From Anoxybacter fermentans (GTDB taxonomy: Bacteria > Bacillota > Halanaerobiia > DY22613): a DNA stretch of 64,000 nt. A model generated the notes under the pieces. That model saw only the letters and a list, made by a program, of their open reading frames with translations. It did not search any database and had not been told where the DNA came from. The stretch spans positions 2,108,001-2,172,000 of the forward strand of contig NZ_CP016379.1 of assembly GCF_003991135.1 (NCBI RefSeq), written 5' to 3'. Shown piece by piece: positions 1 through 64,000 of the stretch. Each line of letters starts with the position of its first letter. Positions within the stretch are counted from its first letter, which is position 1. Made by a program: the position numbers and the translations under genes.

Positions 1-226
1 TACCATCAGCCTGAAAGGCCAGAACCAGACAGGAATTTACTGTTTTACCATCCATAATAACAGTACATGCTCCACATTCTCCTTTTCCACAACCTTCTTT
101 CGTTCCAGTAAACCCCAATTTATCCCGCAAAAGGTCTATCAATCTCATCTCGGGATCAACCTGTACTTCATAACTCTCACCATTTATAGAAATATTAATT
201 CTAATCTGATTATTCTGATTATTCAT
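1..226 (-). CDS. xanthine dehydrogenase-type 2Fe-2S subunit (partial, C-terminus off the left edge)
   Basis: This is the N-terminal part of a small iron-sulfur subunit of the molybdenum hydroxylase family. It carries electrons from the molybdenum subunit to FAD during purine oxidation. The translation shows the plant-type ferredoxin cluster motif GCGKGECGACTV near residue 45, followed by a VNSC cysteine. The second 2Fe-2S domain lies beyond the window. The ATG at 224-226 overlaps the TGA of the FAD subunit as ATGA, so the two are translationally coupled. The molybdopterin subunit is not in this operon's visible part and may follow on the left. The 163-aa Fe-S subunit of the second operon (45465-45956) is a paralogue. 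Confidence 0.9.
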   Translation of the reverse strand, partial: MNNQNNQIRINISINGESYEVQVDPEMRLIDLLRDKLGFTGTKEGCGKGECGACTVIMDGKTVNSCLVLAFQADG

Positions 227-1092
227 TGTGTCCGACCTCCCTTTTTAAATATGTTATGGATGGCACGGACAACCAACACCTTTGCCATATTCAGACGATA
301 CTTAGAAGAACCTCGCAAATCAGAGATAGGTGAAATTTCCTGTACTAACTGGTTCATAGCAGATTCAAGAATTTGATCGGTAATCGGGTTACCTTTTAAA
401 ATTTCTTCTGTTAACTTAACCCGTACCGGGGTTGGAGCTACTGCTCCCAGTACAATCCGACAATCCTCTACCACATCACCATCTAATGCCAGCATAACCG
501 CTGCATTCACCGTTGAAATAGCTAATGCTTTTCGATAACCAAGTTTGACAAATGAACCTCTGTAATTTTCTTTGGGAATAGGAAAGACAAAACCAGTGAT
601 TAATTCATCTTCTTTAGCCACATTCCGACCTGGTCCGGTAAAAAACTCAGATACCGGGATTATCCTCTCTCCCCTATCCAGGCTCAAAAGCTTTACTTTT
701 GCATCCAGGGCAATCAGGGGCGGTAAAGTATCCCCTGCTGGAGAAGAATTGGCAACATTACCTCCGATAGTTCCCCGATTCCTGATCTGGGGAGAACCCA
801 CCTCTGCAGCTGCTTCAGCCAAAAGTGGTGCATGATTTAAGATAATGGTGGATTCTTCTAATTGAGTATGGGTAACAAGACTCCCCACTTCAATCTCATC
901 ATCAACGATTCTGATACTCTTTAATTCATCTAATTCATAAATATTCATGATCCGGCCTAACTCATCCAACCGCCCATAATACCGGACTAAAACATCTGTC
1001 CCACCAGCAAGAATGGTTGTTTCATCACCGTATTGATGAAGATATTGAATCGCTTCATTTATATTTTGTGGCGTAAAGCATATTAAACCCAT
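223..1092 (-). CDS. xanthine dehydrogenase-type FAD-binding subunit
   Basis: This 289-aa protein is the FAD subunit (CO-dehydrogenase flavoprotein family) of a xanthine dehydrogenase-like enzyme. It shows the two FAD-binding motifs of the family, ILAGGTDVL near residue 30 and GTIGGNVANSSPAGD near residue 110, followed by the C-terminal domain. I chose the ATG at 1092 because GGGAGGTGG lies just upstream and the protein then begins like its relatives (MGLICFTP); an upstream in-frame ATG would add 25 atypical residues. It follows ssnA by about 19 bases and overlaps the Fe-S subunit. The family oxidises hypoxanthine, xanthine or related heterocycles; the exact substrate cannot be read from sequence. 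Confidence 0.9.
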   Translation of the reverse strand: MGLICFTPQNINEAIQYLHQYGDETTILAGGTDVLVRYYGRLDELGRIMNIYELDELKSIRIVDDEIEVGSLVTHTQLEESTIILNHAPLLAEAAAEVGSPQIRNRGTIGGNVANSSPAGDTLPPLIALDAKVKLLSLDRGERIIPVSEFFTGPGRNVAKEDELITGFVFPIPKENYRGSFVKLGYRKALAISTVNAAVMLALDGDVVEDCRIVLGAVAPTPVRVKLTEEILKGNPITDQILESAMNQLVQEISPISDLRGSSKYRLNMAKVLVVRAIHNIFKKGGRTQ

Positions 1093-1111
1093 AGTGCCAC
1101 CTCCCATGAAT

Positions 1112-2440
1112 CTAAAATCTGATCCAGAGTTTTTGAGCCAGCTCCCGGGAACGCGCGTGAATCTCATCTAAGTCAAATCCTTTTATCTCCCGATCCTTCA
1201 TCAGTACTTTACCATTGATTATAGTCGTCACTACCCGGCCTCCCGAAACTCCAAATAGAATATGTCCATAATAATTTGTCTCATCTAATGGAGTTGGAGG
1301 ATCATAATCCAGGATTATCACATCGGCATATGCACCTTCGATAAGCTGTCCGATTGGATTTTTAAAATATTTGGCCAAAATTCGCTGGTTATTAGTAAAG
1401 ATCATCTCAGGTACTTCTGCCCAGGATGCAGATGGATCTTTTAATTCATGTTTATGCAGGATATTGGCAACTTTAACACTCTCAAACATATCTGAGGTAA
1501 AACCATCAGTACCCAGGCCGACAACAATACCTTTATTTAGCATAGTAGTTATATCAGCACAACCAACAGCATTCCCCATATTTGATTCGGGATTGTGCAC
1601 CACATTAGTACCCCGCTCCTTAAGAATCTCCATCTCCTTTTCATTTATATGCACACAATGAACAGCAATACTCTTTTCATTCCAGATCCCAAACTTATCT
1701 AGCCGCTCAACAACTCTAAGACCTGACCGATGTAAGCTATCTTCCACATCCTGAATACCTTCCGCTGTGTGGACATGAAAACCTGTATCTAAACCCTCAA
1801 TGGCCTCCCGACATTTTTCTAAGGTCCTGTCAGATAAAGTCATAGATGCATGCAGACCAAAAAGTCCATGCAGCATATCATCAGTTCGTTTCTTACAGAT
1901 TTTGATAAAACTTACATTCTCTTTGATCCCCAGAAGGGCAATCTCCTCCCCATCCCGGTCAGAAACTTCATAGGCAAGGCTGGCCCTTAAACCCACTTTT
2001 TCTATCGCTTCTGCAATAATACTAAGGCTTCCAGATACTGCAAATGGGCTGGCATGATGATCTATTATTGTCGTTGTACCATACCTGACACAGTCAAGCA
2101 AAGGGATTAATGCTGAATAATAGATATCTTCTTCTCTAAGTTGTTTATCAAGCCTCCACCAGAGCCGTTCTAATATCTGACGAAAATCTTTAGGAGGCTC
2201 ATCTTTAAGTGCCATCCCACGGGCAAAAGTACTATAAAGGTGCATATGAGCATTGATCATCCCGGGCATCACTACTTTACCTTTAGCATCAATTATTTCA
2301 GTGTATTCATATTTATTAGCTAGTTCTTCGGTCGAACCAATTTCTTTAATCTGATTTCCCTCAACTACAAGAGCACCATCTTTAATCACTTCATTGTTAG
2401 AATTTAAAGTAATAAGCCAGCCATTTTTGATCAAAAGCAT
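1112..2440 (-). CDS. ssnA: SsnA-type aminohydrolase (amidohydrolase superfamily)
   Basis: This 442-aa protein belongs to the metal-dependent amidohydrolase superfamily and resembles E. coli SsnA over its length, including the stretches LWWRLD and DHHASP. Metal ligands are visible as NAHMH near residue 64, HVHTAE near 223, HCVH near 262 and GTDG near 316. In E. coli ssnA lies among purine catabolic genes and has been linked to anaerobic urate use; its exact reaction is not settled. Here it sits between an 8-oxoguanine deaminase (17-base gap) and the xanthine dehydrogenase FAD subunit, supporting a purine ring-opening or deamination step. An AAAGGAG ribosome site lies upstream. Confidence 0.85.
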   Translation of the reverse strand: MLLIKNGWLITLNSNNEVIKDGALVVEGNQIKEIGSTEELANKYEYTEIIDAKGKVVMPGMINAHMHLYSTFARGMALKDEPPKDFRQILERLWWRLDKQLREEDIYYSALIPLLDCVRYGTTTIIDHHASPFAVSGSLSIIAEAIEKVGLRASLAYEVSDRDGEEIALLGIKENVSFIKICKKRTDDMLHGLFGLHASMTLSDRTLEKCREAIEGLDTGFHVHTAEGIQDVEDSLHRSGLRVVERLDKFGIWNEKSIAVHCVHINEKEMEILKERGTNVVHNPESNMGNAVGCADITTMLNKGIVVGLGTDGFTSDMFESVKVANILHKHELKDPSASWAEVPEMIFTNNQRILAKYFKNPIGQLIEGAYADVIILDYDPPTPLDETNYYGHILFGVSGGRVVTTIINGKVLMKDREIKGFDLDEIHARSRELAQKLWIRF

Positions 2441-2457
2441 TTACTTACTCAACTCCT

Positions 2458-3816
2458 TTACCCCTGAATCATCTGCATACTAATACGATTAGCATCGGCT
2501 ATAAGCTTTTCCTCATCAACAGTTACTAATTTACCTTTCTCTACCACAATCTTACCATTGACAATGGTATAATCTACAATCTGGGTATCTCCGCAGTGTA
2601 CCAATGCTGAAACAGGATCCAACTGTCCACCAGCAAAACCCAGACGATTTGAGTTAACCATAAAAAGATCTCCCACTTTACCTACTTCTATAGAACCAAT
2701 ATCATTCCGGCCTAGAAGTTGAGCACTACCTCTAGTTGCCAGATAAAGAGCACGTTCAGCAGACATTGATTTAATTCCATAAATAACCCGATGGAGGAGA
2801 AAAGCCGCTCTCATCTCGGCAATCATATTGGAAGAGTCATTACTGGCACTCCCATCCACTGCCAATCCTACTGGAATACCCATATCCAGCATTTCAGGAA
2901 CCCGGGCCACACCAGAAGCCAATTTCTGATTAGAAACAGGACAATGAGCCACTCCCGTCTTTGTCTCAGCCAGTAATTTCAATTCTTCATTATTGAAATG
3001 AATTCCGTGAGCATACCAGACATCTGGCCCAATCCAATCAACACTTTCCATATATGCAAGAGGGCGCATGCCATGGATTTCAAGACAATAATTCTCTTCA
3101 TCCTTGGTTTCACAGAGATGGGTATGGCAGTGTACACCATACTCCCTGGCAAGAACTATCGTTTCTTTTAATAGATCAGTAGTCACCGAAAAAGGAGAGC
3201 AGGGAGCTAAAACAATCTGTAACATAGATCCAACTCTATTATCATGATATTTTTCAATTAACCGTTGACAGTCTTTTAATATCTCATCAGGAGTTTGAAC
3301 TACACTATCAGGAGGTAATCCACCATCTTTTTTACTCCTGGACATACTTCCTCGGCAGGGATGGAACCTGATGCCTAGCTCTTTAGCTGCCCGTATCTGT
3401 TCATCAATCAAAGTTCCCGGCTGATCTTTAGGGAAAACATAAAAATGGTCAACAGTTGTCGTACATCCGGTCTTTAGCAATTCCCCCCCGGCCAAAAGAG
3501 TGCTTGTATAAACGGCTTCAGGAGTAAGTCTGCTCCAAATAGGATATAAGATCATTAACCAGTCAAATAACTCCATATCCTGTACCTCAGGGATATTACG
3601 GGTCAAGGTTTGATACATATGGTGATGGGTATTGATCAATCCGGGAAAAACCCACATATCTTTAGCATCGATAACCTCATCCGCTTCCACATCAATCTCA
3701 GGCGCAATCTCTGTGATAATTCCATCCTCGATTAAAATACTGTAATTTTTAAAACGCCGTAATTGATCATCCATAGTGATCAGTTCTTTAATATTTTTAA
3801 TTAATAAAGACGCCAT
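2458..3816 (-). CDS. 8-oxoguanine deaminase-like amidohydrolase
   Basis: This 452-aa amidohydrolase has family ligands in NTHHHMYQTL near residue 63, HTHLCE near 232, AHGIHF near 268 and VDGSASND near 320. The SMSRSKKDGGLPPDS segment is typical of the 8-oxoguanine deaminase/hydroxydechloroatrazine hydrolase branch, which converts 8-oxoguanine to urate or deaminates related purines. Guanine deaminase or atrazine-type activity cannot be excluded from sequence. It is the first gene after an intrinsic terminator that ends about 20 bases upstream of its ATG, so its promoter must lie inside or before that hairpin. The paralogous ssnA follows directly. Confidence 0.8.
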   Translation of the reverse strand: MASLLIKNIKELITMDDQLRRFKNYSILIEDGIITEIAPEIDVEADEVIDAKDMWVFPGLINTHHHMYQTLTRNIPEVQDMELFDWLMILYPIWSRLTPEAVYTSTLLAGGELLKTGCTTTVDHFYVFPKDQPGTLIDEQIRAAKELGIRFHPCRGSMSRSKKDGGLPPDSVVQTPDEILKDCQRLIEKYHDNRVGSMLQIVLAPCSPFSVTTDLLKETIVLAREYGVHCHTHLCETKDEENYCLEIHGMRPLAYMESVDWIGPDVWYAHGIHFNNEELKLLAETKTGVAHCPVSNQKLASGVARVPEMLDMGIPVGLAVDGSASNDSSNMIAEMRAAFLLHRVIYGIKSMSAERALYLATRGSAQLLGRNDIGSIEVGKVGDLFMVNSNRLGFAGGQLDPVSALVHCGDTQIVDYTIVNGKIVVEKGKLVTVDEEKLIADANRISMQMIQG

Positions 3817-3837
3817 CCTTTCTTAATTCCCCCTTGA

Positions 3838-3911
3838 AAAAAAAGCCCCGTAGAAAGGTAATGGGTATTTAAAGACACCCATTACCCTCACCTGATCACG
3901 GGCTTTTTTTA
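3838..3911 (-). terminator. strong hairpin terminator or attenuator after glyA
   Basis: The inner stem pairs GGTAATGGGT (from 3858) with ACCCATTACC, and the outer stem pairs AAAAAAGCCC with GGGCTTTTTT. Read on the minus strand it ends in a run of T. It lies 15 bases after the glyA stop and only about 20 bases before the deaminase ATG, so it could end glyA transcription or attenuate entry into the downstream purine genes. Confidence 0.8.
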
Positions 3912-3925
3912 AGATAAATCTTAAT

Positions 3926-5152
3926 TTAGAAACGACTACATAAAGCAGCAACACGTTCTTTAATTTTTGCTAATTCTTCTTCATTATCGCGGTTTATAAT
4001 GGTATCATAGATCAGTTGACCAATTTCCCGCATTTCATCTTCTTTAAAACCGCGGGTTGTAACTGCTGGAGTACCGATCCGAATACCGCTGGTTACAAAT
4101 GGACTCCGGGTTTCAAATGGAATGGTATTCTTATTAACAGTAATACCAACTTTATCTAAGACCTGTTCTGCTTCTTTACCGGTCACATCCATATTGGTCA
4201 AATCGACCAGCATTAAATGATTATCGGTACCACCTGATACCAATCTAAAACCTTTTTCTATCAAGGTTTCAGCAAGAACTTTGGCATTTTTCACTATCTG
4301 CTTTTGATAATCTTTAAATTCATCACTCAAAGCTTCTTTAAATGTTACAGCTTTAGCAGCGATAATATGCATCAACGGACCACCCTGCAAACCTGGGAAA
4401 ATGGCTTTATCAATAGCTTTGGCATATTCTTCTTTACAAAGAATCATACCGCCACGGATACCCCTTAGAGTTTTGTGAGTGGTGGTAGTAACAAAATCAG
4501 CATATTCCACAGGATTTGGATGCAAACCAGCTGCTACCAGACCAGCAATATGAGCCATATCTACCATAAAATAGGCTCCAACTTCATCAGCGATCTCACG
4601 GAATTTAGCAAAATCGATCACCCGTGGGTATGCACTGGCACCAGCAACGATCAACTTTGGTTTATGTTCTAAAGCCAGAGCTCTGACCTGATCATAATCG
4701 ATAGTTTCAGTCTCTTTAGAAACTCCATAGTGAATAAAATTATAATAAGTACCAGACTGATTAACAGGGCTACCATGGGTTAAATGACCGCCATGCGAGA
4801 GATCCATACCTAGAATGGTACCACCAATTGGAACCATAGCAAAATATACAGCCTGATTAGCCTGGGAACCAGAGTGAGGTTGCACATTGGCATGTTCTGC
4901 ACCAAATAACTTTTTGGCCCGCTCAATAGCCAATTTTTCTATTTCATCAACAAACTCACAACCACCATAATACCGCTTTCCCGGGTATCCTTCAGCATAC
5001 TTATTAGTCAAACAGGAACCAGCTGCCTCCATAACTGCAGGACTAACAAAGTTTTCTGAAGCAATCAATTCGATTTTATCGTGCTGACGAGCTTTTTCTT
5101 TCTCAATCCATTCAAAAACCTCTGGATCAACTTTTTTAAGATGTTCCAACAT
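3926..5152 (-). CDS. glyA: serine hydroxymethyltransferase
   Basis: This 408-aa PLP enzyme interconverts serine and glycine, loading one-carbon units onto tetrahydrofolate. The PLP lysine is in [10 protein letters not shown] at residue 227. Family blocks such as [26 protein letters not shown] and QPHSGSQAN are all present, and the length is normal. It lies between ygeW and the 8-oxoguanine deaminase. In this setting it may consume glycine released by purine ring degradation, or supply serine or one-carbon units; this role is inferred from position only. It is probably a full, functional GlyA. Confidence 0.97.
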
Positions 5153-5265
5153 TTTAATTCACCTCTTATAAATTTTGTAGATTTTTATATAAGCTCTGTG
5201 GATTTCTACTTCATCGAGTATTTATACTCTCCTACCGAAACAATCAGTTCAATCACAAGACAAAC

Positions 5266-6255
5266 TTATGGTCTACCACCCATGCACAATGCCAATAGAG
5301 CTTTAGTGATATGGAGTCTGTTTTCAGCAGCATCAAACACCACAGATTGCGGGCCATCAATAACAGCATCTGTAACCTCATTACCCCGATCAGCAGGTAG
5401 TGCATGCATATAGATTGCATTTTTCTCAGCCAAAGCCATTCTTCTTTCGTCACAAATCCAGTCTTTATACTTTTCACACAATGCAAGAGATTCCTGTTCG
5501 TCAGTAGTGGTCAACTGAGCACCCCAGCTCTTTGCAATTACTACATGAGCACCTTTGAAAGCCTCATCCATATCATGGGTTATCCTGAAAGTACAACCGG
5601 CAGCCTCGGCATTGGCCTTAGCCTGCTCTACAATCTCAGGCATCAATGGAAATTCCTTTGGATAAGCCAAAGTTATATTCATACCGTACCGTGGGAATAA
5701 CAGAATCTGGGATTGAGGTACAGATAAAGGCTTCATATAACTTTTAGTATAAGCCCAGATAACTGAAACATTCAAACCTTTGATATCATCAGAAAACTTT
5801 TCTTTGATGGTCATTAAGTCAGCCATAGCCTGGTTTGGATGATAAATATCACATTGCATATTGAAAACTGGTACACTGGAATGTTTTGCTACTTCTCTGA
5901 TATATTTGTTACCAATTCCAAAGAAACAGTTTCTGATAGCAATTCCATGACCGTATCTGCTTAAAACTTTGGCTGTATCTTTTGGAGCCTCACCATGACT
6001 TATTTGCATTTTATCTGGAGTTAAATCATGGGCATGACCACCTAATTGAGTCATACCTGCTTCATGGGAGTTCCGGGTCCGGGTAGATTGTTCAAAGAAC
6101 ATCATGAACAAAGTTTTATCCTGAAGCAGACGATGGGGTTCACCTAAAGCAAATCTTCTTTTTAAATCCTTCGCAACATCCAATACCATATCCAATTCTT
6201 CTTTAGTCCACTCTTGAGTAGTGATAAAATGTTTACCTCTTAACAAAGAATGCAT
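5266..6255 (-). CDS. ygeW: YgeW-type carbamoyltransferase
   Basis: This 329-aa member of the aspartate/ornithine carbamoyltransferase fold has the carbamoyl-phosphate loop STRTR at residues 57-61 and HPNQ at 139-142. The segment WAYTKSYMKPLSVPQ matches the knotted YgeW group rather than ArgF. The usual HCLP motif reads HALP here (MHALPADRG), losing the cysteine. It is shorter than E. coli YgeW (about 396 aa). YgeW has no firmly established substrate; genomic linkage to ygeX, ygeY and ssnA places it in anaerobic purine/ureide breakdown, where it may run in reverse to yield carbamoyl phosphate for ATP. Ornithine carbamoyltransferase is the main alternative. Confidence 0.82.
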   Translation of the reverse strand: MHSLLRGKHFITTQEWTKEELDMVLDVAKDLKRRFALGEPHRLLQDKTLFMMFFEQSTRTRNSHEAGMTQLGGHAHDLTPDKMQISHGEAPKDTAKVLSRYGHGIAIRNCFFGIGNKYIREVAKHSSVPVFNMQCDIYHPNQAMADLMTIKEKFSDDIKGLNVSVIWAYTKSYMKPLSVPQSQILLFPRYGMNITLAYPKEFPLMPEIVEQAKANAEAAGCTFRITHDMDEAFKGAHVVIAKSWGAQLTTTDEQESLALCEKYKDWICDERRMALAEKNAIYMHALPADRGNEVTDAVIDGPQSVVFDAAENRLHITKALLALCMGGRP

Positions 6256-6363
6256 GTAAAAACCCTCCTTGTTTTTTGAAATTTAATATTATTATGTTAA
6301 AAATTTAATTTAGCTAATTTAGCAAAAATTTTGATTATTTTTTCACTAATAACCTCTATCTAA

Positions 6364-7590
6364 CTAAGCCTTTATCATTTTGATATAAACGGTTGGAAAT
6401 GCTGCATAAAACGCCGCTGCCTTAACCAGATGCTCTACAGGAATTTGATCATTTACAGAATGAGCATAAATCTCATGGGCAGGACCAAATCCTACACATG
6501 GAATATTGTGCATACCCATAATTGCTACTCCATTGGTACTAAAAGTCCACTTATCAACCTTTGGTTCAGTACCAAAAACTTCCCGGTAAGTTTCTACAGC
6601 ACTCTGGATTACTGGATGATCTTCTGAAAGTACCCAGGTTGGGTAATATTTTTCTGTCTCATAAACCAATCCGGTATAGCTGGGAGTATTATATTTAAGT
6701 ACTTTCACTTCAGCTTCTACACCAGCTTCTTTAATTACTTCTTTTACCTGCTGAACAGCTAATTCCTTATCTTCTCCAGCAGTTAAGCGGCGGTCTAAGT
6801 GGATATAACACTCATCTGGAACTGCACAGAGACTTGGAGTTTTACAATCTATATAGGTGACAGCAATAGTTCCCTTACCTAAGAAAGGATCATTTTTTAA
6901 CCGTTCATTTAACTTCTCAATGCCCTTAATAATATCAGCCATCTTATAAACCGCATTTACACCCCGTTCTGGAGCACTACCGTGGCAGGAAACACCCTTG
7001 GTTATAACAGCCATCTCCATCCGGCCACGATGACCGCGATAGATGTTTAAATTGGTTGGTTCTGTAATAATAACACACTCAGGAACTAACTTATCTTCAT
7101 TAATTATATACTGCCAACAAAGACCATCACAATCTTCTTCCTGAACACTACCAACCATCCAAACGGTATATTCTTCAGTCAGTCCCAAATCTTTAATTAT
7201 TTTCCCGGCATAAACCATACTGACCATTGCACCTTCCTGGTCAGTAGCACCCCGGCCGTAAATAATACCATCTTCCATTTTACCTTCGTATGGATCCCAT
7301 TCCCATTCTTCAATATCTCCAACACCAACGGTGTCAATATGAGCATCCATAGCAATCACTCGCTGACCGTTACCAATTCGACCCAAAATATTCCCCATTG
7401 GATCAATTTTAATCTCATCAAATCCAACTTTCTCCATCTCTTCTTTAATACGTTGAATTACCTTTTCTTCTTGAGTGCTTTCGCTAGGAATTCGGATTAA
7501 ATCCCGCATAAACTTAACCATCTCAGCCTCATACTCTTTAGCTTTAGCATGAATTTTTTCAACCAGTTCTTCTTGTAATATCCTGGTCAT
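6364..7590 (-). CDS. ygeY: YgeY-type M20 family hydrolase
   Basis: This 408-aa dinuclear zinc hydrolase belongs to the M20 peptidase/deacylase family. Ligands and catalytic residues are visible as DAHIDTVGVGD (H84, D86), GRGATDQEGA (D117), the EE pair in SVQEEDCDG and a C-terminal AHEIYAHS histidine. It matches the YgeY subgroup, annotated as selenium-metabolism-linked hydrolases, found with ygeW and xanthine dehydrogenase genes. The likely job is hydrolysing an N-carbamoyl or amide intermediate of purine breakdown, inferred from neighbours. An alternative is a general aminoacyl-dipeptidase, but the gene set argues against it. Confidence 0.85.
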   Translation of the reverse strand: MTRILQEELVEKIHAKAKEYEAEMVKFMRDLIRIPSESTQEEKVIQRIKEEMEKVGFDEIKIDPMGNILGRIGNGQRVIAMDAHIDTVGVGDIEEWEWDPYEGKMEDGIIYGRGATDQEGAMVSMVYAGKIIKDLGLTEEYTVWMVGSVQEEDCDGLCWQYIINEDKLVPECVIITEPTNLNIYRGHRGRMEMAVITKGVSCHGSAPERGVNAVYKMADIIKGIEKLNERLKNDPFLGKGTIAVTYIDCKTPSLCAVPDECYIHLDRRLTAGEDKELAVQQVKEVIKEAGVEAEVKVLKYNTPSYTGLVYETEKYYPTWVLSEDHPVIQSAVETYREVFGTEPKVDKWTFSTNGVAIMGMHNIPCVGFGPAHEIYAHSVNDQIPVEHLVKAAAFYAAFPTVYIKMIKA

Positions 7591-7631
7591 TTAACTCCCC
7601 CCTTGGTTCATTTGAACTTAATGTATTACTC

Positions 7632-7663
7632 AATCAGCTGCTACATAAAAACAGCAGCTGATT
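7632..7663. promoter_or_regulatory. perfect 10-bp inverted repeat between regulator and ygeY
   Basis: AATCAGCTGC at 7632-7641 pairs with GCAGCTGATT at 7654-7663 around a 12-base spacer. It has no T-run on the minus strand, so it is a poor terminator. It lies between the regulator stop and the ygeY start and could be an operator or an mRNA hairpin. Confidence 0.4.
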
Positions 7664-7667
7664 AAAA

Positions 7668-8207
7668 CTAGAATGCTGGCGGGGTCATACAGGAAATCCA
7701 GACCAGATCTTCATCCCCCACACTGGTAACCCGATGCGGAATCATAGAAAAGTAATAAATACTATCCCCTGGTTCCAGGTAATATACTTCTTCTCCAATT
7801 TCAATTTTCATTTTCCCCTGCAAAACTAACATACATTCTTCTCCAGGATGGGTTAGAGGTTCATCACAGGTAGATGCGCCCGGTTCTAAACGTGCTTCCA
7901 TAATCTCCATCTTTCGATTTAAATCAGGAGATATCAATTCAAAGGTCAAATGAGATTCAGGGAAATTTAAAACTTTCCGTTCATTACGACGGACAACCGG
8001 ATTATGTTCCTCAGTATCCAGAAGAAAATAAAAGATAGGTACATCTAAAGCATCGGCAATTTTTCTTAAAGATGTAATAGATGGTTCAGCCAACCCCCGT
8101 TCAATCTGGCTTAAAAAACTGGGGGTTCGACCTATTTTTTCAGCCAATTCGGTCAAACTTAAACCTTTCTCTTGCCTTTTATGACGAATTTTTTGACCTA
8201 ATTGCAC
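7668..8207 (-). CDS. XRE-family regulator with C-terminal cupin domain
   Basis: This 179-aa protein has an N-terminal helix-turn-helix of the XRE type (residues about 5-60, with GLSLTELAEKIGRTPSFLSQIERG) joined to a cupin sensor domain (about 105-175, with PGEECMLVLQGK and LEPGDSIYYFS). The family, which includes PuuR and similar regulators, binds a small ligand in the cupin barrel and represses or activates adjacent catabolic operons. It sits between the threonine-synthase-like gene (19 bases upstream) and ygeY, so it is the natural candidate regulator of the purine cluster. The ligand cannot be told from sequence. Confidence 0.9.
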   Translation of the reverse strand: MQLGQKIRHKRQEKGLSLTELAEKIGRTPSFLSQIERGLAEPSITSLRKIADALDVPIFYFLLDTEEHNPVVRRNERKVLNFPESHLTFELISPDLNRKMEIMEARLEPGASTCDEPLTHPGEECMLVLQGKMKIEIGEEVYYLEPGDSIYYFSMIPHRVTSVGDEDLVWISCMTPPAF

Positions 8208-8226
8208 TTTCCATTACTCCCCTCTA

Positions 8227-9486
8227 TTATAATTTATCTATTAGACCATATTCTTTTAATAACTGATCCAGTTTTTCTAAATCAGGAGCAATTCTAACCG
8301 GTTCACCTGCAGCTTTTCTAGCATTGGCAATATCCTTAAGACCATTACCGGTAATCACTACAACATAGCTATCTTCAGGTGAAATCTTTTTTTCATCAAT
8401 CAATTTTTTGAGTCCAGCAAACCCTGTAACCCCAGCAGGTTCACCAAAAACCCCGGTATGACGTCCAATAAAAGTCTGCATTTTAAGAATTTCTTCATCT
8501 GATACATTTACCATCATACCCTGAGATTTTCTGACAGCATTCAGGGCTTTTTCTGGATTTCGCGGACTGCCAACAGCAATACTGTCAGCTAACGTATTCT
8601 CTTCTGTCTTCTGCCAGGGTTCTCCTGTCTCCCAGGCCCTGGTCAACGGTGCACAACCTTCAGCCTGGACTCCTATCAGTTTTGGAATTTTATCAATCAT
8701 ACCCAATTGGTAGAGATCATAAAACCCTTTATATGCTCCGGCTATGGTACAACCATCACCTACAGAGAAAACTGCCCAATCTGGGGCCTCCCAATTAAGT
8801 TGTTCACAAATTTCAAATGCAACTGTCTTCTTTCCTTCAACCAGATATGGATTAATAGCAGCATTTCGGTTGTACCAGCCATATTTTTCAATAGCTGCTG
8901 CAGAGAGATTAAAGGCATCTTCATAACTTCCCTCTACACTGATCACTATTGCCCCATAAATCAGTAGTTGAGCTATCTTTCCAGCTGGTGCTCTCTCCGG
9001 CACAAAGATACAGGCTTTTAAATCGTATTCGTTCAATGATGCTACATTTCCTGCAAGTGATGAAGCTGCATTACCAGTAGAAGAACAGGCCACTATCTTA
9101 GCACCTGCTTCCACAGCTTTTACTACAGCTATACTTGATGCACGATCTTTTAAAGAACCGGTTGGATTTAAACCATCGTCCTTTAAATATAATTTCTCCA
9201 CACCTATAGCTTTTCCCAATTTCTTCGCGTAATAAATGGGAGTTCCACCCACTCTCAGTGAGGGACGTTTTACATTAGGGTCAATGGGCAATAGAGGCAT
9301 ATACCGCCATATTGAATGATCCCGATTTATCGCTAAATTTTCTTTTGTAAAAACTTTTTGAATTTGCGAGTAATCATAAATTACATCCAATATTCCATCC
9401 GGTCCACATTCTGAACAGGTTAATTGTTGAGGAGTGGCGGGATATTCTTTACCACAGGATATACACTGTAAATGTTTTACATACAT
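8227..9486 (-). CDS. threonine synthase-like PLP enzyme
   Basis: This 419-aa fold-type II PLP enzyme has a zinc-ribbon start (C8, C11, C24, C27) and the PLP lysine in NPTGSLKDRASS at residue 113. The substrate loop SSTGNAASS and phosphate loop VGDGCTIAG follow. By sequence it is threonine synthase-like, which would make threonine from O-phosphohomoserine. It lies at the head of a ygeW/ygeY cluster, where E. coli has ygeX (diaminopropionate ammonia-lyase, same fold), so a lyase role in ureide or diaminopropionate breakdown is possible. AGAGGTG precedes the ATG at 9486. Confidence 0.75.
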   Translation of the reverse strand: MYVKHLQCISCGKEYPATPQQLTCSECGPDGILDVIYDYSQIQKVFTKENLAINRDHSIWRYMPLLPIDPNVKRPSLRVGGTPIYYAKKLGKAIGVEKLYLKDDGLNPTGSLKDRASSIAVVKAVEAGAKIVACSSTGNAASSLAGNVASLNEYDLKACIFVPERAPAGKIAQLLIYGAIVISVEGSYEDAFNLSAAAIEKYGWYNRNAAINPYLVEGKKTVAFEICEQLNWEAPDWAVFSVGDGCTIAGAYKGFYDLYQLGMIDKIPKLIGVQAEGCAPLTRAWETGEPWQKTEENTLADSIAVGSPRNPEKALNAVRKSQGMMVNVSDEEILKMQTFIGRHTGVFGEPAGVTGFAGLKKLIDEKKISPEDSYVVVITGNGLKDIANARKAAGEPVRIAPDLEKLDQLLKEYGLIDKL

Positions 9487-9649
9487 AATATAGCACCTCT
9501 TATCTGAATATGGAGTTGGTGAATATTTATTTTTAATATAATTTAATCATCATTATTTATATTCAATATCAGTATAAAAATTCCTGCCTGAGACTTTAAT
9601 TTTAATTAAAAAAATAATAGAATTTTAATTATACTTCAATAAAGCAAAG

Positions 9650-9680
9650 AAAAATAAAATCTTTAAGGCTAAAAGCCTTT
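9650..9680 (-). terminator. short hairpin after the Ntn-like gene
   Basis: On the minus strand AAGGCT and AGCCTT form a 6-bp stem with a 3-base loop, followed by a T-rich tract. It starts about 20 bases after the stop at 9699. The stem is short, so it is a weak candidate. Confidence 0.4.
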
Positions 9681-9698
9681 TCTTAATAGATATGGTTT

Positions 9699-10457
9699 TC
9701 ATAACCTGGTGGATATTTCTTTTAAAGCATTTTCCCCATGATAGTTCTTTTTTTGAATCCAGTATGGCTGCTCACCAGGTTTTAGAACTAATACATCAAT
9801 AGGACCACCTACTGTTTTGGGTCTTGTCTGAAAACGGATAGTCTGAATGGTTGTGCGAATGGCATAGATTGCAAAATCAATGGCATCCTGTAAAGTAAAA
9901 AAATTATAAGGTATCTCATAATAGGGAAGTTCTTTCCATTCTCCTCGATTTTTTTTCACCCGTGCAGGAAGTATCAGTCTTGCAAAGATATCACTATCGC
10001 CTCCCCAGGAACATCCATAATAAATCTGATCATTCCGATAATTTACCCTTAAGAATTTACTTTCACTTACATGCCCTATATAAACATAGGGAATACTGAT
10101 CCCTTCTTCAACCCGATAACCAGAAAGATGAAAAGTAATTCGGGGATTATTCCCTATTTCTTTAAAATATTTTATTAGTGCTTCAGGAATCTCTGTCACA
10201 TCTGTATTGGATGAAATTCTTTCTTCAAATGTATTGATAAATCCAGCAAGAGGAATATTGTTAATAGCTGCTTCTCCACATAAAGAAAGTCCAAAACGTT
10301 CATTAATAAGATATAATTTTTGATTAGTATCACTGGCAATAAATGATTGAAATAAGGAAGTTCCATCAGGTAATTTTTTTTGAAAGTTCATAGTAAGACG
10401 GCTATCTGCCGCCATAACTATTCCTTCGGGAACATAAAGAGTAACAATAAAAGACAT
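9699..10457 (-). CDS. proteasome-like Ntn-hydrolase fold protein, function unknown
   Basis: This 252-aa protein begins MSFIVTLYVPEGIVMAADSRLT, which resembles the first beta strands of proteasome beta subunits (x-GVVLAADSRAT), and later has LSLCGEAAINN, like the SxSG/G-x-A segment. If the initiator methionine is removed, Ser2 would be the N-terminal nucleophile, but this is inference. No ATPase partner (HslU or Mpa) is nearby. The gene stands alone, with an AGGAGG-like ribosome site upstream, and is divergent from the HAD phosphatase gene. It may be a stand-alone peptidase or amidase; no specific function is claimed. Confidence 0.7.
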   Translation of the reverse strand: MSFIVTLYVPEGIVMAADSRLTMNFQKKLPDGTSLFQSFIASDTNQKLYLINERFGLSLCGEAAINNIPLAGFINTFEERISSNTDVTEIPEALIKYFKEIGNNPRITFHLSGYRVEEGISIPYVYIGHVSESKFLRVNYRNDQIYYGCSWGGDSDIFARLILPARVKKNRGEWKELPYYEIPYNFFTLQDAIDFAIYAIRTTIQTIRFQTRPKTVGGPIDVLVLKPGEQPYWIQKKNYHGENALKEISTRL

Positions 10458-10553
10458 ATTCTATTCCTCCCAATAATGATTTTTTTTTGAAAGATTTAAA
10501 TGTCTAGCTATAACATTATAAATAAAATTGTAAACAATCAACTTAATATAATA

Positions 10554-10618
10554 AAAAAAACGGGACTGCCACTTGTTTTCGTCTGGAAATTAACTGCCAG
10601 ATCAATCGGTGTTTTTTT
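10554..10618. other. structured intergenic stretch upstream of the HAD phosphatase gene
   Basis: Between A- and T-runs this segment holds small inverted repeats, for example TCTGG paired with CCAGA around a 10-base loop. It lies about 45 bases before the promoter of the plus-strand gene. It does not match any riboswitch I recognise. Confidence 0.25.
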
Positions 10619-10663
10619 AAAAACCTTTTCTAAATATTGAGGTGATAGTAGAAATTAAATTTA

Positions 10664-10672
10664 TGCTATAAT
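10664..10672 (+). promoter_or_regulatory. extended -10 promoter for the HAD phosphatase gene
   Basis: TGCTATAAT at 10664-10672 is an extended -10 box; no good -35 is seen. GAAGGAGG follows about 30 bases on, then the ATG at 10709. Confidence 0.6.
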
Positions 10673-10708
10673 AAACAATATACAAAAAAATAGAAGGAGG
10701 ATGGAACT

Positions 10709-11218
10709 ATGAGTAAAAAAGCCGTATTTTTAGATCGAGACGGCGTAATCAATGATAATTCCAGACATGTAAATAAACCTGAAGATTTAATTCTCTATCC
10801 CTGGACAGCATCATCCATACAGCAACTTAAAAAAGCTGGATATCTGGTTTTCATAGTCACCAACCAGGGAGGGATCGAGATGGGTTATTTTACAGAGAAG
10901 GATTTAAAAGCTATTCATGATCATTTGGAAACCATCCTGAAAGCAGACAATACCTGTATAGACGGTATTGCCTATTGTCCTCATTTTCACCAACCCTGTG
11001 ATTGTCGTAAACCAAAACCTGGAATGATTCTTACTTTAGCTAAAAAGCATAGAATTGATTTAAAAGTATCCTGGATGGTGGGGGATCGGGATATAGATAT
11101 CCAGGCTGGAAAAGCTGCTGGATGCCGAACCATCAAATTAGGTAAACAGGACCCCAATGCTGATTATTGCTGTAAAAACCTTAGACAGGCAGTAGATTAC
11201 ATACTGAGACAGACCTGA
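10709..11218 (+). CDS. HAD-IIIA phosphatase of the GmhB (heptose bisphosphate phosphatase) type
   Basis: This 169-aa HAD phosphatase has motif I FLDRDGVIND at residues 7-16, motif II VTNQGG near 50, a Cys/His zinc loop (CPHFHQPCDCRKP, near 91) typical of GmhB, and motif IV GDRDIDIQAG near 128. GmhB removes the 7-phosphate from D-glycero-manno-heptose 1,7-bisphosphate; histidinol phosphatase is a related alternative. It is one of very few plus-strand genes here and stands alone with its own promoter and an AGAAGGAGG ribosome site. No other heptose genes are near, so the physiological substrate is uncertain. Confidence 0.85.
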   Translation: MSKKAVFLDRDGVINDNSRHVNKPEDLILYPWTASSIQQLKKAGYLVFIVTNQGGIEMGYFTEKDLKAIHDHLETILKADNTCIDGIAYCPHFHQPCDCRKPKPGMILTLAKKHRIDLKVSWMVGDRDIDIQAGKAAGCRTIKLGKQDPNADYCCKNLRQAVDYILRQT

Positions 11219-11339
11219 TCAGCATTTGAAACCAGATATATCCATATAATTCTCCATTTAGCAGAGATCTTCCTTTTAAATACTTGACAAATATTAAAAT
11301 TGAATAAAAACACTGGCTTTTATAATTTATCAAAGAATA

Positions 11340-11364
11340 AACCTCCTCTTAAAAAGAGGAGGTT
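11340..11364 (-). terminator. hairpin between convergent genes
   Basis: ACCTCCTCTT pairs with AAGAGGAGGT in a 10-bp stem with a 3-base loop, just after the amidohydrolase stop. The minus strand continues TTTATTC, a modest T-tract. It may serve both convergent genes. Confidence 0.65.
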
Positions 11365-11379
11365 AAAAAATTTTAACTT

Positions 11380-12546
11380 TTACCGGGTATTATCTACTAC
11401 AATTTTACCATGCTTTATAACATATAAGAGACCATCCAGATTGTTTATATCTTCTAAAGGATTATCCTCTAAAACGATCAAATCAGCTTTTTTACCAGGA
11501 GTAATTGTACCATAATTATCAGAAATACCTAGACATTCAGCACCATTGATCGTAGCAGCCTGAATTGCCTGTAACGGCGTCAAACCTTCCTGAACCATAA
11601 GCTTTAATTCAAAACGTAAGTCACCATGTGGGTTAAATGGAGTTCCGGCATCCGTCCCTGCAGCAATTTTAGCTCCCTTTTCTACTGCTATGCGAAATGC
11701 ATTAAAGTGAGCTTTTACAAGTTTTTCCATTTTATCTATCATCCATTGAGGGAATCCTTCCATTACATCATAATACATTCTATATGGAGGAGTTAATGTA
11801 GGTACATACCAAACTCCCTTTTCTACCATCAAATCAATAGCTTCTTCTTCAAAAAGAATCCCGTGCTCAATAGAATGTGCACCAGCATTAATGGCATCAA
11901 TAGCTGCTTTTGTGCCACCAATATGTACAGCAACCTTTCGACCAAATTTTGCTGCTTCTTCAACTACTACTCTAAACTCCTCTTCTGTGTACTGAGGTGT
12001 ACCAGTTTCAATGCCATCTTCCATACAACCTACTGTACCTATAATCTTAATAAAATCAACATTATGGGCTATTTGCTCCCGAACAGCTTTTCTTAATTCA
12101 AGTTCACCTTCAGCCTGGCGACCACCTTCATAGCCATGTCCTCCTGTTGTAGTTATAAACTCCCCACAACAAATAATGTTGGGACCAATAAAAATTCCTT
12201 CATTGACTGCCTTGCGAATCCTGGTCATAATTTGCTTCAAGCTACCAACATCACGAATAGTAGTAATACCATCTTTAAGATAATCTTTCAGCCGCTTAGC
12301 AGTTTTGATTACCACACCCACCTCATCAAAATCATACATTGTAGGATCACCAGTAAAAGTAGTGTGAACATGAGCATCAATTAATCCAGGCAACACAACT
12401 TTACCATCTAAATTAATTGACTCACAATTTTCAGGTACAGAATGGGTAATCTCTTTGATTTCATCTCCTTCAATAACTAAATTTATAGGTTCAGTTAATT
12501 CCCATTTCTCCGAATCCAACACCCTACAATTCCTGAGTACTAACAT
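11380..12546 (-). CDS. amidohydrolase of the imidazolonepropionase/prolidase-like group
   Basis: This 388-aa metal-dependent amidohydrolase has DAHVHTTF near residue 58, a lysine in DFIKIIGT, HIGG and HSIEHG histidine motifs, and GTDAG near 301. It resembles stand-alone imidazolonepropionase-like or Xaa-Pro dipeptidase-like amidohydrolases. The ATG at 12546 was chosen because GGAGGT lies 6 bases upstream; a longer in-frame start at 12564 would place the ribosome site inside the gene. It has no operon partner, so its substrate cannot be inferred. Confidence 0.85.
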   Translation of the reverse strand: MLVLRNCRVLDSEKWELTEPINLVIEGDEIKEITHSVPENCESINLDGKVVLPGLIDAHVHTTFTGDPTMYDFDEVGVVIKTAKRLKDYLKDGITTIRDVGSLKQIMTRIRKAVNEGIFIGPNIICCGEFITTTGGHGYEGGRQAEGELELRKAVREQIAHNVDFIKIIGTVGCMEDGIETGTPQYTEEEFRVVVEEAAKFGRKVAVHIGGTKAAIDAINAGAHSIEHGILFEEEAIDLMVEKGVWYVPTLTPPYRMYYDVMEGFPQWMIDKMEKLVKAHFNAFRIAVEKGAKIAAGTDAGTPFNPHGDLRFELKLMVQEGLTPLQAIQAATINGAECLGISDNYGTITPGKKADLIVLEDNPLEDINNLDGLLYVIKHGKIVVDNTR

Positions 12547-12873
12547 TTTATTACCTCCTTGCAATTAGTTTTATTAACTATTTCGATGCTAATTTATAAA
12601 CTCCTTCATATTTTTTCAAAATATATATTATTTAGTTAAAAGAAAAAATTATATAATTTTTAAATATTATACTTGTTATTTAATAAAAATTTAATATTTA
12701 AATTTTTAAAGAATAAAATATCCTTCAGACACTCTACTGTGGTCTGTAATCTTTTTAATCATAGTAGAACTATTTATAATATTTATAATATTATAGAAAC
12801 TTATTATACGAATCCCCTACCTTTCTACCGCATCTTTTACATCTCAATTGATCTTCTTAAAATTTCCAATTAT
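12547..12873. other. AT-rich intergenic region, nothing convincing
   Basis: The stretch between the amidohydrolase start and the first palindromic element is very AT-rich. A 73-codon plus-strand reading frame crosses it, but it has no ribosome site and no protein-like composition. Confidence 0.5.
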
Positions 12874-13081
12874 GATTTTACTACAAAAAACTAGTTTTTC
12901 GCTTGAAAAGAAATTTTTTAAACCATCTAAAGTTCGATTTTAGTTAAAATAAGGCACACTAATCAGACCCTTGATTGGCTCATCACCTTCTCATATGAGG
13001 CCTTATTTCTCCTTCAATCTCATTAAGAAGGTTAAACGAAAAATTTCTATATCACTCAAAATTAGCTTTTACAGTTTAATA
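12874..13081 (+). repeat. palindromic element copy A (221-bp family)
   Basis: A diverged copy of 208 bp in the orientation defined here as forward. It has the terminal GATTTTACTAC, the CAAAATTAGC arm on the right and a CTCATCACC apical segment. The first apical hairpin is shortened. No clear target duplication remains. Confidence 0.8.
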
Positions 13082-13138
13082 ATATATTTATAAACAAATG
13101 TTGTTTTCAACCTGTAAAAAATATAATTTCCTAAATAC

Positions 13139-13180
13139 TAAAAAAAGAGGCTGTTGATGTATGACTTGTCAACAGCCTCA
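13139..13180 (-). terminator. rho-independent terminator of the GNAT gene
   Basis: GAGGCTGTTGA at 13147-13157 pairs with TCAACAGCCTC at 13169-13179. The minus strand then runs into seven T. It begins about 15 bases after the stop at 13195. Confidence 0.9.
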
Positions 13181-13194
13181 AAGTACTATAAAAT

Positions 13195-14448
13195 TTAAAT
13201 CTGTTTCCTATATACTCTAAAGAGAGAGTAATCTTCAAAACCTAAACCTCTAAAAAGCCCTAATGACTTCACATTATCCTCTACAATCCAGGATACACTA
13301 ACTTCTGTAAAATCATGATTTTTAAGCTGTTCTCCTAATGAAATAATTAAAAGTTTACCAAATCCCTTTTTCTGATATTCAGGTAATACTCCTACAATAT
13401 ATTCTTTAACATGGGTTATCTTTCCTTCATATCCATGTCTTTTAGCATGTTTTTTCTGATTATAATCGACATTAAAAAATGCAAAACCTACTATTTTACC
13501 TTTATCTTCCACAATAAGGAATAAATCTTCTGGAATGTAATTATAGCAATAATACTTCATCATCTCCAAAAATTCATCTTCAGCAACTGGGCAAAATCCC
13601 CAGTGGGAAGCAAAACTAATATTAAATACCTTACGAATTTTAGATACTTCTTCTTCAAAATTATCTCTATTTAAAGGTCTAACTGTGATATCTGGATTAT
13701 CAAGTAAATGTTGTATCATCTTTTTCTTTTTATCACAAGCTGTTAAAAAATTAATAATATTAGTTTTTAATTCATATGTATCCCGGATTTTTTCAAAACC
13801 ATAATTTTCAAATAACTTCTGATAATATTCTGGATTATATGGTAAAGCACACGTAGGAACTCGATTAAAACCTTTAATCATAATTCCTACTACATCATTA
13901 GAAGTTAAATTAAATGGCCCATATACTTCTTTCATTCCTTTATTTTTTATCCATTGAATTGCAGAATCAAATAATTTATTAGCTACTTTTTGATCATCGA
14001 TACATTCAAAAAAGCCAATAAAGCCAACTTTCTGGTTCCATAAATCATTATATGCTGGATTGATACAGGCAGCAATTCTACCAACAATTTGATTATTTCT
14101 TTCTGCAACGAAAAGCTGTGTATCCAGATAACGAATAGTTACATTTTTTTCTGGTAAAAAATAGGCCATTTCTTCTTCATCATCCTGTCCAGGCCAATAC
14201 CAATCATCTTTATAAATAGAATGACTAAAATGAACAAATTCCCTAATTTCATCTACGGTATTAATCAATCTAATTAATATTTCTCCATAATTTTCTTTTT
14301 TTCCTCCTTCAATTACAGTAAGTTCCGGTCTAGAACCTACTAAATGATCATTAACCAATCTACACCTAATTGTATTACTTTCAATCTGAATATCATCTTG
14401 CAATTCATTAACTATAAAAGCCTCTACTCCCATACCCTTTCTTCTCAT
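13195..14448 (-). CDS. two-domain GNAT-like acetyltransferase
   Basis: This 417-aa protein ends in a GNAT acyl-CoA-dependent acetyltransferase domain. The C-terminal half (residues about 245-415) has the motif A pattern VGVLPEYQKKGFGKLLI, followed by EDNVKSLGLFRGLGF, the usual acetyl-CoA and motif B region. The N-terminal half resembles a second, degenerate GNAT domain (VGRIAACINP near 123). The substrate is unknown. The ATG at 14448 is preceded by GGGGGAGG at 10 bases; a second ATG five codons on is possible. It is monocistronic with its own terminator. Confidence 0.8.
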   Translation of the reverse strand: MRRKGMGVEAFIVNELQDDIQIESNTIRCRLVNDHLVGSRPELTVIEGGKKENYGEILIRLINTVDEIREFVHFSHSIYKDDWYWPGQDDEEEMAYFLPEKNVTIRYLDTQLFVAERNNQIVGRIAACINPAYNDLWNQKVGFIGFFECIDDQKVANKLFDSAIQWIKNKGMKEVYGPFNLTSNDVVGIMIKGFNRVPTCALPYNPEYYQKLFENYGFEKIRDTYELKTNIINFLTACDKKKKMIQHLLDNPDITVRPLNRDNFEEEVSKIRKVFNISFASHWGFCPVAEDEFLEMMKYYCYNYIPEDLFLIVEDKGKIVGFAFFNVDYNQKKHAKRHGYEGKITHVKEYIVGVLPEYQKKGFGKLLIISLGEQLKNHDFTEVSVSWIVEDNVKSLGLFRGLGFEDYSLFRVYRKQI

Positions 14449-14796
14449 TTTTTTAGTTCCTCCCCCTCAAAATGTTGTTCCGTTAAAATTCCCCTCCTTC
14501 TTTTCAAGGGGCAAAAGCTCGATTTTTCCTATAAGGTGTTATCTCTCATGCAATACTGTATCAGTTGTATTTCGATTACTTTTTTTCGGTTAATTACTTA
14601 ATTCCAATCATGATATTCTGTACCCTATCTAATAGAATGGTTTTAAACTATTATCTACTTCCTTTTTCTAGGAAACTTCATATCTTAATTATACCTTTTT
14701 ATGTTTAAAATAGTCTTCATTTATTTTAAAATATCTCTCGAAAAACCCTTGATAGTAAAACCTTTAACCCCCTTTCTTATTAAGATCTATTAAAAA
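14449..14796. other. intergenic region without a recognised feature
   Basis: AT-rich stretch upstream of the GNAT gene. A small CCCCT/AGGGG inverted repeat lies near 14490-14512. I see no convincing promoter or gene. Confidence 0.5.
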
Positions 14797-14845
14797 CAAA
14801 TCCTCCATCCCCTGCCTTAATTTTACAGGTTATGGAGGAAAAAGT
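14797..14845 (-). terminator. terminator after the chemoreceptor gene
   Basis: On the minus strand CCTCCATAACCTG pairs with CAGGGGATGGAGG, followed by TTTGTTTTT. It lies about 45 bases after the stop at 14887. Confidence 0.75.
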
Positions 14846-14886
14846 CAAGTTTGTAATTATAGTTTTTATAAACTTTTACTTCAAAT

Positions 14887-16554
14887 TTATGTATTTTTCA
14901 ATTTGAATATACTAATAACTTTTTCTAACTCCATTGCCATTTCCTTTAACATGGTTGCAGAAGCAGATACCTGTTCCATTGTTGCAGTCTGTTCCTCTGT
15001 AGAAGCAGATACTTCTTCTGCAGACGCAGCAGTCTCTTCAGCAATACCAGCAACCTCATGAACGCGGTCAATAATCTGATCAGCAATCTTCACAGCTTCC
15101 TGTAATGCCTCATTAGCCTGTTCAGAACCTTTTAAGTTAGATTGAGATACCGTTGTAATTTGGCTAAATAGTTTACCTGCTTCATCTACCACTTTAACTC
15201 CACTTTCAACTTCTTTCTTTCCTCTATCCATGGCTAAACTAGCCCGTCTGGATTCTTCTTGAATTTCTTCGATTAAATTTTTAATTTGGTTTGCAGATTT
15301 CATCGACTCTTCCGCCAATTGCTTAATTTCATCTGCAACCACACTAAATCCTCTACCAGCTTCTCCTGCCCTTGCAGCTTCAATAGCAGCATTCAAAGCC
15401 AATAATTGTGTTTGATTTGCAATACTATCAATTAAATTAACAATTTCATCAATTTGAGTAGATTTCTGAACCAAAGTATTAACAACTTCAGAAATTTGCC
15501 CAATTACTGAATTAATATTATTCATCTGAGTAACTACATTTGTAATTGATTTTTCTCCCTGTGCGGCTGTCTCTAGGGTAGTAGAAGCCAAACGAAATGC
15601 CGCATTTCCTAAAGAAGAAGTATTATTTAAATTTTTAACTAGTTGATTTACCGCCTCTATAGCTTGATTCAAATAATTTGTCTGATCATTGGCTCTATTA
15701 GATACTTCTTCAATTGATGCCGCTATCTCTTCGGAAGCAGCAGATGAATCTTCAGACGTTTCCGCTAACTGAGCACTTGATTCAAGAAGACTCTTAGACA
15801 CCTGAGTTACTTTTTCAATTACACCTATCCAACGATCTACTAGCTTTAAAAAAGATTTTACTAAAATTCCTATTTCATCATGGCGATTAGCATATTTTTC
15901 AATAGAGATTGACGTAAAATCCAGGTTTTCAGCAATATATGTTATATCTCTCACTACATTTTTTATAGGATTGGAAATAGAACTAGCAAAGAATAACCCA
16001 ATAATTGCAATAAATATTGCAACCACTGAGATAAATACAAAGTTATTTCTCTGCATTCTGGTTGCAGCTTCAAATACTTCAGTTCGAGGAACAATAGCCC
16101 ATAAAATTATATCTAAATCTTTATTATAAGCCAAATAGCTTTCATATCCTTTACCATTAACTTCATATGAATAATACCCCTTTTTTTGTTCTAAAGCTTT
16201 AGCAACATAATTCCGATCCAATAAGTTTTTATTTATCAATTCTTCGTCAGGATGATAAACCACAGTTCCATCCATTTTAACTATCGATAAAAATCCTGAC
16301 GTGAAATATTTCTCTTCTTTAGCTTTTTCTACTAAAGCATTAATTATTATTTGCTTAATAAACCCTGTTAAAGATCGACCTCCTACTTCATGTTCTACTA
16401 TCTGCGCAAAAGAATCTAACTTCGCCTTTAAAAATAACTTTGCACTCTCCCTTAAAGCATCAGATGAAGTAGAGGTGGAATATACTGCGATAATCCCCAT
16501 TGGAAGCAGAGTTAAAATTAAAAACAATACTACTAACTTTAGTTTAATACTCAC
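14887..16554 (-). CDS. methyl-accepting chemotaxis protein
   Basis: This 555-aa chemoreceptor senses ligands outside the cell and signals through CheA/CheW. A first membrane segment spans residues about 5-27. A small Cache-type sensor domain (about 30-165, with [19 protein letters not shown]) follows, then a second membrane segment near 172-192, a HAMP region, and the conserved hairpin tip [33 protein letters not shown] near 390 (shown here only as family hallmark). It starts 30 bases after the end of a polyamine-type binding protein gene, so the pair likely works together. Confidence 0.95.
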
Positions 16555-16584
16555 TAAACCACCTCCTACAAAAGCTTACTTAAT

Positions 16585-17643
16585 TTACTCTATTTCCTTC
16601 CATAAACTCATATAAACTTCTAATTCTTCAGGAGTAATTGGATTTAAAAATTCGAATTTTTTCAAAATAGATGTTGTAAGATATAAATTTTTAGCCAACT
16701 CTGGGTCAAGCAATTTCTCTACTCCTACAATAGGTATTGCCAAACCAATTGCAGTTACTTGTTTGGCAGCATTTTCAGGATTCATCATAAAATCAAGAAA
16801 TTTATAAGCCATTTCTTTATTTTTAGCATTACTAACAATCATCATATTATCAGTAGCAATAATTCCACCTTCTTCTGGCATTTTAAAACCAAGTGGACCA
16901 ACCATACCTAAAAATTCAGTAACAAATTTTTCATTGGCATAAAATAATGCCAAATCAGCTTTACCTTGTATCAGAGAAATACCTGGATCAACCACAGGAC
17001 GTGTTAAATCCCATGAATTGGAAAGTGCATTTTTTCTTAAATTAGATAACAAAATTTTAACTAATTCAAGATCTTTAGGATCTTTGCTATTTACTGATTT
17101 ACCAATATATTTTAAAGCCAGACCAATAATAACTCTAGCATTTGGATAAAAAGCAATCCTTCCCTGTAATTCTGGACCTGGTTCAAAAATACTTTGTAAA
17201 GTAACATCTTTAGCACTTAACTTTTCTTTATTATAAACCAGACCTAAATAAGTATAAAAATAAGGGATAGTATATTGATTGCCCTTGTCAAAAGGAAGAT
17301 CAACAAACCATGGATGAATATTATTAAAATTATTAAGTTTAGATTTGTCCAGTTTTTCAAGCATACCATCTCTAATCAAATCAGGAACTACCCATTCAGC
17401 AGTAATAAGTATGTCATAATTTTCTGAATTTGAATATAATTTTTCCCGCATTACATCAATACTGAGATAATCATCAATAACAACATCCACATCATAGGTT
17501 TGTTCAAAATCTTCAATTACCTCAGGATTATAATAAGCCTTCCAGGTTAAAATTCTTAACTCTTTATTTGCTGCAAAAACCCCCCCACTTAACAATACAA
17601 GACAAATTACAACCCCAACCAATCCAACAATTTTTCGACGCAT
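16585..17643 (-). CDS. PotD-type extracellular substrate-binding protein
   Basis: This 352-aa exported protein belongs to the spermidine/putrescine-binding (PotD/PotF) group of ABC solute receptors. It has a signal peptide (MRRKI, then a hydrophobic stretch ending GGVFA) and the family start LRILTWKAYYNPEVIEDFE. The ATG at 17643 is preceded by AAGGAG; an upstream in-frame start would make an untypical signal peptide. No lysine-lipobox cysteine is seen. No permease or ATPase is adjacent; instead a chemoreceptor gene follows within 30 bases. It may therefore act as a chemotaxis receptor subunit rather than for transport. Confidence 0.88.
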   Translation of the reverse strand: MRRKIVGLVGVVICLVLLSGGVFAANKELRILTWKAYYNPEVIEDFEQTYDVDVVIDDYLSIDVMREKLYSNSENYDILITAEWVVPDLIRDGMLEKLDKSKLNNFNNIHPWFVDLPFDKGNQYTIPYFYTYLGLVYNKEKLSAKDVTLQSIFEPGPELQGRIAFYPNARVIIGLALKYIGKSVNSKDPKDLELVKILLSNLRKNALSNSWDLTRPVVDPGISLIQGKADLALFYANEKFVTEFLGMVGPLGFKMPEEGGIIATDNMMIVSNAKNKEMAYKFLDFMMNPENAAKQVTAIGLAIPIVGVEKLLDPELAKNLYLTTSILKKFEFLNPITPEELEVYMSLWKEIE

Positions 17644-17953
17644 AAATAACACTCCTTTCAATTTTTTAATATTTTTATTATTTTATTTAATAAAAAATAC
17701 TTCAAATGAAAGAATTTGGATTTAATAAAAAAGAATTAAATCTACTTATTTATAATTTATGTATATTTATACTGAATAATATGTTTATTAAAAGCATATT
17801 TATATTTTTGTAATTTCTTTTAATTAATCTATACTTTGTTGTTTTAAGTATATATCATATTTCGATAATATTTCGAAATTTCCTTCTAGAATCTGTCTTG
17901 TTTTGATTTTTTTTTGTCTTTTCCGTATATATATTTTTCTTTCTTTTTTATAA
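17644..17953. other. AT-rich region upstream of the binding-protein gene
   Basis: Extremely AT-rich. It must hold the promoter of the binding protein/chemoreceptor pair, but no box stands out from the background. Confidence 0.5.
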
Positions 17954-17961
17954 AAAAAGAA

Positions 17962-19357
17962 GGCTCTCCGTCAAATGTTGTGAAAGATAAGTTGGCTCCG
18001 TTGAATTGATTGGTAAATTGATTTTGAAATAAACATTTAAATTTAATAACTTAACATTACATTAAATACTCCTCTCCTTAGATTCATAACATTTGGAACA
18101 CCATATCCAATCCTTTTGATCAATTTAATCTTGTTATTGATACCCTCAGCAAAGCCATTGGTTATCTTAGTCTTAAAATAATTTAGTATTTTTCCTTCCC
18201 ATCTTTGTATTATCTTTTTTACCTGGTAAAAAGGCATCAGCTTGCTTTTTATTACTTCTTTATACCACCTTTTTAGAGCTCTGGTGGCTTCTTTCACATT
18301 ATCTAGCTGCAATAGGTCTCTGAATTCCTCTTTTAATTCCCAGGCCTTTTCTAGAGCTGGACTGAGTTCAAATAATTTGATGAGCTTTTCATGTTCTTCA
18401 TCTGTCAATTCTTCAGCTCGTTTTTGGAGTAATAAACGACTTTGAAAAAACTTTCTTCTCTGATGATTATTTACTGTTTGTTGAACTTGTTTTCTAACTT
18501 CATCAAGGGCTCTGTTCATTAAAGTTACAAGGTGAAATTTATCTATAACAATTTTTGCATGAGTAAATGCTGCATCTGCTACTGCTTTAAACGGCCGCCA
18601 CATATCCATAGAGATTGATTGAATCTGTCGTCTTTGCTCATCTTCCCAACAATTAAAGTAGTTAATTAAATCATCCTTTTTGCGAGTAGGTAAAATGTCA
18701 ATTAACTCCCGATTAATTGGATCTGTAATGCTAACTCCATATTTATGGCGTTTTAAAACTGCAAATTCATCGATACTGATGGCTTTTAATTGACTAAGTT
18801 TTGAAACTTGTTGTTTGATAAGAGGGTCAATTACTTTTTTAACTGCATTATTAACAGCTGTATAACTTAACCCGTTTTCTCTAGCAACTTTAGAATAATC
18901 CTTGCTGACAGTTTCTTTAGCAAGACATTTATCAAAGCGTTTGGTATTACGGGCATATTTATCAATACTTTCATATTTTTCAGGGATGCCCCTCTTATGA
19001 CAATAAGGACAACGATATCTTTTCTTTAGAAGTCTAATGATTACTAGTTTACCTCTTATGGGGATGTCTCTAATATTTTGCCATTTTGTATCATGGATTT
19101 TATTAATGATATTACCACACTGAGGACACACAATGTGATTTTTCTTTGCTTCAGCAATAAAAATATATCTGTCCTCCGTTGAAATAATTTCAGTTGCAAT
19201 AATGTCTGGCAAATCAAGAAATTTTATGATATTATTATATTGCATTTGCTGGACTCCTTTCTTTGGTTTTTAGTTCGCAACTTAATTAATTCAACGGAGC
19301 CAGCAAATGCCTTTTTATTTTTTATAATTTTTTCTTCACAACATTAATTATAGACCC
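17962..19357 (-). mobile_element. intact ISL3-family insertion sequence
   Basis: The 1396-bp element starts GGCTCTCCGTCAAATGTTGTG on the left (first 20 bases are the terminal repeat) and ends with its imperfect inverse, reading AATGTTGTGAAG inward from the right. An 8-bp target duplication AAAAAGAA flanks both ends (17954-17961 and 19358-19365). A second, subterminal inverted repeat GGCTCCGTTGAATT lies inside each end. One uninterrupted transposase gene fills the middle. The exact direct repeats suggest recent insertion. Confidence 0.95.
18043..19245 (-). CDS. ISL3-family transposase
   Basis: This 400-aa DDE transposase has the ISL3 layout: an N-terminal zinc-binding region (CPQCG near 40 and CPYCHKRG near 79), a helix-turn-helix, and a catalytic core with ISIDEFAVLKRH (first Asp, near 160), the DKFHLV segment (near 245) and the C-terminal NGFAEGINNKIKLIKR (catalytic Glu). 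It is full length and undisturbed, so the element may be active. Confidence 0.95.
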   Translation of the reverse strand: MQYNNIIKFLDLPDIIATEIISTEDRYIFIAEAKKNHIVCPQCGNIINKIHDTKWQNIRDIPIRGKLVIIRLLKKRYRCPYCHKRGIPEKYESIDKYARNTKRFDKCLAKETVSKDYSKVARENGLSYTAVNNAVKKVIDPLIKQQVSKLSQLKAISIDEFAVLKRHKYGVSITDPINRELIDILPTRKKDDLINYFNCWEDEQRRQIQSISMDMWRPFKAVADAAFTHAKIVIDKFHLVTLMNRALDEVRKQVQQTVNNHQRRKFFQSRLLLQKRAEELTDEEHEKLIKLFELSPALEKAWELKEEFRDLLQLDNVKEATRALKRWYKEVIKSKLMPFYQVKKIIQRWEGKILNYFKTKITNGFAEGINNKIKLIKRIGYGVPNVMNLRRGVFNVMLSY

Positions 19358-19368
19358 AAAAAGAAAAA

Positions 19369-19389
19369 GGTTACTCAAATAGAGTAACC
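19369..19389 (-). terminator. terminator hairpin of the HD-domain gene, now beside the ISL3 element
   Basis: GGTTACTC and GAGTAACC form a perfect 8-bp stem with a 5-base loop, and the minus strand continues TTTTTCTTTTT. A near-identical hairpin without the T-run lies at 19626-19646. Confidence 0.7.
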
Positions 19390-19625
19390 ACAGGCTGTTG
19401 AAAAAGGAGTGGTGCACATAACTTGCTCCCACAGAGGAACAAAAAAACCAAATATAATTTCTTCTGCTACCGGATGCTTCGCCATCCTGGCTGCGCGTCC
19501 TTAAAAGTCAAGACTTCCGCCATCCTGGCTTTAAGCCTTGATTTATACGTTTCAGAAATTATATTTAGTTTTTCTGACAGTGCACGGGCAAGTCTCTAAA
19601 AAAGAAAGGTTTGTCAACAAGCTCA
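19390..19625. repeat. 236-bp palindromic element between duplicated hairpins
   Basis: The ends are inverted (AGGCTGTTGA on the left; AGCTTGTTGACAAA reading in from the right). An inner inverted repeat pairs CCAAATATAATTTCT with AGAAATTATATTTAG. The more GC-rich core has GCCATCCTGGCT twice. It contains no reading frame and looks like a small non-autonomous repeat. Confidence 0.65.
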
Positions 19626-19646
19626 GGTTACTCAAATAAAGTAACC
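19626..19646. repeat. second copy of the GGTTACTC hairpin
   Basis: It matches 19369-19389 at all but one base. The two copies bracket the palindromic element as direct repeats. This copy is nearer the HD gene but lacks a T-run. Confidence 0.6.
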
Positions 19647-19735
19647 AAATAAACTATTGATAAAAATAACCAATTATATATAGTTCTTTTCGACTCTTTT
19701 TTAATTTTTACTCAATTGCAATTTTATATTTCTAT

Positions 19736-21016
19736 TTAACTCTGCAAAATAAATTCATTATCAAACCCAAAATATTTTACACAGAGTTTTCCAGCACGAT
19801 ATACCACCTCCTGAGGTACACAGACATAAAACCGCCAAAGATTCTCATACTGATCCTCTAGCACTTTTACATCTACCGGCGGATTTATGCGCGGTTCATT
19901 CAGGCGGTGAATTCCTAAACTCGTTCGGGCCAGGGCAGCAGATTCTTTCATTACCCACTCGTTAGGACAGTAAATCAAAACCTCGGCTGCTGATATTCCC
20001 AACTCGTTTGCCAGTTCCTCTTCAGCCCTGGCTCTATCACCACCCGGGCCAGTATAAATTTTAATCAAATCCCGTCTCTCTTTCCGCCCTAACTGCCCTG
20101 CCGAGAGAACATATGCCCGTTTTAAAAAACGCCTTGACTCAAAGCGCCGCACCAAATCTAAGATCCGAGAATCATTCTCTTCTTGACCAATCTCCTTTAA
20201 CTTTTCCAATAAAGTATAATCATTGCATCGTAAAAGATCATCTTCTGTAAGACCATAGTCAACAGCCAGTTCAACAGCTTTAGCAATCATAGCACCAGCA
20301 ATAATTTTAGTATGATGAGTATATACCCTTTCCATCATAAAATACCTGAACCGTAAAAGATGCAAGATCTCAGAGCGGGCATCCAACCGATCCATTCCGT
20401 GTTTGACCATATTCAAGGCCAGTTGATCATTTAAAATAGTAAAATAGCTAAAAACCCGTTCATCATAATCATGAGCAATACCAGCAAAATAAGCATCCCG
20501 TTTAAGATAATCTAACACATCAGCATCCAGTGTACTGCTAATAATATCTCTAGCCCATTTGGGAAAATATTTAGATTCACCACTTCCCGTTAATATAGCC
20601 ATCACTTTTTCCTTTAAGTTTAATCTCTCCAATACCTTTCCTACTTCACCACTGTCTATCAACTTTTCATAGCGGTTTCTAGAATCGTGGCGGGGAAAAA
20701 TTTGTCGTTCATCTTCTAAAGTATGACCATAGGGTAAATGGGTAATATCGTGGAGAATGGCCCCTATCGTAATAATCTCTTCAATTTCAGGATCAATTGT
20801 ATGACCGTTCCAGCGGAGTGCCTGCAAAATTTTTTTCGCCGTATGGGCGGTACCCAGAGAATGATCAAACCGGGTATGAACACAGCCCGGATATACTAAA
20901 TTAGCAGTACCTAACTGCTTAAGACCCCTTAACCGCTGAACTTCATATGTATCTATTACCTGTACTTCTCTGTCGGTAAAGGATATGTCACCATGAATGG
21001 GATCCCGTAAAATCAT
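19736..21016 (-). CDS. HD-domain phosphohydrolase (dGTPase/SAMHD1-like)
   Basis: This 426-aa protein has the metal-binding HD arrangement: H52 in HTRFDHSLGT, HD at 89-90 in ILHDITHLPYGH, and the distal Asp in DADVLDYLKRDAYFAG near 163. The start (RDPIHGDISF) and the general layout match the deoxynucleoside-triphosphate triphosphohydrolase-like HD family. The biological substrate could be a dNTP or another nucleotide. It is monocistronic. Family members of about 400-450 aa are usual, so it looks complete. Confidence 0.88.
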   Translation of the reverse strand: MILRDPIHGDISFTDREVQVIDTYEVQRLRGLKQLGTANLVYPGCVHTRFDHSLGTAHTAKKILQALRWNGHTIDPEIEEIITIGAILHDITHLPYGHTLEDERQIFPRHDSRNRYEKLIDSGEVGKVLERLNLKEKVMAILTGSGESKYFPKWARDIISSTLDADVLDYLKRDAYFAGIAHDYDERVFSYFTILNDQLALNMVKHGMDRLDARSEILHLLRFRYFMMERVYTHHTKIIAGAMIAKAVELAVDYGLTEDDLLRCNDYTLLEKLKEIGQEENDSRILDLVRRFESRRFLKRAYVLSAGQLGRKERRDLIKIYTGPGGDRARAEEELANELGISAAEVLIYCPNEWVMKESAALARTSLGIHRLNEPRINPPVDVKVLEDQYENLWRFYVCVPQEVVYRAGKLCVKYFGFDNEFILQS

Positions 21017-21181
21017 AGACTTTTGCTCCTTTCTTTTTCATATTTACCATGATTGAATTAGGATGATGGTAAAAATCAAAAGAGTAAAACCTTTGAAATG
21101 AACCATGATAGCAGACTTCTTTCATTCACTTTCGCCCCTCTCAAATTAATTTTTAAAATCCTTTCATGTTTTCATATTTCT

Positions 21182-21368
21182 GATTTTACTACAAAAAGCT
21201 AATTTTTCGCTTTAAAAGAAATTTTTCGAACCATCTAAAGTTCGATTTCAGTGACTTGATTAGCTCATCACATCCTGTAATGAGGCCTTATTTCGACTGA
21301 AATCTCACTAAGGATGGTTTAACGAAAAATTTCTATATCGCTCAAAATTAGCTTTTTGTAGTTTAATC
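21182..21368 (+). repeat. palindromic element copy B (221-bp family)
   Basis: A 187-bp forward copy flanked by the direct repeat ATTTCT (21176-21181 and 21369-21374). The first apical hairpin and part of the left arm are deleted between TTTCAGT and GACTTGATTAG; the second apical hairpin survives. Confidence 0.88.
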
Positions 21369-21466
21369 ATTTCTTTATAAATAATATTTTCCCTTTAATT
21401 TTGGAATAATTAAACTTAAACTAAACTCCTTTCCGATATGAAAGTTCAATCTCCTCACCTGGTCAA

Positions 21467-21506
21467 ATAAAAAATGCTGAACCAATTTCTTAGTTCAGCA
21501 TTTTTA
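21467..21506 (-). terminator. terminator of sleB
   Basis: AAATGCTGAAC pairs with GTTCAGCATTT; the minus strand ends in TTTTTTAT. It lies about 27 bases after the sleB stop. Confidence 0.9.
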
Positions 21507-21532
21507 AAGCTAAATACAATTTGTCCATAATT

Positions 21533-22213
21533 CTAATAAGCAAAAACATGAGCGCCAATCCGGGTTGAAACCGGCCTTGTTGCTAACCAGGTTCGCTTAG
21601 CAATCCGTGGATTATAAAAGAATAAAGCACCATAGGTTGGGTCATAACCCAAAATGGCTGCTTTGGCTGCTTCAATAGCAGTATTGCTGGGATAAAGATG
21701 AACCTGTCCATCTATAAGGCTGCAAAATTGACCATCCTGAAGAATTACCTCCCGAATAGTGTTTGGAAAAAGCTTACTATCAACCCGATTTAAAATCACA
21801 GCTCCTACTGCTACCTGTCCCTTAAAAGGCTCTCCCCGGGCTTCAGCATGAATTACCCTGGCAAGAAAGATTAAATCTTCCCAGGAAAATTGGCCCCGTG
21901 TAGGATACTTGTCCGATTTTGGTAAAGCTTTATATGTCTGTGGGCCAACTACACCATCAACTATAAGCCCATTATCCTTTTGAAATTCACGCACTGCTTT
22001 TTCCGTCATTTTACCAAATATACCATCAATTCTTCCATGATAATAGCCTGCTTCTTGTAAACGGAACTGTAAAATGGCTACATCAGGCCCCTCATTTTTA
22101 TATTTCAATATTCGTGTACCAAACTCTATCATCCGGGTCTCCTCTGCATAACAGAGTCCAAATACCAGAAATACTATACCCAGACAAAAGAAAAAACGAA
22201 GCAAAGGTTTCAT
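21533..22213 (-). CDS. sleB: SleB-type spore cortex-lytic enzyme
   Basis: This 226-aa exported protein has a signal peptide (residues 1-23, ending GLCYAE), a peptidoglycan-binding domain (about 35-95, with GPDVAILQFRLQEAGYY and FGKMTEKAVREFQ) and a C-terminal cell wall hydrolase domain. The latter has ARVIHAEARGEPFKGQVAVG near 118, with the catalytic Glu of this lytic transglycosylase family. SleB degrades the cortex when spores germinate. Normally it is made in the forespore. No ypeB follows. With sigK nearby it suggests a sporulating lineage; a vegetative SleB-like hydrolase remains possible. Confidence 0.85.
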   Translation of the reverse strand: MKPLLRFFFCLGIVFLVFGLCYAEETRMIEFGTRILKYKNEGPDVAILQFRLQEAGYYHGRIDGIFGKMTEKAVREFQKDNGLIVDGVVGPQTYKALPKSDKYPTRGQFSWEDLIFLARVIHAEARGEPFKGQVAVGAVILNRVDSKLFPNTIREVILQDGQFCSLIDGQVHLYPSNTAIEAAKAAILGYDPTYGALFFYNPRIAKRTWLATRPVSTRIGAHVFAY

Positions 22214-22340
22214 AACAAAACCCCCTTCCAGACATAATTAGATTGTCCATTTTCAAAAAAAACTATCCAAAATAGAATAACCATCAACCAGGTGGTCAAG
22301 GTGTTATAATTTATCTATAAAAATATTGAAACAATCATAA

Positions 22341-22862
22341 TTAATCTTGATCGTTTATTCCTAATATACCTTTATATTCCAATTTATCAAGTACCCATTT
22401 TTCTAAACGCCTCATAAAACGTGTCCAGAAAAATTCTTTTTCTGACATCGGTTTTACCAGAATAGTTTTTAAACCTAACCGCTTACCACCCAGAATATCA
22501 GTAAAAAGTTGGTCACCCACAACTAAAATCTTTTCTTTGCTCAGCTGAAGCTTATCTATTGCTTTTAAAAAAGCTTTTTTACGAGGTTTGCCAGCAGCAG
22601 GTACTGCATCAATAGCCAGTTTCTGTGCAATACTATTAACTCGATTATGAAGACTATTGGAAAGGAGACAGAAGCGAATTCCATCTTTTTTTAGACTTAT
22701 AACCCAGTTTATCATCTCCTCACTCAAAAATTCCTCATCCCACGGAATAATGGTATTGTCCAGATCACAAATTATTCCTTTTACTCCCATCTCTTTCAAA
22801 TATACAGGCTTAATTTCTAAAATATTTGCTATAAACAGATCTGGACACAGATATTTAAACAA
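22341..22862 (-). CDS. yqeG: YqeG-family HAD-IIIA phosphatase
   Basis: This 173-aa protein is a HAD phosphatase with motif I CDLDNTIIPWD, motif II LLSNS and the GDQLFTDILGGKRLG loop. I place the start at a TTG (22862) preceded by AGAGGTG at 8 bases, giving the family-like opening FKYLCPDLFIANIL; an ATG 45 bases upstream has no ribosome site. YqeG relatives are widespread in Firmicutes and dephosphorylate phosphatidylglycerophosphate-like or other substrates; the true reaction here is uncertain. It lies upstream of sleB in the same direction. Confidence 0.85.
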   Translation of the reverse strand: MFKYLCPDLFIANILEIKPVYLKEMGVKGIICDLDNTIIPWDEEFLSEEMINWVISLKKDGIRFCLLSNSLHNRVNSIAQKLAIDAVPAAGKPRKKAFLKAIDKLQLSKEKILVVGDQLFTDILGGKRLGLKTILVKPMSEKEFFWTRFMRRLEKWVLDKLEYKGILGINDQD

Positions 22863-22962
22863 CTTCCATTCACCTCTACATAAGTTAATTATTTCAATAC
22901 CCTTCATCGATTAAATTATAACATATTTATACATAAAAAGAAAGAGAAAAAATGCTATTTTA

Positions 22963-23664
22963 TTAGCCCTCTTTTTTAAATTTCTTTACCAACTTTTGAA
23001 CAGCTTTTTTTTCAATTCGGGAAACATAGGATCTGGATATGCCCAATCTTTTGGCTATTTCCCGCTGGGTATATCGTTCCCCATCTTTAAGTCCATAACG
23101 CATTATAATTACTACCCGCTCGCGGTAGTCCAGTTCTTTTAAAAGGTCATAGAGTTTTTCCTCATCTAAGTTTAATTGAACCCGGTTACAGATCATATCA
23201 GGTTCAGTTCCTAAAATGTCCATCAAAGTTATCTCATTTCCCTCTTTATCAGAGCCAACAGGCTCATGTATTAGCATTTCGCCCTGTAATTTTTTGATAG
23301 AGCGTAAATGCATTAGAATTTCATTTTCAATACAGCGGGCAGCATAAGTAGCCAATCTGGTATTTTTTTTATTATCAAATGTCTGGATAGCTTTAATTAA
23401 ACCTATTGTACCAATAGAGATCAAATCCTCTGTTTCTTCTCTGGTATTCTCAAATTTTTTAACAATATGAGCAACCAGACGAAGATTATGTTCAATCAGA
23501 ATATTACGGGCTTTAAGATCCCCTTTTTTCATCTTTTCTAAACATTCCTGTTCTTCTTTTTGAGATAAAGGCTGTGGAAAAACATTATTAGCTATATATG
23601 AAACTAACAATAAAATTCCTTCAAACAAAGAAAGACCTAATATGGTCAGCAAAAAAAGCACCAT
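22963..23664 (-). CDS. sigK: RNA polymerase sigma-K factor (sporulation)
   Basis: This 233-aa sigma-70 family factor drives late mother-cell transcription in sporulation. It has region 2 ([14 protein letters not shown], then [15 protein letters not shown] and [16 protein letters not shown]) and region 4 ([24 protein letters not shown]). The hydrophobic N-terminus (residues 1-27) matches the pro-sequence that is cleaved in sigma-K. The ATG at 23664 follows GGAGGTG; a longer start would include that site. The coding sequence is continuous, with no skin-type insertion. Sigma-E is the closest alternative. Confidence 0.9.
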
Positions 23665-23752
23665 ATCTACACCTCCTAATAGCTCTAATAGTATCATATG
23701 AGGAGGTATAGAAAATAGTGCCTGTCTTCAAATGATAATTTCTGACTGAAAT

Positions 23753-24991
23753 CTAATCTGCCTCACGCTCCGGTTTCTCACGCCGTACCATATCAAATCG
23801 CTTCACCGGATATTTTACCGGAATCCGGATTATTTGATGAGGATGTGGCGCTTCCTCAATCTCATTATCATCTTCATCTTTAATATAGGTAAGTTCGGTG
23901 GTAAATACCCTGGTTTGGGGTCCAAAAATTTCAACCCGGTCACCTTTGAAAAATTTGCTCCTGACCTCAACCACTGCCTCTTTGGTTTCAGGAAGATAAT
24001 CACGAACAAATCCCATAAAATCGTAGTTGCGAACATAAGCAGAGGTTTCATAATTATGATCCTCTGGCCCCGGTGGATCAAAATAGAACCCGGTGGTATA
24101 ATGACGGTGGCTTACTTTTTTGAGTTCTTCAAGCCAGATAGGATCAAATTCGTAATTTTCCGGGTCTTTTACATACCGATCCACAGCCTGACGGTAAACA
24201 TAGGTAACAGTAGCTACATAATGAAGGCTTTTCATTCGGCCTTCTATTTTAAAACTATCCAGACCTGATTGAACCAATTGAGGAATATATTCGATCATAC
24301 AAAGATCTTTGGAATTAAAAATATATGTACCCCGTTCATCTTCAAAGACGGGATAATAATGGCCCGGACGTTTTTCCTCTACCAGAGCATATTTCCAGCG
24401 ACATGATTGAGCACACTTACCCAAATTAGCATTCCGGTTAGCCATATAATTGCTCAATAAACAGCGACCGGAATAAGAGATACACATAGCTCCGTGCACA
24501 AAAGCTTCAAGTCCTACCTCAGGAACCTTTTTTCTGATCTCTTTAATTTCTTTTAAAGAAAGTTCACGGGCCAGGATCACCCTATCCACACCCTGTTCAT
24601 GCCAGAATTTGACACTCCGCCAATTAACGGCATTGGCCTGAGTACTTAAATGAATTTCCATCCCGGGAATAACCTCTTTAACCATAGTCAAAATTCCCGG
24701 ATCAGAGACGATAACAGCATCCACACCAAGATCAGCCAATTGTTTTAAATATGTAGGCAGATTAGCAAAATCCCGATTGTGCGGAATAATATTTACCGTC
24801 ACATAAACTTTTACACCTCTTTTATGAGCAAATTCCAGACCTTCTTTCATCTCTTCTATAGTAAAATTATCAGCACCTTCACGTAAATTAAAAGCCTGTC
24901 CTCCCAAATAGACAGCATCAGCGCCATAAAGAACAGCTACCTTAAGTTTTTCTAAATTGCCGGCAGGCGCCAGTACTTCAGGTTTTTTCAT
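23753..24991 (-). CDS. trhP: U32-family protein, tRNA U34 hydroxylation (TrhP-like)
   Basis: This 412-aa U32 family protein resembles YegQ/YrrO, which adds a hydroxyl to wobble uridine 34 (ho5U) using prephenate. It has the family start PEVLAPAGNLEKLKVAVLYGADAVYLGG and four clustered cysteines from MCISYSGRC to KCAQSC (about residues 165-195), likely iron-sulfur ligands. The ATG overlaps the trmR stop as ATGA, so the two are coupled. In B. subtilis yrrM, yrrN and yrrO adjoin in the same way. A collagenase-type peptidase role is the older, less likely label. Confidence 0.85.
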   Translation of the reverse strand: MKKPEVLAPAGNLEKLKVAVLYGADAVYLGGQAFNLREGADNFTIEEMKEGLEFAHKRGVKVYVTVNIIPHNRDFANLPTYLKQLADLGVDAVIVSDPGILTMVKEVIPGMEIHLSTQANAVNWRSVKFWHEQGVDRVILARELSLKEIKEIRKKVPEVGLEAFVHGAMCISYSGRCLLSNYMANRNANLGKCAQSCRWKYALVEEKRPGHYYPVFEDERGTYIFNSKDLCMIEYIPQLVQSGLDSFKIEGRMKSLHYVATVTYVYRQAVDRYVKDPENYEFDPIWLEELKKVSHRHYTTGFYFDPPGPEDHNYETSAYVRNYDFMGFVRDYLPETKEAVVEVRSKFFKGDRVEIFGPQTRVFTTELTYIKDEDDNEIEEAPHPHQIIRIPVKYPVKRFDMVRREKPEREAD

Positions 24992-25647
24992 CTTTTCCTC
25001 ACTTCCTTTAAACTCAATGCCATTCCATCACCAATAGGTACAATTGCTGAAGTCAATTCTGGATGGTTCATCACCAATTTTATATAATCGGTCATCCTGT
25101 TCACCATAGTCTTCATCCGGCGATGGGGAATTAACTTATGATTTGCTACCCAACCGTTCAATAACACATTATCAGCCACAATTAATCCTCCTGGATTGAG
25201 AAGGTCAATGACTTCTTTAAAAAAGTTTAAATACTGACCTTTCGCCGCATCCAAAAAGATTAAATCAAAAGAAGTATCCAGTTTGCCGATCATATCAATG
25301 GCATCTCCCACGATACTCTGTATCTGCTTCTCAATACCGGCTTCTTTAAAATTAAGCCAGGCCTGATAAGCCCTATCTTCATTAATCTCAATGGTTTTAA
25401 TCTGCGTTTCGGGTCCGGCAGCCCTGGCCATCCAGATGGTAGAATAACCGATGGCCGTACCCACTTCCAGAATAGATTTGGGCTTTTGAAGCCGAATTAA
25501 AAAGTATAAAAACTGTCCCACTTCTGGATAAATGATAGGAATATGTTCACAGGCCGCCTGCTCCTCCAGCTTTTTTAAAAGGGGATCACGCGGCGGCACC
25601 GTATCTTTTAAAAATTTCTGTAACCAATCAGTTATAAATTCGCTCAT
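24988..25647 (-). CDS. trmR: SAM-dependent O-methyltransferase, tRNA 5-hydroxyuridine methyltransferase (TrmR-like)
   Basis: This 219-aa class I methyltransferase of the catechol-OMT/caffeoyl-CoA-OMT type has motif I ILEVGTAIGYSTIWMA near residue 61 and the metal-binding LIFLDAAKGQY near 130. B. subtilis YrrM (TrmR), the same family in the same gene order, methylates ho5U34 to mo5U34. Together with trhP it would form a two-step wobble modification pathway. A plain O-methyltransferase on a small molecule is the alternative. Confidence 0.82.
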   Translation of the reverse strand: MSEFITDWLQKFLKDTVPPRDPLLKKLEEQAACEHIPIIYPEVGQFLYFLIRLQKPKSILEVGTAIGYSTIWMARAAGPETQIKTIEINEDRAYQAWLNFKEAGIEKQIQSIVGDAIDMIGKLDTSFDLIFLDAAKGQYLNFFKEVIDLLNPGGLIVADNVLLNGWVANHKLIPHRRMKTMVNRMTDYIKLVMNHPELTSAIVPIGDGMALSLKEVRKR

Positions 25648-25692
25648 AACTCCACTCCCTCAACTTCACTTACCTCTTAGTATCCCCAAAAA

Positions 25693-26715
25693 TTAATCCA
25701 GGTATTTTTTTACTGCCCGCAGATGTTCTTCATAGGTTTTGGAATAATAGGTGGTTCCATCTGGCAGAGCAAAATAAAAAAGATAATCACTTTCCTCAGG
25801 ATTTAAAGCAGCCTTAATGGACTTCAAGCCCGGATTGGAAATTGGCCCAGGCGGTAATCCCAAAATTTGATAAGTATTATATGGGGAATCAATCTTTGTA
25901 TCTGCCAATGAAAGTCTCTCTTTCTTTTCTCCCAATACGTATAGCACACTGGCACAAAGCTGAAGTTTCATTCCCCTTTCCAGACGATTATAAATAACCC
26001 CACTGACCAATGGACGATCCCCATCTAATTTTGCTTCTTCTTCAATCAAAGAAGCAATGGTAATAAGTTCTAAGATAGAAAGAGTCCGTCCACGAACTTC
26101 TACAGGTTCTATGCCAACCACCTTTTTAAAACGGTTTACCATAATTTGAATCAAATCCCTGGCAGTTGCTTTAACGGGAACATAATAGGTATCAGGAAAT
26201 AGAAAACCTTCCACCTGAAATTCCACATCTTCCCGTTCAGGTAAAAAATCCAGTTTAAATTCCCTGGCTGCCTTTAAAAATTCTTCAGTAGATATCCCCG
26301 TCTTTTTTTCAATAAAAGGTGCCATCTCTTTAACTGTTAATCCTTCAGGAATTGTCAATTTATAAGTGGCTACCTCACCAGATACGATCTTTTCAATCAT
26401 CTCCTTAACTGACATACCGGTATTAAATTCATAATAACCTGCTTTCATTTTACCTTCTACACCCATGAATCGGCAGAGTGCTGTAAAATATTCGGCTTTG
26501 CGCACCAATCCTGCATCCTCTAAGATTTGAGCAATCTGGATCACACTACTACCGGTTGGAATTTCCACTTCTACAACATGGGGCGAAAAATAATCTATCG
26601 GACCAACCTGATACTCCACATAAAAGATTATTCCTGCTAACATAGCTATCAGAACCAATAATAAGCCTATTATCTTTTTTACATCCTGCTGAATATCAAA
26701 AGATATTTGAGTCAA
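25693..26715 (-). CDS. mltG: endolytic murein transglycosylase MltG
   Basis: This 340-aa membrane protein cuts nascent peptidoglycan glycan strands. A single membrane anchor spans residues about 14-33 (KKIIGLLLVLIAMLAGIIFY). A LysM-like domain follows, then the YceG catalytic domain with ITIASLIEEEAK near 219 (catalytic Glu) and LGLPPGPISNPG near 295. The start is a TTG at 26715 with AAGGGGGG upstream. It lies between DUF1292 and trmR, as in B. subtilis (yrrL). Confidence 0.93.
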   Translation of the reverse strand: MTQISFDIQQDVKKIIGLLLVLIAMLAGIIFYVEYQVGPIDYFSPHVVEVEIPTGSSVIQIAQILEDAGLVRKAEYFTALCRFMGVEGKMKAGYYEFNTGMSVKEMIEKIVSGEVATYKLTIPEGLTVKEMAPFIEKKTGISTEEFLKAAREFKLDFLPEREDVEFQVEGFLFPDTYYVPVKATARDLIQIMVNRFKKVVGIEPVEVRGRTLSILELITIASLIEEEAKLDGDRPLVSGVIYNRLERGMKLQLCASVLYVLGEKKERLSLADTKIDSPYNTYQILGLPPGPISNPGLKSIKAALNPEESDYLFYFALPDGTTYYSKTYEEHLRAVKKYLD

Positions 26716-26793
26716 GGGATTTCCCCCCTTTTTTTTCTACAGAGAATCCAGTACTTTTATTATAACTGAAATTAGTGCTATTTATCAAACGAT

Positions 26794-26835
26794 ATTATAA
26801 CAAAATTTTTGCCATTCTGCTATCTTGCAGAATGG
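26794..26835 (-). promoter_or_regulatory. extended -10 promoter with overlapping palindrome before mltG
   Basis: Minus strand TGTTATAAT (26794-26802) is an extended -10 box. A perfect 9-bp inverted repeat, CCATTCTGC and GCAGAATGG with a 6-base spacer (26812-26835), covers the -35 position, as an operator or hairpin would. Confidence 0.55.
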
Positions 26836-26905
26836 TAAAAGATAAAAAATGATTCAACTTTCTACATTCACACAAACCAATTTTAGCCGGGAAGAATTAA
26901 ATTCT

Positions 26906-27165
26906 TCAAACTTCGGCTGAACAAGAATTTTTTATCTTCCTTCTGTCCAATTCGTTCAAAACCTCATCAAGTTTATTTACTTTTTCCGGGTCTTCATAAT
27001 TATATTCATATTCATCTCTTAAATAAGTTAATTCATCTATTATATCCTGAATTATTTTTGACGATCAGCACTAGTCTCTTCTGCTTTACTACCTAAGGCT
27101 CTTTCATAATTCCATTTTTTATAGAAAAAATAAACATTATAATTAAGGTTGATCAAAAAATGAGT
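26906..27165 (-). pseudogene. remnant of an unknown gene, frameshifted
   Basis: Two adjacent minus-strand frames read as one protein tail. The first includes NYNVYFFYKKWNYERALG and ends ADRQK; the second resumes IIQDIIDELTYLRDEYEY and runs to KVNKLDEVLNELDRR. No start or ribosome site is seen. A related stretch (NYNVHFFYEK) recurs near 59745-59795. The protein family is not recognised. Confidence 0.45.
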
Positions 27166-27225
27166 TTACCAGATAATTTAAGGTTAGAAATATAAAATTA
27201 ACTCAATTTTAAAAATCACGGATTC

Positions 27226-27446
27226 AGGTATACTGCAAAAAGCTAATTTTGAGCGACATAGAAATTTTTCGCCAAATCATCTTAGCGAGTTTTCCGACGA
27301 AATAAGGCCTCACCACAGGAGGTGGTGAGCTAATCAAGGGCCAGGAGGGTCCTTTGATTAGGAAGCCTTATTTCGGCGGAAATCGAGCTTTAGATGGTTC
27401 GAAAAATTTCTCAAGGAGCGAAAAAATAGCTTTTTGCAGTATAATC
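27226..27446 (-). repeat. palindromic element copy C (221-bp family)
   Basis: A full-length 221-bp copy in reverse orientation, with termini AGGTATACTGC and GCAGTATAATC. Both apical hairpins are intact; their loops read AGGAGG on the plus strand. No target duplication is evident. Confidence 0.92.
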
Positions 27447-27454
27447 CTAAATAC

Positions 27455-27501
27455 TAAAAAATACCTTTCTCACCTTTTTGTAAAAAGTGAGAAAGGTATT
27501 C
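27455..27501 (-). terminator. terminator of the DUF1292/ruvX operon
   Basis: AATACCTTTCTCAC pairs with GTGAGAAAGGTATT through an extended stem; the minus strand ends TATTTTTTAG. It begins 15 bases after the stop at 27516. Confidence 0.9.
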
Positions 27502-27515
27502 GACTTTATATAAAC

Positions 27516-27818
27516 TCAATCATTCTCAATCTCTACATCCATTTCATCTAAAGCTTCCTGAACCCGCATTAGCTCATCTTCATCTTCAATGGTAACCAGA
27601 TACTCCTCACCACTTTCATCCATCTCAACCCGTAAAGCAATATATTCACCTAAGTTGACCTCTTTTTCATGAACGAGAATTAGATATCGTTTTCCATCTA
27701 CTGTCACATCATCTTCAATCAAAAACTTTTCCTGATGCCCTTCATCATCTTCCAAAATCAAAAATCCTCTTTCTACATCAATATTAAATGTTCCAACACC
27801 ACTCATATTTGTTTTCAC
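27516..27818 (-). CDS. DUF1292 (YrzB-like) protein
   Basis: This 100-aa acidic protein belongs to the DUF1292/YrzB family (DIERGFLILEDDEGHQEKFLI, then a run of Glu/Asp). Its role is not known; it is conserved next to ruvX and mltG across Firmicutes, as here. It starts 2 bases after the ruvX stop, so the genes are co-transcribed. Confidence 0.85.
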   Translation of the reverse strand: MKTNMSGVGTFNIDVERGFLILEDDEGHQEKFLIEDDVTVDGKRYLILVHEKEVNLGEYIALRVEMDESGEEYLVTIEDEDELMRVQEALDEMDVEIEND

Positions 27819-27820
27819 CC

Positions 27821-28234
27821 CTATCGATAATATCTTTCCAGGTAACCCTGGAGAATAATGGCTGCTGCCATTTTATCTATCACCTTTTTTCGCTTTTTAC
27901 GGCTTAAATCTCCCTCTAAGAGGGTTCGTTCAGCCTCCATGGTAGAAAGACGTTCATCCCAGGTATCTATAGGAATGGAAAAATGTTTTTTTAACTTTTC
28001 TACAAATTTTAATGTAGCTTCTGCCCGTGGCCCATAAGTACCATTCATGTTTTTCGGTAACCCAACTACAATTTTTTCAACCTCTTCTTCTTCAACAATT
28101 TCAGCAATACGCTTAAGGTCTGCTTTAAGATTAGTGCGTCGGATCACCTCTTTTCCCTGAGCAGTTATTTTTAATGCATCACTTACAGCAACCCCAATGG
28201 TTTTATCACCATAGTCTAATGCCATGATTCGCAA
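27821..28234 (-). CDS. ruvX: RuvX/YqgF-family nuclease (Holliday junction resolvase-like, 16S rRNA processing)
   Basis: This protein of about 137 aa has the RNase H-like YqgF fold: RIMALDYGDKTIGVAVSD (first Asp), IVVGLPKNMNGT, WDERLSTMEAE and KKRKKVIDKMAA, matching B. subtilis YrrK. YqgF proteins process pre-16S rRNA ends and were earlier called Holliday resolvases. I place the start at a TTG (28234), with GGGAGGGAG upstream and one base after the stop of the preceding gene. A longer reading upstream overlaps that gene and is not supported. Confidence 0.9.
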   Translation of the reverse strand: MRIMALDYGDKTIGVAVSDALKITAQGKEVIRRTNLKADLKRIAEIVEEEEVEKIVVGLPKNMNGTYGPRAEATLKFVEKLKKHFSIPIDTWDERLSTMEAERTLLEGDLSRKKRKKVIDKMAAAIILQGYLERYYR

Positions 28235-28235
28235 A

Positions 28236-29810
28236 TTAGATACTCCCTCCCTCAGAATCTGTCGGATCGCGAACCACGACCCGAATTGCAAAAGTAAATT
28301 TGGGGATTCGGGATTGGCCGTTAGCAAATATCCGGAAATATTTGATCTCTTTCATCTTACTTAAAATCCCATTGGCATATTCAACAGTTTGCCCTTTTAA
28401 TTGTTGGGCAATCTTTTCTGGCTCAACCTTATAAATAACCTGACCAGAAGCTTTTAAATTCACCTTTACTGTCCCATCTTCCTGTAATACTGCGTTCAAC
28501 TCAGAAATTTGAATATTTTTAGAGTAAAGTCTGTAAAAATCAGGAAGATCAGAAAAATAAAGTTCTGAAGTTATCAATTCCAGATCATCTTTCATTAAAA
28601 GATAGCCTGAGGCAACCATTTGACCGCTTACAGTTAACTCTTCAGCCTTTTCATCCACATGGTGATCAGCCTTAACACCACTTAAATCAAAACGTAATGT
28701 ATCATTTAAGACCAAATAATCAGAACCTATCTCTTTGGCAAGTTGAGCAACAAGCATCTCTTTTAGTTTCTTTTCCAATTCATTCATAGCCTGGTCTAAG
28801 TCTGCCTGGGATACAACCATCTCCTCCCTGTCTGAACCTCCCCGGGTAGCCTCGGGATTGACCACCTGTAAACCATAATCTTTGCCATCAAAATATTTTA
28901 TCCGTCCACTGGAAACATTCCCCTGAGTACCAGGTTCTAAAGCTACAATATTTACTTCTGCTTTTCCGGCCTTCATCCCAACTAAAACTTCCATCATATA
29001 TTCTGCTTCAACGGGAGGTACAGTAACCGCCTGGGCTGTTTTAAATTTGATTCCATTTCCGGTTTTAACGATGGTACCTGCCGGAACCTGAACGGCCTGC
29101 TTTTGATTGTTAATAAAAAGAACTACTCCCTGGGCCCGGGTAAATCCAATCCGCCTGCGACCTGTTGTGGCTACCGTAATATCTCCTGTTACATCAGATT
29201 TAAAATTATGTAACGGAATCTTTTTACTACCCGGTCGAATCTGCTCTAACCCATATTCACAGGTAATTTGAAAACTTTTCTCTAACTTTTTAATCGTCGG
29301 ACTTACCTCAACTGTAATAATGGGAAAATTTATATAAACCCAGGCCAATCCAAAAAGAATAATGACAGCAAAAATAACAACCACAATCTTTTGAATCCAA
29401 CGCATTTTACGTCGCCTGCTCCGGTACATAGGGGGTTTATCTTCATAATCCTCTTCAGTATCTATCTTTGAAAGCAGTTCATCTGTACTTAAAGAAGTAT
29501 CCAGAGGTTCATTGATGTCCTCAATAGGTTCATCCTTCTTAAAGGCCTCAAGGTCAGGATAGACTTTTATATCCATCTCCAGAGCAAGGCGGATTAGCCG
29601 GATTTCTGCGGAAATAAAAGCTAATTCTTTCTCCCAATCTTTTAAATACTTCTTAAGAAGCTGGATATTAATCCGGCTGTAAAAAATATTAGAATGCTGA
29701 TGAACAACAAGAGCAATTTTTTTTGCAGAGGTTTTGCCCAACTCAGAAAGTAAACTATTTATATCTTCTTCCGGATCAAGATAAAAAACCCGATAACCCC
29801 GTATTTCCAT
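28236..29810 (-). CDS. membrane-anchored protein with baseplate J-like domain, function unknown
   Basis: This 524-aa protein has a soluble N-terminal region (1-130, charged near 95-125), an RRRK stretch and one membrane segment near 139-162, then an extracellular part. Residues about 235-320 (AGTIVKTGNGIKFKTAQAV, EPGTQGNVSSGRI) resemble the baseplate J/gp47 family. No tail or phage genes are nearby, so a phage role is unlikely. It lies between a frameshifted FtsA-like ATPase gene and ruvX, suggesting cell-envelope function. Its function is unknown. Confidence 0.7.
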   Translation of the reverse strand: MEIRGYRVFYLDPEEDINSLLSELGKTSAKKIALVVHQHSNIFYSRINIQLLKKYLKDWEKELAFISAEIRLIRLALEMDIKVYPDLEAFKKDEPIEDINEPLDTSLSTDELLSKIDTEEDYEDKPPMYRSRRRKMRWIQKIVVVIFAVIILFGLAWVYINFPIITVEVSPTIKKLEKSFQITCEYGLEQIRPGSKKIPLHNFKSDVTGDITVATTGRRRIGFTRAQGVVLFINNQKQAVQVPAGTIVKTGNGIKFKTAQAVTVPPVEAEYMMEVLVGMKAGKAEVNIVALEPGTQGNVSSGRIKYFDGKDYGLQVVNPEATRGGSDREEMVVSQADLDQAMNELEKKLKEMLVAQLAKEIGSDYLVLNDTLRFDLSGVKADHHVDEKAEELTVSGQMVASGYLLMKDDLELITSELYFSDLPDFYRLYSKNIQISELNAVLQEDGTVKVNLKASGQVIYKVEPEKIAQQLKGQTVEYANGILSKMKEIKYFRIFANGQSRIPKFTFAIRVVVRDPTDSEGGSI

Positions 29811-29844
29811 TATATCACTCCTCTAAGAGTATGTTAAGCTATTT

Positions 29845-31082
29845 TTATGCCAGCCTCCGGTCTAATAGATTTTGAGTAGGATAAAGGGCTGCCTGTAAAG
29901 CAAGACATCTCGGTGTAACATTCTCTATTCCCTGTACCAGACTATCCGGATCATTTATATTGGTTATTTCCTCTGCTTTCAACATAAAAATCTCCGGCTC
30001 TTTAAAAAAAGGAAGTCGTTCATACATACGCCGCTCTTTAACCCCTTCCACCAACCCTTTAAGTGCACTACCTCCTCCACAGAAATAAATCCGGGGGGTA
30101 AAGCATTTCCTTTGGAGAGATTCTTTAAAGCCAGTTCCAGGCCCTCATATAAGAGCTGTAAGTCAGGAGCTAACATTTCATATATCTCTCTGTCCATATC
30201 AGAAGGTAACTCATCGTTAGAATATTTAAGTTTTAGCTCTTCCGCATCTTTTAAGGTTACATTTAATTCCCTGGCAATTTTCCGTGTAAAAGAACGGCCT
30301 CCAATAGCAATCATTTCAGTCCCCTCTATTCCACCATTGCGGATTAAAGCCACATCCATTGTACCTCCCCCTATATCAACTACAATTGCTCCAAACTCAT
30401 AAGCTTCATCAGTTAAAATACTATTAGCTATAGAATACGGCTCTGCAATAGTACCCAACAACCGATAACCTAGACCTTCAACAACCGTTGCTAAAGGCCC
30501 TACATTAACAAGTGGAGCGTAGGTATTAAATAAACTTAGAGAGATATTCTTACCCTGAAATTGATAAGGATTGGATACTTTATAGCCATCGATCTTTACT
30601 TCCACCAAAGCTGTATTAACCAGTTCAATCTCTAAATTTTTTATTCCCGTCTGTTTAATCAACTCTTCCTTCCCTCTACTATATGCCAATTGTTGGGCTT
30701 TTTCAATTAGTATCTCCAGTTCTTTTGTAGTTATACCTACTGTGGGTTCTTCCCTTTCCTCCTCTATAGTTGTCACTACACCTTTGACAAATTCTCCAGC
30801 AATTCCTACCACTGCATCAAAGGGTTCATGGGGTGTATTTTCTTTCGCAAGAGCCACAGCTTTTCTGGCAGTCTCCAATACTCCTTGAATATTGGCAATC
30901 GCTCCCCCTGTCATATCACCATATCTTTGTTGAACACGACTATAACCTATAATGTTCCGCTCCTCCCCATTGAACTCCACAATTACAGCCTTTAAAAATT
31001 CTGTACCAATATCAAGGGCCAATCGATATTTAAAACCATCATGCTCCTGGGATTTATTCTTACGTTGAAAAATTTTTAACAT
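29845..31082 (-). pseudogene. FtsA-like actin-fold ATPase, broken by a one-base frameshift
   Basis: The first part (29979-31082) reads ALDIGTEFLKAVIVEF, AEPYSIANSIL, VVDIGGGTMDVALI and IGGRSFTR, the FtsA/PilM-type actin fold. In frame it ends with an odd tail. In a shifted frame the sequence continues sensibly as RIYFCGGGSALKGLVEGV to LAEE, ending at 29845. The shift lies at a run of six C (minus strand) near 30090-30100 where seven would keep the frame. Repaired, it would be about 412 aa. It may be a sequencing slip, a real mutation or slippage. The lipid/FtsZ-binding partners are unknown. Confidence 0.8.
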
Positions 31083-31187
31083 TTTTCATACCTCCCTGGA
31101 CGTTTTATCTTTTTACATTTTTCTCCAAAAATTATATAACTCCTTCTCATCACGAAAATTTTTTATATTTTTCAGAAAAAAATTTCT

Positions 31188-33221
31188 CTAAACCTGATTA
31201 AGCTGCAGTTTATACAATACTAAATAAATTAAAGGGTGGACAGCAAAAAAGAGTAAAGTCGCAGCAGCTACCACTCCTGAGTCATTGACCATCATCGTAA
31301 CCAAACTCCCTAAAATTATTCCAATAAACCCCAGAGAGAAATATGGTAAGTCTTTAATTAGTTCATAGAGCACACCCATCGGACGTTTGAAAAGAAGAGC
31401 AAGAACGATGATAAATGTCAATAAAACCCTACTCCAGATAGTCCAGCGCAAAAGTTTTAGATTCATACTCAGTTTTCTTGAAATAATAGCAAAAAGCGCA
31501 GGAATTCCCTGACTTTTAAGCAGACGAATTGTCTGTCCAAAATGGGTACGTTCCCCTGTCCAACTATATGTATCACTTATGATAACTATGCCAAAAAATA
31601 AAATAATTACTCCAACTGAGATGAGAAGAATTTTGATTCGTTTTTCTTTTTCAAAAAGCAAAATATAGCTAAAGGTAAAGGCAATACTGGCAGTAATAGC
31701 CCCTCCAAAATTGGCCCCCAATGTTGGAAAACCTATCAGCATCATTACACCGGCAAAAATGTAAGGAGTAAGAACCAATCTTCGTTCCTTAAGTAAACGA
31801 AAACGATCAAGAAGTCCGGTCCAACCAATCAGGGTACCTCCAATCAGAATTCCCATAAATTCATTACCAATTCCATAAAATCTGGCTCCAATGATAGGGC
31901 AGTATCCAAGTAAAGAACTGGCTATCCAGGGAGTATCTCTTAAAATATCAAAGATCAAAAGCAAAACGGTAACTATAGCAATTAAGATAACATGAAAAAC
32001 GGGATCTTTAATAAATCTTTGTAAAAGCCAGGTTATAAATGCCAGCAGTACAAGAAAAAGAATCAAATAAATCCTGAAATCAGGAATTCGATATGGTGAG
32101 AGGAGTAAAAAGAATGCGGGAATCAACATTATACTCAAAAACAGATTAATGATAATCTTCCACCAGAAATCGGGAATAAATTTTCGTCCAAAAAATGTAA
32201 AGACAGCCAATAAAAGAAGTATAATCTGGAATAAAATAAATCCCTTTATAAACCAGGGCCGCCATATTGACGTCCGATATATCTGCTCATTTAAATTTAA
32301 AAGTCGGGTCAACCCACCATGAACTGTCGGAATTGAATAAATCGGTCTTCCCATCATTACTGAAGGAGTCGGAATATGAAAATGTTTTAGAATGGTAGGA
32401 GCAAGATCAGAGATGGTAACTAATTCCGGGCGCTTAGTTGTTCCTGTAGTCAATACTCCAATCCCGTCACCAGCACCGGTAAGAAGTACCCAGGAGAGTT
32501 TGGCCCCCCTTTTAACCTCATAGGGATCAGGAGTAGGGGCTACTATCATCAACTTATCCCTACTTAAGTCCAATTTCTCTTTTATTCTCTTAAGCAACCA
32601 GTCAAAACGGGCCAGGGTTTCTTTAATAAGAATATTATCTTCTGGAAATATTTTCTCTTTAACACCTGTTTTAATACGTGCAATATCGCCGATCTCTAAA
32701 ATGATCAGATCATATTCAGAATATGCTTCCATAAAGAGATGGGCCAGTTTTTTATAATCAGTCCGAAATTTCCCTGGAAAAAAGGAGTCTCTTAAAAGTA
32801 TTTTTTTACTTACATCACCAAAAAAAAAGTGACCACTGTTATCCATAACAATGGTCACCACCTGTCTTCTCTCTTCAGTTCCAAAATCGCTGTTGCCAAA
32901 AACAGTAGCCCTATAATGATTTTCTTTAAGTAACTGACCTAACATCCCCGGAACAGCTCCATATTTTTTGCCCCGGCTTCCTGCGCCAAAGGCCAGATAT
33001 GTATAAACTGGATTAATCCCCTGGTCAGTACGAACATTCATCAAAGCCTGGGCACTTTCATTGAAAAGCTCAATTAATTCACTGCCTCCATACTGGCTAA
33101 TCTCTTTTAATGAGAGCTGGTCTAAGAGCAAAACAACAAACTTACCAGGCTTTTCAGCCAGACCAACACTATCGATAAAAAAAAGACTTACAAGCAACGT
33201 TAAAATCCATACCTTTTTCAT
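31188..33221 (-). CDS. alkaline phosphatase-superfamily protein with C-terminal membrane domain
   Basis: This 677-aa protein has a signal peptide (1-22), an extracellular alkaline-phosphatase/sulfatase-like domain (about 27-300, with VVLLLDQLS and ISDLAPTILKHFHIPTP) and about ten membrane segments from residue 335 on. Such fusions are seen in clostridia and relatives; the substrate is unknown. The usual nucleophile position is not obvious to me. Its stop lies at 31188 and it starts 5 bases after ireB, in the same operon, in a stretch upstream of the FtsA-like gene. Confidence 0.75.
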   Translation of the reverse strand: MKKVWILTLLVSLFFIDSVGLAEKPGKFVVLLLDQLSLKEISQYGGSELIELFNESAQALMNVRTDQGINPVYTYLAFGAGSRGKKYGAVPGMLGQLLKENHYRATVFGNSDFGTEERRQVVTIVMDNSGHFFFGDVSKKILLRDSFFPGKFRTDYKKLAHLFMEAYSEYDLIILEIGDIARIKTGVKEKIFPEDNILIKETLARFDWLLKRIKEKLDLSRDKLMIVAPTPDPYEVKRGAKLSWVLLTGAGDGIGVLTTGTTKRPELVTISDLAPTILKHFHIPTPSVMMGRPIYSIPTVHGGLTRLLNLNEQIYRTSIWRPWFIKGFILFQIILLLLAVFTFFGRKFIPDFWWKIIINLFLSIMLIPAFFLLLSPYRIPDFRIYLILFLVLLAFITWLLQRFIKDPVFHVILIAIVTVLLLIFDILRDTPWIASSLLGYCPIIGARFYGIGNEFMGILIGGTLIGWTGLLDRFRLLKERRLVLTPYIFAGVMMLIGFPTLGANFGGAITASIAFTFSYILLFEKEKRIKILLISVGVIILFFGIVIISDTYSWTGERTHFGQTIRLLKSQGIPALFAIISRKLSMNLKLLRWTIWSRVLLTFIIVLALLFKRPMGVLYELIKDLPYFSLGFIGIILGSLVTMMVNDSGVVAAATLLFFAVHPLIYLVLYKLQLNQV

Positions 33222-33226
33222 TCACT

Positions 33227-33499
33227 TCACTCCATATTCTTCTCCAGATAACTACGTACCAATTCTTCAATCAATTCATCCCGTTCAAGACTCCGGATTA
33301 AACTCCGGGCATTCTTATAACTGGTAATATATGCAGGATCACCAGAGAGAATATATCCAACAATCTGGTTAATTGGATTATATCCTTTTTCTTTTAAAGC
33401 ATTAAAAACCTGTTTTAAAACACGACCAACTTCACTGACTTCCTCATCCTTTTTAACTTTAAACATCATTGTCTGGTCTTGCTTATAATTATTATTCAT
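33227..33499 (-). CDS. ireB: IreB family protein (UPF0297)
   Basis: This 90-aa protein matches IreB/YrzL ([51 protein letters not shown] is the family pattern, given here by key segments [12 protein letters not shown] and GDPAYITSY). In Enterococcus IreB is a target of the IreK kinase. In B. subtilis yrzL sits just after alaS, before ruvX; here the order is the same with extra genes and a repeat between. It starts an operon with the phosphatase/membrane gene. Confidence 0.9.
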
Positions 33500-33665
33500 A
33501 TGAATCCCACCTTTTAAAGTTCTAAAATTTAGTCTCCCTTTTTTATATATTCGCTATTCATCGCCAGATACCTTTATCTCTATTATCTTTACTAATTATA
33601 CCATTTATCAAGCTATTCTGCAAAGGGGTTTTTAGCACTGTCTTTATTATCTTTATTTTATTAAT

Positions 33666-33886
33666 TATCAAACTGCAAAAAGCAAATTTTTTACTTAAAA
33701 AGAAATTTTTTTAAACCATCTAACTTTCGCTTTCAGTCGAAATAAGGCACACTAACCAACGGGCCTTCTTGGCACTTGATTAGCTAATCAATCCTCATAT
33801 GAGGCCTTATTTCGATTAAAATCTCACTAAGATGGTTTAACGAAAAATTTCTATGTCGCTCAAAATTAGCTTTTTATAGTTTAATC
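33666..33886 (+). repeat. palindromic element copy D (221-bp family)
   Basis: A full-length 221-bp forward copy, flanked by the direct repeat ATTAAT (33660-33665 and 33887-33892). The sequence is diverged in the arms and apical hairpins, so it looks older than C, F and G. Confidence 0.88.
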
Positions 33887-34086
33887 ATTAATTAGTTATT
33901 TTCCTCCATTTACCTGCGGATAAATGCCAAGTTAAATTCTGAGAAATTATGCAAAATTTTTTATAAAAATTTATTCTCTGAGACCAAAGCTATTATACAA
34001 TATTTCTACATAATCTACACAACGTATTTATTCCAATAATGTTAATATTTTGACTAAACTAAATCAAAAATTTTGAGAAAAAAGCT

Positions 34087-34120
34087 TACAAAAAACCTCA
34101 CCCTGTTTAGAGTGAGGTTA
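34087..34120 (-). terminator. terminator of the rubrerythrin-like gene
   Basis: AACCTCAC pairs with GTGAGGTT; the minus strand ends in TTTTTTG. It lies just after the stop at 34127. Confidence 0.85.
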
Positions 34121-34126
34121 AATCTC

Positions 34127-34639
34127 TTATTTATACATATTGGAAATAATCAGATGTTCTGATTCAACTTCCGAAAGGGCCCGGAAAACTTCCTGTACAC
34201 GCGGTTCTCTGGCTTCTCTGGCGGCCTGAAGATAATACTTGATGGCCCGGTGCTCTCGACGGTGGGCTTCAGTAAACTTATAGGCATCTGCTTCGGGAGC
34301 TTCTACCTCAGAGATCTCAGGCTCTTCAATTCTCAAAAGATCCGCAAATACTTCTGCGTGTTCTAATTCCTGCTTGGAGAGTCGTTTAAAGATGGCCTGC
34401 GTAATTTGAGTCTCAGCAGCCTTTGCACAGGCTTTATAAAAACTTGCATTATCAATCTCTAAACTCAGAGCTTTCTTCAATAAAGCTCTACTTCTTTCCG
34501 AAATCTTCAGACCAACATAGTCAATCCACTCTGCTGCAGGTACTAGATTTTTTCCTGCAGCACCACAGAAGGGACACCTATCTGTAGGATTAGCCCCCAA
34601 ATAGGTCTCTCCACAAATTTAACAGCGAAATGGTTTCAT
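34127..34639 (-). pseudogene. rubrerythrin-like ferritin-fold protein with an in-frame TAA in the zinc ribbon
   Basis: From an ATG at 34639, with AAAGGAG upstream, the frame reads MKPFRC, then TAA at 34619-34621, then ICGETYLGANPTDRCPFCGA. The stop replaces the first x of a CxICG rubredoxin-like knuckle (CxxC...CPFC). The remaining 157 aa form a ferritin-like helical bundle with the Glu/His pairs of rubrerythrins (EIDNASFY, EQLEHAE-like KQELEHAEVFA, HRREHRAIKYY, EVESEHLI). A TTG at 34600 with GGAGAG upstream could re-initiate. It may be a nonsense mutation or a base error; the bundle itself looks intact. Confidence 0.8.
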
Positions 34640-34719
34640 TAACATCAACTCCTTTATTATTAGTAATTCATCCTTACCCATATTCACATAAAGGACTTTT
34701 TAATTTAAAATATATGTAA

Positions 34720-34922
34720 GATTTTACTGTAAAAGCTAATTTTCCTAACCATCTAAAGTTCAATTTCAGTCGAAATAAGGCGCACTAATCAATGGGCCCT
34801 TCCGGCCCTTAGAACTAGCCCATCACATCCTGTAATGAGGCCTTATTTCGACTGAAATCTCACTAAGATAGTTAAACGTAAAATTTCTATGTCGCTTAAA
34901 ATTAGCTCTTTGCAGTTTAATC
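34720..34922 (+). repeat. palindromic element copy E (221-bp family)
   Basis: A 203-bp forward copy with a small deletion in the left arm (after GCTAATTTTCC). It is flanked by the direct repeat ATGTAA (34714-34719 and 34923-34928). Hairpin 1 reads GGGCCCTTCCGGCCC. Confidence 0.9.
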
Positions 34923-35160
34923 ATGTAAGTGCTTAAAAAATTTTGAGCAATTATAATACTATAAATATAAATGTTGTATTTAAGATTAATATCTGGATTT
35001 GATAATCAAATTCTAATTTTCCAGTAGTACCTGGAAAAGGAGGATTATTTATAAATGAAGAGAATATCATTTAGTAATTACTACTTCTACTGGTTAAAAT
35101 TTATTCTACCACAGGCACCATTATGTCAAATACGAAACCTGGTAATAGGTGGTTATTCAA

Positions 35161-35339
35161 TGAAACGCCTTTATCTTGTCAGTTTCATAATAATTTTTGT
35201 TTTTATCAGTATTGGTATATCAATATATTCAGCAAATACTTCAAAACAAGCAGTAAAAGAAAAAATAATTGATTTAAGTACCTCAATCAGATCAGTTGTT
35301 CAAAATGAAGATAAGCTATCCACGCGAAATGACTTTTGA
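35161..35339 (+). CDS. small exported or membrane protein, unknown
   Basis: From an ATG at 35161 (AGGTGG upstream) it encodes 59 aa: a charged start MKRLYL, a hydrophobic helix SFIIIFVFISIGISIY, then a polar tail. A longer start at 35055 lacks the signal-like opening. It may be the N-terminal part of a broken gene, because a second frame overlaps its end (35296-35499). It lies between elements E and F. No homology is recognised. Confidence 0.4.
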
Positions 35340-35499
35340 TGATCAAATTTTAACCGTAACATATGATCAAGCAGTCCTTTCTCATGATTTTGCTAAAAAT
35401 CAAATTTATACTAAATTTGAAAGAGAAAATCTCTTACAATATATATTAAGTTATGCAGAAACAGGAAATAGAAAATTTGCATTAATAATAAAACTGTAA
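35296..35499 (+). pseudogene. possible continuation of the small exported gene, in another frame
   Basis: This 67-codon frame overlaps the end of the preceding gene and reads KMKISYPREMTFDDQILTVTYDQ, then LLQYILSYAE. It may be the rest of one frameshifted gene, or unrelated. Its start has no clear ribosome site. Confidence 0.3.
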
Positions 35500-35633
35500 A
35501 TATAGTTCAAATAAAAAATAATAGAAACTGTAGAACTGATAAATGACGAATTTAGTAGATTAATAATCCATAATAACTATCTTTATATATTTCTTAAAAA
35601 TAAAATCTATGTTTTTAAGATCTAATTATCTTT

Positions 35634-35854
35634 GGTTAAACTGCAAAAAGCTAATTTTTCACTTCTTGAGAAATTTTTCGAATCATCTAAAGCTCGATTT
35701 CCGCCGAAATAAGGCTTCCTAATCAAAGGGCCCTCCTGGCCCTTGATTAGCTCATCACCTCCTGTGATGAGGCCTTATTTCGTCGGAAATCTCGCTAAGA
35801 TGATTTGGCGAAAAATTTCTATGTCGCTCAAAATTAGCTTTTTGCAGTATAATC
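35634..35854 (+). repeat. palindromic element copy F (221-bp family), reference forward copy
   Basis: A full-length 221-bp copy. Left end GGTTAAACTGCAAAAAGC, right end reading inward GATTATACTGCAAAAAGC. Hairpin 1 spans 35718-35750 (CTAATCAA to TTGATTAG); hairpin 2 spans 35750-35771 (CTCATCAC CTCCT GTGATGAG). Flanks ATCTTT and ATCATT differ at one base. Confidence 0.93.
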
Positions 35855-35877
35855 ATCATTAATTTAGACGAAAACCA

Positions 35878-35917
35878 AATAAACCTCACTCCATTTTCAG
35901 GAGTGAGGTTTATTGTT
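35878..35917 (-). terminator. terminator of alaS
   Basis: AATAAACCTCACTCC pairs with GGAGTGAGGTTTATT; a T-rich tail follows on the minus strand. Confidence 0.85.
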
Positions 35918-35919
35918 AA

Positions 35920-38550
35920 TTACCCCTGCATCACTATCTCTTCAGCTTTCTTTAAAGCCTCACTAATCTTAGCCGGATTTTTACCACCGGCTTGAGCCAT
36001 ATTCGGCCTTCCTCCTCCACCACCACCGGTAATTCTTGCAACCTCACCGATAATTTTACCGGCGTGGAAACGTTTAGTCAGATCATCAGTAACCATGGCA
36101 ACAAAGAGAACCTTTCCTTTCATATCAGAAGCCAGAACAATAACACCAGAACCCAATCTCTGCTTCAACTCATCACCCATATTCCTTAAAGCACTGGCAT
36201 CAATACCCTCTACCCTGGCACCCAGGAATTTGACACCATTGATCTCCTTAACCTGATTCAAAATCTCATCAACCTGGGAACCGGCAAGTTTTTGTTTCAA
36301 AGCATCGATCTCTTTATCCTTCTCTTTTATTTCAACCACCAGACGTTCCAGACGTTCTACTAATTCATCCGGTTTAGCTTTTACTATTTCAGCAGCTTCT
36401 TTTAGAATAGTTTCTCTTCTTGTAACATAATCTAATGCATGGCGACCGGTGAGTGCTTCAATCCGGCGGGTACCAGCAGCAATTCCAGTTTCACTGACGA
36501 TCTTAAAGAGGCCAATTTCACCACTAGCCTTCAAATGAGTACCTCCACAAAGTTCCATACTATAATCTCCAATGGAAACTACCCGAACATCAGAACCGTA
36601 TTTCTCATCAAAGAGTGCAATAGCTCCCATCTCTTTAGCTTTTTCGAGAGTGGTAACAGTGGTTTCAATAGGATGATTCTTACGAATCTCTTCATTTACT
36701 TTCTCTTCAATAGCCTTAAGTTCATCATCAGTTAAAGCCTGGTAATGAGTAAAGTCAAAACGAAGACGTGTAGGTTCAACTAAAGAACCAGCCTGGTTTA
36801 CATGGTCTCCTAAAATCTCCTTTAAAGCTTTATGAAGGATATGGGTTGCACTATGGTTTCTCGCAGTATCTTTTCTTAGTACTTCTTCTACTACAGCTTT
36901 TACTTTCATACCTACCCTAAGATTACCGTCTTCAACAAGAACTTCACTGAAATTAACTTCTGCAAGTTTACGGGTATTTGTAACAGTAACAGTAATACCT
37001 TCACCCTCCAGCCGACCGGTATCACCAACCTGACCACCGCTCTCTGCATAGAATGGAGTCTTCTTCAAAACAACCTGACCTTCTTCCCCGGCTGAAAGGC
37101 TATCTACCAACCGACCATCTTTAACTAGAGCAATTACTTCGGTCTCTTCTTCTAATGAAGAATAACCACTAAATTCGGGGATACCTTTTTCTTCACGGAT
37201 CTTTTTATAAACCTCAGCAGCAGCATCGCCAAAGCCGTACTCTTCTCTAGCTGCCCTGGCCCGTTCTCTCTGCTCTTCCATAGCAGCCTTGAAGCCATCC
37301 ACATCTACAGTAAATCCTTCTTCCTGAGCTATATCCTGTGTCAAATCCAGTGGGAAACCGTAAGTATCATATAGTTTGAAGGCCTGCTCACCGGTAATCT
37401 CATTACTACCAGCTTTCTTTTGTTCAGCCATCATCTGACTTAAAATATGCAAACCTTGATCCAATGTCTCCTGAAAACGTTCTTCTTCAGTCTGAACAAT
37501 ACGGACGACGTGTTCTTCTCTTTCTTTAAGTTCAGGATATCCTTCTTCCATCATATTAACAACTACAGGAACCAATTTATAAAGGAAAGGTTCAGTTATG
37601 CCAAGAATCCGACCCCAGCGGACAGCCCGGCGAAGAATCCGGCGGATGACATAACCACGGCCTTCGTTAGAAGGCATAGCACCATCACTGACAGCAAAGG
37701 TGATCGCACGAATATGATCAGCAATTACCCGGTATGCAGTCCGCACTTGCTCATCTTTATTGTAATCAATACCTGTCATCTCATAAACTTTATCTATAAC
37801 AGGCTTTACCAGATCGGTCTCATAATTTGAGTTTACACCCTGTAAAATGGAAGCTACACGTTCCAAACCCATTCCGGTATCGATATTCTTCTGTGGAAGA
37901 GGTAAATACTTACCATCTTCTGTCTGATTATACTGGGTAAATACCAGATTCCATACTTCTAAGTAACGGTCACAGTCACAAAGAACTCCACAATCCGGCT
38001 TACCGCAGCCAAATTCCGGGCCGCGATCATAATGAATCTCTGTACATGGACCGCATGGCCCTGTTCCTGTACCTATCTCCCAAAAGTTTTCCTCATCACG
38101 TAAAATTTTCTCAGCAGATAGCCCTACCTGCTCATGCCAGATTTTAAAAGCTTCTTCATCCTCAGGATGGATAGTAACCCAGAGCCGCTCTTCCGGCATT
38201 TCAAGAACTTCAGTGACAAATTCCCATGCCCATTTAATGGCATCTTCTTTGAAATAATCACCAAAAGAGAAATTACCCAACATTTCAAAAAATGTATGGT
38301 GACGGGCAGTACGACCTACATTTTCGATATCATTCGTCCGGATACACTTTTGGGCAGTAGAAATTCTTCTTTTTGGAGGAACAGCTCGTCCATCAAAATA
38401 TGGCTTTAATGGCGCCATTCCGGCATTGATCCAGAGCAATGTTGGATCATCTTTCGGAACAAGCGAAGCACTGGGTAAAATCAGATGGCCTTTGCTTTCA
38501 AAAAAATCCAAAAAAGCTTTACGTAATTCATTACCTGTCATTTTTCTCAT
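35920..38550 (-). CDS. alaS: alanyl-tRNA synthetase
   Basis: This 876-aa class II synthetase charges tRNA-Ala. It has the catalytic core at the start (FFESKGHLILPSASLVP; ARHHTFFEMLGNFSFGDYF), the editing domain with HSATHILHKAL near 566 and CGGTHLKASGEIG near 665, and a C-terminal DHHA1 region rich in glycine (RITGGGGGGRPNMAQAGG). Length and order are normal. It is under a T-box leader (38603-38895) and a consensus promoter, so it is likely induced when tRNA-Ala is uncharged. Confidence 0.98.
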   Translation of the reverse strand: MRKMTGNELRKAFLDFFESKGHLILPSASLVPKDDPTLLWINAGMAPLKPYFDGRAVPPKRRISTAQKCIRTNDIENVGRTARHHTFFEMLGNFSFGDYFKEDAIKWAWEFVTEVLEMPEERLWVTIHPEDEEAFKIWHEQVGLSAEKILRDEENFWEIGTGTGPCGPCTEIHYDRGPEFGCGKPDCGVLCDCDRYLEVWNLVFTQYNQTEDGKYLPLPQKNIDTGMGLERVASILQGVNSNYETDLVKPVIDKVYEMTGIDYNKDEQVRTAYRVIADHIRAITFAVSDGAMPSNEGRGYVIRRILRRAVRWGRILGITEPFLYKLVPVVVNMMEEGYPELKEREEHVVRIVQTEEERFQETLDQGLHILSQMMAEQKKAGSNEITGEQAFKLYDTYGFPLDLTQDIAQEEGFTVDVDGFKAAMEEQRERARAAREEYGFGDAAAEVYKKIREEKGIPEFSGYSSLEEETEVIALVKDGRLVDSLSAGEEGQVVLKKTPFYAESGGQVGDTGRLEGEGITVTVTNTRKLAEVNFSEVLVEDGNLRVGMKVKAVVEEVLRKDTARNHSATHILHKALKEILGDHVNQAGSLVEPTRLRFDFTHYQALTDDELKAIEEKVNEEIRKNHPIETTVTTLEKAKEMGAIALFDEKYGSDVRVVSIGDYSMELCGGTHLKASGEIGLFKIVSETGIAAGTRRIEALTGRHALDYVTRRETILKEAAEIVKAKPDELVERLERLVVEIKEKDKEIDALKQKLAGSQVDEILNQVKEINGVKFLGARVEGIDASALRNMGDELKQRLGSGVIVLASDMKGKVLFVAMVTDDLTKRFHAGKIIGEVARITGGGGGGRPNMAQAGGKNPAKISEALKKAEEIVMQG

Positions 38551-38602
38551 CTATCCTACCTCCCCATTCTTTATACTTATCTTAATCTTTCCTTTTCCCA
38601 AA

Positions 38603-38902
38603 TTAAAAACCCGTCCATACTGTTAATTTGAACAGCAGGGACGGGGCTTCATCCGTGGTACCACCCTGTTTCACCGGAACCTCACAGAACCGGCCTCGGC
38701 AGGTGTATATAACACCATGACAGTTAACGCCTGTCAGACGGTAAAGACTTACTCTCAAAAGATTTCGGTCTACGACTCAAGAAGGGCTTTCAGTTAGCCA
38801 TGAACAGAGATCCTTCCAGCCTAAGGGATCTCCTCTCTTGGAACTGGGTCTAACTTACTTCACTTCTATCATCGTCTTTAAGAATATTTAATTTCTAACT
38901 TA
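38603..38902 (-). promoter_or_regulatory. T-box riboswitch leader of alaS
   Basis: On the minus strand the leader has the T-box sequence AGGGTGGTACCACGG (38649-38666 region) followed by a terminator, CCCGTCC/GGACGGG with a T-run (about 38605-38645). Uncharged tRNA-Ala pairing with GGTACC-type bulge would favour the antiterminator. Upstream stem I sequence extends to about 38900. I did not assign the specifier codon. Confidence 0.92.
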
Positions 38903-38908
38903 TCTCAA

Positions 38909-38938
38909 ATTATATCGAAAAAAACCGGTATCTGTCAA
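38909..38938 (-). promoter_or_regulatory. promoter of alaS
   Basis: Minus strand TTGACA (38933-38938) and TATAAT (38909-38914) with an 18-bp spacer, a near-perfect sigma-A promoter just before the T-box leader. Confidence 0.9.
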
Positions 38939-38951
38939 GAGGAATTTTCTT

Positions 38952-39989
38952 TTACTCAGCTAGCTTTACATAAATAAATTTTAAAATAACTTTGACTACA
39001 CCAGCAATGGGAACAGCCAATATCATCCCCACAACTCCACCAATCTGCCCTCCGGCAAGGACAGCAAAAATAACTGTTAATGGATGCAAACCTACACTTT
39101 CACCCATAATTCTGGGTGAGATTAAACCACTCTCAATTTGCTGAATAACGATAAAAAGAATCACCACTCCTAAAGCCCGAATAGGAGATTTGATGAGAAC
39201 TATGGCCACTGCTGGAATTGCACCGAGAATTGGGCCCAGATAGGGGATGACATTAAAAGCACCAGCAATAGCACCTAAAACTATGGCAAAATTAACCTTC
39301 AAAATTATTAGTCCAATTGTCGTTAAAATCGCAATAAAAATGGCTACAAGAAACTGGCCCCGCATAAAACCACTGAGCACTTTATTAATATCATTCCAGA
39401 GTTTAAAAACCTCTCTTTGGTATTTACGGGGAACCCAGCTCTTAACACTTTCAGTCAGAATCTCCAGATCCTTTAAGATATAAAATGCTATAATTGGCGC
39501 CATTACCAGACTCATCAAATGAGAGAGAAAGTTAAAGATCAAATCAGTAAGACGATTAAGAAAATCCAGACCTGCCTGTTCTACTTTTTGTAGAGTCTGG
39601 TCTGCCACCTGTTTTAAAATGGCAGGCATCTTCACCCGCTGTAAATCCTTACATAATTGATCCAATCGAGTCTGAAGGCTATTTACATAAGTAGGTAGAG
39701 TCTGGCTTAAACTATTCAGTTCTTCTACAATTAAAGGAAGTCCAAAAACACCAAAGATAAGACTTATAGTTAAAAGCATACTGAATAGTAAAATAATAGC
39801 TCCAACCCGGTTAAAACCGCGTCCCAAAAGTTTTTCAATCATTGGATTAACAAGATAAGCAATCACACCTGCCATAAAAAAAGGAAAAAGAATACCCCTG
39901 ACCAGATACAAAAAGTAAAAACCGGCCAGGAGTAAAAGGATCAAAATTAATAACTTTTGATATTTTTCCTGTAATTTCATTTTGATCAC
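38952..39989 (-). CDS. AI-2E family (YhhQ-like) transporter
   Basis: This 345-aa protein has the AI-2E/TqsA family layout: about eight membrane segments in two groups, a central hydrophilic region near residues 95-145, and conserved motifs VNPMIEKL near 45 and GPILGAIPAVAIVL near 255. The family exports autoinducer-2 or acts in sodium/proton exchange; the substrate is uncertain. The start is a GTG at 39989 with GGGAG upstream, or an ATG three codons on. It follows the YtxH gene closely, so the two are one operon. Confidence 0.85.
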   Translation of the reverse strand: MIKMKLQEKYQKLLILILLLLAGFYFLYLVRGILFPFFMAGVIAYLVNPMIEKLLGRGFNRVGAIILLFSMLLTISLIFGVFGLPLIVEELNSLSQTLPTYVNSLQTRLDQLCKDLQRVKMPAILKQVADQTLQKVEQAGLDFLNRLTDLIFNFLSHLMSLVMAPIIAFYILKDLEILTESVKSWVPRKYQREVFKLWNDINKVLSGFMRGQFLVAIFIAILTTIGLIILKVNFAIVLGAIAGAFNVIPYLGPILGAIPAVAIVLIKSPIRALGVVILFIVIQQIESGLISPRIMGESVGLHPLTVIFAVLAGGQIGGVVGMILAVPIAGVVKVILKFIYVKLAE

Positions 39990-39990
39990 C

Positions 39991-40284
39991 TTAAACTCCC
40001 TTTTGGCTTAACTCCTCCAATCTTTTCTCTAAAACAGCTACACGCCGGGCAATATTTTCCTTACCATCTTCTCCGGTTTCAGACTTTTCTGGTTGTAATA
40101 TTTGACGACCTCTATTAATCAAGTTGTTTGCTGTCTCCAATCCTTCCTGAGCCCGTTTTAGCATATGACCACCCTGATTAAAAAATTCTCTAGCCCTATC
40201 TCTATATTCGGGCCCCATCAACATACCCGAAATAGTTCCTATCACTGTTCCTACAATAAGACCACGGAAAAAACCGCCCCTCAT
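39991..40284 (-). CDS. YtxH-domain small membrane protein
   Basis: This 97-aa protein has one N-terminal membrane helix (GLIVGTVIGTISGMLMG) followed by an amphipathic tail with a predicted coiled-coil end (ARRVAVLEKRLEELSQKG). It matches the YtxH/gas vesicle-like small protein group. The ATG at 40284 follows AAGGAGGAAC; a longer upstream start is not supported. Its stop is one base from the AI-2E gene start. Confidence 0.75.
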   Translation of the reverse strand: MRGGFFRGLIVGTVIGTISGMLMGPEYRDRAREFFNQGGHMLKRAQEGLETANNLINRGRQILQPEKSETGEDGKENIARRVAVLEKRLEELSQKGV

Positions 40285-40309
40285 ACAGTTCCTCCTTTCA
40301 TTTATGCAT

Positions 40310-40834
40310 TTATGCAACCTGTTGTGCAACTTTGATTGTACTATAGATTAACCCGGCAATAACAAGAAGACTAAACCATGGAACTGCAATGGCTATAATA
40401 GTCAATACTATGGAAGCTAGATTTTCAATAGTTTGATACTCTAAATGACGAAAATATGGTTGTTCACGCTGAATCCAGGGTTCTAAAGCCAGGCGGGAAA
40501 AAATTAAAAAACCAGTAATTAATCCACCCAGAATGATTCCTATAAACGGATTAATTCCTACAGCTGCACTAAAGAGAATTCCACCCACAAGAACTTTGAT
40601 TGCAATGTAAATAATAGAATGGAGAAAACTTACTCCAGGGAGCTCATCTATCAAAAATTCCACTACCATCAAAATTAGCAAAAATAGTAAAACAGGGGTA
40701 GACTGAAGCCACTTCAGGGCTGGAGGAAAATTAACAACTCTGGTAAACGAAGCTAATATCAGCGGAAAAATAGCACGAAAAGCAGCTGCTCCCGCAAGTC
40801 CACTTCCTAATCCGATAACCCATAAAATATTCAT
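40310..40834 (-). CDS. DUF4126 membrane protein
   Basis: This 174-aa protein has four or five membrane segments and the DUF4126 pattern (GSGLAGAAAFRAIFPLI at the start, a central SAAVGINPFIGIILGGLITG). The function is unknown. I chose the ATG at 40834 because GGAGGG lies 5 bases upstream. It is followed by the YtxH and AI-2E genes in one direction. Confidence 0.75.
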   Translation of the reverse strand: MNILWVIGLGSGLAGAAAFRAIFPLILASFTRVVNFPPALKWLQSTPVLLFLLILMVVEFLIDELPGVSFLHSIIYIAIKVLVGGILFSAAVGINPFIGIILGGLITGFLIFSRLALEPWIQREQPYFRHLEYQTIENLASIVLTIIAIAVPWFSLLVIAGLIYSTIKVAQQVA

Positions 40835-40952
40835 CAAATCCCTCCAACCTTAACTTTGAAATTGTATCATTCCTTAGTATGTCCCGGTATAGTGAATTTA
40901 TAACTATCTGATTTAGAGAGTTTCTTCGTTTTACAGCCTAATAAAAACAAAA

Positions 40953-40985
40953 AAAGCCAGCAAATTTTTGCCGACTTTATTTTAA
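40953..40985 (-). terminator. terminator of the MFS gene
   Basis: On the minus strand AAGTCGGCA pairs with TGCTGGCTT (with G-U pairs), followed by TTTTTT. It lies about 40 bases after the stop at 41020. Confidence 0.8.
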
Positions 40986-41019
40986 TGATAAATTTTACTC
41001 AGTCCTATAATCTTAATCT

Positions 41020-42264
41020 TTAGTTAGTCCTGATGGAAGTTTTAAAACTTTCTTCGTAAAATGATCGATTATAATATTTACCAGATACAAATCCAAATAT
41101 AATGCTTAAAAGAATAATACTACTACCCATAATCTTAAATAAAAATAAAACATTCAAAACTTCTAAAGCATAACTTACCATAATATAAGAGATTGGAGTA
41201 AGGCATAAACCTAGCATTATGACTATGCTAAATACTCCCGTTCTAATATCTTGAGGTATTATATATTGAAGAAAAACTTCAATAAAAATATCTAAAGAAA
41301 CAAACACTATTCCTATTAATCCTATCAAAACTTCAGTAATAAAAAAACTTTTACTGAAACCCAATAAACCCAATAAAGCCCCTATTAAAAATGACATATT
41401 CAAAATTTTTAACCTATGATTCGCATTTTTGATATATCCACTAATGATACTGGATAAAACCTGTCCTATAACAAAAGCCATCATCAAATAAGAATACTGA
41501 CTTATATCTCCATGAAATTGCTCAACCAATTTCGTTAATATAATATTCATTGGAATAAAATAAAAATTCAAAAAACTATAAAGTACAACTATAGATAATA
41601 TAAACTTATTATTAAATAATAATCTTAATATGTTAATATATTGTTCCTTAATCTTTAGCATTGTTTTCTTATTATTCACTATACTTCTTTTTAATTTTAC
41701 CTTAAGATTGCAAAACAATATAGCTGCTACAATAAACGAACTTCCATCCAAAACAAAAGCATATAATAATCTTATTTTTTCAATGATTATAGCTGCTAAA
41801 CCAAATCCCAGGAAATGTGTTATCTTTTTACTAAATTCCATCATGGATACAGCTTTATTTATATTTGTATTTTCCACTAAATCCGGAATTATAGATTTTC
41901 TAATTGGATTATAAAATGAACTTAATATAGACATAGCAGTTATAATTAAAAAAATATATATGATATTAATACGGTCAATAAACATCAAAAAAGGTATTAT
42001 CAATCCGACTATTCCCTGAAAAAAACCAAAAGTTATGAGTCCCTTTTTACGCCCATATAAATCCATCACCACTCCAGAAAATGAATTAAAAATAATAGCC
42101 GGAATATAAAAAAATAACATACTTAGCCCCATAGACAAGGCTGAACCTGTAAGCTCTTTTATTAACCATATTATTGCTATTTGTGAAAATGAATTTCCTA
42201 AATTAGAAATTGTTTCTCCCAACCATAAGATCCTGAAGTTTGAATTTTTCAGTAATATATTCAT
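41020..42264 (-). CDS. MFS transporter, macrolide-efflux-like
   Basis: This 414-aa protein has about 12 membrane segments and resembles MefA-type macrolide exporters of the major facilitator superfamily (LWLGETISNLGNSFSQIAIIWLI at the start; VMDLYGRKKGLI loop; IPDLVENTNINKAVS). A substrate cannot be assigned. It is more AT-rich than the operons around it, which hints at acquisition. An extended promoter lies about 200 bases upstream and the long leader contains a short frame (see 42298-42378). Confidence 0.85.
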   Translation of the reverse strand: MNILLKNSNFRILWLGETISNLGNSFSQIAIIWLIKELTGSALSMGLSMLFFYIPAIIFNSFSGVVMDLYGRKKGLITFGFFQGIVGLIIPFLMFIDRINIIYIFLIITAMSILSSFYNPIRKSIIPDLVENTNINKAVSMMEFSKKITHFLGFGLAAIIIEKIRLLYAFVLDGSSFIVAAILFCNLKVKLKRSIVNNKKTMLKIKEQYINILRLLFNNKFILSIVVLYSFLNFYFIPMNIILTKLVEQFHGDISQYSYLMMAFVIGQVLSSIISGYIKNANHRLKILNMSFLIGALLGLLGFSKSFFITEVLIGLIGIVFVSLDIFIEVFLQYIIPQDIRTGVFSIVIMLGLCLTPISYIMVSYALEVLNVLFLFKIMGSSIILLSIIFGFVSGKYYNRSFYEESFKTSIRTN

Positions 42265-42297
42265 TTTTTAATCCTCCTTACAGATTGAATGGATTTT

Positions 42298-42378
42298 TTA
42301 AGTTATATTAAACTTTATTTTAGATCTATCATAAATTAGGCTCAAATTCACTTTAATATCCAAACAGCCATTACACAT
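42298..42378 (-). CDS. possible leader peptide before the MFS gene
   Basis: A 26-codon frame starting ATG at 42378 reads MCNGCLDIKVNLSLIYDRSK and then KFNIT. It lies in the long leader of the exporter. It has no clear ribosome site. Leader-peptide control is known for macrolide and tetracycline efflux genes, so this is plausible but unproven. Confidence 0.3.
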   Translation of the reverse strand: MCNGCLDIKVNLSLIYDRSKIKFNIT

Positions 42379-42462
42379 ATGTATTTAATATGTATTTATT
42401 ACATCTTCTTTGGAAAGTATTTTAATCTAATGAAAAATGATTTTTGTCTTTTTATTTCATTT

Positions 42463-42491
42463 ATTATAACATTATTCTCCAAATCTGTGAA
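42463..42491 (-). promoter_or_regulatory. promoter of the MFS gene
   Basis: Minus strand TTCACA (42486-42491), 17-bp spacer, then TATAAT (42463-42468) with a TGT extension. It implies an untranslated leader of about 190 bases. Confidence 0.7.
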
Positions 42492-42599
42492 GAGAAAAAT
42501 TTGGTATTAATTAACTAGACTATGAAACGAATTTGATTATCATCAACAACATCTATCTTTCAAGTTGTGCACTATCTATAAAAAATAATATTAAAAAAA

Positions 42600-42633
42600 A
42601 TAGAAGTCAGCAATAGCATGCTGACTTTTATCA
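42600..42633 (-). terminator. terminator after the zinc-ribbon gene
   Basis: AAGTCAGCA pairs with TGCTGACTT and a T-run follows on the minus strand. Confidence 0.85.
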
Positions 42634-42664
42634 TTAGTAGTATAGATTTTTATAAATTCATGAC

Positions 42665-42868
42665 TTATTTACTCCAGAACCACATTATATAACCGCAATT
42701 TTCACAAATATAGTTATCAGCTTCTTTATTGGCCCAATCAAAACCCAAAAAGGTTACTCCAGGAGTATTCATGAGAGTTTTACGTGTCCAGAAACGTTCA
42801 TGACCACATATTGGACAAACAAGTTTATAACCTTTTACTTCATATTTTTTAGCTTTCCTTTTATCCAT
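42665..42868 (-). CDS. small zinc-ribbon protein
   Basis: This 67-aa protein has two CxxC knuckles, CPICG near residue 18 and CENCG near 55, suggesting one zinc ion. The sequence ERFWTRKTLMNTPG sits between them. The function is unknown; similar small zinc-ribbon proteins are common in Firmicutes. It has its own terminator and is not in an operon with the neighbours. Confidence 0.6.
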   Translation of the reverse strand: MDKRKAKKYEVKGYKLVCPICGHERFWTRKTLMNTPGVTFLGFDWANKEADNYICENCGYIMWFWSK

Positions 42869-43154
42869 TGTTCTATTCCCCCCTTAAGTAAAGAATTATT
42901 GTTCTTTAAAATAAAAATAGAAAAGTTTTAAAGCCGCTTCATTTCTTTAAAGATCGGCCATCACCTGGATAGTTTTTTTAATTAACCAGAATATTTCCCT
43001 GAACTGCAAAATTTGGCCATGTGATTCCGCCTGGCCATTCAAAACAATCTTCTCCTGTATTTCCCTACCTGGCAGAAATTATCATTTTAATAATTCATTA
43101 TTTAAAATAAATTTTCCTGCATCTAGAGAATATTTTTAAAATTTAAACTCATTA
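42869..43154. other. intergenic region with a short open frame
   Basis: A 43-codon minus-strand frame (about 42951-43080) reads in part GREIQEKIVLNGQAESHGQ, with AGGAGAAG shortly before a TTG. It has no recognised homologue. Apart from this I see only AT-rich sequence. Confidence 0.3.
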
Positions 43155-43192
43155 AAAAAGAGAGGCGGTTTGTAACCCACCTCCCCCTTTTA
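43155..43192 (-). terminator. terminator of the second xanthine dehydrogenase operon
   Basis: On the minus strand GAGGTGGGTT pairs with AACCGCCTC (one bulge), followed by six T. Confidence 0.75.
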
Positions 43193-43194
43193 AT

Positions 43195-45468
43195 CTATTC
43201 CTTCTCCTTTAAAGCAGCCAACAGCTTCTCAGGAGTGATTGGTAGTTCCTTAATCCGTACTCCTACTGCATCATAAATGGCATTAGCAATGGCTGCAGCA
43301 GTGGCAACCAATCCCGATTCACCAATACTTTTACACCCATAGGCCCCGGTCTTAGAAGATGCTTCGACAATAATTGAATCAATCTCCGGCATATCCATAG
43401 AAGTTAATAATTTATAATCAGAAAAGTTAGCATTCAATGGGCGACCATCAGATGCATAAAGCATGGTCTCAGTCAAAGCATACCCGATACCCTGCTGAAG
43501 TGCTCCTTCAATCTGCCCTTCCACAGATGGTGGATGAATAGCAGTACCGGCATCATGAGCAGCAGCAACCTTTAATACATCTACTTTCCCTGTCTCAATA
43601 TCCACTTCTACTTCAGCAAACTGAACAGCATATACAGGCGGATTTCCTGGCGGCTCGGTGCTTGCCATACCCATAATTTGATGACCGTGTTTACCAAAAT
43701 GAGCTTCTTTAGAAACTTCTGCAATTGTCAAACGGCGTTTTGGATCTTCTTTATGATATACATAACCATCTTTAGTATCTAATTCATCAGGTTTGCAATT
43801 CATCATCTCTGCTGCTATCTTCAACACTCCAGACTTGGCCTGTTCTGCCGCTTTTTTAACAGCATAACCACCAGAATAAATCTGGCGACTGGCATGACTT
43901 CCAATATCAAAGGGAGCTGTATCCGTATCTGCAGTCTGGGTAATAATTACATCTTCATAACGTACACCCAGTGTCTCAGCAGCAATCTGGGTCAAAGCAG
44001 TAGCTGAACCCGTACCAACATCTGAACAGGAATAAATCAAATTAACCGATCCGTCTTCATTTATTTTCACTACAGCAGAAGAAATCTCATGCAGCATGGG
44101 GCGTGCACCACTTACATGCATCATATAACCAAAACCCACACCCCGGCGTTTTGTCCCGGTCTCTTCTTTCTTTTTCTTCCGTTTCTCTTCCCAGCCGATA
44201 CTTATAGCTGCTCGCTTCATACATTCCTCTAAGCCACAACTTTCAATGGGCATCTGACTCCAAAGCCAGGTCTCTCCTTTACATGGATGGTTTTTGAGCC
44301 TGATCTCTATTGGATCCAACCCCAATTCCCTTGCAATCTGATCAATCTGAGATTCTACCGCAAAAGTAGCCTGTGGATTACCATAACCGCGAAAAGCACC
44401 ACAGGGGGGAGTATTGGTATAGACAGTATATCCTTCAAACTGAATGGCTGGTGTCTTGTACATTCCTATAAACCATCCACCCAATACCGCGGTCAATGAT
44501 GGCCCGTGTGTAGCATAGGCTCCAGTATCCACAATAGCTTTCATATATCTCGCTGTAAATGTACCATCTTTTTTAACCCCTGTTTTTAAAGTCATGATTG
44601 CAGGATGCCGCGATTCGGTAAAAAAGGATTCGTGACGATCATATACTAACTTAACTGGACGACCAGCTTTTTTAGCAAGAAGTGCCACGATGGGCTCATT
44701 TACAACTCCCAACCTACTACCAAAGGCTCCACCGACATATGGTTTGATGATCTGAATATCACGGATGGGCATGCCCAGACTTTTAGCAGTAATACTCCGT
44801 ACCAGATGAGGCATCTGGGTCGAAGTATAAATCCTAATCCGGCCATTAACATCAATTTCAGCCAGTGCTGCTCCACACGGTTCCATTGAACACTGATATA
44901 CTTTTTGAGTACGATATGTATCTTCAAAGATATAATCAGCTTCGGCAAATCCTTTCTCAAGATCTCCTATAACCATAGGAATGCGACCGCAAATATTATC
45001 CTTACTCCGTTCATCATGAATCAATACATCCTTATTTTCAAAAGCCTCTAGACCGTCCAAAATTACCGGCAGCGGTTCATATTCCACTTCGATTAATTCC
45101 AGAGCTTCTCTGGCTGTATCCTCATCCACAGCAGCAACAGCAGCAATGGGATCACCTACAAATCGTGCTTTATCGGCCAGTATATATTGATCTTCTAATA
45201 GGATTGCTCCCTCAGATGGTGGAAAACCGGCTGTATTGAAGGGGATTTTGGGAGTATCTTTAAAAGTTACAACGACTTTAACACCAGGTAATGCTTCGGC
45301 TTTACTCGTATCAATCTTCAAAATTCTAGCATGACCATAGGGACTTCTTAAGACCTTACCAATTAACATATCCTTAACAACCAGATCATCTACATATCTG
45401 GCTTCCCCGGTCACCTTAACTTTGGCATCAACTTTAATCTCTCGTTTTCCGATTGTAGAATATTTCAT
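43195..45468 (-). CDS. xanthine dehydrogenase molybdopterin-binding subunit
   Basis: This 757-aa subunit carries the molybdenum cofactor of a xanthine dehydrogenase-type hydroxylase. Motifs visible are QMPHLVRSIT near 221, PYVGGAFGSRLG near 244, GAFRGYGNPQ near 358 (the arginine of the substrate pocket), SYSD/CSDVGTGSAT near 490 and the catalytic Glu in GESGLVATAAAIANA near 721. It overlaps the Fe-S gene as ATGA. The three genes make one complete enzyme set. The natural substrate could be xanthine, hypoxanthine or another heterocycle. Confidence 0.93.
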   Translation of the reverse strand: MKYSTIGKREIKVDAKVKVTGEARYVDDLVVKDMLIGKVLRSPYGHARILKIDTSKAEALPGVKVVVTFKDTPKIPFNTAGFPPSEGAILLEDQYILADKARFVGDPIAAVAAVDEDTAREALELIEVEYEPLPVILDGLEAFENKDVLIHDERSKDNICGRIPMVIGDLEKGFAEADYIFEDTYRTQKVYQCSMEPCGAALAEIDVNGRIRIYTSTQMPHLVRSITAKSLGMPIRDIQIIKPYVGGAFGSRLGVVNEPIVALLAKKAGRPVKLVYDRHESFFTESRHPAIMTLKTGVKKDGTFTARYMKAIVDTGAYATHGPSLTAVLGGWFIGMYKTPAIQFEGYTVYTNTPPCGAFRGYGNPQATFAVESQIDQIARELGLDPIEIRLKNHPCKGETWLWSQMPIESCGLEECMKRAAISIGWEEKRKKKKEETGTKRRGVGFGYMMHVSGARPMLHEISSAVVKINEDGSVNLIYSCSDVGTGSATALTQIAAETLGVRYEDVIITQTADTDTAPFDIGSHASRQIYSGGYAVKKAAEQAKSGVLKIAAEMMNCKPDELDTKDGYVYHKEDPKRRLTIAEVSKEAHFGKHGHQIMGMASTEPPGNPPVYAVQFAEVEVDIETGKVDVLKVAAAHDAGTAIHPPSVEGQIEGALQQGIGYALTETMLYASDGRPLNANFSDYKLLTSMDMPEIDSIIVEASSKTGAYGCKSIGESGLVATAAAIANAIYDAVGVRIKELPITPEKLLAALKEKE

Positions 45469-45956
45469 TCATTTTCCGCCCCCTTCACCTTAAGATACTC
45501 ACCGGCCTTAATAATCGCTTCAACAATTTTTTTATAACCGGTACAGCGGCACAGATTTCCAGAAATTGCTTCACGTACTTCTACTTCGGTAGGAGTTGGA
45601 TTCTGATCCAGAAGGGCTTTAGCCGTCAAAACCATACCTGGAGTACAGAATCCGCATTGAATTGCTCCCACTTCAACAAATGCCTGTTGAATCGGATGTA
45701 AGTCACCATTATTACCTTTAAGCCCCTCTATAGTCAGAATTTCTTTTCCGTTGGCATCTACAGCCAGTACCATACATGAATTCACAGGTTTGCCATCCAT
45801 CAGGACAGTACAGGCGCCACAATCTCCCTCATCACAACCTTTTTTAGTTCCCGTAAGATTAAGTTCCTGGCGAATCATATCAAGGAGAGTCATATTAGCA
45901 GGAACAGATAATTCTATCTTCTCACCATTAATCACAAATTGAATCGGTATCTTCAT
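45465..45956 (-). CDS. xanthine dehydrogenase 2Fe-2S subunit
   Basis: This 163-aa subunit has two iron-sulfur domains: plant-type GCDEGDCGACTV near 40 with NSC near 60, and the helical domain with GFCTPGM near 102 and CRCTGY near 134. Length is typical. It is preceded by GGAGGGAG and followed, overlapping, by the molybdopterin gene. Confidence 0.95.
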   Translation of the reverse strand: MKIPIQFVINGEKIELSVPANMTLLDMIRQELNLTGTKKGCDEGDCGACTVLMDGKPVNSCMVLAVDANGKEILTIEGLKGNNGDLHPIQQAFVEVGAIQCGFCTPGMVLTAKALLDQNPTPTEVEVREAISGNLCRCTGYKKIVEAIIKAGEYLKVKGAENE

Positions 45957-45969
45957 TCCTACTCCCTCC

Positions 45970-46812
45970 TTATACCGATTGGGCTAAAGTAATAGCCCGT
46001 TTTACCAATACTTGAATAACTTCTCTACGATACCAATCTGTCGAACGTTGATCTGTAATAGGTGAAACAGTTTCTTTAACCAACTGGCTTAACCTATTCA
46101 AATTAGCATTATTGATTTCAGTAAACCAATCCAATTCAGTAATAAGCAGCGGTTTTGGCGCTACCGCCCCCAATGCAACTTTTAAATCTGATATTTTACT
46201 ATCATCGTTCAGATAACTGACTGCACAATTAGCTACTGCAATTTCATGAGCTTTCCGTTTTCCTTCCTTAAGAAAGTAACTTTTCATTTGTGCGGAAGGC
46301 ATTGGTATAAAAATCGAAATTACCAGTTCACCCTGCTTTAGTATGGTCTGACCTGGACCAACAAAGAAATCCTTCAATTCCACATACCGTTCTTCATTTC
46401 CCATTCTAATCTTTACCTTTGCATCATAGACCAATAATGCAGGAACCAGATCAGCAGCAGGTGAGGCATTACAAACATTACCCACTACAGTAGCCAGATT
46501 CCTGATCAAAGGAGAACTATGGGCTTTAGCACTTTGGATGAGAGCCGGATATTTCTCTTGTATAACAGAATTTTTGATCAAATCAGCAATTTTTACCAGA
46601 GCACCAATCTCCAGACCTTTTTCATCCAGTGAAAGAAAATTCAACTCCTGAATCTGTTTTAAATTAACTACATTTTTAGGACTAGACTGCCCACGCTTCC
46701 ACTTAACTAACAAATCTGTTCCACCTGCTAACAATTGATAATCTTTTTCCCGAGCCAAAAGATCCAACAATTCTTTAAGTGTAGTAGGTTGAGAAAATTC
46801 AAAATTTTTCAA
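45970..46812 (-). CDS. xanthine dehydrogenase FAD-binding subunit (second set)
   Basis: This 280-aa FAD subunit has LLAGGTDLLVKW near 30 and ATVVGNVCNASPAAD near 107, the FAD-binding pattern. It starts with a TTG at 46812 after GGAGGTG. The order FAD, Fe-S, Mo is the reverse-strand equivalent of other clostridial enzymes. A paralogue of the gene at 223-1092, with about the same length. Confidence 0.9.
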   Translation of the reverse strand: MKNFEFSQPTTLKELLDLLAREKDYQLLAGGTDLLVKWKRGQSSPKNVVNLKQIQELNFLSLDEKGLEIGALVKIADLIKNSVIQEKYPALIQSAKAHSSPLIRNLATVVGNVCNASPAADLVPALLVYDAKVKIRMGNEERYVELKDFFVGPGQTILKQGELVISIFIPMPSAQMKSYFLKEGKRKAHEIAVANCAVSYLNDDSKISDLKVALGAVAPKPLLITELDWFTEINNANLNRLSQLVKETVSPITDQRSTDWYRREVIQVLVKRAITLAQSV

Positions 46813-46975
46813 TTATTTCACCTCCAATTAATTGTCTTTAGACAAATTTAGACAAAATTAAACAAATAACAACATACCCCTCCTTTCCTTATTATTTCCA
46901 GTAATTTTAGGTATTTTATTTATTCTCTGTTTTTAAATTTTTTCCTGCATATTTTTATTTTTTTTAATCATTAAT

Positions 46976-47005
46976 ATAAAAAACCCGTCTTTTCAGACGG
47001 GATTA
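46976..47005 (-). terminator. terminator of hflC
   Basis: CCCGTCT pairs with AGACGGG around a 4-base loop; the minus strand continues with six T. Confidence 0.92.
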
Positions 47006-47039
47006 ATTTTGATCCTGATACAACTGTGCACTTTCAATT

Positions 47040-47903
47040 TTATTTATTTTCATAAATATTTTCTAAATATTTAAGAAAATCCGAGTTATTATCTAAAATA
47101 ATAGTTGTATCTTTATCTAAAGCTTTTTCGTAGGTTTCAAGGGTTTTTAGGAACTGATAAAATTCAGGATCTTTATTGTATGCCTCAGCATAAATTTGAA
47201 GCGCTTCTGCATCTCCTTCTCCCCTAATTTCCTGAGCCCGCTGCTGGGCTTCAGCAAGAATAATCTGCTGTTCTTTGTCAGCTTCAGAAATGATACGGTT
47301 AGCTTCTTCTTCCCCTTCAGCCCGATAACGATTGGCTTCCTGCTGACGGCTGGCCTTCATTCTGGCATAAACGGAGGATGCGTTTTCTGGCGGCAGGTCT
47401 GCCCTTTTAATCCGCACATCTACTATCTCAATTCCCAAACTGGCAGCTTTCAAATTACTCTCCTGTGTAACAACTTCCATAATCTGCTGACGTTTCGGTG
47501 AGATAATCTCATCTAAGGTATATTTACCCAACTGAGCCCGCATCTCTGAATAAATGATATCATCCAACTTGGCTTGAACGGCATTAATAGCACCAGCTGT
47601 CTGATAAAAGAGGAGAGGATCTTTAATTCGCCAGCGGGCATAATTATCAACCACCAGGTTTTTCCCATCACGGGTATAAATAACTTCTGGGTCAACATCA
47701 TATTCCAAAAGTCGCTTTTCAAAAATTCGTACCTGCTGGATAAAAGGAATCTTCCACTTTAAACCAGGTGTGGTAATAGTGCGAATAGGCTTACCTAATT
47801 GGGTAATAACTGCCTGTTCGGTTTCATCTAAAATGAAGATACAGGTATTGGCAATAAAAATAAACAGCACAAAAAAGAGTAGGGTCAATGTAATTTTACG
47901 CAT
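47040..47903 (-). CDS. hflC: HflC-like membrane protein (SPFH family)
   Basis: This 287-aa protein has an N-terminal membrane helix (LTLLFFVLFIFIANTCIFIL) and an SPFH/band 7 domain (about 25-200), then a Glu/Ala-rich coiled coil. HflC and HflK form a cage that controls the FtsH protease. The start overlaps the hflK stop as TAATG. No ftsH is adjacent. Confidence 0.9.
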   Translation of the reverse strand: MRKITLTLLFFVLFIFIANTCIFILDETEQAVITQLGKPIRTITTPGLKWKIPFIQQVRIFEKRLLEYDVDPEVIYTRDGKNLVVDNYARWRIKDPLLFYQTAGAINAVQAKLDDIIYSEMRAQLGKYTLDEIISPKRQQIMEVVTQESNLKAASLGIEIVDVRIKRADLPPENASSVYARMKASRQQEANRYRAEGEEEANRIISEADKEQQIILAEAQQRAQEIRGEGDAEALQIYAEAYNKDPEFYQFLKTLETYEKALDKDTTIILDNNSDFLKYLENIYENK

Positions 47904-48946
47904 TATTTTTCTCCTCCTTTCTCCTGATTGAGGTTGAGGAGTTTTAAGACTCCAGCACTATCTTCTGGAATAATAATTTTATTTAATCCTGGCAGGACTT
48001 TTTCCATAGTTTCTAAATACAATCTAATTCGGGTTACATCTTCCCCCATCTTATAGCGGGTTAAAATCTGCTCAAATCTGGCCACATCACCTTTTGCCTG
48101 AGCAATCCGGGCAGCTTTATAGGCTTCAGCTTCATTAATAATTTTGGCTGCTTCTCCCCGGGCTTTAGGAATAATTTGATTTTTATAAGCTAATGCTTCA
48201 TTAATCTTCTTTTGTTTATCCTCTTTTGCACTGGCTACATCACGGTAAGCCTCCTCCACCTCAGGTGGAACACTTACATCCTGTAAAAGAAAACCTACAA
48301 CCATAATCCCGGTCTCATATTTATCCAGAATTTCCTGTAAAAGTTGACGGGTTTTAGCCTGAATTGCTGCCTTTTCAGAAGTTAAAATATCATTGATAGT
48401 GTTTAGACCTACAATCTGGCGTAAAGCAGCCTCAGCAGCATCTTTAACTGTATTTTCTGGATTCTGAACCTTAAAGATAAAATCAGCAGCATTTTTGATT
48501 TTATACAGTACTGTTGCTTCAACAGATACAATTGAGAGATCTCCTGTCAGCATTAGTGCTTCTTCTGGCATATCCTGATACCTGGCATCAGGTGCTGGCT
48601 TAATAGTACGGTATCCAATCTCAACCCGACGCACATCAGTAACATTAACAATATTAACACTTTCAAAGGGATAGGGCAGATGATAGTGTAAACCTGGCCC
48701 CGTTATGGACAAAAACTTACCGAACCGGGTAACTACTCCTACTTCTTTGGGCTCAACAGTATAAAAACCGGTAATCATATACATTACCAACAGTACCAAT
48801 AAGATCAATCCCAGGGGTATTTTATATAACAGACTATAGTTAAATCCTTTCTTGACTGTGGAATTGTTTCCACTACTACTTTTAACACCTACCTCAACAG
48901 ATTGCTCTTTATTTTTACCAAACAATTCATCAAAAAAATCGCTCAT
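47903..48946 (-). CDS. hflK: HflK-like membrane protein (SPFH family)
   Basis: This 347-aa protein has a short cytoplasmic start, a membrane helix near 42-62 (IPLGLILLVLLVMYMITGFY) and an SPFH domain with GPGLHYHLPYPFESVNIVNV near 83 followed by a coiled coil. It is the partner of HflC. Ribosome site GGAGGTGG precedes the ATG at 48946. Confidence 0.9.
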   Translation of the reverse strand: MSDFFDELFGKNKEQSVEVGVKSSSGNNSTVKKGFNYSLLYKIPLGLILLVLLVMYMITGFYTVEPKEVGVVTRFGKFLSITGPGLHYHLPYPFESVNIVNVTDVRRVEIGYRTIKPAPDARYQDMPEEALMLTGDLSIVSVEATVLYKIKNAADFIFKVQNPENTVKDAAEAALRQIVGLNTINDILTSEKAAIQAKTRQLLQEILDKYETGIMVVGFLLQDVSVPPEVEEAYRDVASAKEDKQKKINEALAYKNQIIPKARGEAAKIINEAEAYKAARIAQAKGDVARFEQILTRYKMGEDVTRIRLYLETMEKVLPGLNKIIIPEDSAGVLKLLNLNQEKGGEK

Positions 48947-49009
48947 TATTCCACCTCCATATTCAAGAATTTTAATTCAATTTTGTTGAACAATTCTAAA
49001 TGAGTAAAA

Positions 49010-49045
49010 CGGGTTGAAAACATTAAATTCCAACCCGTTTATCTA
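49010..49045 (-). terminator. terminator of leuS
   Basis: On the minus strand AAACGGGTTG pairs with CAACCCGTTT through a 12-base loop, followed by TTACT. It is adjacent to the leuS stop; the T-run is modest. Confidence 0.75.
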
Positions 49046-49047
49046 TT

Positions 49048-51483
49048 TTAACCCTTCACTACAATATTTACAATCTTCTTCGGTACATAAATCTCCTTAA
49101 CTATAGTCTTACCTTCAATATGCTTCTGCACATTGGAGAGTTCTTTTGCTTTAGTAAGGATTTCTTCTTTTGATGCATTAACATCAATTACCAATGTATC
49201 ACGTACTTTACCATTAACCTGTATAGGGAGCTCCATCTCCTGTGTAACCAGCATCTCTGGATCGTATTCCGGCCATTTTTCAGTAAAGATACTTTCATTA
49301 TGACCCAGAATTTCCCACAATTCCTCACTTAAATGTGGAGTAAACGGTGCTAAGAGCAATACTAAAGTCTCTATAGAAGCCCGGTCAACACCAGTTTCCC
49401 TTTGTTTGCTTAAGAAATTAACATAGGACATGAAAGCACTTACAGCGGTATTCAACTTCATCTCTTCGATTCTCTCAGTTACATCTTTGATCAAACCGTG
49501 ACGGGCACGTTCTAACTCTTTAGTAGGTTCAATAAATTTACCTTCTTCCACAATCTCAGTGATTAGATTCCAGGTCCGGTTTAAGAAACGGGCTACACCT
49601 TCAAATCCCTGGTCACTCCACTCTACATCCACTTCAGGTGGACCAATAAAGAGTTCATAGAGGCGGATAGCGTCACGACCGTATTTTTCTATCAGTTCAT
49701 CAGGGCTTACCACATTACCCTTAGATTTACTCATCTTGGCACCATCTTTATAGATCATACCCTGATTGAAGAGACGTTTAAATGGTTCTTTAAAATCTAC
49801 TACACCGATATCATAAAGGAATTTGGTAAAGAAACGTGCATAAAGTAGATGCAGAATTGCATGTTCCACACCACCTACATAAAGGTCAACCGGCATCCAC
49901 TTTTTCATTGCTTTTTTACTAAACGGCTCCTCGGTATTGTGAGGATCAGGATAACGCAGGAAGTACCAGGAAGATCCAGCCCATTGAGGCATGGTATCAG
50001 TTTCACGTTTAGCAGGCCCACCACATTCAGGACAGGTGGTATTAACCCATTCTTCAATGGCAGCTAATGGTGATTCACCTGTACCAGTTGGTTCATAACT
50101 TTCTACATCAGGTAAACGAACGGGTAATTCTTCCTCAGGAACAGCAACCATTCCACACTTCTCACAGTGAATAATAGGAATCGGTTCCCCCCAATACCGT
50201 TGACGGGAGAAAACCCAGTCACGTAACTTATAGTTTACTGTAGCTTTACCAATCCCTCTGTCAGCAAGATATTGGGTGACTTTCTTTTTACCCTCTTCCC
50301 AATCAAGTCCTGTAAACTCACCGGAATTAACCATCTTACCTGGCCCGGTATATGCTTCTTTCAAATCTTCAGCTTCGAAAGTTTCCCCATCAGGACGGAT
50401 AACAACTTTAATAGGTAGGCCAAACTCTTTTGCAAATTCAAAATCCCGCTGATCATGAGCCGGAACAGCCATAATTGCACCAGTTCCATAATCCATCAAT
50501 ACATAGTCAGAAATCCAGATGGGCAATTTCTCACCATTGATAGGATTAATTGCATAAGCACCGGTGAAAACGCCGGTCTTTTTCTTATCTTCAATCATAC
50601 GCTCAACATTAGACTTTTTCAAAGTCTCATCCACATATTTCTCTACTGAAGTTTTTTGCTCAGGAGTGGTGATTTTTTCTACCACTGGATGTTCAGGAGC
50701 AAGAACCATATAGGTAGCACCAAAAAGGGTATCAGGACGGGTGGTAAAAACAGTAATAGTTTCATCATGCCCATCAACTTTGAAAGTAATTTCAGCACCT
50801 TCACTCCGACCAATCCAGTTGGTCTGCATCTTTTTAACTTTCTCAGGCCAATCAAGATCTTTTAAATCATCCAGCAACCGCTGAGCATATGCTGTAATCT
50901 TCAACATCCACTGTTTCAAATTTTTCTTGGTAATCTCAGCACCACAGCGTTCACAGCAACCATTTACAACCTCTTCATTGGCAAGGCCAGTCTTACATTC
51001 GGGGCACCAATTAATAGGCATTTCTTTACGATATGCTAATCCTTTTTTAAACATCTGGACAAAAATCCACTGGGTCCATTTGTAATATTCAGGATCAGTA
51101 GTATTAATTTCCCTTGACCAGTCATACATGGCACCAATATCCTTAAGCTGGCGCTTGAAATTCTCTATATTAGTTTTAACTGCTTTAGCTGGGTGAATCT
51201 TATTCTGAATAGCATAGTTCTCAGCAGGAAGACCAAAAGCGTCCCATCCCATTGGGTGTAAAACATTATATCCCTGTAAAGTCTTATAACGACTCCAGAC
51301 ATCACTTAATACATATCCGCGCCAGTGACCTACATGGAGCCCGGAACCTGAAGGATATGGAAACATATCAAGACAATAATACTTGGGCCTGGGATCATCA
51401 TCATTGGCCTGGTGCATTTTTTTTTCTTCCCAATACTTTTGCCATTTGGGTTCAATTTCCTGTGGATTATACTTACGTGCCAT
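49048..51483 (-). CDS. leuS: leucyl-tRNA synthetase
   Basis: This 811-aa class I synthetase charges tRNA-Leu. It shows the HIGH-equivalent [16 protein letters not shown] near 49, the editing domain ([20 protein letters not shown] near 250) and KMSKSKGN near 570. I chose the ATG at 51483, which lies 9 bases after AGGAGG; the ATG nine bases earlier abuts the ribosome site. It has a T-box leader and a consensus promoter. Length is normal. Confidence 0.97.
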
Positions 51484-51527
51484 TTTACTCATCCTCCTTT
51501 AATACCGTTTAAATTTTAAAAACTGTA

Positions 51528-51804
51528 AAAAATAAAAGTCTTTCATCTCTCAAGAGACGAAAGACTTTGCTTCCGCGGTACCACTCTTGTTGGCAGATTA
51601 ACCTTCTGCCCACTCATGGCTGTAAATACACAGCTCCAGGATAACGGCCTGTAACCGTTCAGAGCTACTTATTTCACTCTGACAGCTCCAGGGCGAGTTC
51701 GCCAATTCAGAAGGCTGCCTTGCACCACCCGGCAGCTCTCTGTACTTCTGAGGATTGACTACTACTCCCCTTCACAGCCTTTTCACTTAATTGATTTTTC
51801 TCAC
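51528..51804 (-). promoter_or_regulatory. T-box riboswitch leader of leuS
   Basis: On the minus strand the T-box AGAGTGGTACCGCGG lies at about 51570-51586, followed by a terminator AGTCTTTCGTCTCT/AGAGATGAAAGACT with a T-run (to about 51530). Upstream stem I sequence includes GAACTCGCC, in which CTC could be a leucine specifier. This last point is a guess. Confidence 0.92.
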
Positions 51805-51833
51805 ATTATAACAGACTTCAAAGTCCTCGTCAA
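51805..51833 (-). promoter_or_regulatory. promoter of leuS
   Basis: Minus strand TTGACG (51828-51833), 17-bp spacer, TATAAT (51805-51810) with a TGT extension. Strong promoter just before the T-box leader. Confidence 0.9.
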
Positions 51834-51873
51834 GTATTACCAGGCAAAAAATTTCTTTATGGAATTTAAATAT

Positions 51874-52094
51874 GATTAAACTGCAAAAAGCTAATTTTGA
51901 GCGACATAGAAATTTTTCGCTAAACCATCTTAGCGAGATTTCCGACGAAATAAGGCCTCATTACAGGAGGTAATGAGCTAATCAAGGGCCAGGAGGGCCC
52001 TTTGATTAGGAAGCTTTATTTCGGCGGAAATCGAGCTTTAGATGGTTCGAAAAATTTCTCAAGGAGCGAAAAATTAGCTTTTTGCAGTTTAACC
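51874..52094 (-). repeat. palindromic element copy G (221-bp family)
   Basis: A full-length 221-bp reverse copy flanked by the direct repeat AAATAT (51868-51873 and 52095-52100). The right flank touches the stop codon of the metallophosphoesterase gene. Both apical hairpins are intact; the second is CTCATTAC paired with GTAATGAG. Confidence 0.93.
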
Positions 52095-52099
52095 AAATA

Positions 52100-53314
52100 T
52101 TACTCTTCAGGCAGAATATTCTCAATCTCACACTTATCAATAATCTTAAAGTTTTCATTTAAAGTCACATAATCATCTGCTTCTTCATGGGTCTGTACAA
52201 CCTCCACATAGAGTTTCTCTTCAGTCACCCGTACTCTGGTATATTGAAGAACTGCATCTTCAATGCAAACACTATCTTTTAATCGCGGTTCATATTCCCA
52301 TATATAGTCAAAAGGTGCACCACCACAACCAGTAACAATATAATTTCGACCACCGCTTAAAACCCGCTCATAAATATGATTATGCCCACTTAAGACCAAA
52401 TCTACACCGTATTTATCGAAAATGGGAATCCACTCTTTTTGTAACTGAGGATAACGGCTATCTTGATGGGATGAAAATACAGGATGATGAAAAACAGCAA
52501 TAATCCATTTGGCATCTTTATGTGCTTCTAAATCCTTGATTATCCACTCAGCCTGTTTTTCAACTGCATTGGGCACATTTTCATTCACATACTTGTCCAT
52601 AATATTGGAATCCAATACGATAAAGTGTACACCTGCATAGTCAAAAGAATACCATTCACTATTGTTTTGACCACCACCGGTCCGGGGTAAAGCCAGGCTA
52701 TTATAGTAATTATCAGAATTATATTCATGATTTCCAATAGCTGAATAATAGGGCATTGAGGCACCTAACTCCTTAATGGCTTTGGAAAAATCCAGCCATT
52801 CATCATTTTCTTTACCATTAGTTACCAGATCACCTACATGAATAACAAACCGGGGATTTGTCTCATCCCGGGCCATCTTATCTGCCAGAAGTTTGTGCTT
52901 ATCCTGATGAGTTCTGGTATCACCATAGGCCAGAAAAGTAAATTCAATAGGTTTTTCTGGAGCGGTGAAAAAGGAATATACTTTAGTAGCAGGTTGACCA
53001 TTAACCATAACCTGATAAACATATTGAGTATTGGGCTTAAGACCTTTTAACGAAATTCTAAAGAGAGTACCATGAAAAGTCTCACTCTTACCGCTCCATC
53101 CTTTTTTAGCATCATATTCATCCTTGCTGGCATACCTGACATATGTATCCACTTCTTCAACAGTCTTAAAAACCACTTCAATTCCATCAGTAGTTACATT
53201 CCCAAGACGGGGATACCAATTAAAGATAGACTCTGCGTAAAGAAAACCAGAGCCTATAACCAGAGTTATAACAATGGCTATAAATGATGTTATTAATAAT
53301 CTACGTTTCAACAT
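52100..53314 (-). CDS. exported metallophosphoesterase with purple acid phosphatase-type N-terminal domain
   Basis: This 404-aa protein has a signal peptide or anchor (1-27), a fibronectin-like N-domain (about 35-115) and a calcineurin-like phosphoesterase core. Metal motifs are AYGDTR near 128, GDLVTNG near 161, IGNHEY near 192, FHHPVF near 273 and SGHNHIYE near 307. The substrate may be phosphate esters outside the cell. It stands alone with a promoter region ahead and element G touching its 3' end. Confidence 0.9.
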   Translation of the reverse strand: MLKRRLLITSFIAIVITLVIGSGFLYAESIFNWYPRLGNVTTDGIEVVFKTVEEVDTYVRYASKDEYDAKKGWSGKSETFHGTLFRISLKGLKPNTQYVYQVMVNGQPATKVYSFFTAPEKPIEFTFLAYGDTRTHQDKHKLLADKMARDETNPRFVIHVGDLVTNGKENDEWLDFSKAIKELGASMPYYSAIGNHEYNSDNYYNSLALPRTGGGQNNSEWYSFDYAGVHFIVLDSNIMDKYVNENVPNAVEKQAEWIIKDLEAHKDAKWIIAVFHHPVFSSHQDSRYPQLQKEWIPIFDKYGVDLVLSGHNHIYERVLSGGRNYIVTGCGGAPFDYIWEYEPRLKDSVCIEDAVLQYTRVRVTEEKLYVEVVQTHEEADDYVTLNENFKIIDKCEIENILPEE

Positions 53315-53434
53315 ACACTACCTCCTTATGAACTCAAATTGTTATATCTTTTTAAATTCGGTGAAAATCATAAATTCCCTTCTTTTCTTAAAAAATACTT
53401 TTCCTTATCACAATCTTTCCTTCACATAATCTAT

Positions 53435-53573
53435 AATTTTACTGTAAAAAGCTAATTTTTCATTTTAAAAGAAATTTTTCGAACCATCGAAATGGGTCTT
53501 CCTGGCCCTTTATTAGCTCATCACAGTCTGTGATGAGGCCTTATTTCTCCTTCCATCTCACTAAGATGGTTTA
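53435..53573 (+). repeat. palindromic element copy H (221-bp family), truncated
   Basis: Forward copy keeping the left end AATTTTACTGT, part of the left arm, hairpin 2 (CTCATCAC AGTCT GTGATGAG) and the start of the right arm, up to GATGGTTTAG. The right terminus is lost. Sequence from there to 53813 has no recognised feature. Confidence 0.8.
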
Positions 53574-53813
53574 GATTACTCTTTTTTTTGTTAATATTTT
53601 CATATCACCCATTATTTTTTAACTTCCTTATAAAATATCTTCTTTTAGCTTCTTCCGTGAATATTCAAAATATGGAAGTATATAAACATATTGAAAAACT
53701 GTTTTTAACCGAATTTTCTTTGCCAAATCTTCATTACAAGTTCCATCTTTAAAAAATTGATGTTTCAATAAAGGAGGGGCTAAACAATTGGTACATATCC
53801 ATTTTTTATTAAC

Positions 53814-54734
53814 TCAAAATTGAGTAATAACCATACTGTTTTTATCCTTTTTTACCGCTTTTAATATCCATGAAATAGTTGATCCTCTTTCATATCCTAC
53901 TTCATATCCCAACCTTTCAAGATTGCTAATAGCATCTTCTATATTTGTAAAATACTCATCTTCAAATTCTTCCAACATATCAGTTCTATCTTCATTGATA
54001 AATCTCTCAATCAATTTATTTTTTTGTTCATCATTTTCAAACATAAAATCACCTATCACTATACATCCCTGAGGTCTTAATACACGATCCATTTCTACAA
54101 AAGCTATCTCTTTTTCCTCAGGTGTTAAATGATGAAAAGCAAAGGTTGAAAGAATTCGATCAAAAGAATTATCTGAAAAGGGAATATCACAAAAACTTCC
54201 TTTAGTGAGTTGTACAGAAAGCTTTTTTTCTCTGACCTTTTCCATCATCTTTTCTGAAATATCTATTCCAAATATTTTAAGTCCTTCAGGCATCCTCTCA
54301 GTAAGTAAGCCAGTTCCTATCCCAATCTCTAAAACTTTCATTCCCTGTTTGAAATCAGCTAATTCTATTACTCTATCAAGAATCTCAAAATAATTTTCGC
54401 GAATATAATCATTAATATTAGAACGAACCATCTCATCATAATTTTCTGCCTGAGAATCATGGCATCCCCTTGATTCAAATGCAAATGCCGGTATTGAAGA
54501 AATCATTTTCTCCCAATTTACTTCACCGGAACTTTTAATTTCCTTCCACCGAAATATAATATACCCATTAGCAATAGCTACCCATTGACCAACTTCTATC
54601 TTAATCTTTTTTTGCATCATAATTGACGAACTTTTAAACTTCCCCGTATCTCCATCCAATAAACGAACTTTATAAAAGTGATCACCCAAAATTTCAACAA
54701 CTTGACCAGGTCGACATTTTTGTATTTTACTCAT
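53814..54734 (-). CDS. class I SAM methyltransferase with N-terminal OB-like domain
   Basis: This 306-aa protein has a C-terminal Rossmann methyltransferase with motif I KVLEIGIGTGLLTERM near 134, FGIDISEKMM, and LSTFAFHHLTPEE. The N-terminal 65 residues (GQVVEILGDHFYKVRLLDG, VGQWVAIANGYIIFRW) look like an OB-fold of the IF-1 type, possibly nucleic-acid-binding. Such a fusion is uncommon. The target is unknown; RNA or ribosome-associated methylation is one inference. It is monocistronic. Confidence 0.78.
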   Translation of the reverse strand: MSKIQKCRPGQVVEILGDHFYKVRLLDGDTGKFKSSSIMMQKKIKIEVGQWVAIANGYIIFRWKEIKSSGEVNWEKMISSIPAFAFESRGCHDSQAENYDEMVRSNINDYIRENYFEILDRVIELADFKQGMKVLEIGIGTGLLTERMPEGLKIFGIDISEKMMEKVREKKLSVQLTKGSFCDIPFSDNSFDRILSTFAFHHLTPEEKEIAFVEMDRVLRPQGCIVIGDFMFENDEQKNKLIERFINEDRTDMLEEFEDEYFTNIEDAISNLERLGYEVGYERGSTISWILKAVKKDKNSMVITQF

Positions 54735-54769
54735 ATTTACCTCTCCCTTTTCTAAATATTATTAAAATT

Positions 54770-55112
54770 AAGGGAATTTCAGAATTAGTAAAACCATCAA
54801 CTATTTTCAATATATTGTGTTAATATCCTCTTAATATACACAATATGTTGACTTGTAATGTTCAAAAATTTAATCATGATTATACTGCAAAAAGCTAATT
54901 TTGAGCGACATAGAAATGTTTCGCTAAATCTTTGCGAGATTTCCGACGAAATAAGGCCTCATCACGGGAGGTGATGAGCTAATCAAGGGCCAGAAGGGTC
55001 CTTTGATTAGGAAGCCTTATTTCGGCGAAAACTGAGCTTTAAATGGTTCAAAAAATTTTTCAAGAAGCGAAAAATTGGCTTTTTACAGTTTAACCAATTA
55101 TGAAATTCCCTT
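54770..55112 (+). repeat. 119-bp repeat copy M2a, interrupted by palindromic element I
   Basis: The left part (54770-54877) starts AAGGGAATTTC and the right part (55096-55112) ends GAAATTCCCTT. Uninterrupted copies M2b and M2c show the parts are one sequence. Outer flanks AAAATT (54764-54769 and 55113-55118) form a 6-bp direct repeat. Confidence 0.85.
54878..55095 (-). repeat. palindromic element copy I (221-bp family), inserted in another repeat
   Basis: A 218-bp reverse copy, from GATTATACTGC to ACAGTTTAACC. It splits repeat M2a and is flanked by AATCAT (54872-54877) and AATTAT (55096-55101), a 6-bp target duplication with one substitution. This gives direct insertion evidence. Confidence 0.93.
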
Positions 55113-55149
55113 AAAATTTTTAAATGTATTTAATGAATCATCATAAAAC

Positions 55150-55629
55150 CTATAAAGTTTTACCTCCCACATCTATGGGCAATCCTTCTTTTTTCAGAGC
55201 CTCAGTTGCCAACTCATCACACCTTTCATTTTCCAGATGTCCGCTATGCCCTTTCACCCAAACAAATTCCACTTCATGTTTTTCACACAACTCCAAAAGC
55301 CTTTCCCAGAGATCTACATTTAGCGCCCGTTCTTTTTTATTCCGCTTCCATCCATTCTTCTTCCAGCGTTCCACCCAACCTAAAGTCATAGCATCCACCA
55401 CATATTTTGAATCAGAATAAACCGTAACCTTACACCTCTCCTTCAACATCTCCAACCCCCGAATTACTGCCATAATCTCCATCCGGTTGTTGGTAGTATT
55501 CTGATATCCGCCAGAAATCTCTTTACGATGATTTTTATATACTAAAATTGCTCCATAGCCCCCCGGGCCAGGATTTCCAGAACAGGCCCCATCAGTATAA
55601 AGCTGAACATGTTTTAGTTGTTTTGACAT
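55150..55629 (-). CDS. rnhA: ribonuclease HI
   Basis: This 159-aa enzyme degrades RNA in RNA-DNA hybrids. The active-site acids are in [11 protein letters not shown] (D12-13), RMEIMA (E51), YSDSKYV (D73) and the C-terminal ENERCDELA. It has the basic helix region KRNKKERA. Full length and typical. Monocistronic. Confidence 0.95.
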
Positions 55630-55749
55630 TATTTTAAATCACTCCTATAATCGTATTAAACTCAACTTTTGGTTATTTCTCAGATATATCAATTTAGTTC
55701 TCGCCATATTTGTAAAATCCTTTTGATAAAAATAGAAATAAATAAAAAA

Positions 55750-56206
55750 GGGGCTGTGGGGCTATCCCAAAAGTAATTGAGGGAATTTCATAATTAAATT
55801 TTTAAACATTATAAGTCAACATATTGTGTATATTAAGATGATAGCAACACAATATATTGAAAATGGTTAATAGTTTTGCTAATTATGAAATTCCCTTAAT
55901 TAATTACTTTTGGCATGGCCTCCTTTTTTCATTGTTCATTTAAATTCATCAGATTCATCCTTTCTATAGCTGAATTTACCACTCTTACCAAATGATTCTC
56001 AGGAATAAACACATCAAAACTCAAAGGCAACATTGTTTGATTCATGTTATACTCAATAAACGTTTTTTTATTATAATTTCTCCTTTTCATATTTATATTT
56101 TATACCATATAAAAAAGGTGTTGTCTTTATAAAAATTTCTGACAATACCTTTCTTTTAACATTTAACTTTTGGAGCCATAAAGGAATTTTTAAGACAGCC
56201 CCATAA
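55750..56206 (-). mobile_element. remnant of an IS1182-like element
   Basis: The left end reads GGGGCTGT and the right end, reading inward, GGGGCTGTCTTAAAAATTCC. Within it, 55929-56090 encodes the N-terminus of an IS1182 transposase (RRNYNKKTFIEYNMNQ, LPLSFDVFIPENHLVRVV), stopping after 53 codons. The rest of the gene is gone, and repeat M2b sits in the gap. Confidence 0.7.
55779..55897 (+). repeat. 119-bp repeat copy M2b
   Basis: An uninterrupted copy with inverted ends GAGGGAATTTC and GAAATTCCCTT, inside an IS1182-like remnant. It shares the internal CACAATATATTGAAA segment with M2a and M2c in inverse orientation. Confidence 0.75.
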
Positions 56207-56233
56207 AGGTTTGATTACTTTTCAAAGCTGTAC

Positions 56234-56511
56234 CTATGATTTAGGCTCAGTTTTTAGATCCCTTGGAGGCTTCTTGATTCCCATCATTTCAAAGATGTTA
56301 AACTGTTCATTGTTTAATTCCATACATTGATATACATCTCCAGAATTCCTAGTCTTGATTTTATCTAATTCATGGTGAAGGTTTCTCCAGGTCATCTTTG
56401 TAACATTTTTTGCAATCCTAATCAATAATAATGCCAGCCATGATAATATTACATGAGGTCTGATTCTTTCTTCCAATCGATGATATATATTATTATCCCT
56501 GCTTTAATGTT
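56234..56511 (-). pseudogene. C-terminal fragment of an IS1634-like transposase
   Basis: The frame YHRLEERIRPHVILSWLALL and then NVTKMTWRNLHHELDKI matches the C-terminus of IS1634/IS4-group transposases. Only about 90 residues remain and the front is lost. It overlaps the end of the ABC permease gene. Confidence 0.65.
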
Positions 56512-57269
56512 TCTAATGACCAGTTAAATTTTTTGGCTACAATGACAAATGATATTACAACATAGATACACATAACTAAAATGTTTAAGTAAATTATATT
56601 TATATTTTCCCTAATTTGTCCTAACATAGAAAATCTAATTCCCTGTGACGCATATGTAGTTGGAAATATATATGATATAATTTGAAATATTTTGGGTAAA
56701 TTTTCAATGGGATAATAAATCGGCGATAAGAAAATAAAAACATAAGAACAAAAACTTGATAGTGCTGTTACTTCATTATAATTTTTGGATTTTAAACCGA
56801 TTAAAATTCCCAGACCTACCATTGATATAGCTAGCTGCAGCAAAAATATAATCAAAAAAATATTTATACTCAAATTGAGATTAAAAACTACATTACTTAA
56901 AATTATAACTACTAAAATACTCGGCAAAATTGCCAAAAATTCTGACGTGAATAAAGCTAAAACAAAGATAAATTTATTTATAGGCAGCGAAAGAAAATAC
57001 TCCATCCCATCCGATATATAAATATTATTAATTTTATTACTCAATGTAGTTAAACTTACATTAATAATACTTATTATCAAACTTCCTGTTATGACAAAAC
57101 TGGCCCTTTCCAAAAAACTATCACCAAAAATAAACTTAAAAAAGATTATAAAAAATACAGGTAATACAAAGTTGTTTACAAAAAAAGCAAATAAAGAGTT
57201 TTTTAAGGGTAAAAGAAACAATTTTATTAACAAATAATAATTGTACAAATTGTTTTTTAAACCGGTCAA
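56493..57269 (-). CDS. ABC-2-type transporter permease
   Basis: This protein of about 258 aa has six membrane segments typical of ABC-2 permeases (NYYLLIKLFLLPL, FVITGSLIISIINVSLTTLS, ILSNVVFNLNLSINIFLIIFLL). It follows the ATPase gene by 15 bases, so the two form an exporter. I prefer the TTG at 57269, with AGAGGTG 6 bases upstream, over a GTG 9 bases earlier. The substrate is unknown. The C-terminus runs directly into transposase debris, so its last residues may be altered. Confidence 0.75.
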   Translation of the reverse strand: MTGLKNNLYNYYLLIKLFLLPLKNSLFAFFVNNFVLPVFFIIFFKFIFGDSFLERASFVITGSLIISIINVSLTTLSNKINNIYISDGMEYFLSLPINKFIFVLALFTSEFLAILPSILVVIILSNVVFNLNLSINIFLIIFLLQLAISMVGLGILIGLKSKNYNEVTALSSFCSYVFIFLSPIYYPIENLPKIFQIISYIFPTTYASQGIRFSMLGQIRENINIIYLNILVMCIYVVISFVIVAKKFNWSLETLKQG

Positions 57270-57284
57270 AGTTATCACCTCTCT

Positions 57285-58226
57285 CTAGGCACCTTTTTGC
57301 TGGCTAAATATTTTAAAGTAAACCTCTTCCAGAGTAACTCTAGAAAAATTATAGCTTTGTATAGTTTGCTCATGCTTTTGTAACCATTCCATTATTTCTC
57401 CTAAACTTTTTTTAGGACATAAAAATACGAGTTTTTCGCTTTTTTCTTCAATAAGGGGAAATTTAGATATAAATTCATCACTTCTTAGCATTGTTTTATT
57501 GTTAGTATCTAAAACAAATAACTCTAACCGAATTTTATCTTCAAAATTTTTCACCAAATTACCTGGATCTCCCGAAATAAGAATTTTCCCGTCTAACATT
57601 ATTGCAACACGGTTAACAACTTCCTCAGCTTCAAGAACATTGTGAGTTATTAAAATAACAGTAACTCCTGCAGAATTAAGTTCTTTTACTTTATTCCAGA
57701 GCAACTTTCTTTTATAAGGATCTAATTCGTTAGTCGGTTCGTCCAGTATTAAAACAGGTCTAACTCCTAAAACTGATATAATAAAGTTTACAATTCTACG
57801 CATTCCTCCAGAAAGCTGTCCAACCAGGTAATTATCTATATTACCCAATTCAAAATACTCTTTGTAATAATTAAAGGTTTTCAAAATTTCTTCTTTTGAA
57901 AGACCTTTCAGCTGCCCGGAAATCAAAAGCGCTTCCTTAACTGTTAAACTCCATAAAACAGCATAAGATGACTGACTCATATAACCAATTAATTCCTTGA
58001 TTTTTTGCTTATTTTTTTCAACCTCAATCCCATTGATATATATAGTCCCAGACGTTGGGTCTAATAAACCCAAAATTTGTCTAACTAAGGTTGTTTTTCC
58101 AGAACCATTTGGCCCGAATAACCCAAACAGTTCTCCCTTTTTAATGTTTAATGAAATTTCTTTATTAGCATAAATAAAAAAATTTTTTGTTTTAAAAATT
58201 TTTGTTACATTATCTACCCTAATCAT
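57285..58226 (-). CDS. ABC transporter ATP-binding protein
   Basis: This 313-aa ATPase has Walker A GPNGSGKTT near 38, the signature LSGGMRR near 138, Walker B VLILDEPTNELDP near 156 and a switch His in LITHN. The C-terminal extension of about 90 residues fits the ABC-2 exporter group. It energises the adjacent permease for export of a drug, peptide or lipid. The pair is very AT-rich and surrounded by insertion sequence remains, so it may have been imported. Confidence 0.88.
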   Translation of the reverse strand: MIRVDNVTKIFKTKNFFIYANKEISLNIKKGELFGLFGPNGSGKTTLVRQILGLLDPTSGTIYINGIEVEKNKQKIKELIGYMSQSSYAVLWSLTVKEALLISGQLKGLSKEEILKTFNYYKEYFELGNIDNYLVGQLSGGMRRIVNFIISVLGVRPVLILDEPTNELDPYKRKLLWNKVKELNSAGVTVILITHNVLEAEEVVNRVAIMLDGKILISGDPGNLVKNFEDKIRLELFVLDTNNKTMLRSDEFISKFPLIEEKSEKLVFLCPKKSLGEIMEWLQKHEQTIQSYNFSRVTLEEVYFKIFSQQKGA

Positions 58227-58276
58227 TATTTATTCCCCCTATTAAAAGACGTATTGTTAAAAATTTTTAATCGGCT

Positions 58277-58781
58277 TGACCCCCTAATTTTGGACATTAT
58301 ACGTTAACAATTTTAGCTTTTACAGAATTACTCATAAATGCTTTTAAAAACTCTTTGGATGGTAAATATTTAGTCCCAGAATGCAGTCTAACTTCATTAT
58401 AAAATCTGATAAAATGGCTGCTTCAGCAAAAGAATTGAATTCATACCTATTCAGGCATTCATCTTCCAGGATATTATGGTAAGATTCAATATGATCATTT
58501 CTATTTGGTGTTTTGTGCTACAAGGTTTTTTAGTTTCATTTTCTTTGGCTAAAGTATAATTATTATTGCTAGTGTTAGTAAACTCGTTAAATTTGGATTT
58601 TTTGCTTTTTTTCTTTAGAAATAACACTATATTTATTAAAATTACTTAGCCATTGTTGAATTGTTGTTGGTGCAATTTCACGTCGCTTGACCACTAGAGT
58701 CATATTACCCGTTTCCTGAATTTCTTTAACAATTTTTTCTTTAAAGTCATCACTATAGTGTGAACTCGGCATAATCATCAC
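58277..58781 (-). mobile_element. IS3-family element remnant
   Basis: The left end is a terminal repeat TGACCCCCTAATTTTGGACA (58277-58296). Just inside, a frame encodes the IS3 OrfB C-terminus (SHFIRFYNEVRLHSGTKYL), joined by a frameshift to NSFAEAA upstream. Further on, 58587-58781 is an OrfA-like fragment (FKEKIVKEI, TTIQQWLSNFNK). The middle and right end are missing. Confidence 0.75.
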
Positions 58782-58795
58782 CCCTTAAATATAGT

Positions 58796-59362
58796 TTAAT
58801 TTAATTTCGTATGATTATCCAATCTATTTAAGAGGCTAAATAGGAATCTCTCTATAACTTCTTTATCGATGCCAATGATTACATATACAGATTCATTGTC
58901 AGCATACTCACGACGCAATTTTATACTCATACCATCCATGTATAAAACACTATAACGTTTTTTGAATTTACGTTGGTGCCATTTATTCAGTTCTTCTAAA
59001 GCAACATCTGTTAAATTGCTGACAGAGGATACGCTGTATTTAGTACCGTACATTTTTTCAATGGTTTCGGCAATATCTCTGGTACTGAGACCTTTAGCAT
59101 ACATGTTAATAGTCATTTCTTCCAACTAATTGTCACAACGCTGATAAGACTCAAAAAGAACAGTTTTAAATTCACTATTTCGATCCCGCGGCACCTTTAA
59201 ATCCTGAATATTGCCATATTTAGTTTTAAGACTGCGAGTGTAATAACCATTAAGACTATTACCTGAATTTCTTCCTGAAGGGTCGTATTTTTCATAATTT
59301 AAAAATTCAGTCTTAAGGAGCGTTTGAAGAAATTCTTTAATCAAATGAAATTGAAATACCAT
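58796..59362 (-). pseudogene. IS256-family transposase remnant
   Basis: Two consecutive frames (59126-59362 and 58796-59125) read as one IS256/Mutator transposase (LIKEFLQTLLKTEF, GYYTRSLKTKYGNI, then MEEMTINMYAKGLSTRDIAE and VLYMDGMSIKLRR). A stop separates them at 59126 and both outer ends are lost. The element is dead. Confidence 0.75.
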
Positions 59363-59367
59363 ATTTT

Positions 59368-59535
59368 CTATTTAAAATAACCACTAAGAATAGGAGGACT
59401 ATCTACTAAATTAATTTGAAGTTCTTTATTTTCAGACATAAACTTTGCCATCTTTTCATAAAAATCAATAAGCTCATTTTCATTCAAATATAATTTTGAA
59501 AGATTTGATTTAGCATTACCCTTGCACAATAATTT
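59368..59535 (-). pseudogene. short remnant of an unknown gene
   Basis: A minus-strand frame reads NLSKLYLNENELIDFYEKM and then SENKELQINLVDSPPIL to a stop at 59368. A frameshift lies at its upstream end. The family is not recognised. The stretch sits between IS256 debris and repeat M2c. Confidence 0.3.
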
Positions 59536-59596
59536 CTGTATTTATTCGCTTTGTTTCTATAATTTCCTTCTTTTTTAAATATTTCTTTAAAAATTT

Positions 59597-59715
59597 AAGG
59601 GAATTTCATAATTAGCAAAACTATCAACTATTTTCAATATATTGTGTTGCTATCCCCTTAATATACACAATATGCTGACTTGTAATGTTTAAAAATTTAA
59701 TTATGAAATTCCCTC
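59597..59715 (+). repeat. 119-bp repeat copy M2c, uninterrupted
   Basis: An intact copy with inverted ends AAGGGAATTTCATAATTA and TAATTATGAAATTCCCT. It preserves the sequence into which copy I inserted elsewhere (TTTAATTATGAAATT). Confidence 0.8.
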
Positions 59716-59744
59716 ATTTTTTTAAATAATGCTATTTTATAATT

Positions 59745-59800
59745 TCGTTTTTTCATAGAAAAAATGAACATTATAATTAAAGTTAGTCAAAAAACGAGTT
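59745..59800 (-). other. sequence shared with the 27.1-kb remnant
   Basis: About 60 bases here match 27110-27165 with few differences, including GAGTTTAC and AACATTATAATTAA. At the other side of the transposase, 61235-61257 (AAGGTTAGAAATAT) matches 27181-27200. This suggests an interrupted copy of the same sequence. Confidence 0.5.
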
Positions 59801-59899
59801 TACTAGATATTTTGATATGTATTACATTAATTGAAAACATTTTTTGGGCAGACTACACCCTTGGAATTAAAATAACATTTTCAAAATTATTAAAACCTT

Positions 59900-61128
59900 T
59901 TAAGCAGCCTTATTTTGAATTAAACTGCTTTTGAATGAAGCAATCTTAACAGCTATTAACACTATACAATTTAATAATACATGAGTTTTTACTTTTTCTA
60001 TACCCATCACTGTAATATTTTCCAGGTTAAGAAGTTCTTTTAACTTTGAAAAACTTCTCTCCACACTGGTTCTTTTGTTGTAAAGTTTATGCCAATTTTT
60101 TGATCCACGATGTGGTGTAGATACAAACCTAAGGTCAGCTTTTACTCTAGTCTTAACCACAGCACCATAGTTGGAACTTGAACACCATATGCTTCCGTTA
60201 GGACAATCAACTTTTCCAAGGATGTGTGGACATCGGAACTTGTTGTATCCTTTTCCATGTTCCCAATATACCATCCCATATCCACAAACTACACATTGGT
60301 GTTCCATTAAAATCGTAATATCCTTCTGGAGGCTGTGTGGCTTTTCGTTTATTAATCGGAATAATTGCTTAACCTTATGTAAGTATTATAAATTTCTTCA
60401 TAGATGCGTTTCCAATCATAACCTGAATCCATTGTCCAATACTGGGGCAATTCATATTCTTTAGCTTTACATTGCTCATAAACTTGATCGACTAATGGAA
60501 TGGCAAATTCGCCATCAGCTTTACTTGCCTTTGAAAACATAAAAGCTAATGGAAGTTCACTTTTATTGTCCACTGCAAGATGAAGTTTCCAACCAACCCA
60601 GGTTTTTTGATTGCCATGTGAGTCCATTTTAGAACCCCAATCAGGGGTGTTAGGATCGTCTGAATTCAATTTTTTCTTAGGCTTCACTCGCTCATAGGAG
60701 GTTAAATCAGTTGCATCTATTGCTATAACTTTTGTATCCATTAGCCCCAGTTCCATAGCTTTATCGACCAAATCAAAGTAGATTTTTTGCAAAAAACCAT
60801 TTTCATTCAAGATATTAAAGTATCGACTAAAAGTTGCTTCACTGGGTACTTTTCCAATAATGTTGAATCCACAGGCATATCTAAGCACTGGATCAGTAAC
60901 CAATCTTCTGACCAGAGCAGCCCTGGTAGGAATTTGTTCAATCTGTTGGGCAAGCAATGCTCTAACAATAGGAATCAGATCGTATCCCTTTGGGCCTCGT
61001 CCGAATCTTGGTAAAAGTTTTGTTGCTTCCGAAAGATCTATATTTTCAAAAATTAATTCAAGTTTTGTTTTTGGCTGTAATGCTATTATATTTTCAAAGG
61101 ATAATAAAGATTGTTGTCGAATATACAT
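59900..61128 (-). pseudogene. IS4/IS5-superfamily DDE transposase with a frameshift
   Basis: The first part (60352-61128) has the DUF772-like N-domain (GPKGYDLIPIVRALLAQQ) and catalytic IDATDLTSY and MDSGYDW. The second part (59900-60307) has YNKRTSVERSFSKLKELL, the Y(2)R(3)E(6)K signature. Between them the frame shifts by -1 near 60365, where HKVKQLFRL would continue the protein. I see no slippery heptamer, so this is probably a mutation. Confidence 0.8.
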
Positions 61129-61131
61129 AAA

Positions 61132-61204
61132 GTGACTTCCCCTCCTTTTGGGTAATTTTTGGTTTGGTTACTAAATATATTCGACATAAGGAGGGGAAGT
61201 CATT
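61132..61204 (-). repeat. long inverted repeat enclosing the transposase ribosome site
   Basis: TGACTTCCCCTCCTT (61133-61147) is complementary to AAGGAGGGGAAGTCA (61188-61202). On the transcript for the transposase, the GGAGGGG ribosome site lies in one arm, 9 bases before the ATG at 61128. Pairing would hide it in a read-through mRNA. Confidence 0.7.
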
Positions 61205-61261
61205 TTTTATGCCTAAAAAACTATTGATATTTCTAAGGTTAGAAATATGAAATTAGCTTAT

Positions 61262-61306
61262 ATATTTTTGGGGTTATAAAGGGACTTTTAGGACAGCCCC
61301 TTTAAA
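61262..61306. repeat. insertion-sequence end-like sequence
   Basis: GGACTTTTAGGACAGCCCC resembles the GGGGCTGTCTTAAAAATTCC end at 56190-56206 in inverse orientation. It may be the end of a lost element. Confidence 0.35.
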
Positions 61307-61319
61307 ACCTTTATCTTAT

Positions 61320-64000
61320 TTACTTATAAATCACCACAGCAGAGATAGCTGGAACAGTTACTGCACCATCACTTAATACTACTTCTGTATCAGTTAATGG
61401 AGTTACTCCAGCATTCTTGCCATCAACAACTACCTTCCAGCTGGAATCTACACCATCAATTTGTACAGTCTTTGGCTCACGATTAGCATTATAAATTACT
61501 ACAATCTCTTTCCAATCATCTTCTCCATCCTGTTCTTCCAATCTATAAGCAATCAGAAAATCAATATCCTCTTTTATAAAGGTCAATCCTTTTTTGATTT
61601 CTTCCATAGTCTCCATTCTGAAAGCTTCATGGGCTTTTCTCAGTTCAATCAGGCCTTTGTAATAGTTAAAGACATCAGCATATTTTTCTTTTCTTGACCA
61701 ATCAATCTGATTGGTTAAATCACCAGAATCATAACTATTATGGTCCACACCGTATTCTTTATTATCAGGATCGGGTTTGCTTCTAAGCATCTCTTCACCG
61801 CCGTGGAGGAATGCTTTACCCTGGGAAGTAAGAATCATAGCCGCAGCCAATTTATTGACCCGAATCCGCTCTTCTTCAGTATAGCCTGGTGTAGAACCTA
61901 CAATTTTATCCCATATAGTGTAACCATCATGGCAGTTGACATAAGTGATGGTCTCCTCCGGATCATCAGCAAACCGATGATAAAAACCTTTATCAACAGG
62001 CATTTCAGATTCATAATCAACCATACCAGCAATGATTCCTGCCCTGATTAAAGCTTCCTTATGCGGATTAGCTGCCTGGAGAAATGCCCCTTCAGGAAGT
62101 GGTGATGCAAAATATTCATGTTTCATGGCATCACGTAAAGTATCATTGAAGACAGCTATTGCATGTTCCATCTCTAACAAACTGTGATTGACAGGACTTG
62201 CCTTGATATATCTCTCAGTCTCCGGCAGAGTACCCATATTCCAACCTTCACCGTGAAGCACAATATCAGGATTAATAGCACGGAGAGTTTCAGCAATCTT
62301 ATGCATTGTTGTTTCATCATGTAATCCCATTAAATCAAAGCGGAATCCATCTACATGATATTCTTCTACCCAATACTTAGTAGATTCAATCATAAACTTT
62401 CTCCACATCTTTCTCTCAGAAGCAGTATCATTTCCACATCCAGAACCGCTGGTAAAGTTTCCATTTGCATTGCGGCGGTAATAATAGTTTGGAACAATAT
62501 CTTCAAAAATGTCAGTTTTAGCTGTATGGTTATAAACTACATCTAAAATTACACCAATACCTGCATCATGTAAAGCTTTAATCAACTGCTTCAATTCTTT
62601 AATTCTCAAGTGAGGATCATCAGGATTTAAAGAATACCATCCTTCTGGAGTATTGTAGTTATGCGGGTCATAGCCCCAGTTATAATTGGCTTCCCCAGCA
62701 CTTCCTTTGTTTTCAAAAGATCTATCATATTCATTACCATAGTAGAAGTTTTGCACAGGCTGCAACTGAACATGGGTAATACCCAATTCTACTAAATGAG
62801 GAATCTTTTCAATAAAGCCAACATAGGTTCCCCGTTTTTCAGGGCTTACACCGGAATTTTCAGCAATGGTAAAATCACGTACAGAAATTTCATAGATGAT
62901 TACATCTTCCTGATCCTTTAGCTTAACATAAGTATCATTTTCCCAACCTTCCGGGTCAGTCCGATCCAGATCAACAATGGCACCTTTACCCACTTTATCA
63001 GGCCCATTGGAATCAAATCCAGCCATAGATCTGGCATATGGATCGAGAACTCTCTTAGTCTTTCCACCATTGGTAACAGCATACTGATAGAATTTACCCA
63101 AAAGATCACCTTCAACAGTTACAGTCCAAACACCTTTCTCTCCTCTAACCATATCAATAGTCTGATCAGGTTCTAAAGCTTTGCCATCTTCAAATAAAAG
63201 CAATTTAACATCAGTTGCAACAGGTGCCCATAATTTGAAGGTGGTTGCCTTAGGAGTATAGAAATTACCCAATTCACCATCATAAGCAAAATACTTATCA
63301 ATAACTTCTGGTCCCAGAACGGTCTGGGCAGTCATTTTTCCAATTTCAACATTATAAGTCTTAGTCAGATCCAGATCTTCACGAACAGTAACCAGATAAA
63401 TAGGTTCTCTAGATGTATCCAGTTTCGCCAATGGAACAAACTTCTTCCCATCTTTAATATAGATAGGTTCTTTGATGGCAGCCCTTACGCGGATTTCAAT
63501 CTCTCTTGGCCCAACAATAACAGCACTTTCAATCTTGTTACTCATAGCCTTAAAAGCAGCAAGACGACTGGTATAGGCAGTAATATCACCAGATACGGCC
63601 CAGATTTCTTTATTCTCATCAGGATTTGGGTATTCACGATCCGGTTGTGGATCTTTTATATCTCCTTTATGAATGATGAAATTTAAATCTCCTACACCCT
63701 CATTATATGGAATATCCCAATAAGCTCCATAAGTATCAAACCCAGTAATAGGAACAGCATTAGTCCACTCTACAGGCTCACCGGCATAACCTTTACCCCA
63801 AAGATGTAACCCCCAACCATCATAATTACCATCAAACCGGTGATAATGCAAACGCACATGACCTTCTGGTACAGGAGGAATGTTCAATTTCTCCATCCCC
63901 AGAGCATTTAATGCCTCATCCAGAGTAAGATAAGCTGTAATATCTCCCGTTACACAGAAAATTTCTCTGTTTTTATCCGGGTCTGGATATTGACGATCCG
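61320..64000 (-). CDS. type I pullulanase, N-terminus beyond the window
   Basis: The visible 893 residues of a GH13 pullulanase debranch alpha-1,6 links in pullulan and amylopectin. The frame stays open to the right edge, so the start lies outside. Two tandem CBM41-like starch-binding domains are visible (one begins near KLNIPPVPEGHVRLHYHRFDG; an earlier one ends with DRQYPDPDKNREIF). Then come N-domains and the GH13 core with YNWGYDP, GFRFDLMG (nucleophile Asp), GEGW and VNCHDGYT. No signal peptide is visible because the 5' end is cut. It is probably exported. Confidence 0.95.
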   Translation of the reverse strand, partial: DRQYPDPDKNREIFCVTGDITAYLTLDEALNALGMEKLNIPPVPEGHVRLHYHRFDGNYDGWGLHLWGKGYAGEPVEWTNAVPITGFDTYGAYWDIPYNEGVGDLNFIIHKGDIKDPQPDREYPNPDENKEIWAVSGDITAYTSRLAAFKAMSNKIESAVIVGPREIEIRVRAAIKEPIYIKDGKKFVPLAKLDTSREPIYLVTVREDLDLTKTYNVEIGKMTAQTVLGPEVIDKYFAYDGELGNFYTPKATTFKLWAPVATDVKLLLFEDGKALEPDQTIDMVRGEKGVWTVTVEGDLLGKFYQYAVTNGGKTKRVLDPYARSMAGFDSNGPDKVGKGAIVDLDRTDPEGWENDTYVKLKDQEDVIIYEISVRDFTIAENSGVSPEKRGTYVGFIEKIPHLVELGITHVQLQPVQNFYYGNEYDRSFENKGSAGEANYNWGYDPHNYNTPEGWYSLNPDDPHLRIKELKQLIKALHDAGIGVILDVVYNHTAKTDIFEDIVPNYYYRRNANGNFTSGSGCGNDTASERKMWRKFMIESTKYWVEEYHVDGFRFDLMGLHDETTMHKIAETLRAINPDIVLHGEGWNMGTLPETERYIKASPVNHSLLEMEHAIAVFNDTLRDAMKHEYFASPLPEGAFLQAANPHKEALIRAGIIAGMVDYESEMPVDKGFYHRFADDPEETITYVNCHDGYTIWDKIVGSTPGYTEEERIRVNKLAAAMILTSQGKAFLHGGEEMLRSKPDPDNKEYGVDHNSYDSGDLTNQIDWSRKEKYADVFNYYKGLIELRKAHEAFRMETMEEIKKGLTFIKEDIDFLIAYRLEEQDGEDDWKEIVVIYNANREPKTVQIDGVDSSWKVVVDGKNAGVTPLTDTEVVLSDGAVTVPAISAVVIYK

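Follow-up and report, generated by a model that had tools for sequence, protein, structure and literature searches.

In the window, i.e., the whole analyzed stretch of 64,000 nucleotides of the Anoxybacter fermentans genome, the short repeat M2a is split by a sequence belonging to a 221-bp repeat family (copy I). This raises the question of how copy I came to lie within another repeat, and of what kind of element the family is and what it carries. It was confirmed that copy I was inserted into M2a with a target duplication. The initial annotation had proposed both that copy I splits M2a and that the site AATTAT was duplicated, and both proposals held. The left junction reads TTT-AATCAT followed by GATTATACTG, and the right junction reads CAGTTTAACC followed by AATTAT-GAAATT. 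Paralogous M2 copies of the same genome were used as empty sites, and alignment of the M2a flanks with M2c and M2b was continuous, with no gap: M2a without copy I and without one 6-mer is a gapless M2, and its junction is the same as in five other M2 copies. M2b, M2c and three more genomic M2 copies all share the sequence AAAAATTTAATTATGAAATTC, and AATTTAATTATGAAATTC is identical across M2b, M2c, three other genomic M2 copies and the element-free M2a flanks. Since element-free M2a is continuous with the other M2 copies, AATTAT is taken as the ancestral site and the T-to-C change in the left duplicate as a later event. At the orthologous M2a site, the element-free sequence would be expected to read TTTAATTATGAAATT.

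Note that the M2a junction taken alone could be shifted by 2 bases, because GA is present on both sides. The ends common to the whole family resolve this ambiguity and set the duplication at 6 bp. Small internal deletions account for the length of copy I, which is 218 bp rather than 221 bp. A natural insertion for which the empty sequence is known makes the element ends and the duplication length certain. The coordinates of the features are given in the table.

Table. Features of the split repeat M2a, of copy I and of the other family copies in the window
Feature	Position	Strand	Evidence or remark
M2a, split repeat	54770-55112		interrupted by 218-bp element at 54878-55095
M2a left part, ends in left target duplicate	54770..54877	+	92% identity to M2c positions 1-110; empty-site alignment
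left target duplicate AATCAT, one change vs AATTAT	54872..54877	+	sequence; empty-site alignment
copy I of 221-bp MITE family, 218 bp, ends GATTATACTG and CAGTTTAACC	54878..55095	+	
conserved branched core (TwoAYGGAY-like fold) of copy I	54914..55060	+	model R1, 139.7 bits
hairpin 1 of copy I, CTCATCAC-GGGAG-GTGATGAG, loop GGGAG; family loop AGGAG	54958..54978	+	sequence and consensus fold
hairpin 2 of copy I, loop AGAAG, GGA lost; family loop AGGAG	54979..55010	+	sequence and consensus fold
right target duplicate AATTAT	55096..55101	+	sequence; empty-site alignment
M2a right end	55096..55112	+	empty-site alignment
M2b, undisturbed M2, paralogous empty site	55779..55897	-	95% identity to M2c
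M2c, undisturbed M2, paralogous empty site	59597..59715	+	empty-site alignment
decayed family copy	53432..53578	-	R1, 54 bits
family copy, target duplicates AAATAT both sides	51874..52094	+	R1, 169 bits
family copy, duplicates AATGAT/AAAGAT	35634..35854	-	
diverged family copy, duplicates TTACAT both sides	34720..34922	-	
diverged family copy, duplicates ATTAAT	33666..33886	-	
family copy, no clear duplication	27226..27446	+	
short variant, 187 bp, duplicates AGAAAT both sides	21182..21368	-	
diverged family copy	12880..13083	-	

The repeat M2, 119 bp long and with inverted ends AGGGAATTTCATAATTA, is MITE-like as well and occurs at about 8 genomic places. M2a and two other copies (L229 and L231) are flanked by TA left and right, the pattern expected of an element that targets TA. 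M2b lies centrally in a larger inverted repeat (window positions 55740-55935, CCAAAAGTAATT...AATTACTTTTGG) with a terminal T run, which resembles a terminator hairpin. Elsewhere in the genome (L230/L232, G000:C1:933801-934760), a 186-bp family copy with the 8-bp duplication ATGTTGAT adjoins the right half of M2; this site at C1:934 kb was rejected as a second nested empty-site case, because the left half of M2 is missing. In addition, the window contains a T-box leader (RF00230, 144.8 bits) on the minus strand at 51550-51784, upstream of an 814-aa ORF at 49048-51492.

The number of family copies in the host genome, which is a single contig of 3.56 Mb, was estimated from twenty evenly spaced 20-kb samples and from pattern counts. 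The samples contained 67 copies, which corresponds to about 600 copies genome-wide, and the family accounted for 2.9% of the sampled sequence, which puts it at about 3% of the genome. A 25-base end pattern gave 906 matches genome-wide, and its reversed control gave none. The family has terminal inverted repeats GRTTWWACTGYAAAAAGC, and both ends could be paired in 77 copies. In 33 of these 77, the flanks contained exact duplications (6 bp, n = 25; 7 bp, n = 7; 8 bp, n = 1) with the target consensus ATWWAT, whereas shuffling the right flanks among the copies yielded at most 6 duplications of 6-8 bp in any of 1000 trials. An exact duplication was found in only about 44% of the two-ended copies, and none was found in the others. 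Insertion with a 6-bp duplication had been claimed for the whole family from the M2a site; insertion with duplication applies family-wide, and the length is refined to 6-8 bp, usually 6 bp. None of 76 copies lay mostly within a predicted ORF, although the sample is 79% coding. By length, the copies group at 221 bp, about 205 bp, about 186 bp and 135 bp (range 135-224 bp), and they contain no transposase gene. The 221-bp family is thus a non-autonomous MITE.

Two arrangements of family copies were also observed. At one locus (L012, 400-813), two copies are arranged head to tail with 6 bp between them, which looks like insertion of one at the edge of the other. A tandem array of units of about 2.1 kb with 85-96% identity (G000:C1:1943440-1981599, L224-L226) contains a copy of the 221-bp element per unit, all on the same strand, with 17 copies in total, mostly spaced at about 2.1 kb. 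Those of its 360-390-aa ORFs that were tested gave no match when compared with Pfam.

Like QMITE1/2 of Coxiella (PMC5896051) and MITEAba12 (PMC6382973), the family is short and non-coding, with inverted ends and target duplications. However, the Coxiella QMITEs amount to about 50 copies per family and 0.9% of the genome, compared with about 600 copies and about 3% here, and the 221-bp family differs from known MITEs in a conserved branched interior that is common to several bacterial families. QMITEs give rise to small RNAs (PMC5896051).

The source of the MITE is probably an IS1182-like element. Two decayed IS remnants in the host genome bear the family termini: one of 1650 bp, frameshifted and with family termini at both ends (L109, 1019-2668), and a fragment in L126. 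Intact or near-intact relatives occur in the class, for example the 1870-bp element L110 (genome G046), with inverted ends that are similar to those of the family, such as GATTGCACTGCGAAAAGTCTAA. Four copies of the intact relatives are flanked by the duplications ATAGAT, ATTTTAAT, ATTATT and AACTAT (6-8 bp). The L110 transposase contains the Pfam domains DUF772 and DDE_Tnp_1_6 and is nearest to IS1182 (172.7 bits with NF033551, which has a cut-off of 270). The shared ends and the agreement in duplication length lead us to infer that the transposase of such an element moves the MITE. The nearest transposase family and the element length of 1.65-1.9 kb are as in IS1182, but the L110 transposase scores below the family cut-off, and the duplications of 6-8 bp differ from the 4 bp of the IS1182 member ISPse1 (PMC3281130), so the source is named IS1182-like only.

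A single-protein scan of the genome contigs for the IS partner gave no match, and no intact partner was found in the host genome. Since the host IS copies that were recovered are all decayed, the family may now be immobile in this host. The commonest DDE element of the host (521 aa, about 19 copies) was rejected as the partner, because the family ends do not delimit its copies. These copies (L079-L097, host genome G000) encode a 521-aa DDE_Tnp_1 transposase, are 97-99% alike and appear to have been active recently, whereas the probable partner of the MITE is decayed. A search for the element in plasmids and phages gave no match. In another genome (G026), a group II intron match (RF00029, 58.4 bits, L199 338-414) was found about 1.1 kb from an element copy.

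The consensus of the family folds into one long helix leading to a three-way junction with two AGGAG-loop hairpins (-114 kcal/mol), and the consensus loops of both hairpins were AGGAG in 46 copies of the host genome. A sequence search revealed diverged relatives in other families of the class (70-73% identity). The covariance model R1 found the core in 19 of 59 class genomes, representing 13 genera, and gave matches in other families of the phylum (other Bacillota) as well. When the genome collection was scanned with a strict pattern, matches came from Halanaerobiales only (Halanaerobium sp. MA284, Candidatus Frackibacter sp. WG13 and a Halanaerobiales MAG). The terminal sequences vary between genera while the core persists. 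The stems covary: both partners are replaced in 25 of 44 pairs, and shuffling gave a mean of 38 such cells compared with the 131 observed. The loops are constant across the relatives (mostly A[G/C]GAN, some ANGGAN). In Halanaerobium, the hairpin 1 loop is often ACGAN, not GGA. An unpaired tandem G.A step (5' YGA, 3' GAR) is kept across genera, and the motifs 5' CTTRRYGA and 3' GARYYTTAG are present in most representatives. Elements of three other genomes (G003, G017 and G147) have duplications of 6-7 bp (ATTAAT, ATATTAT, ATAACT and AAAATT). In four further genomes (G012, G009, G021 and G027), multi-copy relatives of the core (L207, L209, L210 and L212) have one simple hairpin and no GGA loop, i.e., a simplified fold.

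By its architecture and its motifs, the interior of the MITE is related to TwoAYGGAY RNA (RF01731, clan CL00106, together with CsrB and CsrC). Both contain tandem G.A within a long helix and two adjacent hairpins with GGA-type loops. The RF01731 loops have 6 nt (AYGGAY), whereas those of the MITE family usually have 5 nt (AGGAN). Copies of the host genome, the window copy included, gave no match to RF01731 even at an E-value of 10 (gathering cut-off, 43 bits), and the host copies are not filed as RF01731 members because none of them reaches this model. A copy of the Halanaerobium group (L205) scored 30.4 bits with RF01731 exactly over the element, which is below the cut-off, and two loci from other Bacillota that R1 had found independently (L251 and L252) scored above it, with 49.6 and 50.8 bits. 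In the reverse test, R1, the training set of which contained no RF01731 loci, recovered 11 of 30 RF01731 loci, with position and strand in agreement. RF01731 occurs in 50 of 399 phylum genomes, and in many of them all six scored candidates match. Many canonical RF01731 loci are closed by inverted ends. However, the canonical loci that were examined have no clear target duplications, while the fold described here lies within an element with duplications of 6-8 bp.

In PMC2864571, TwoAYGGAY is listed as a probable RNA from human gut, gamma-Proteobacteria and Clostridiales, and the later study PMC4333381 notes tandem GAs and two CsrA-binding motifs for it and predicts CsrA-binding RNAs in Clostridia. 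The passages on TwoAYGGAY in these two papers and the Rfam papers that were consulted do not mention mobility. What is new here is a high-copy MITE with a TwoAYGGAY-type fold as its interior, which was missed in the initial annotation. The 5S rRNA expansion segments of Halanaerobiales were rejected as an identity for the fold, because they are unbranched inserts in 5S genes for which no repeats are described.

It is plausible, judging from loop motifs and gene content, that the RNA of the core could bind CsrA. The alignment showed that the C-AGGAN-G pentaloop matches the Rfam CsrB consensus. Such pentaloop hairpins are a feature of CsrB, CsrC and RsmZ, but the MITE core differs from these RNAs in having two hairpins only, in one branched fold that is dispersed and mobile. 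The host genome contains csrA (G000:C1:2465407-2465559), and the gene was found in 18 of 19 genomes with the element versus 23 of 40 others (Fisher p = 0.005, without phylogenetic correction).

Signs of selection on single copies were also considered. Among the stem mismatches of the 46 host copies, A-C (107) and G-T (96) are equally common. Across lineages, G-T exceeds A-C by 29 to 13 in an alignment that is structure-fitted and so leans that way. The orientation of copies relative to flanking co-directional genes showed no bias (28 to 27). A cis-acting role of single copies was rejected, given the lack of an orientation bias and of a G-T excess in the host, as well as the loss of the hairpin 2 GGA in copy I. 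Exact duplications were found at five of eight copies of 135-136 bp that have no hairpins. Since selection for orientation or for one strand is not seen in single copies, and derivatives without hairpins moved nonetheless, the hairpins look like cargo. Cargo with an effect at the RNA level is most likely the right reading, with CsrA binding as the best candidate that can be named. A wider and rather doubtful possibility is that TwoAYGGAY-type RNAs are CsrA binders spread by transposons. The burst of about 600 copies with up to two hairpins each would then plant intergenic CsrA sites, read-through transcripts would titrate CsrA, and TwoAYGGAY as a whole would be a mobile-element family, not a conventional small RNA.

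The interior could instead be functionless and the family an ordinary MITE, in which template switching at replication keeps the arms of the quasi-palindrome alike and the resemblance to TwoAYGGAY amounts to similar hairpins only. The equal frequencies of the two mismatch types in the host, the random orientation of the copies and the duplications around hairpin-less copies agree with this, but palindrome correction would erase the tandem G.A mismatch, which is nevertheless kept across genera. In addition, the loops are constant while the stems change, and R1 finds RF01731 loci on which it was not trained. We consider a functionless interior unlikely. The hairpins could also serve transposition at the DNA level, through cruciform or single-strand recognition by the transposase, with no role as RNA. 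Against this stand the duplications of the hairpin-less derivatives, the intact element L110, which has no such hairpins beside its ends, and the inverted ends, which differ between genera while the core is constant. A DNA-level role is thus quite improbable, even though the fold is kept in amplifying lineages and decays without strand bias in single copies, as if only mobility were selected. As for the locus itself, copy I and its M2 neighbors might have been brought together by recombination, the 6-mers being alike by chance. The one-base difference between the left and right 6-mers and the AT-rich surroundings would suit such an origin, but it is extremely improbable, since M2 is exactly continuous without the element and one 6-mer and the same type of duplication marks the whole family.

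On balance, it is likely that copy I represents a mobile MITE that depends on an IS1182-like transposase and carries a TwoAYGGAY-related fold as RNA cargo, most likely binding CsrA. The transposase would act on the inverted ends and move the 221-bp MITE between genes, producing duplications of 6-8 bp. The conserved branched fold would ride between the ends as cargo dispensable for transposition and would act as RNA upon sense transcription of a copy, and the sense RNA would most likely bind CsrA through the pair of hairpins. The empty-site proof at M2a thereby becomes a lead on an Rfam family of unknown function. If this explanation is true, the multi-copy distribution of TwoAYGGAY would be explained and its annotation as a cis-regulatory RNA would have to be revised, and the family would be a case of a transposon carrying a regulator-binding RNA.
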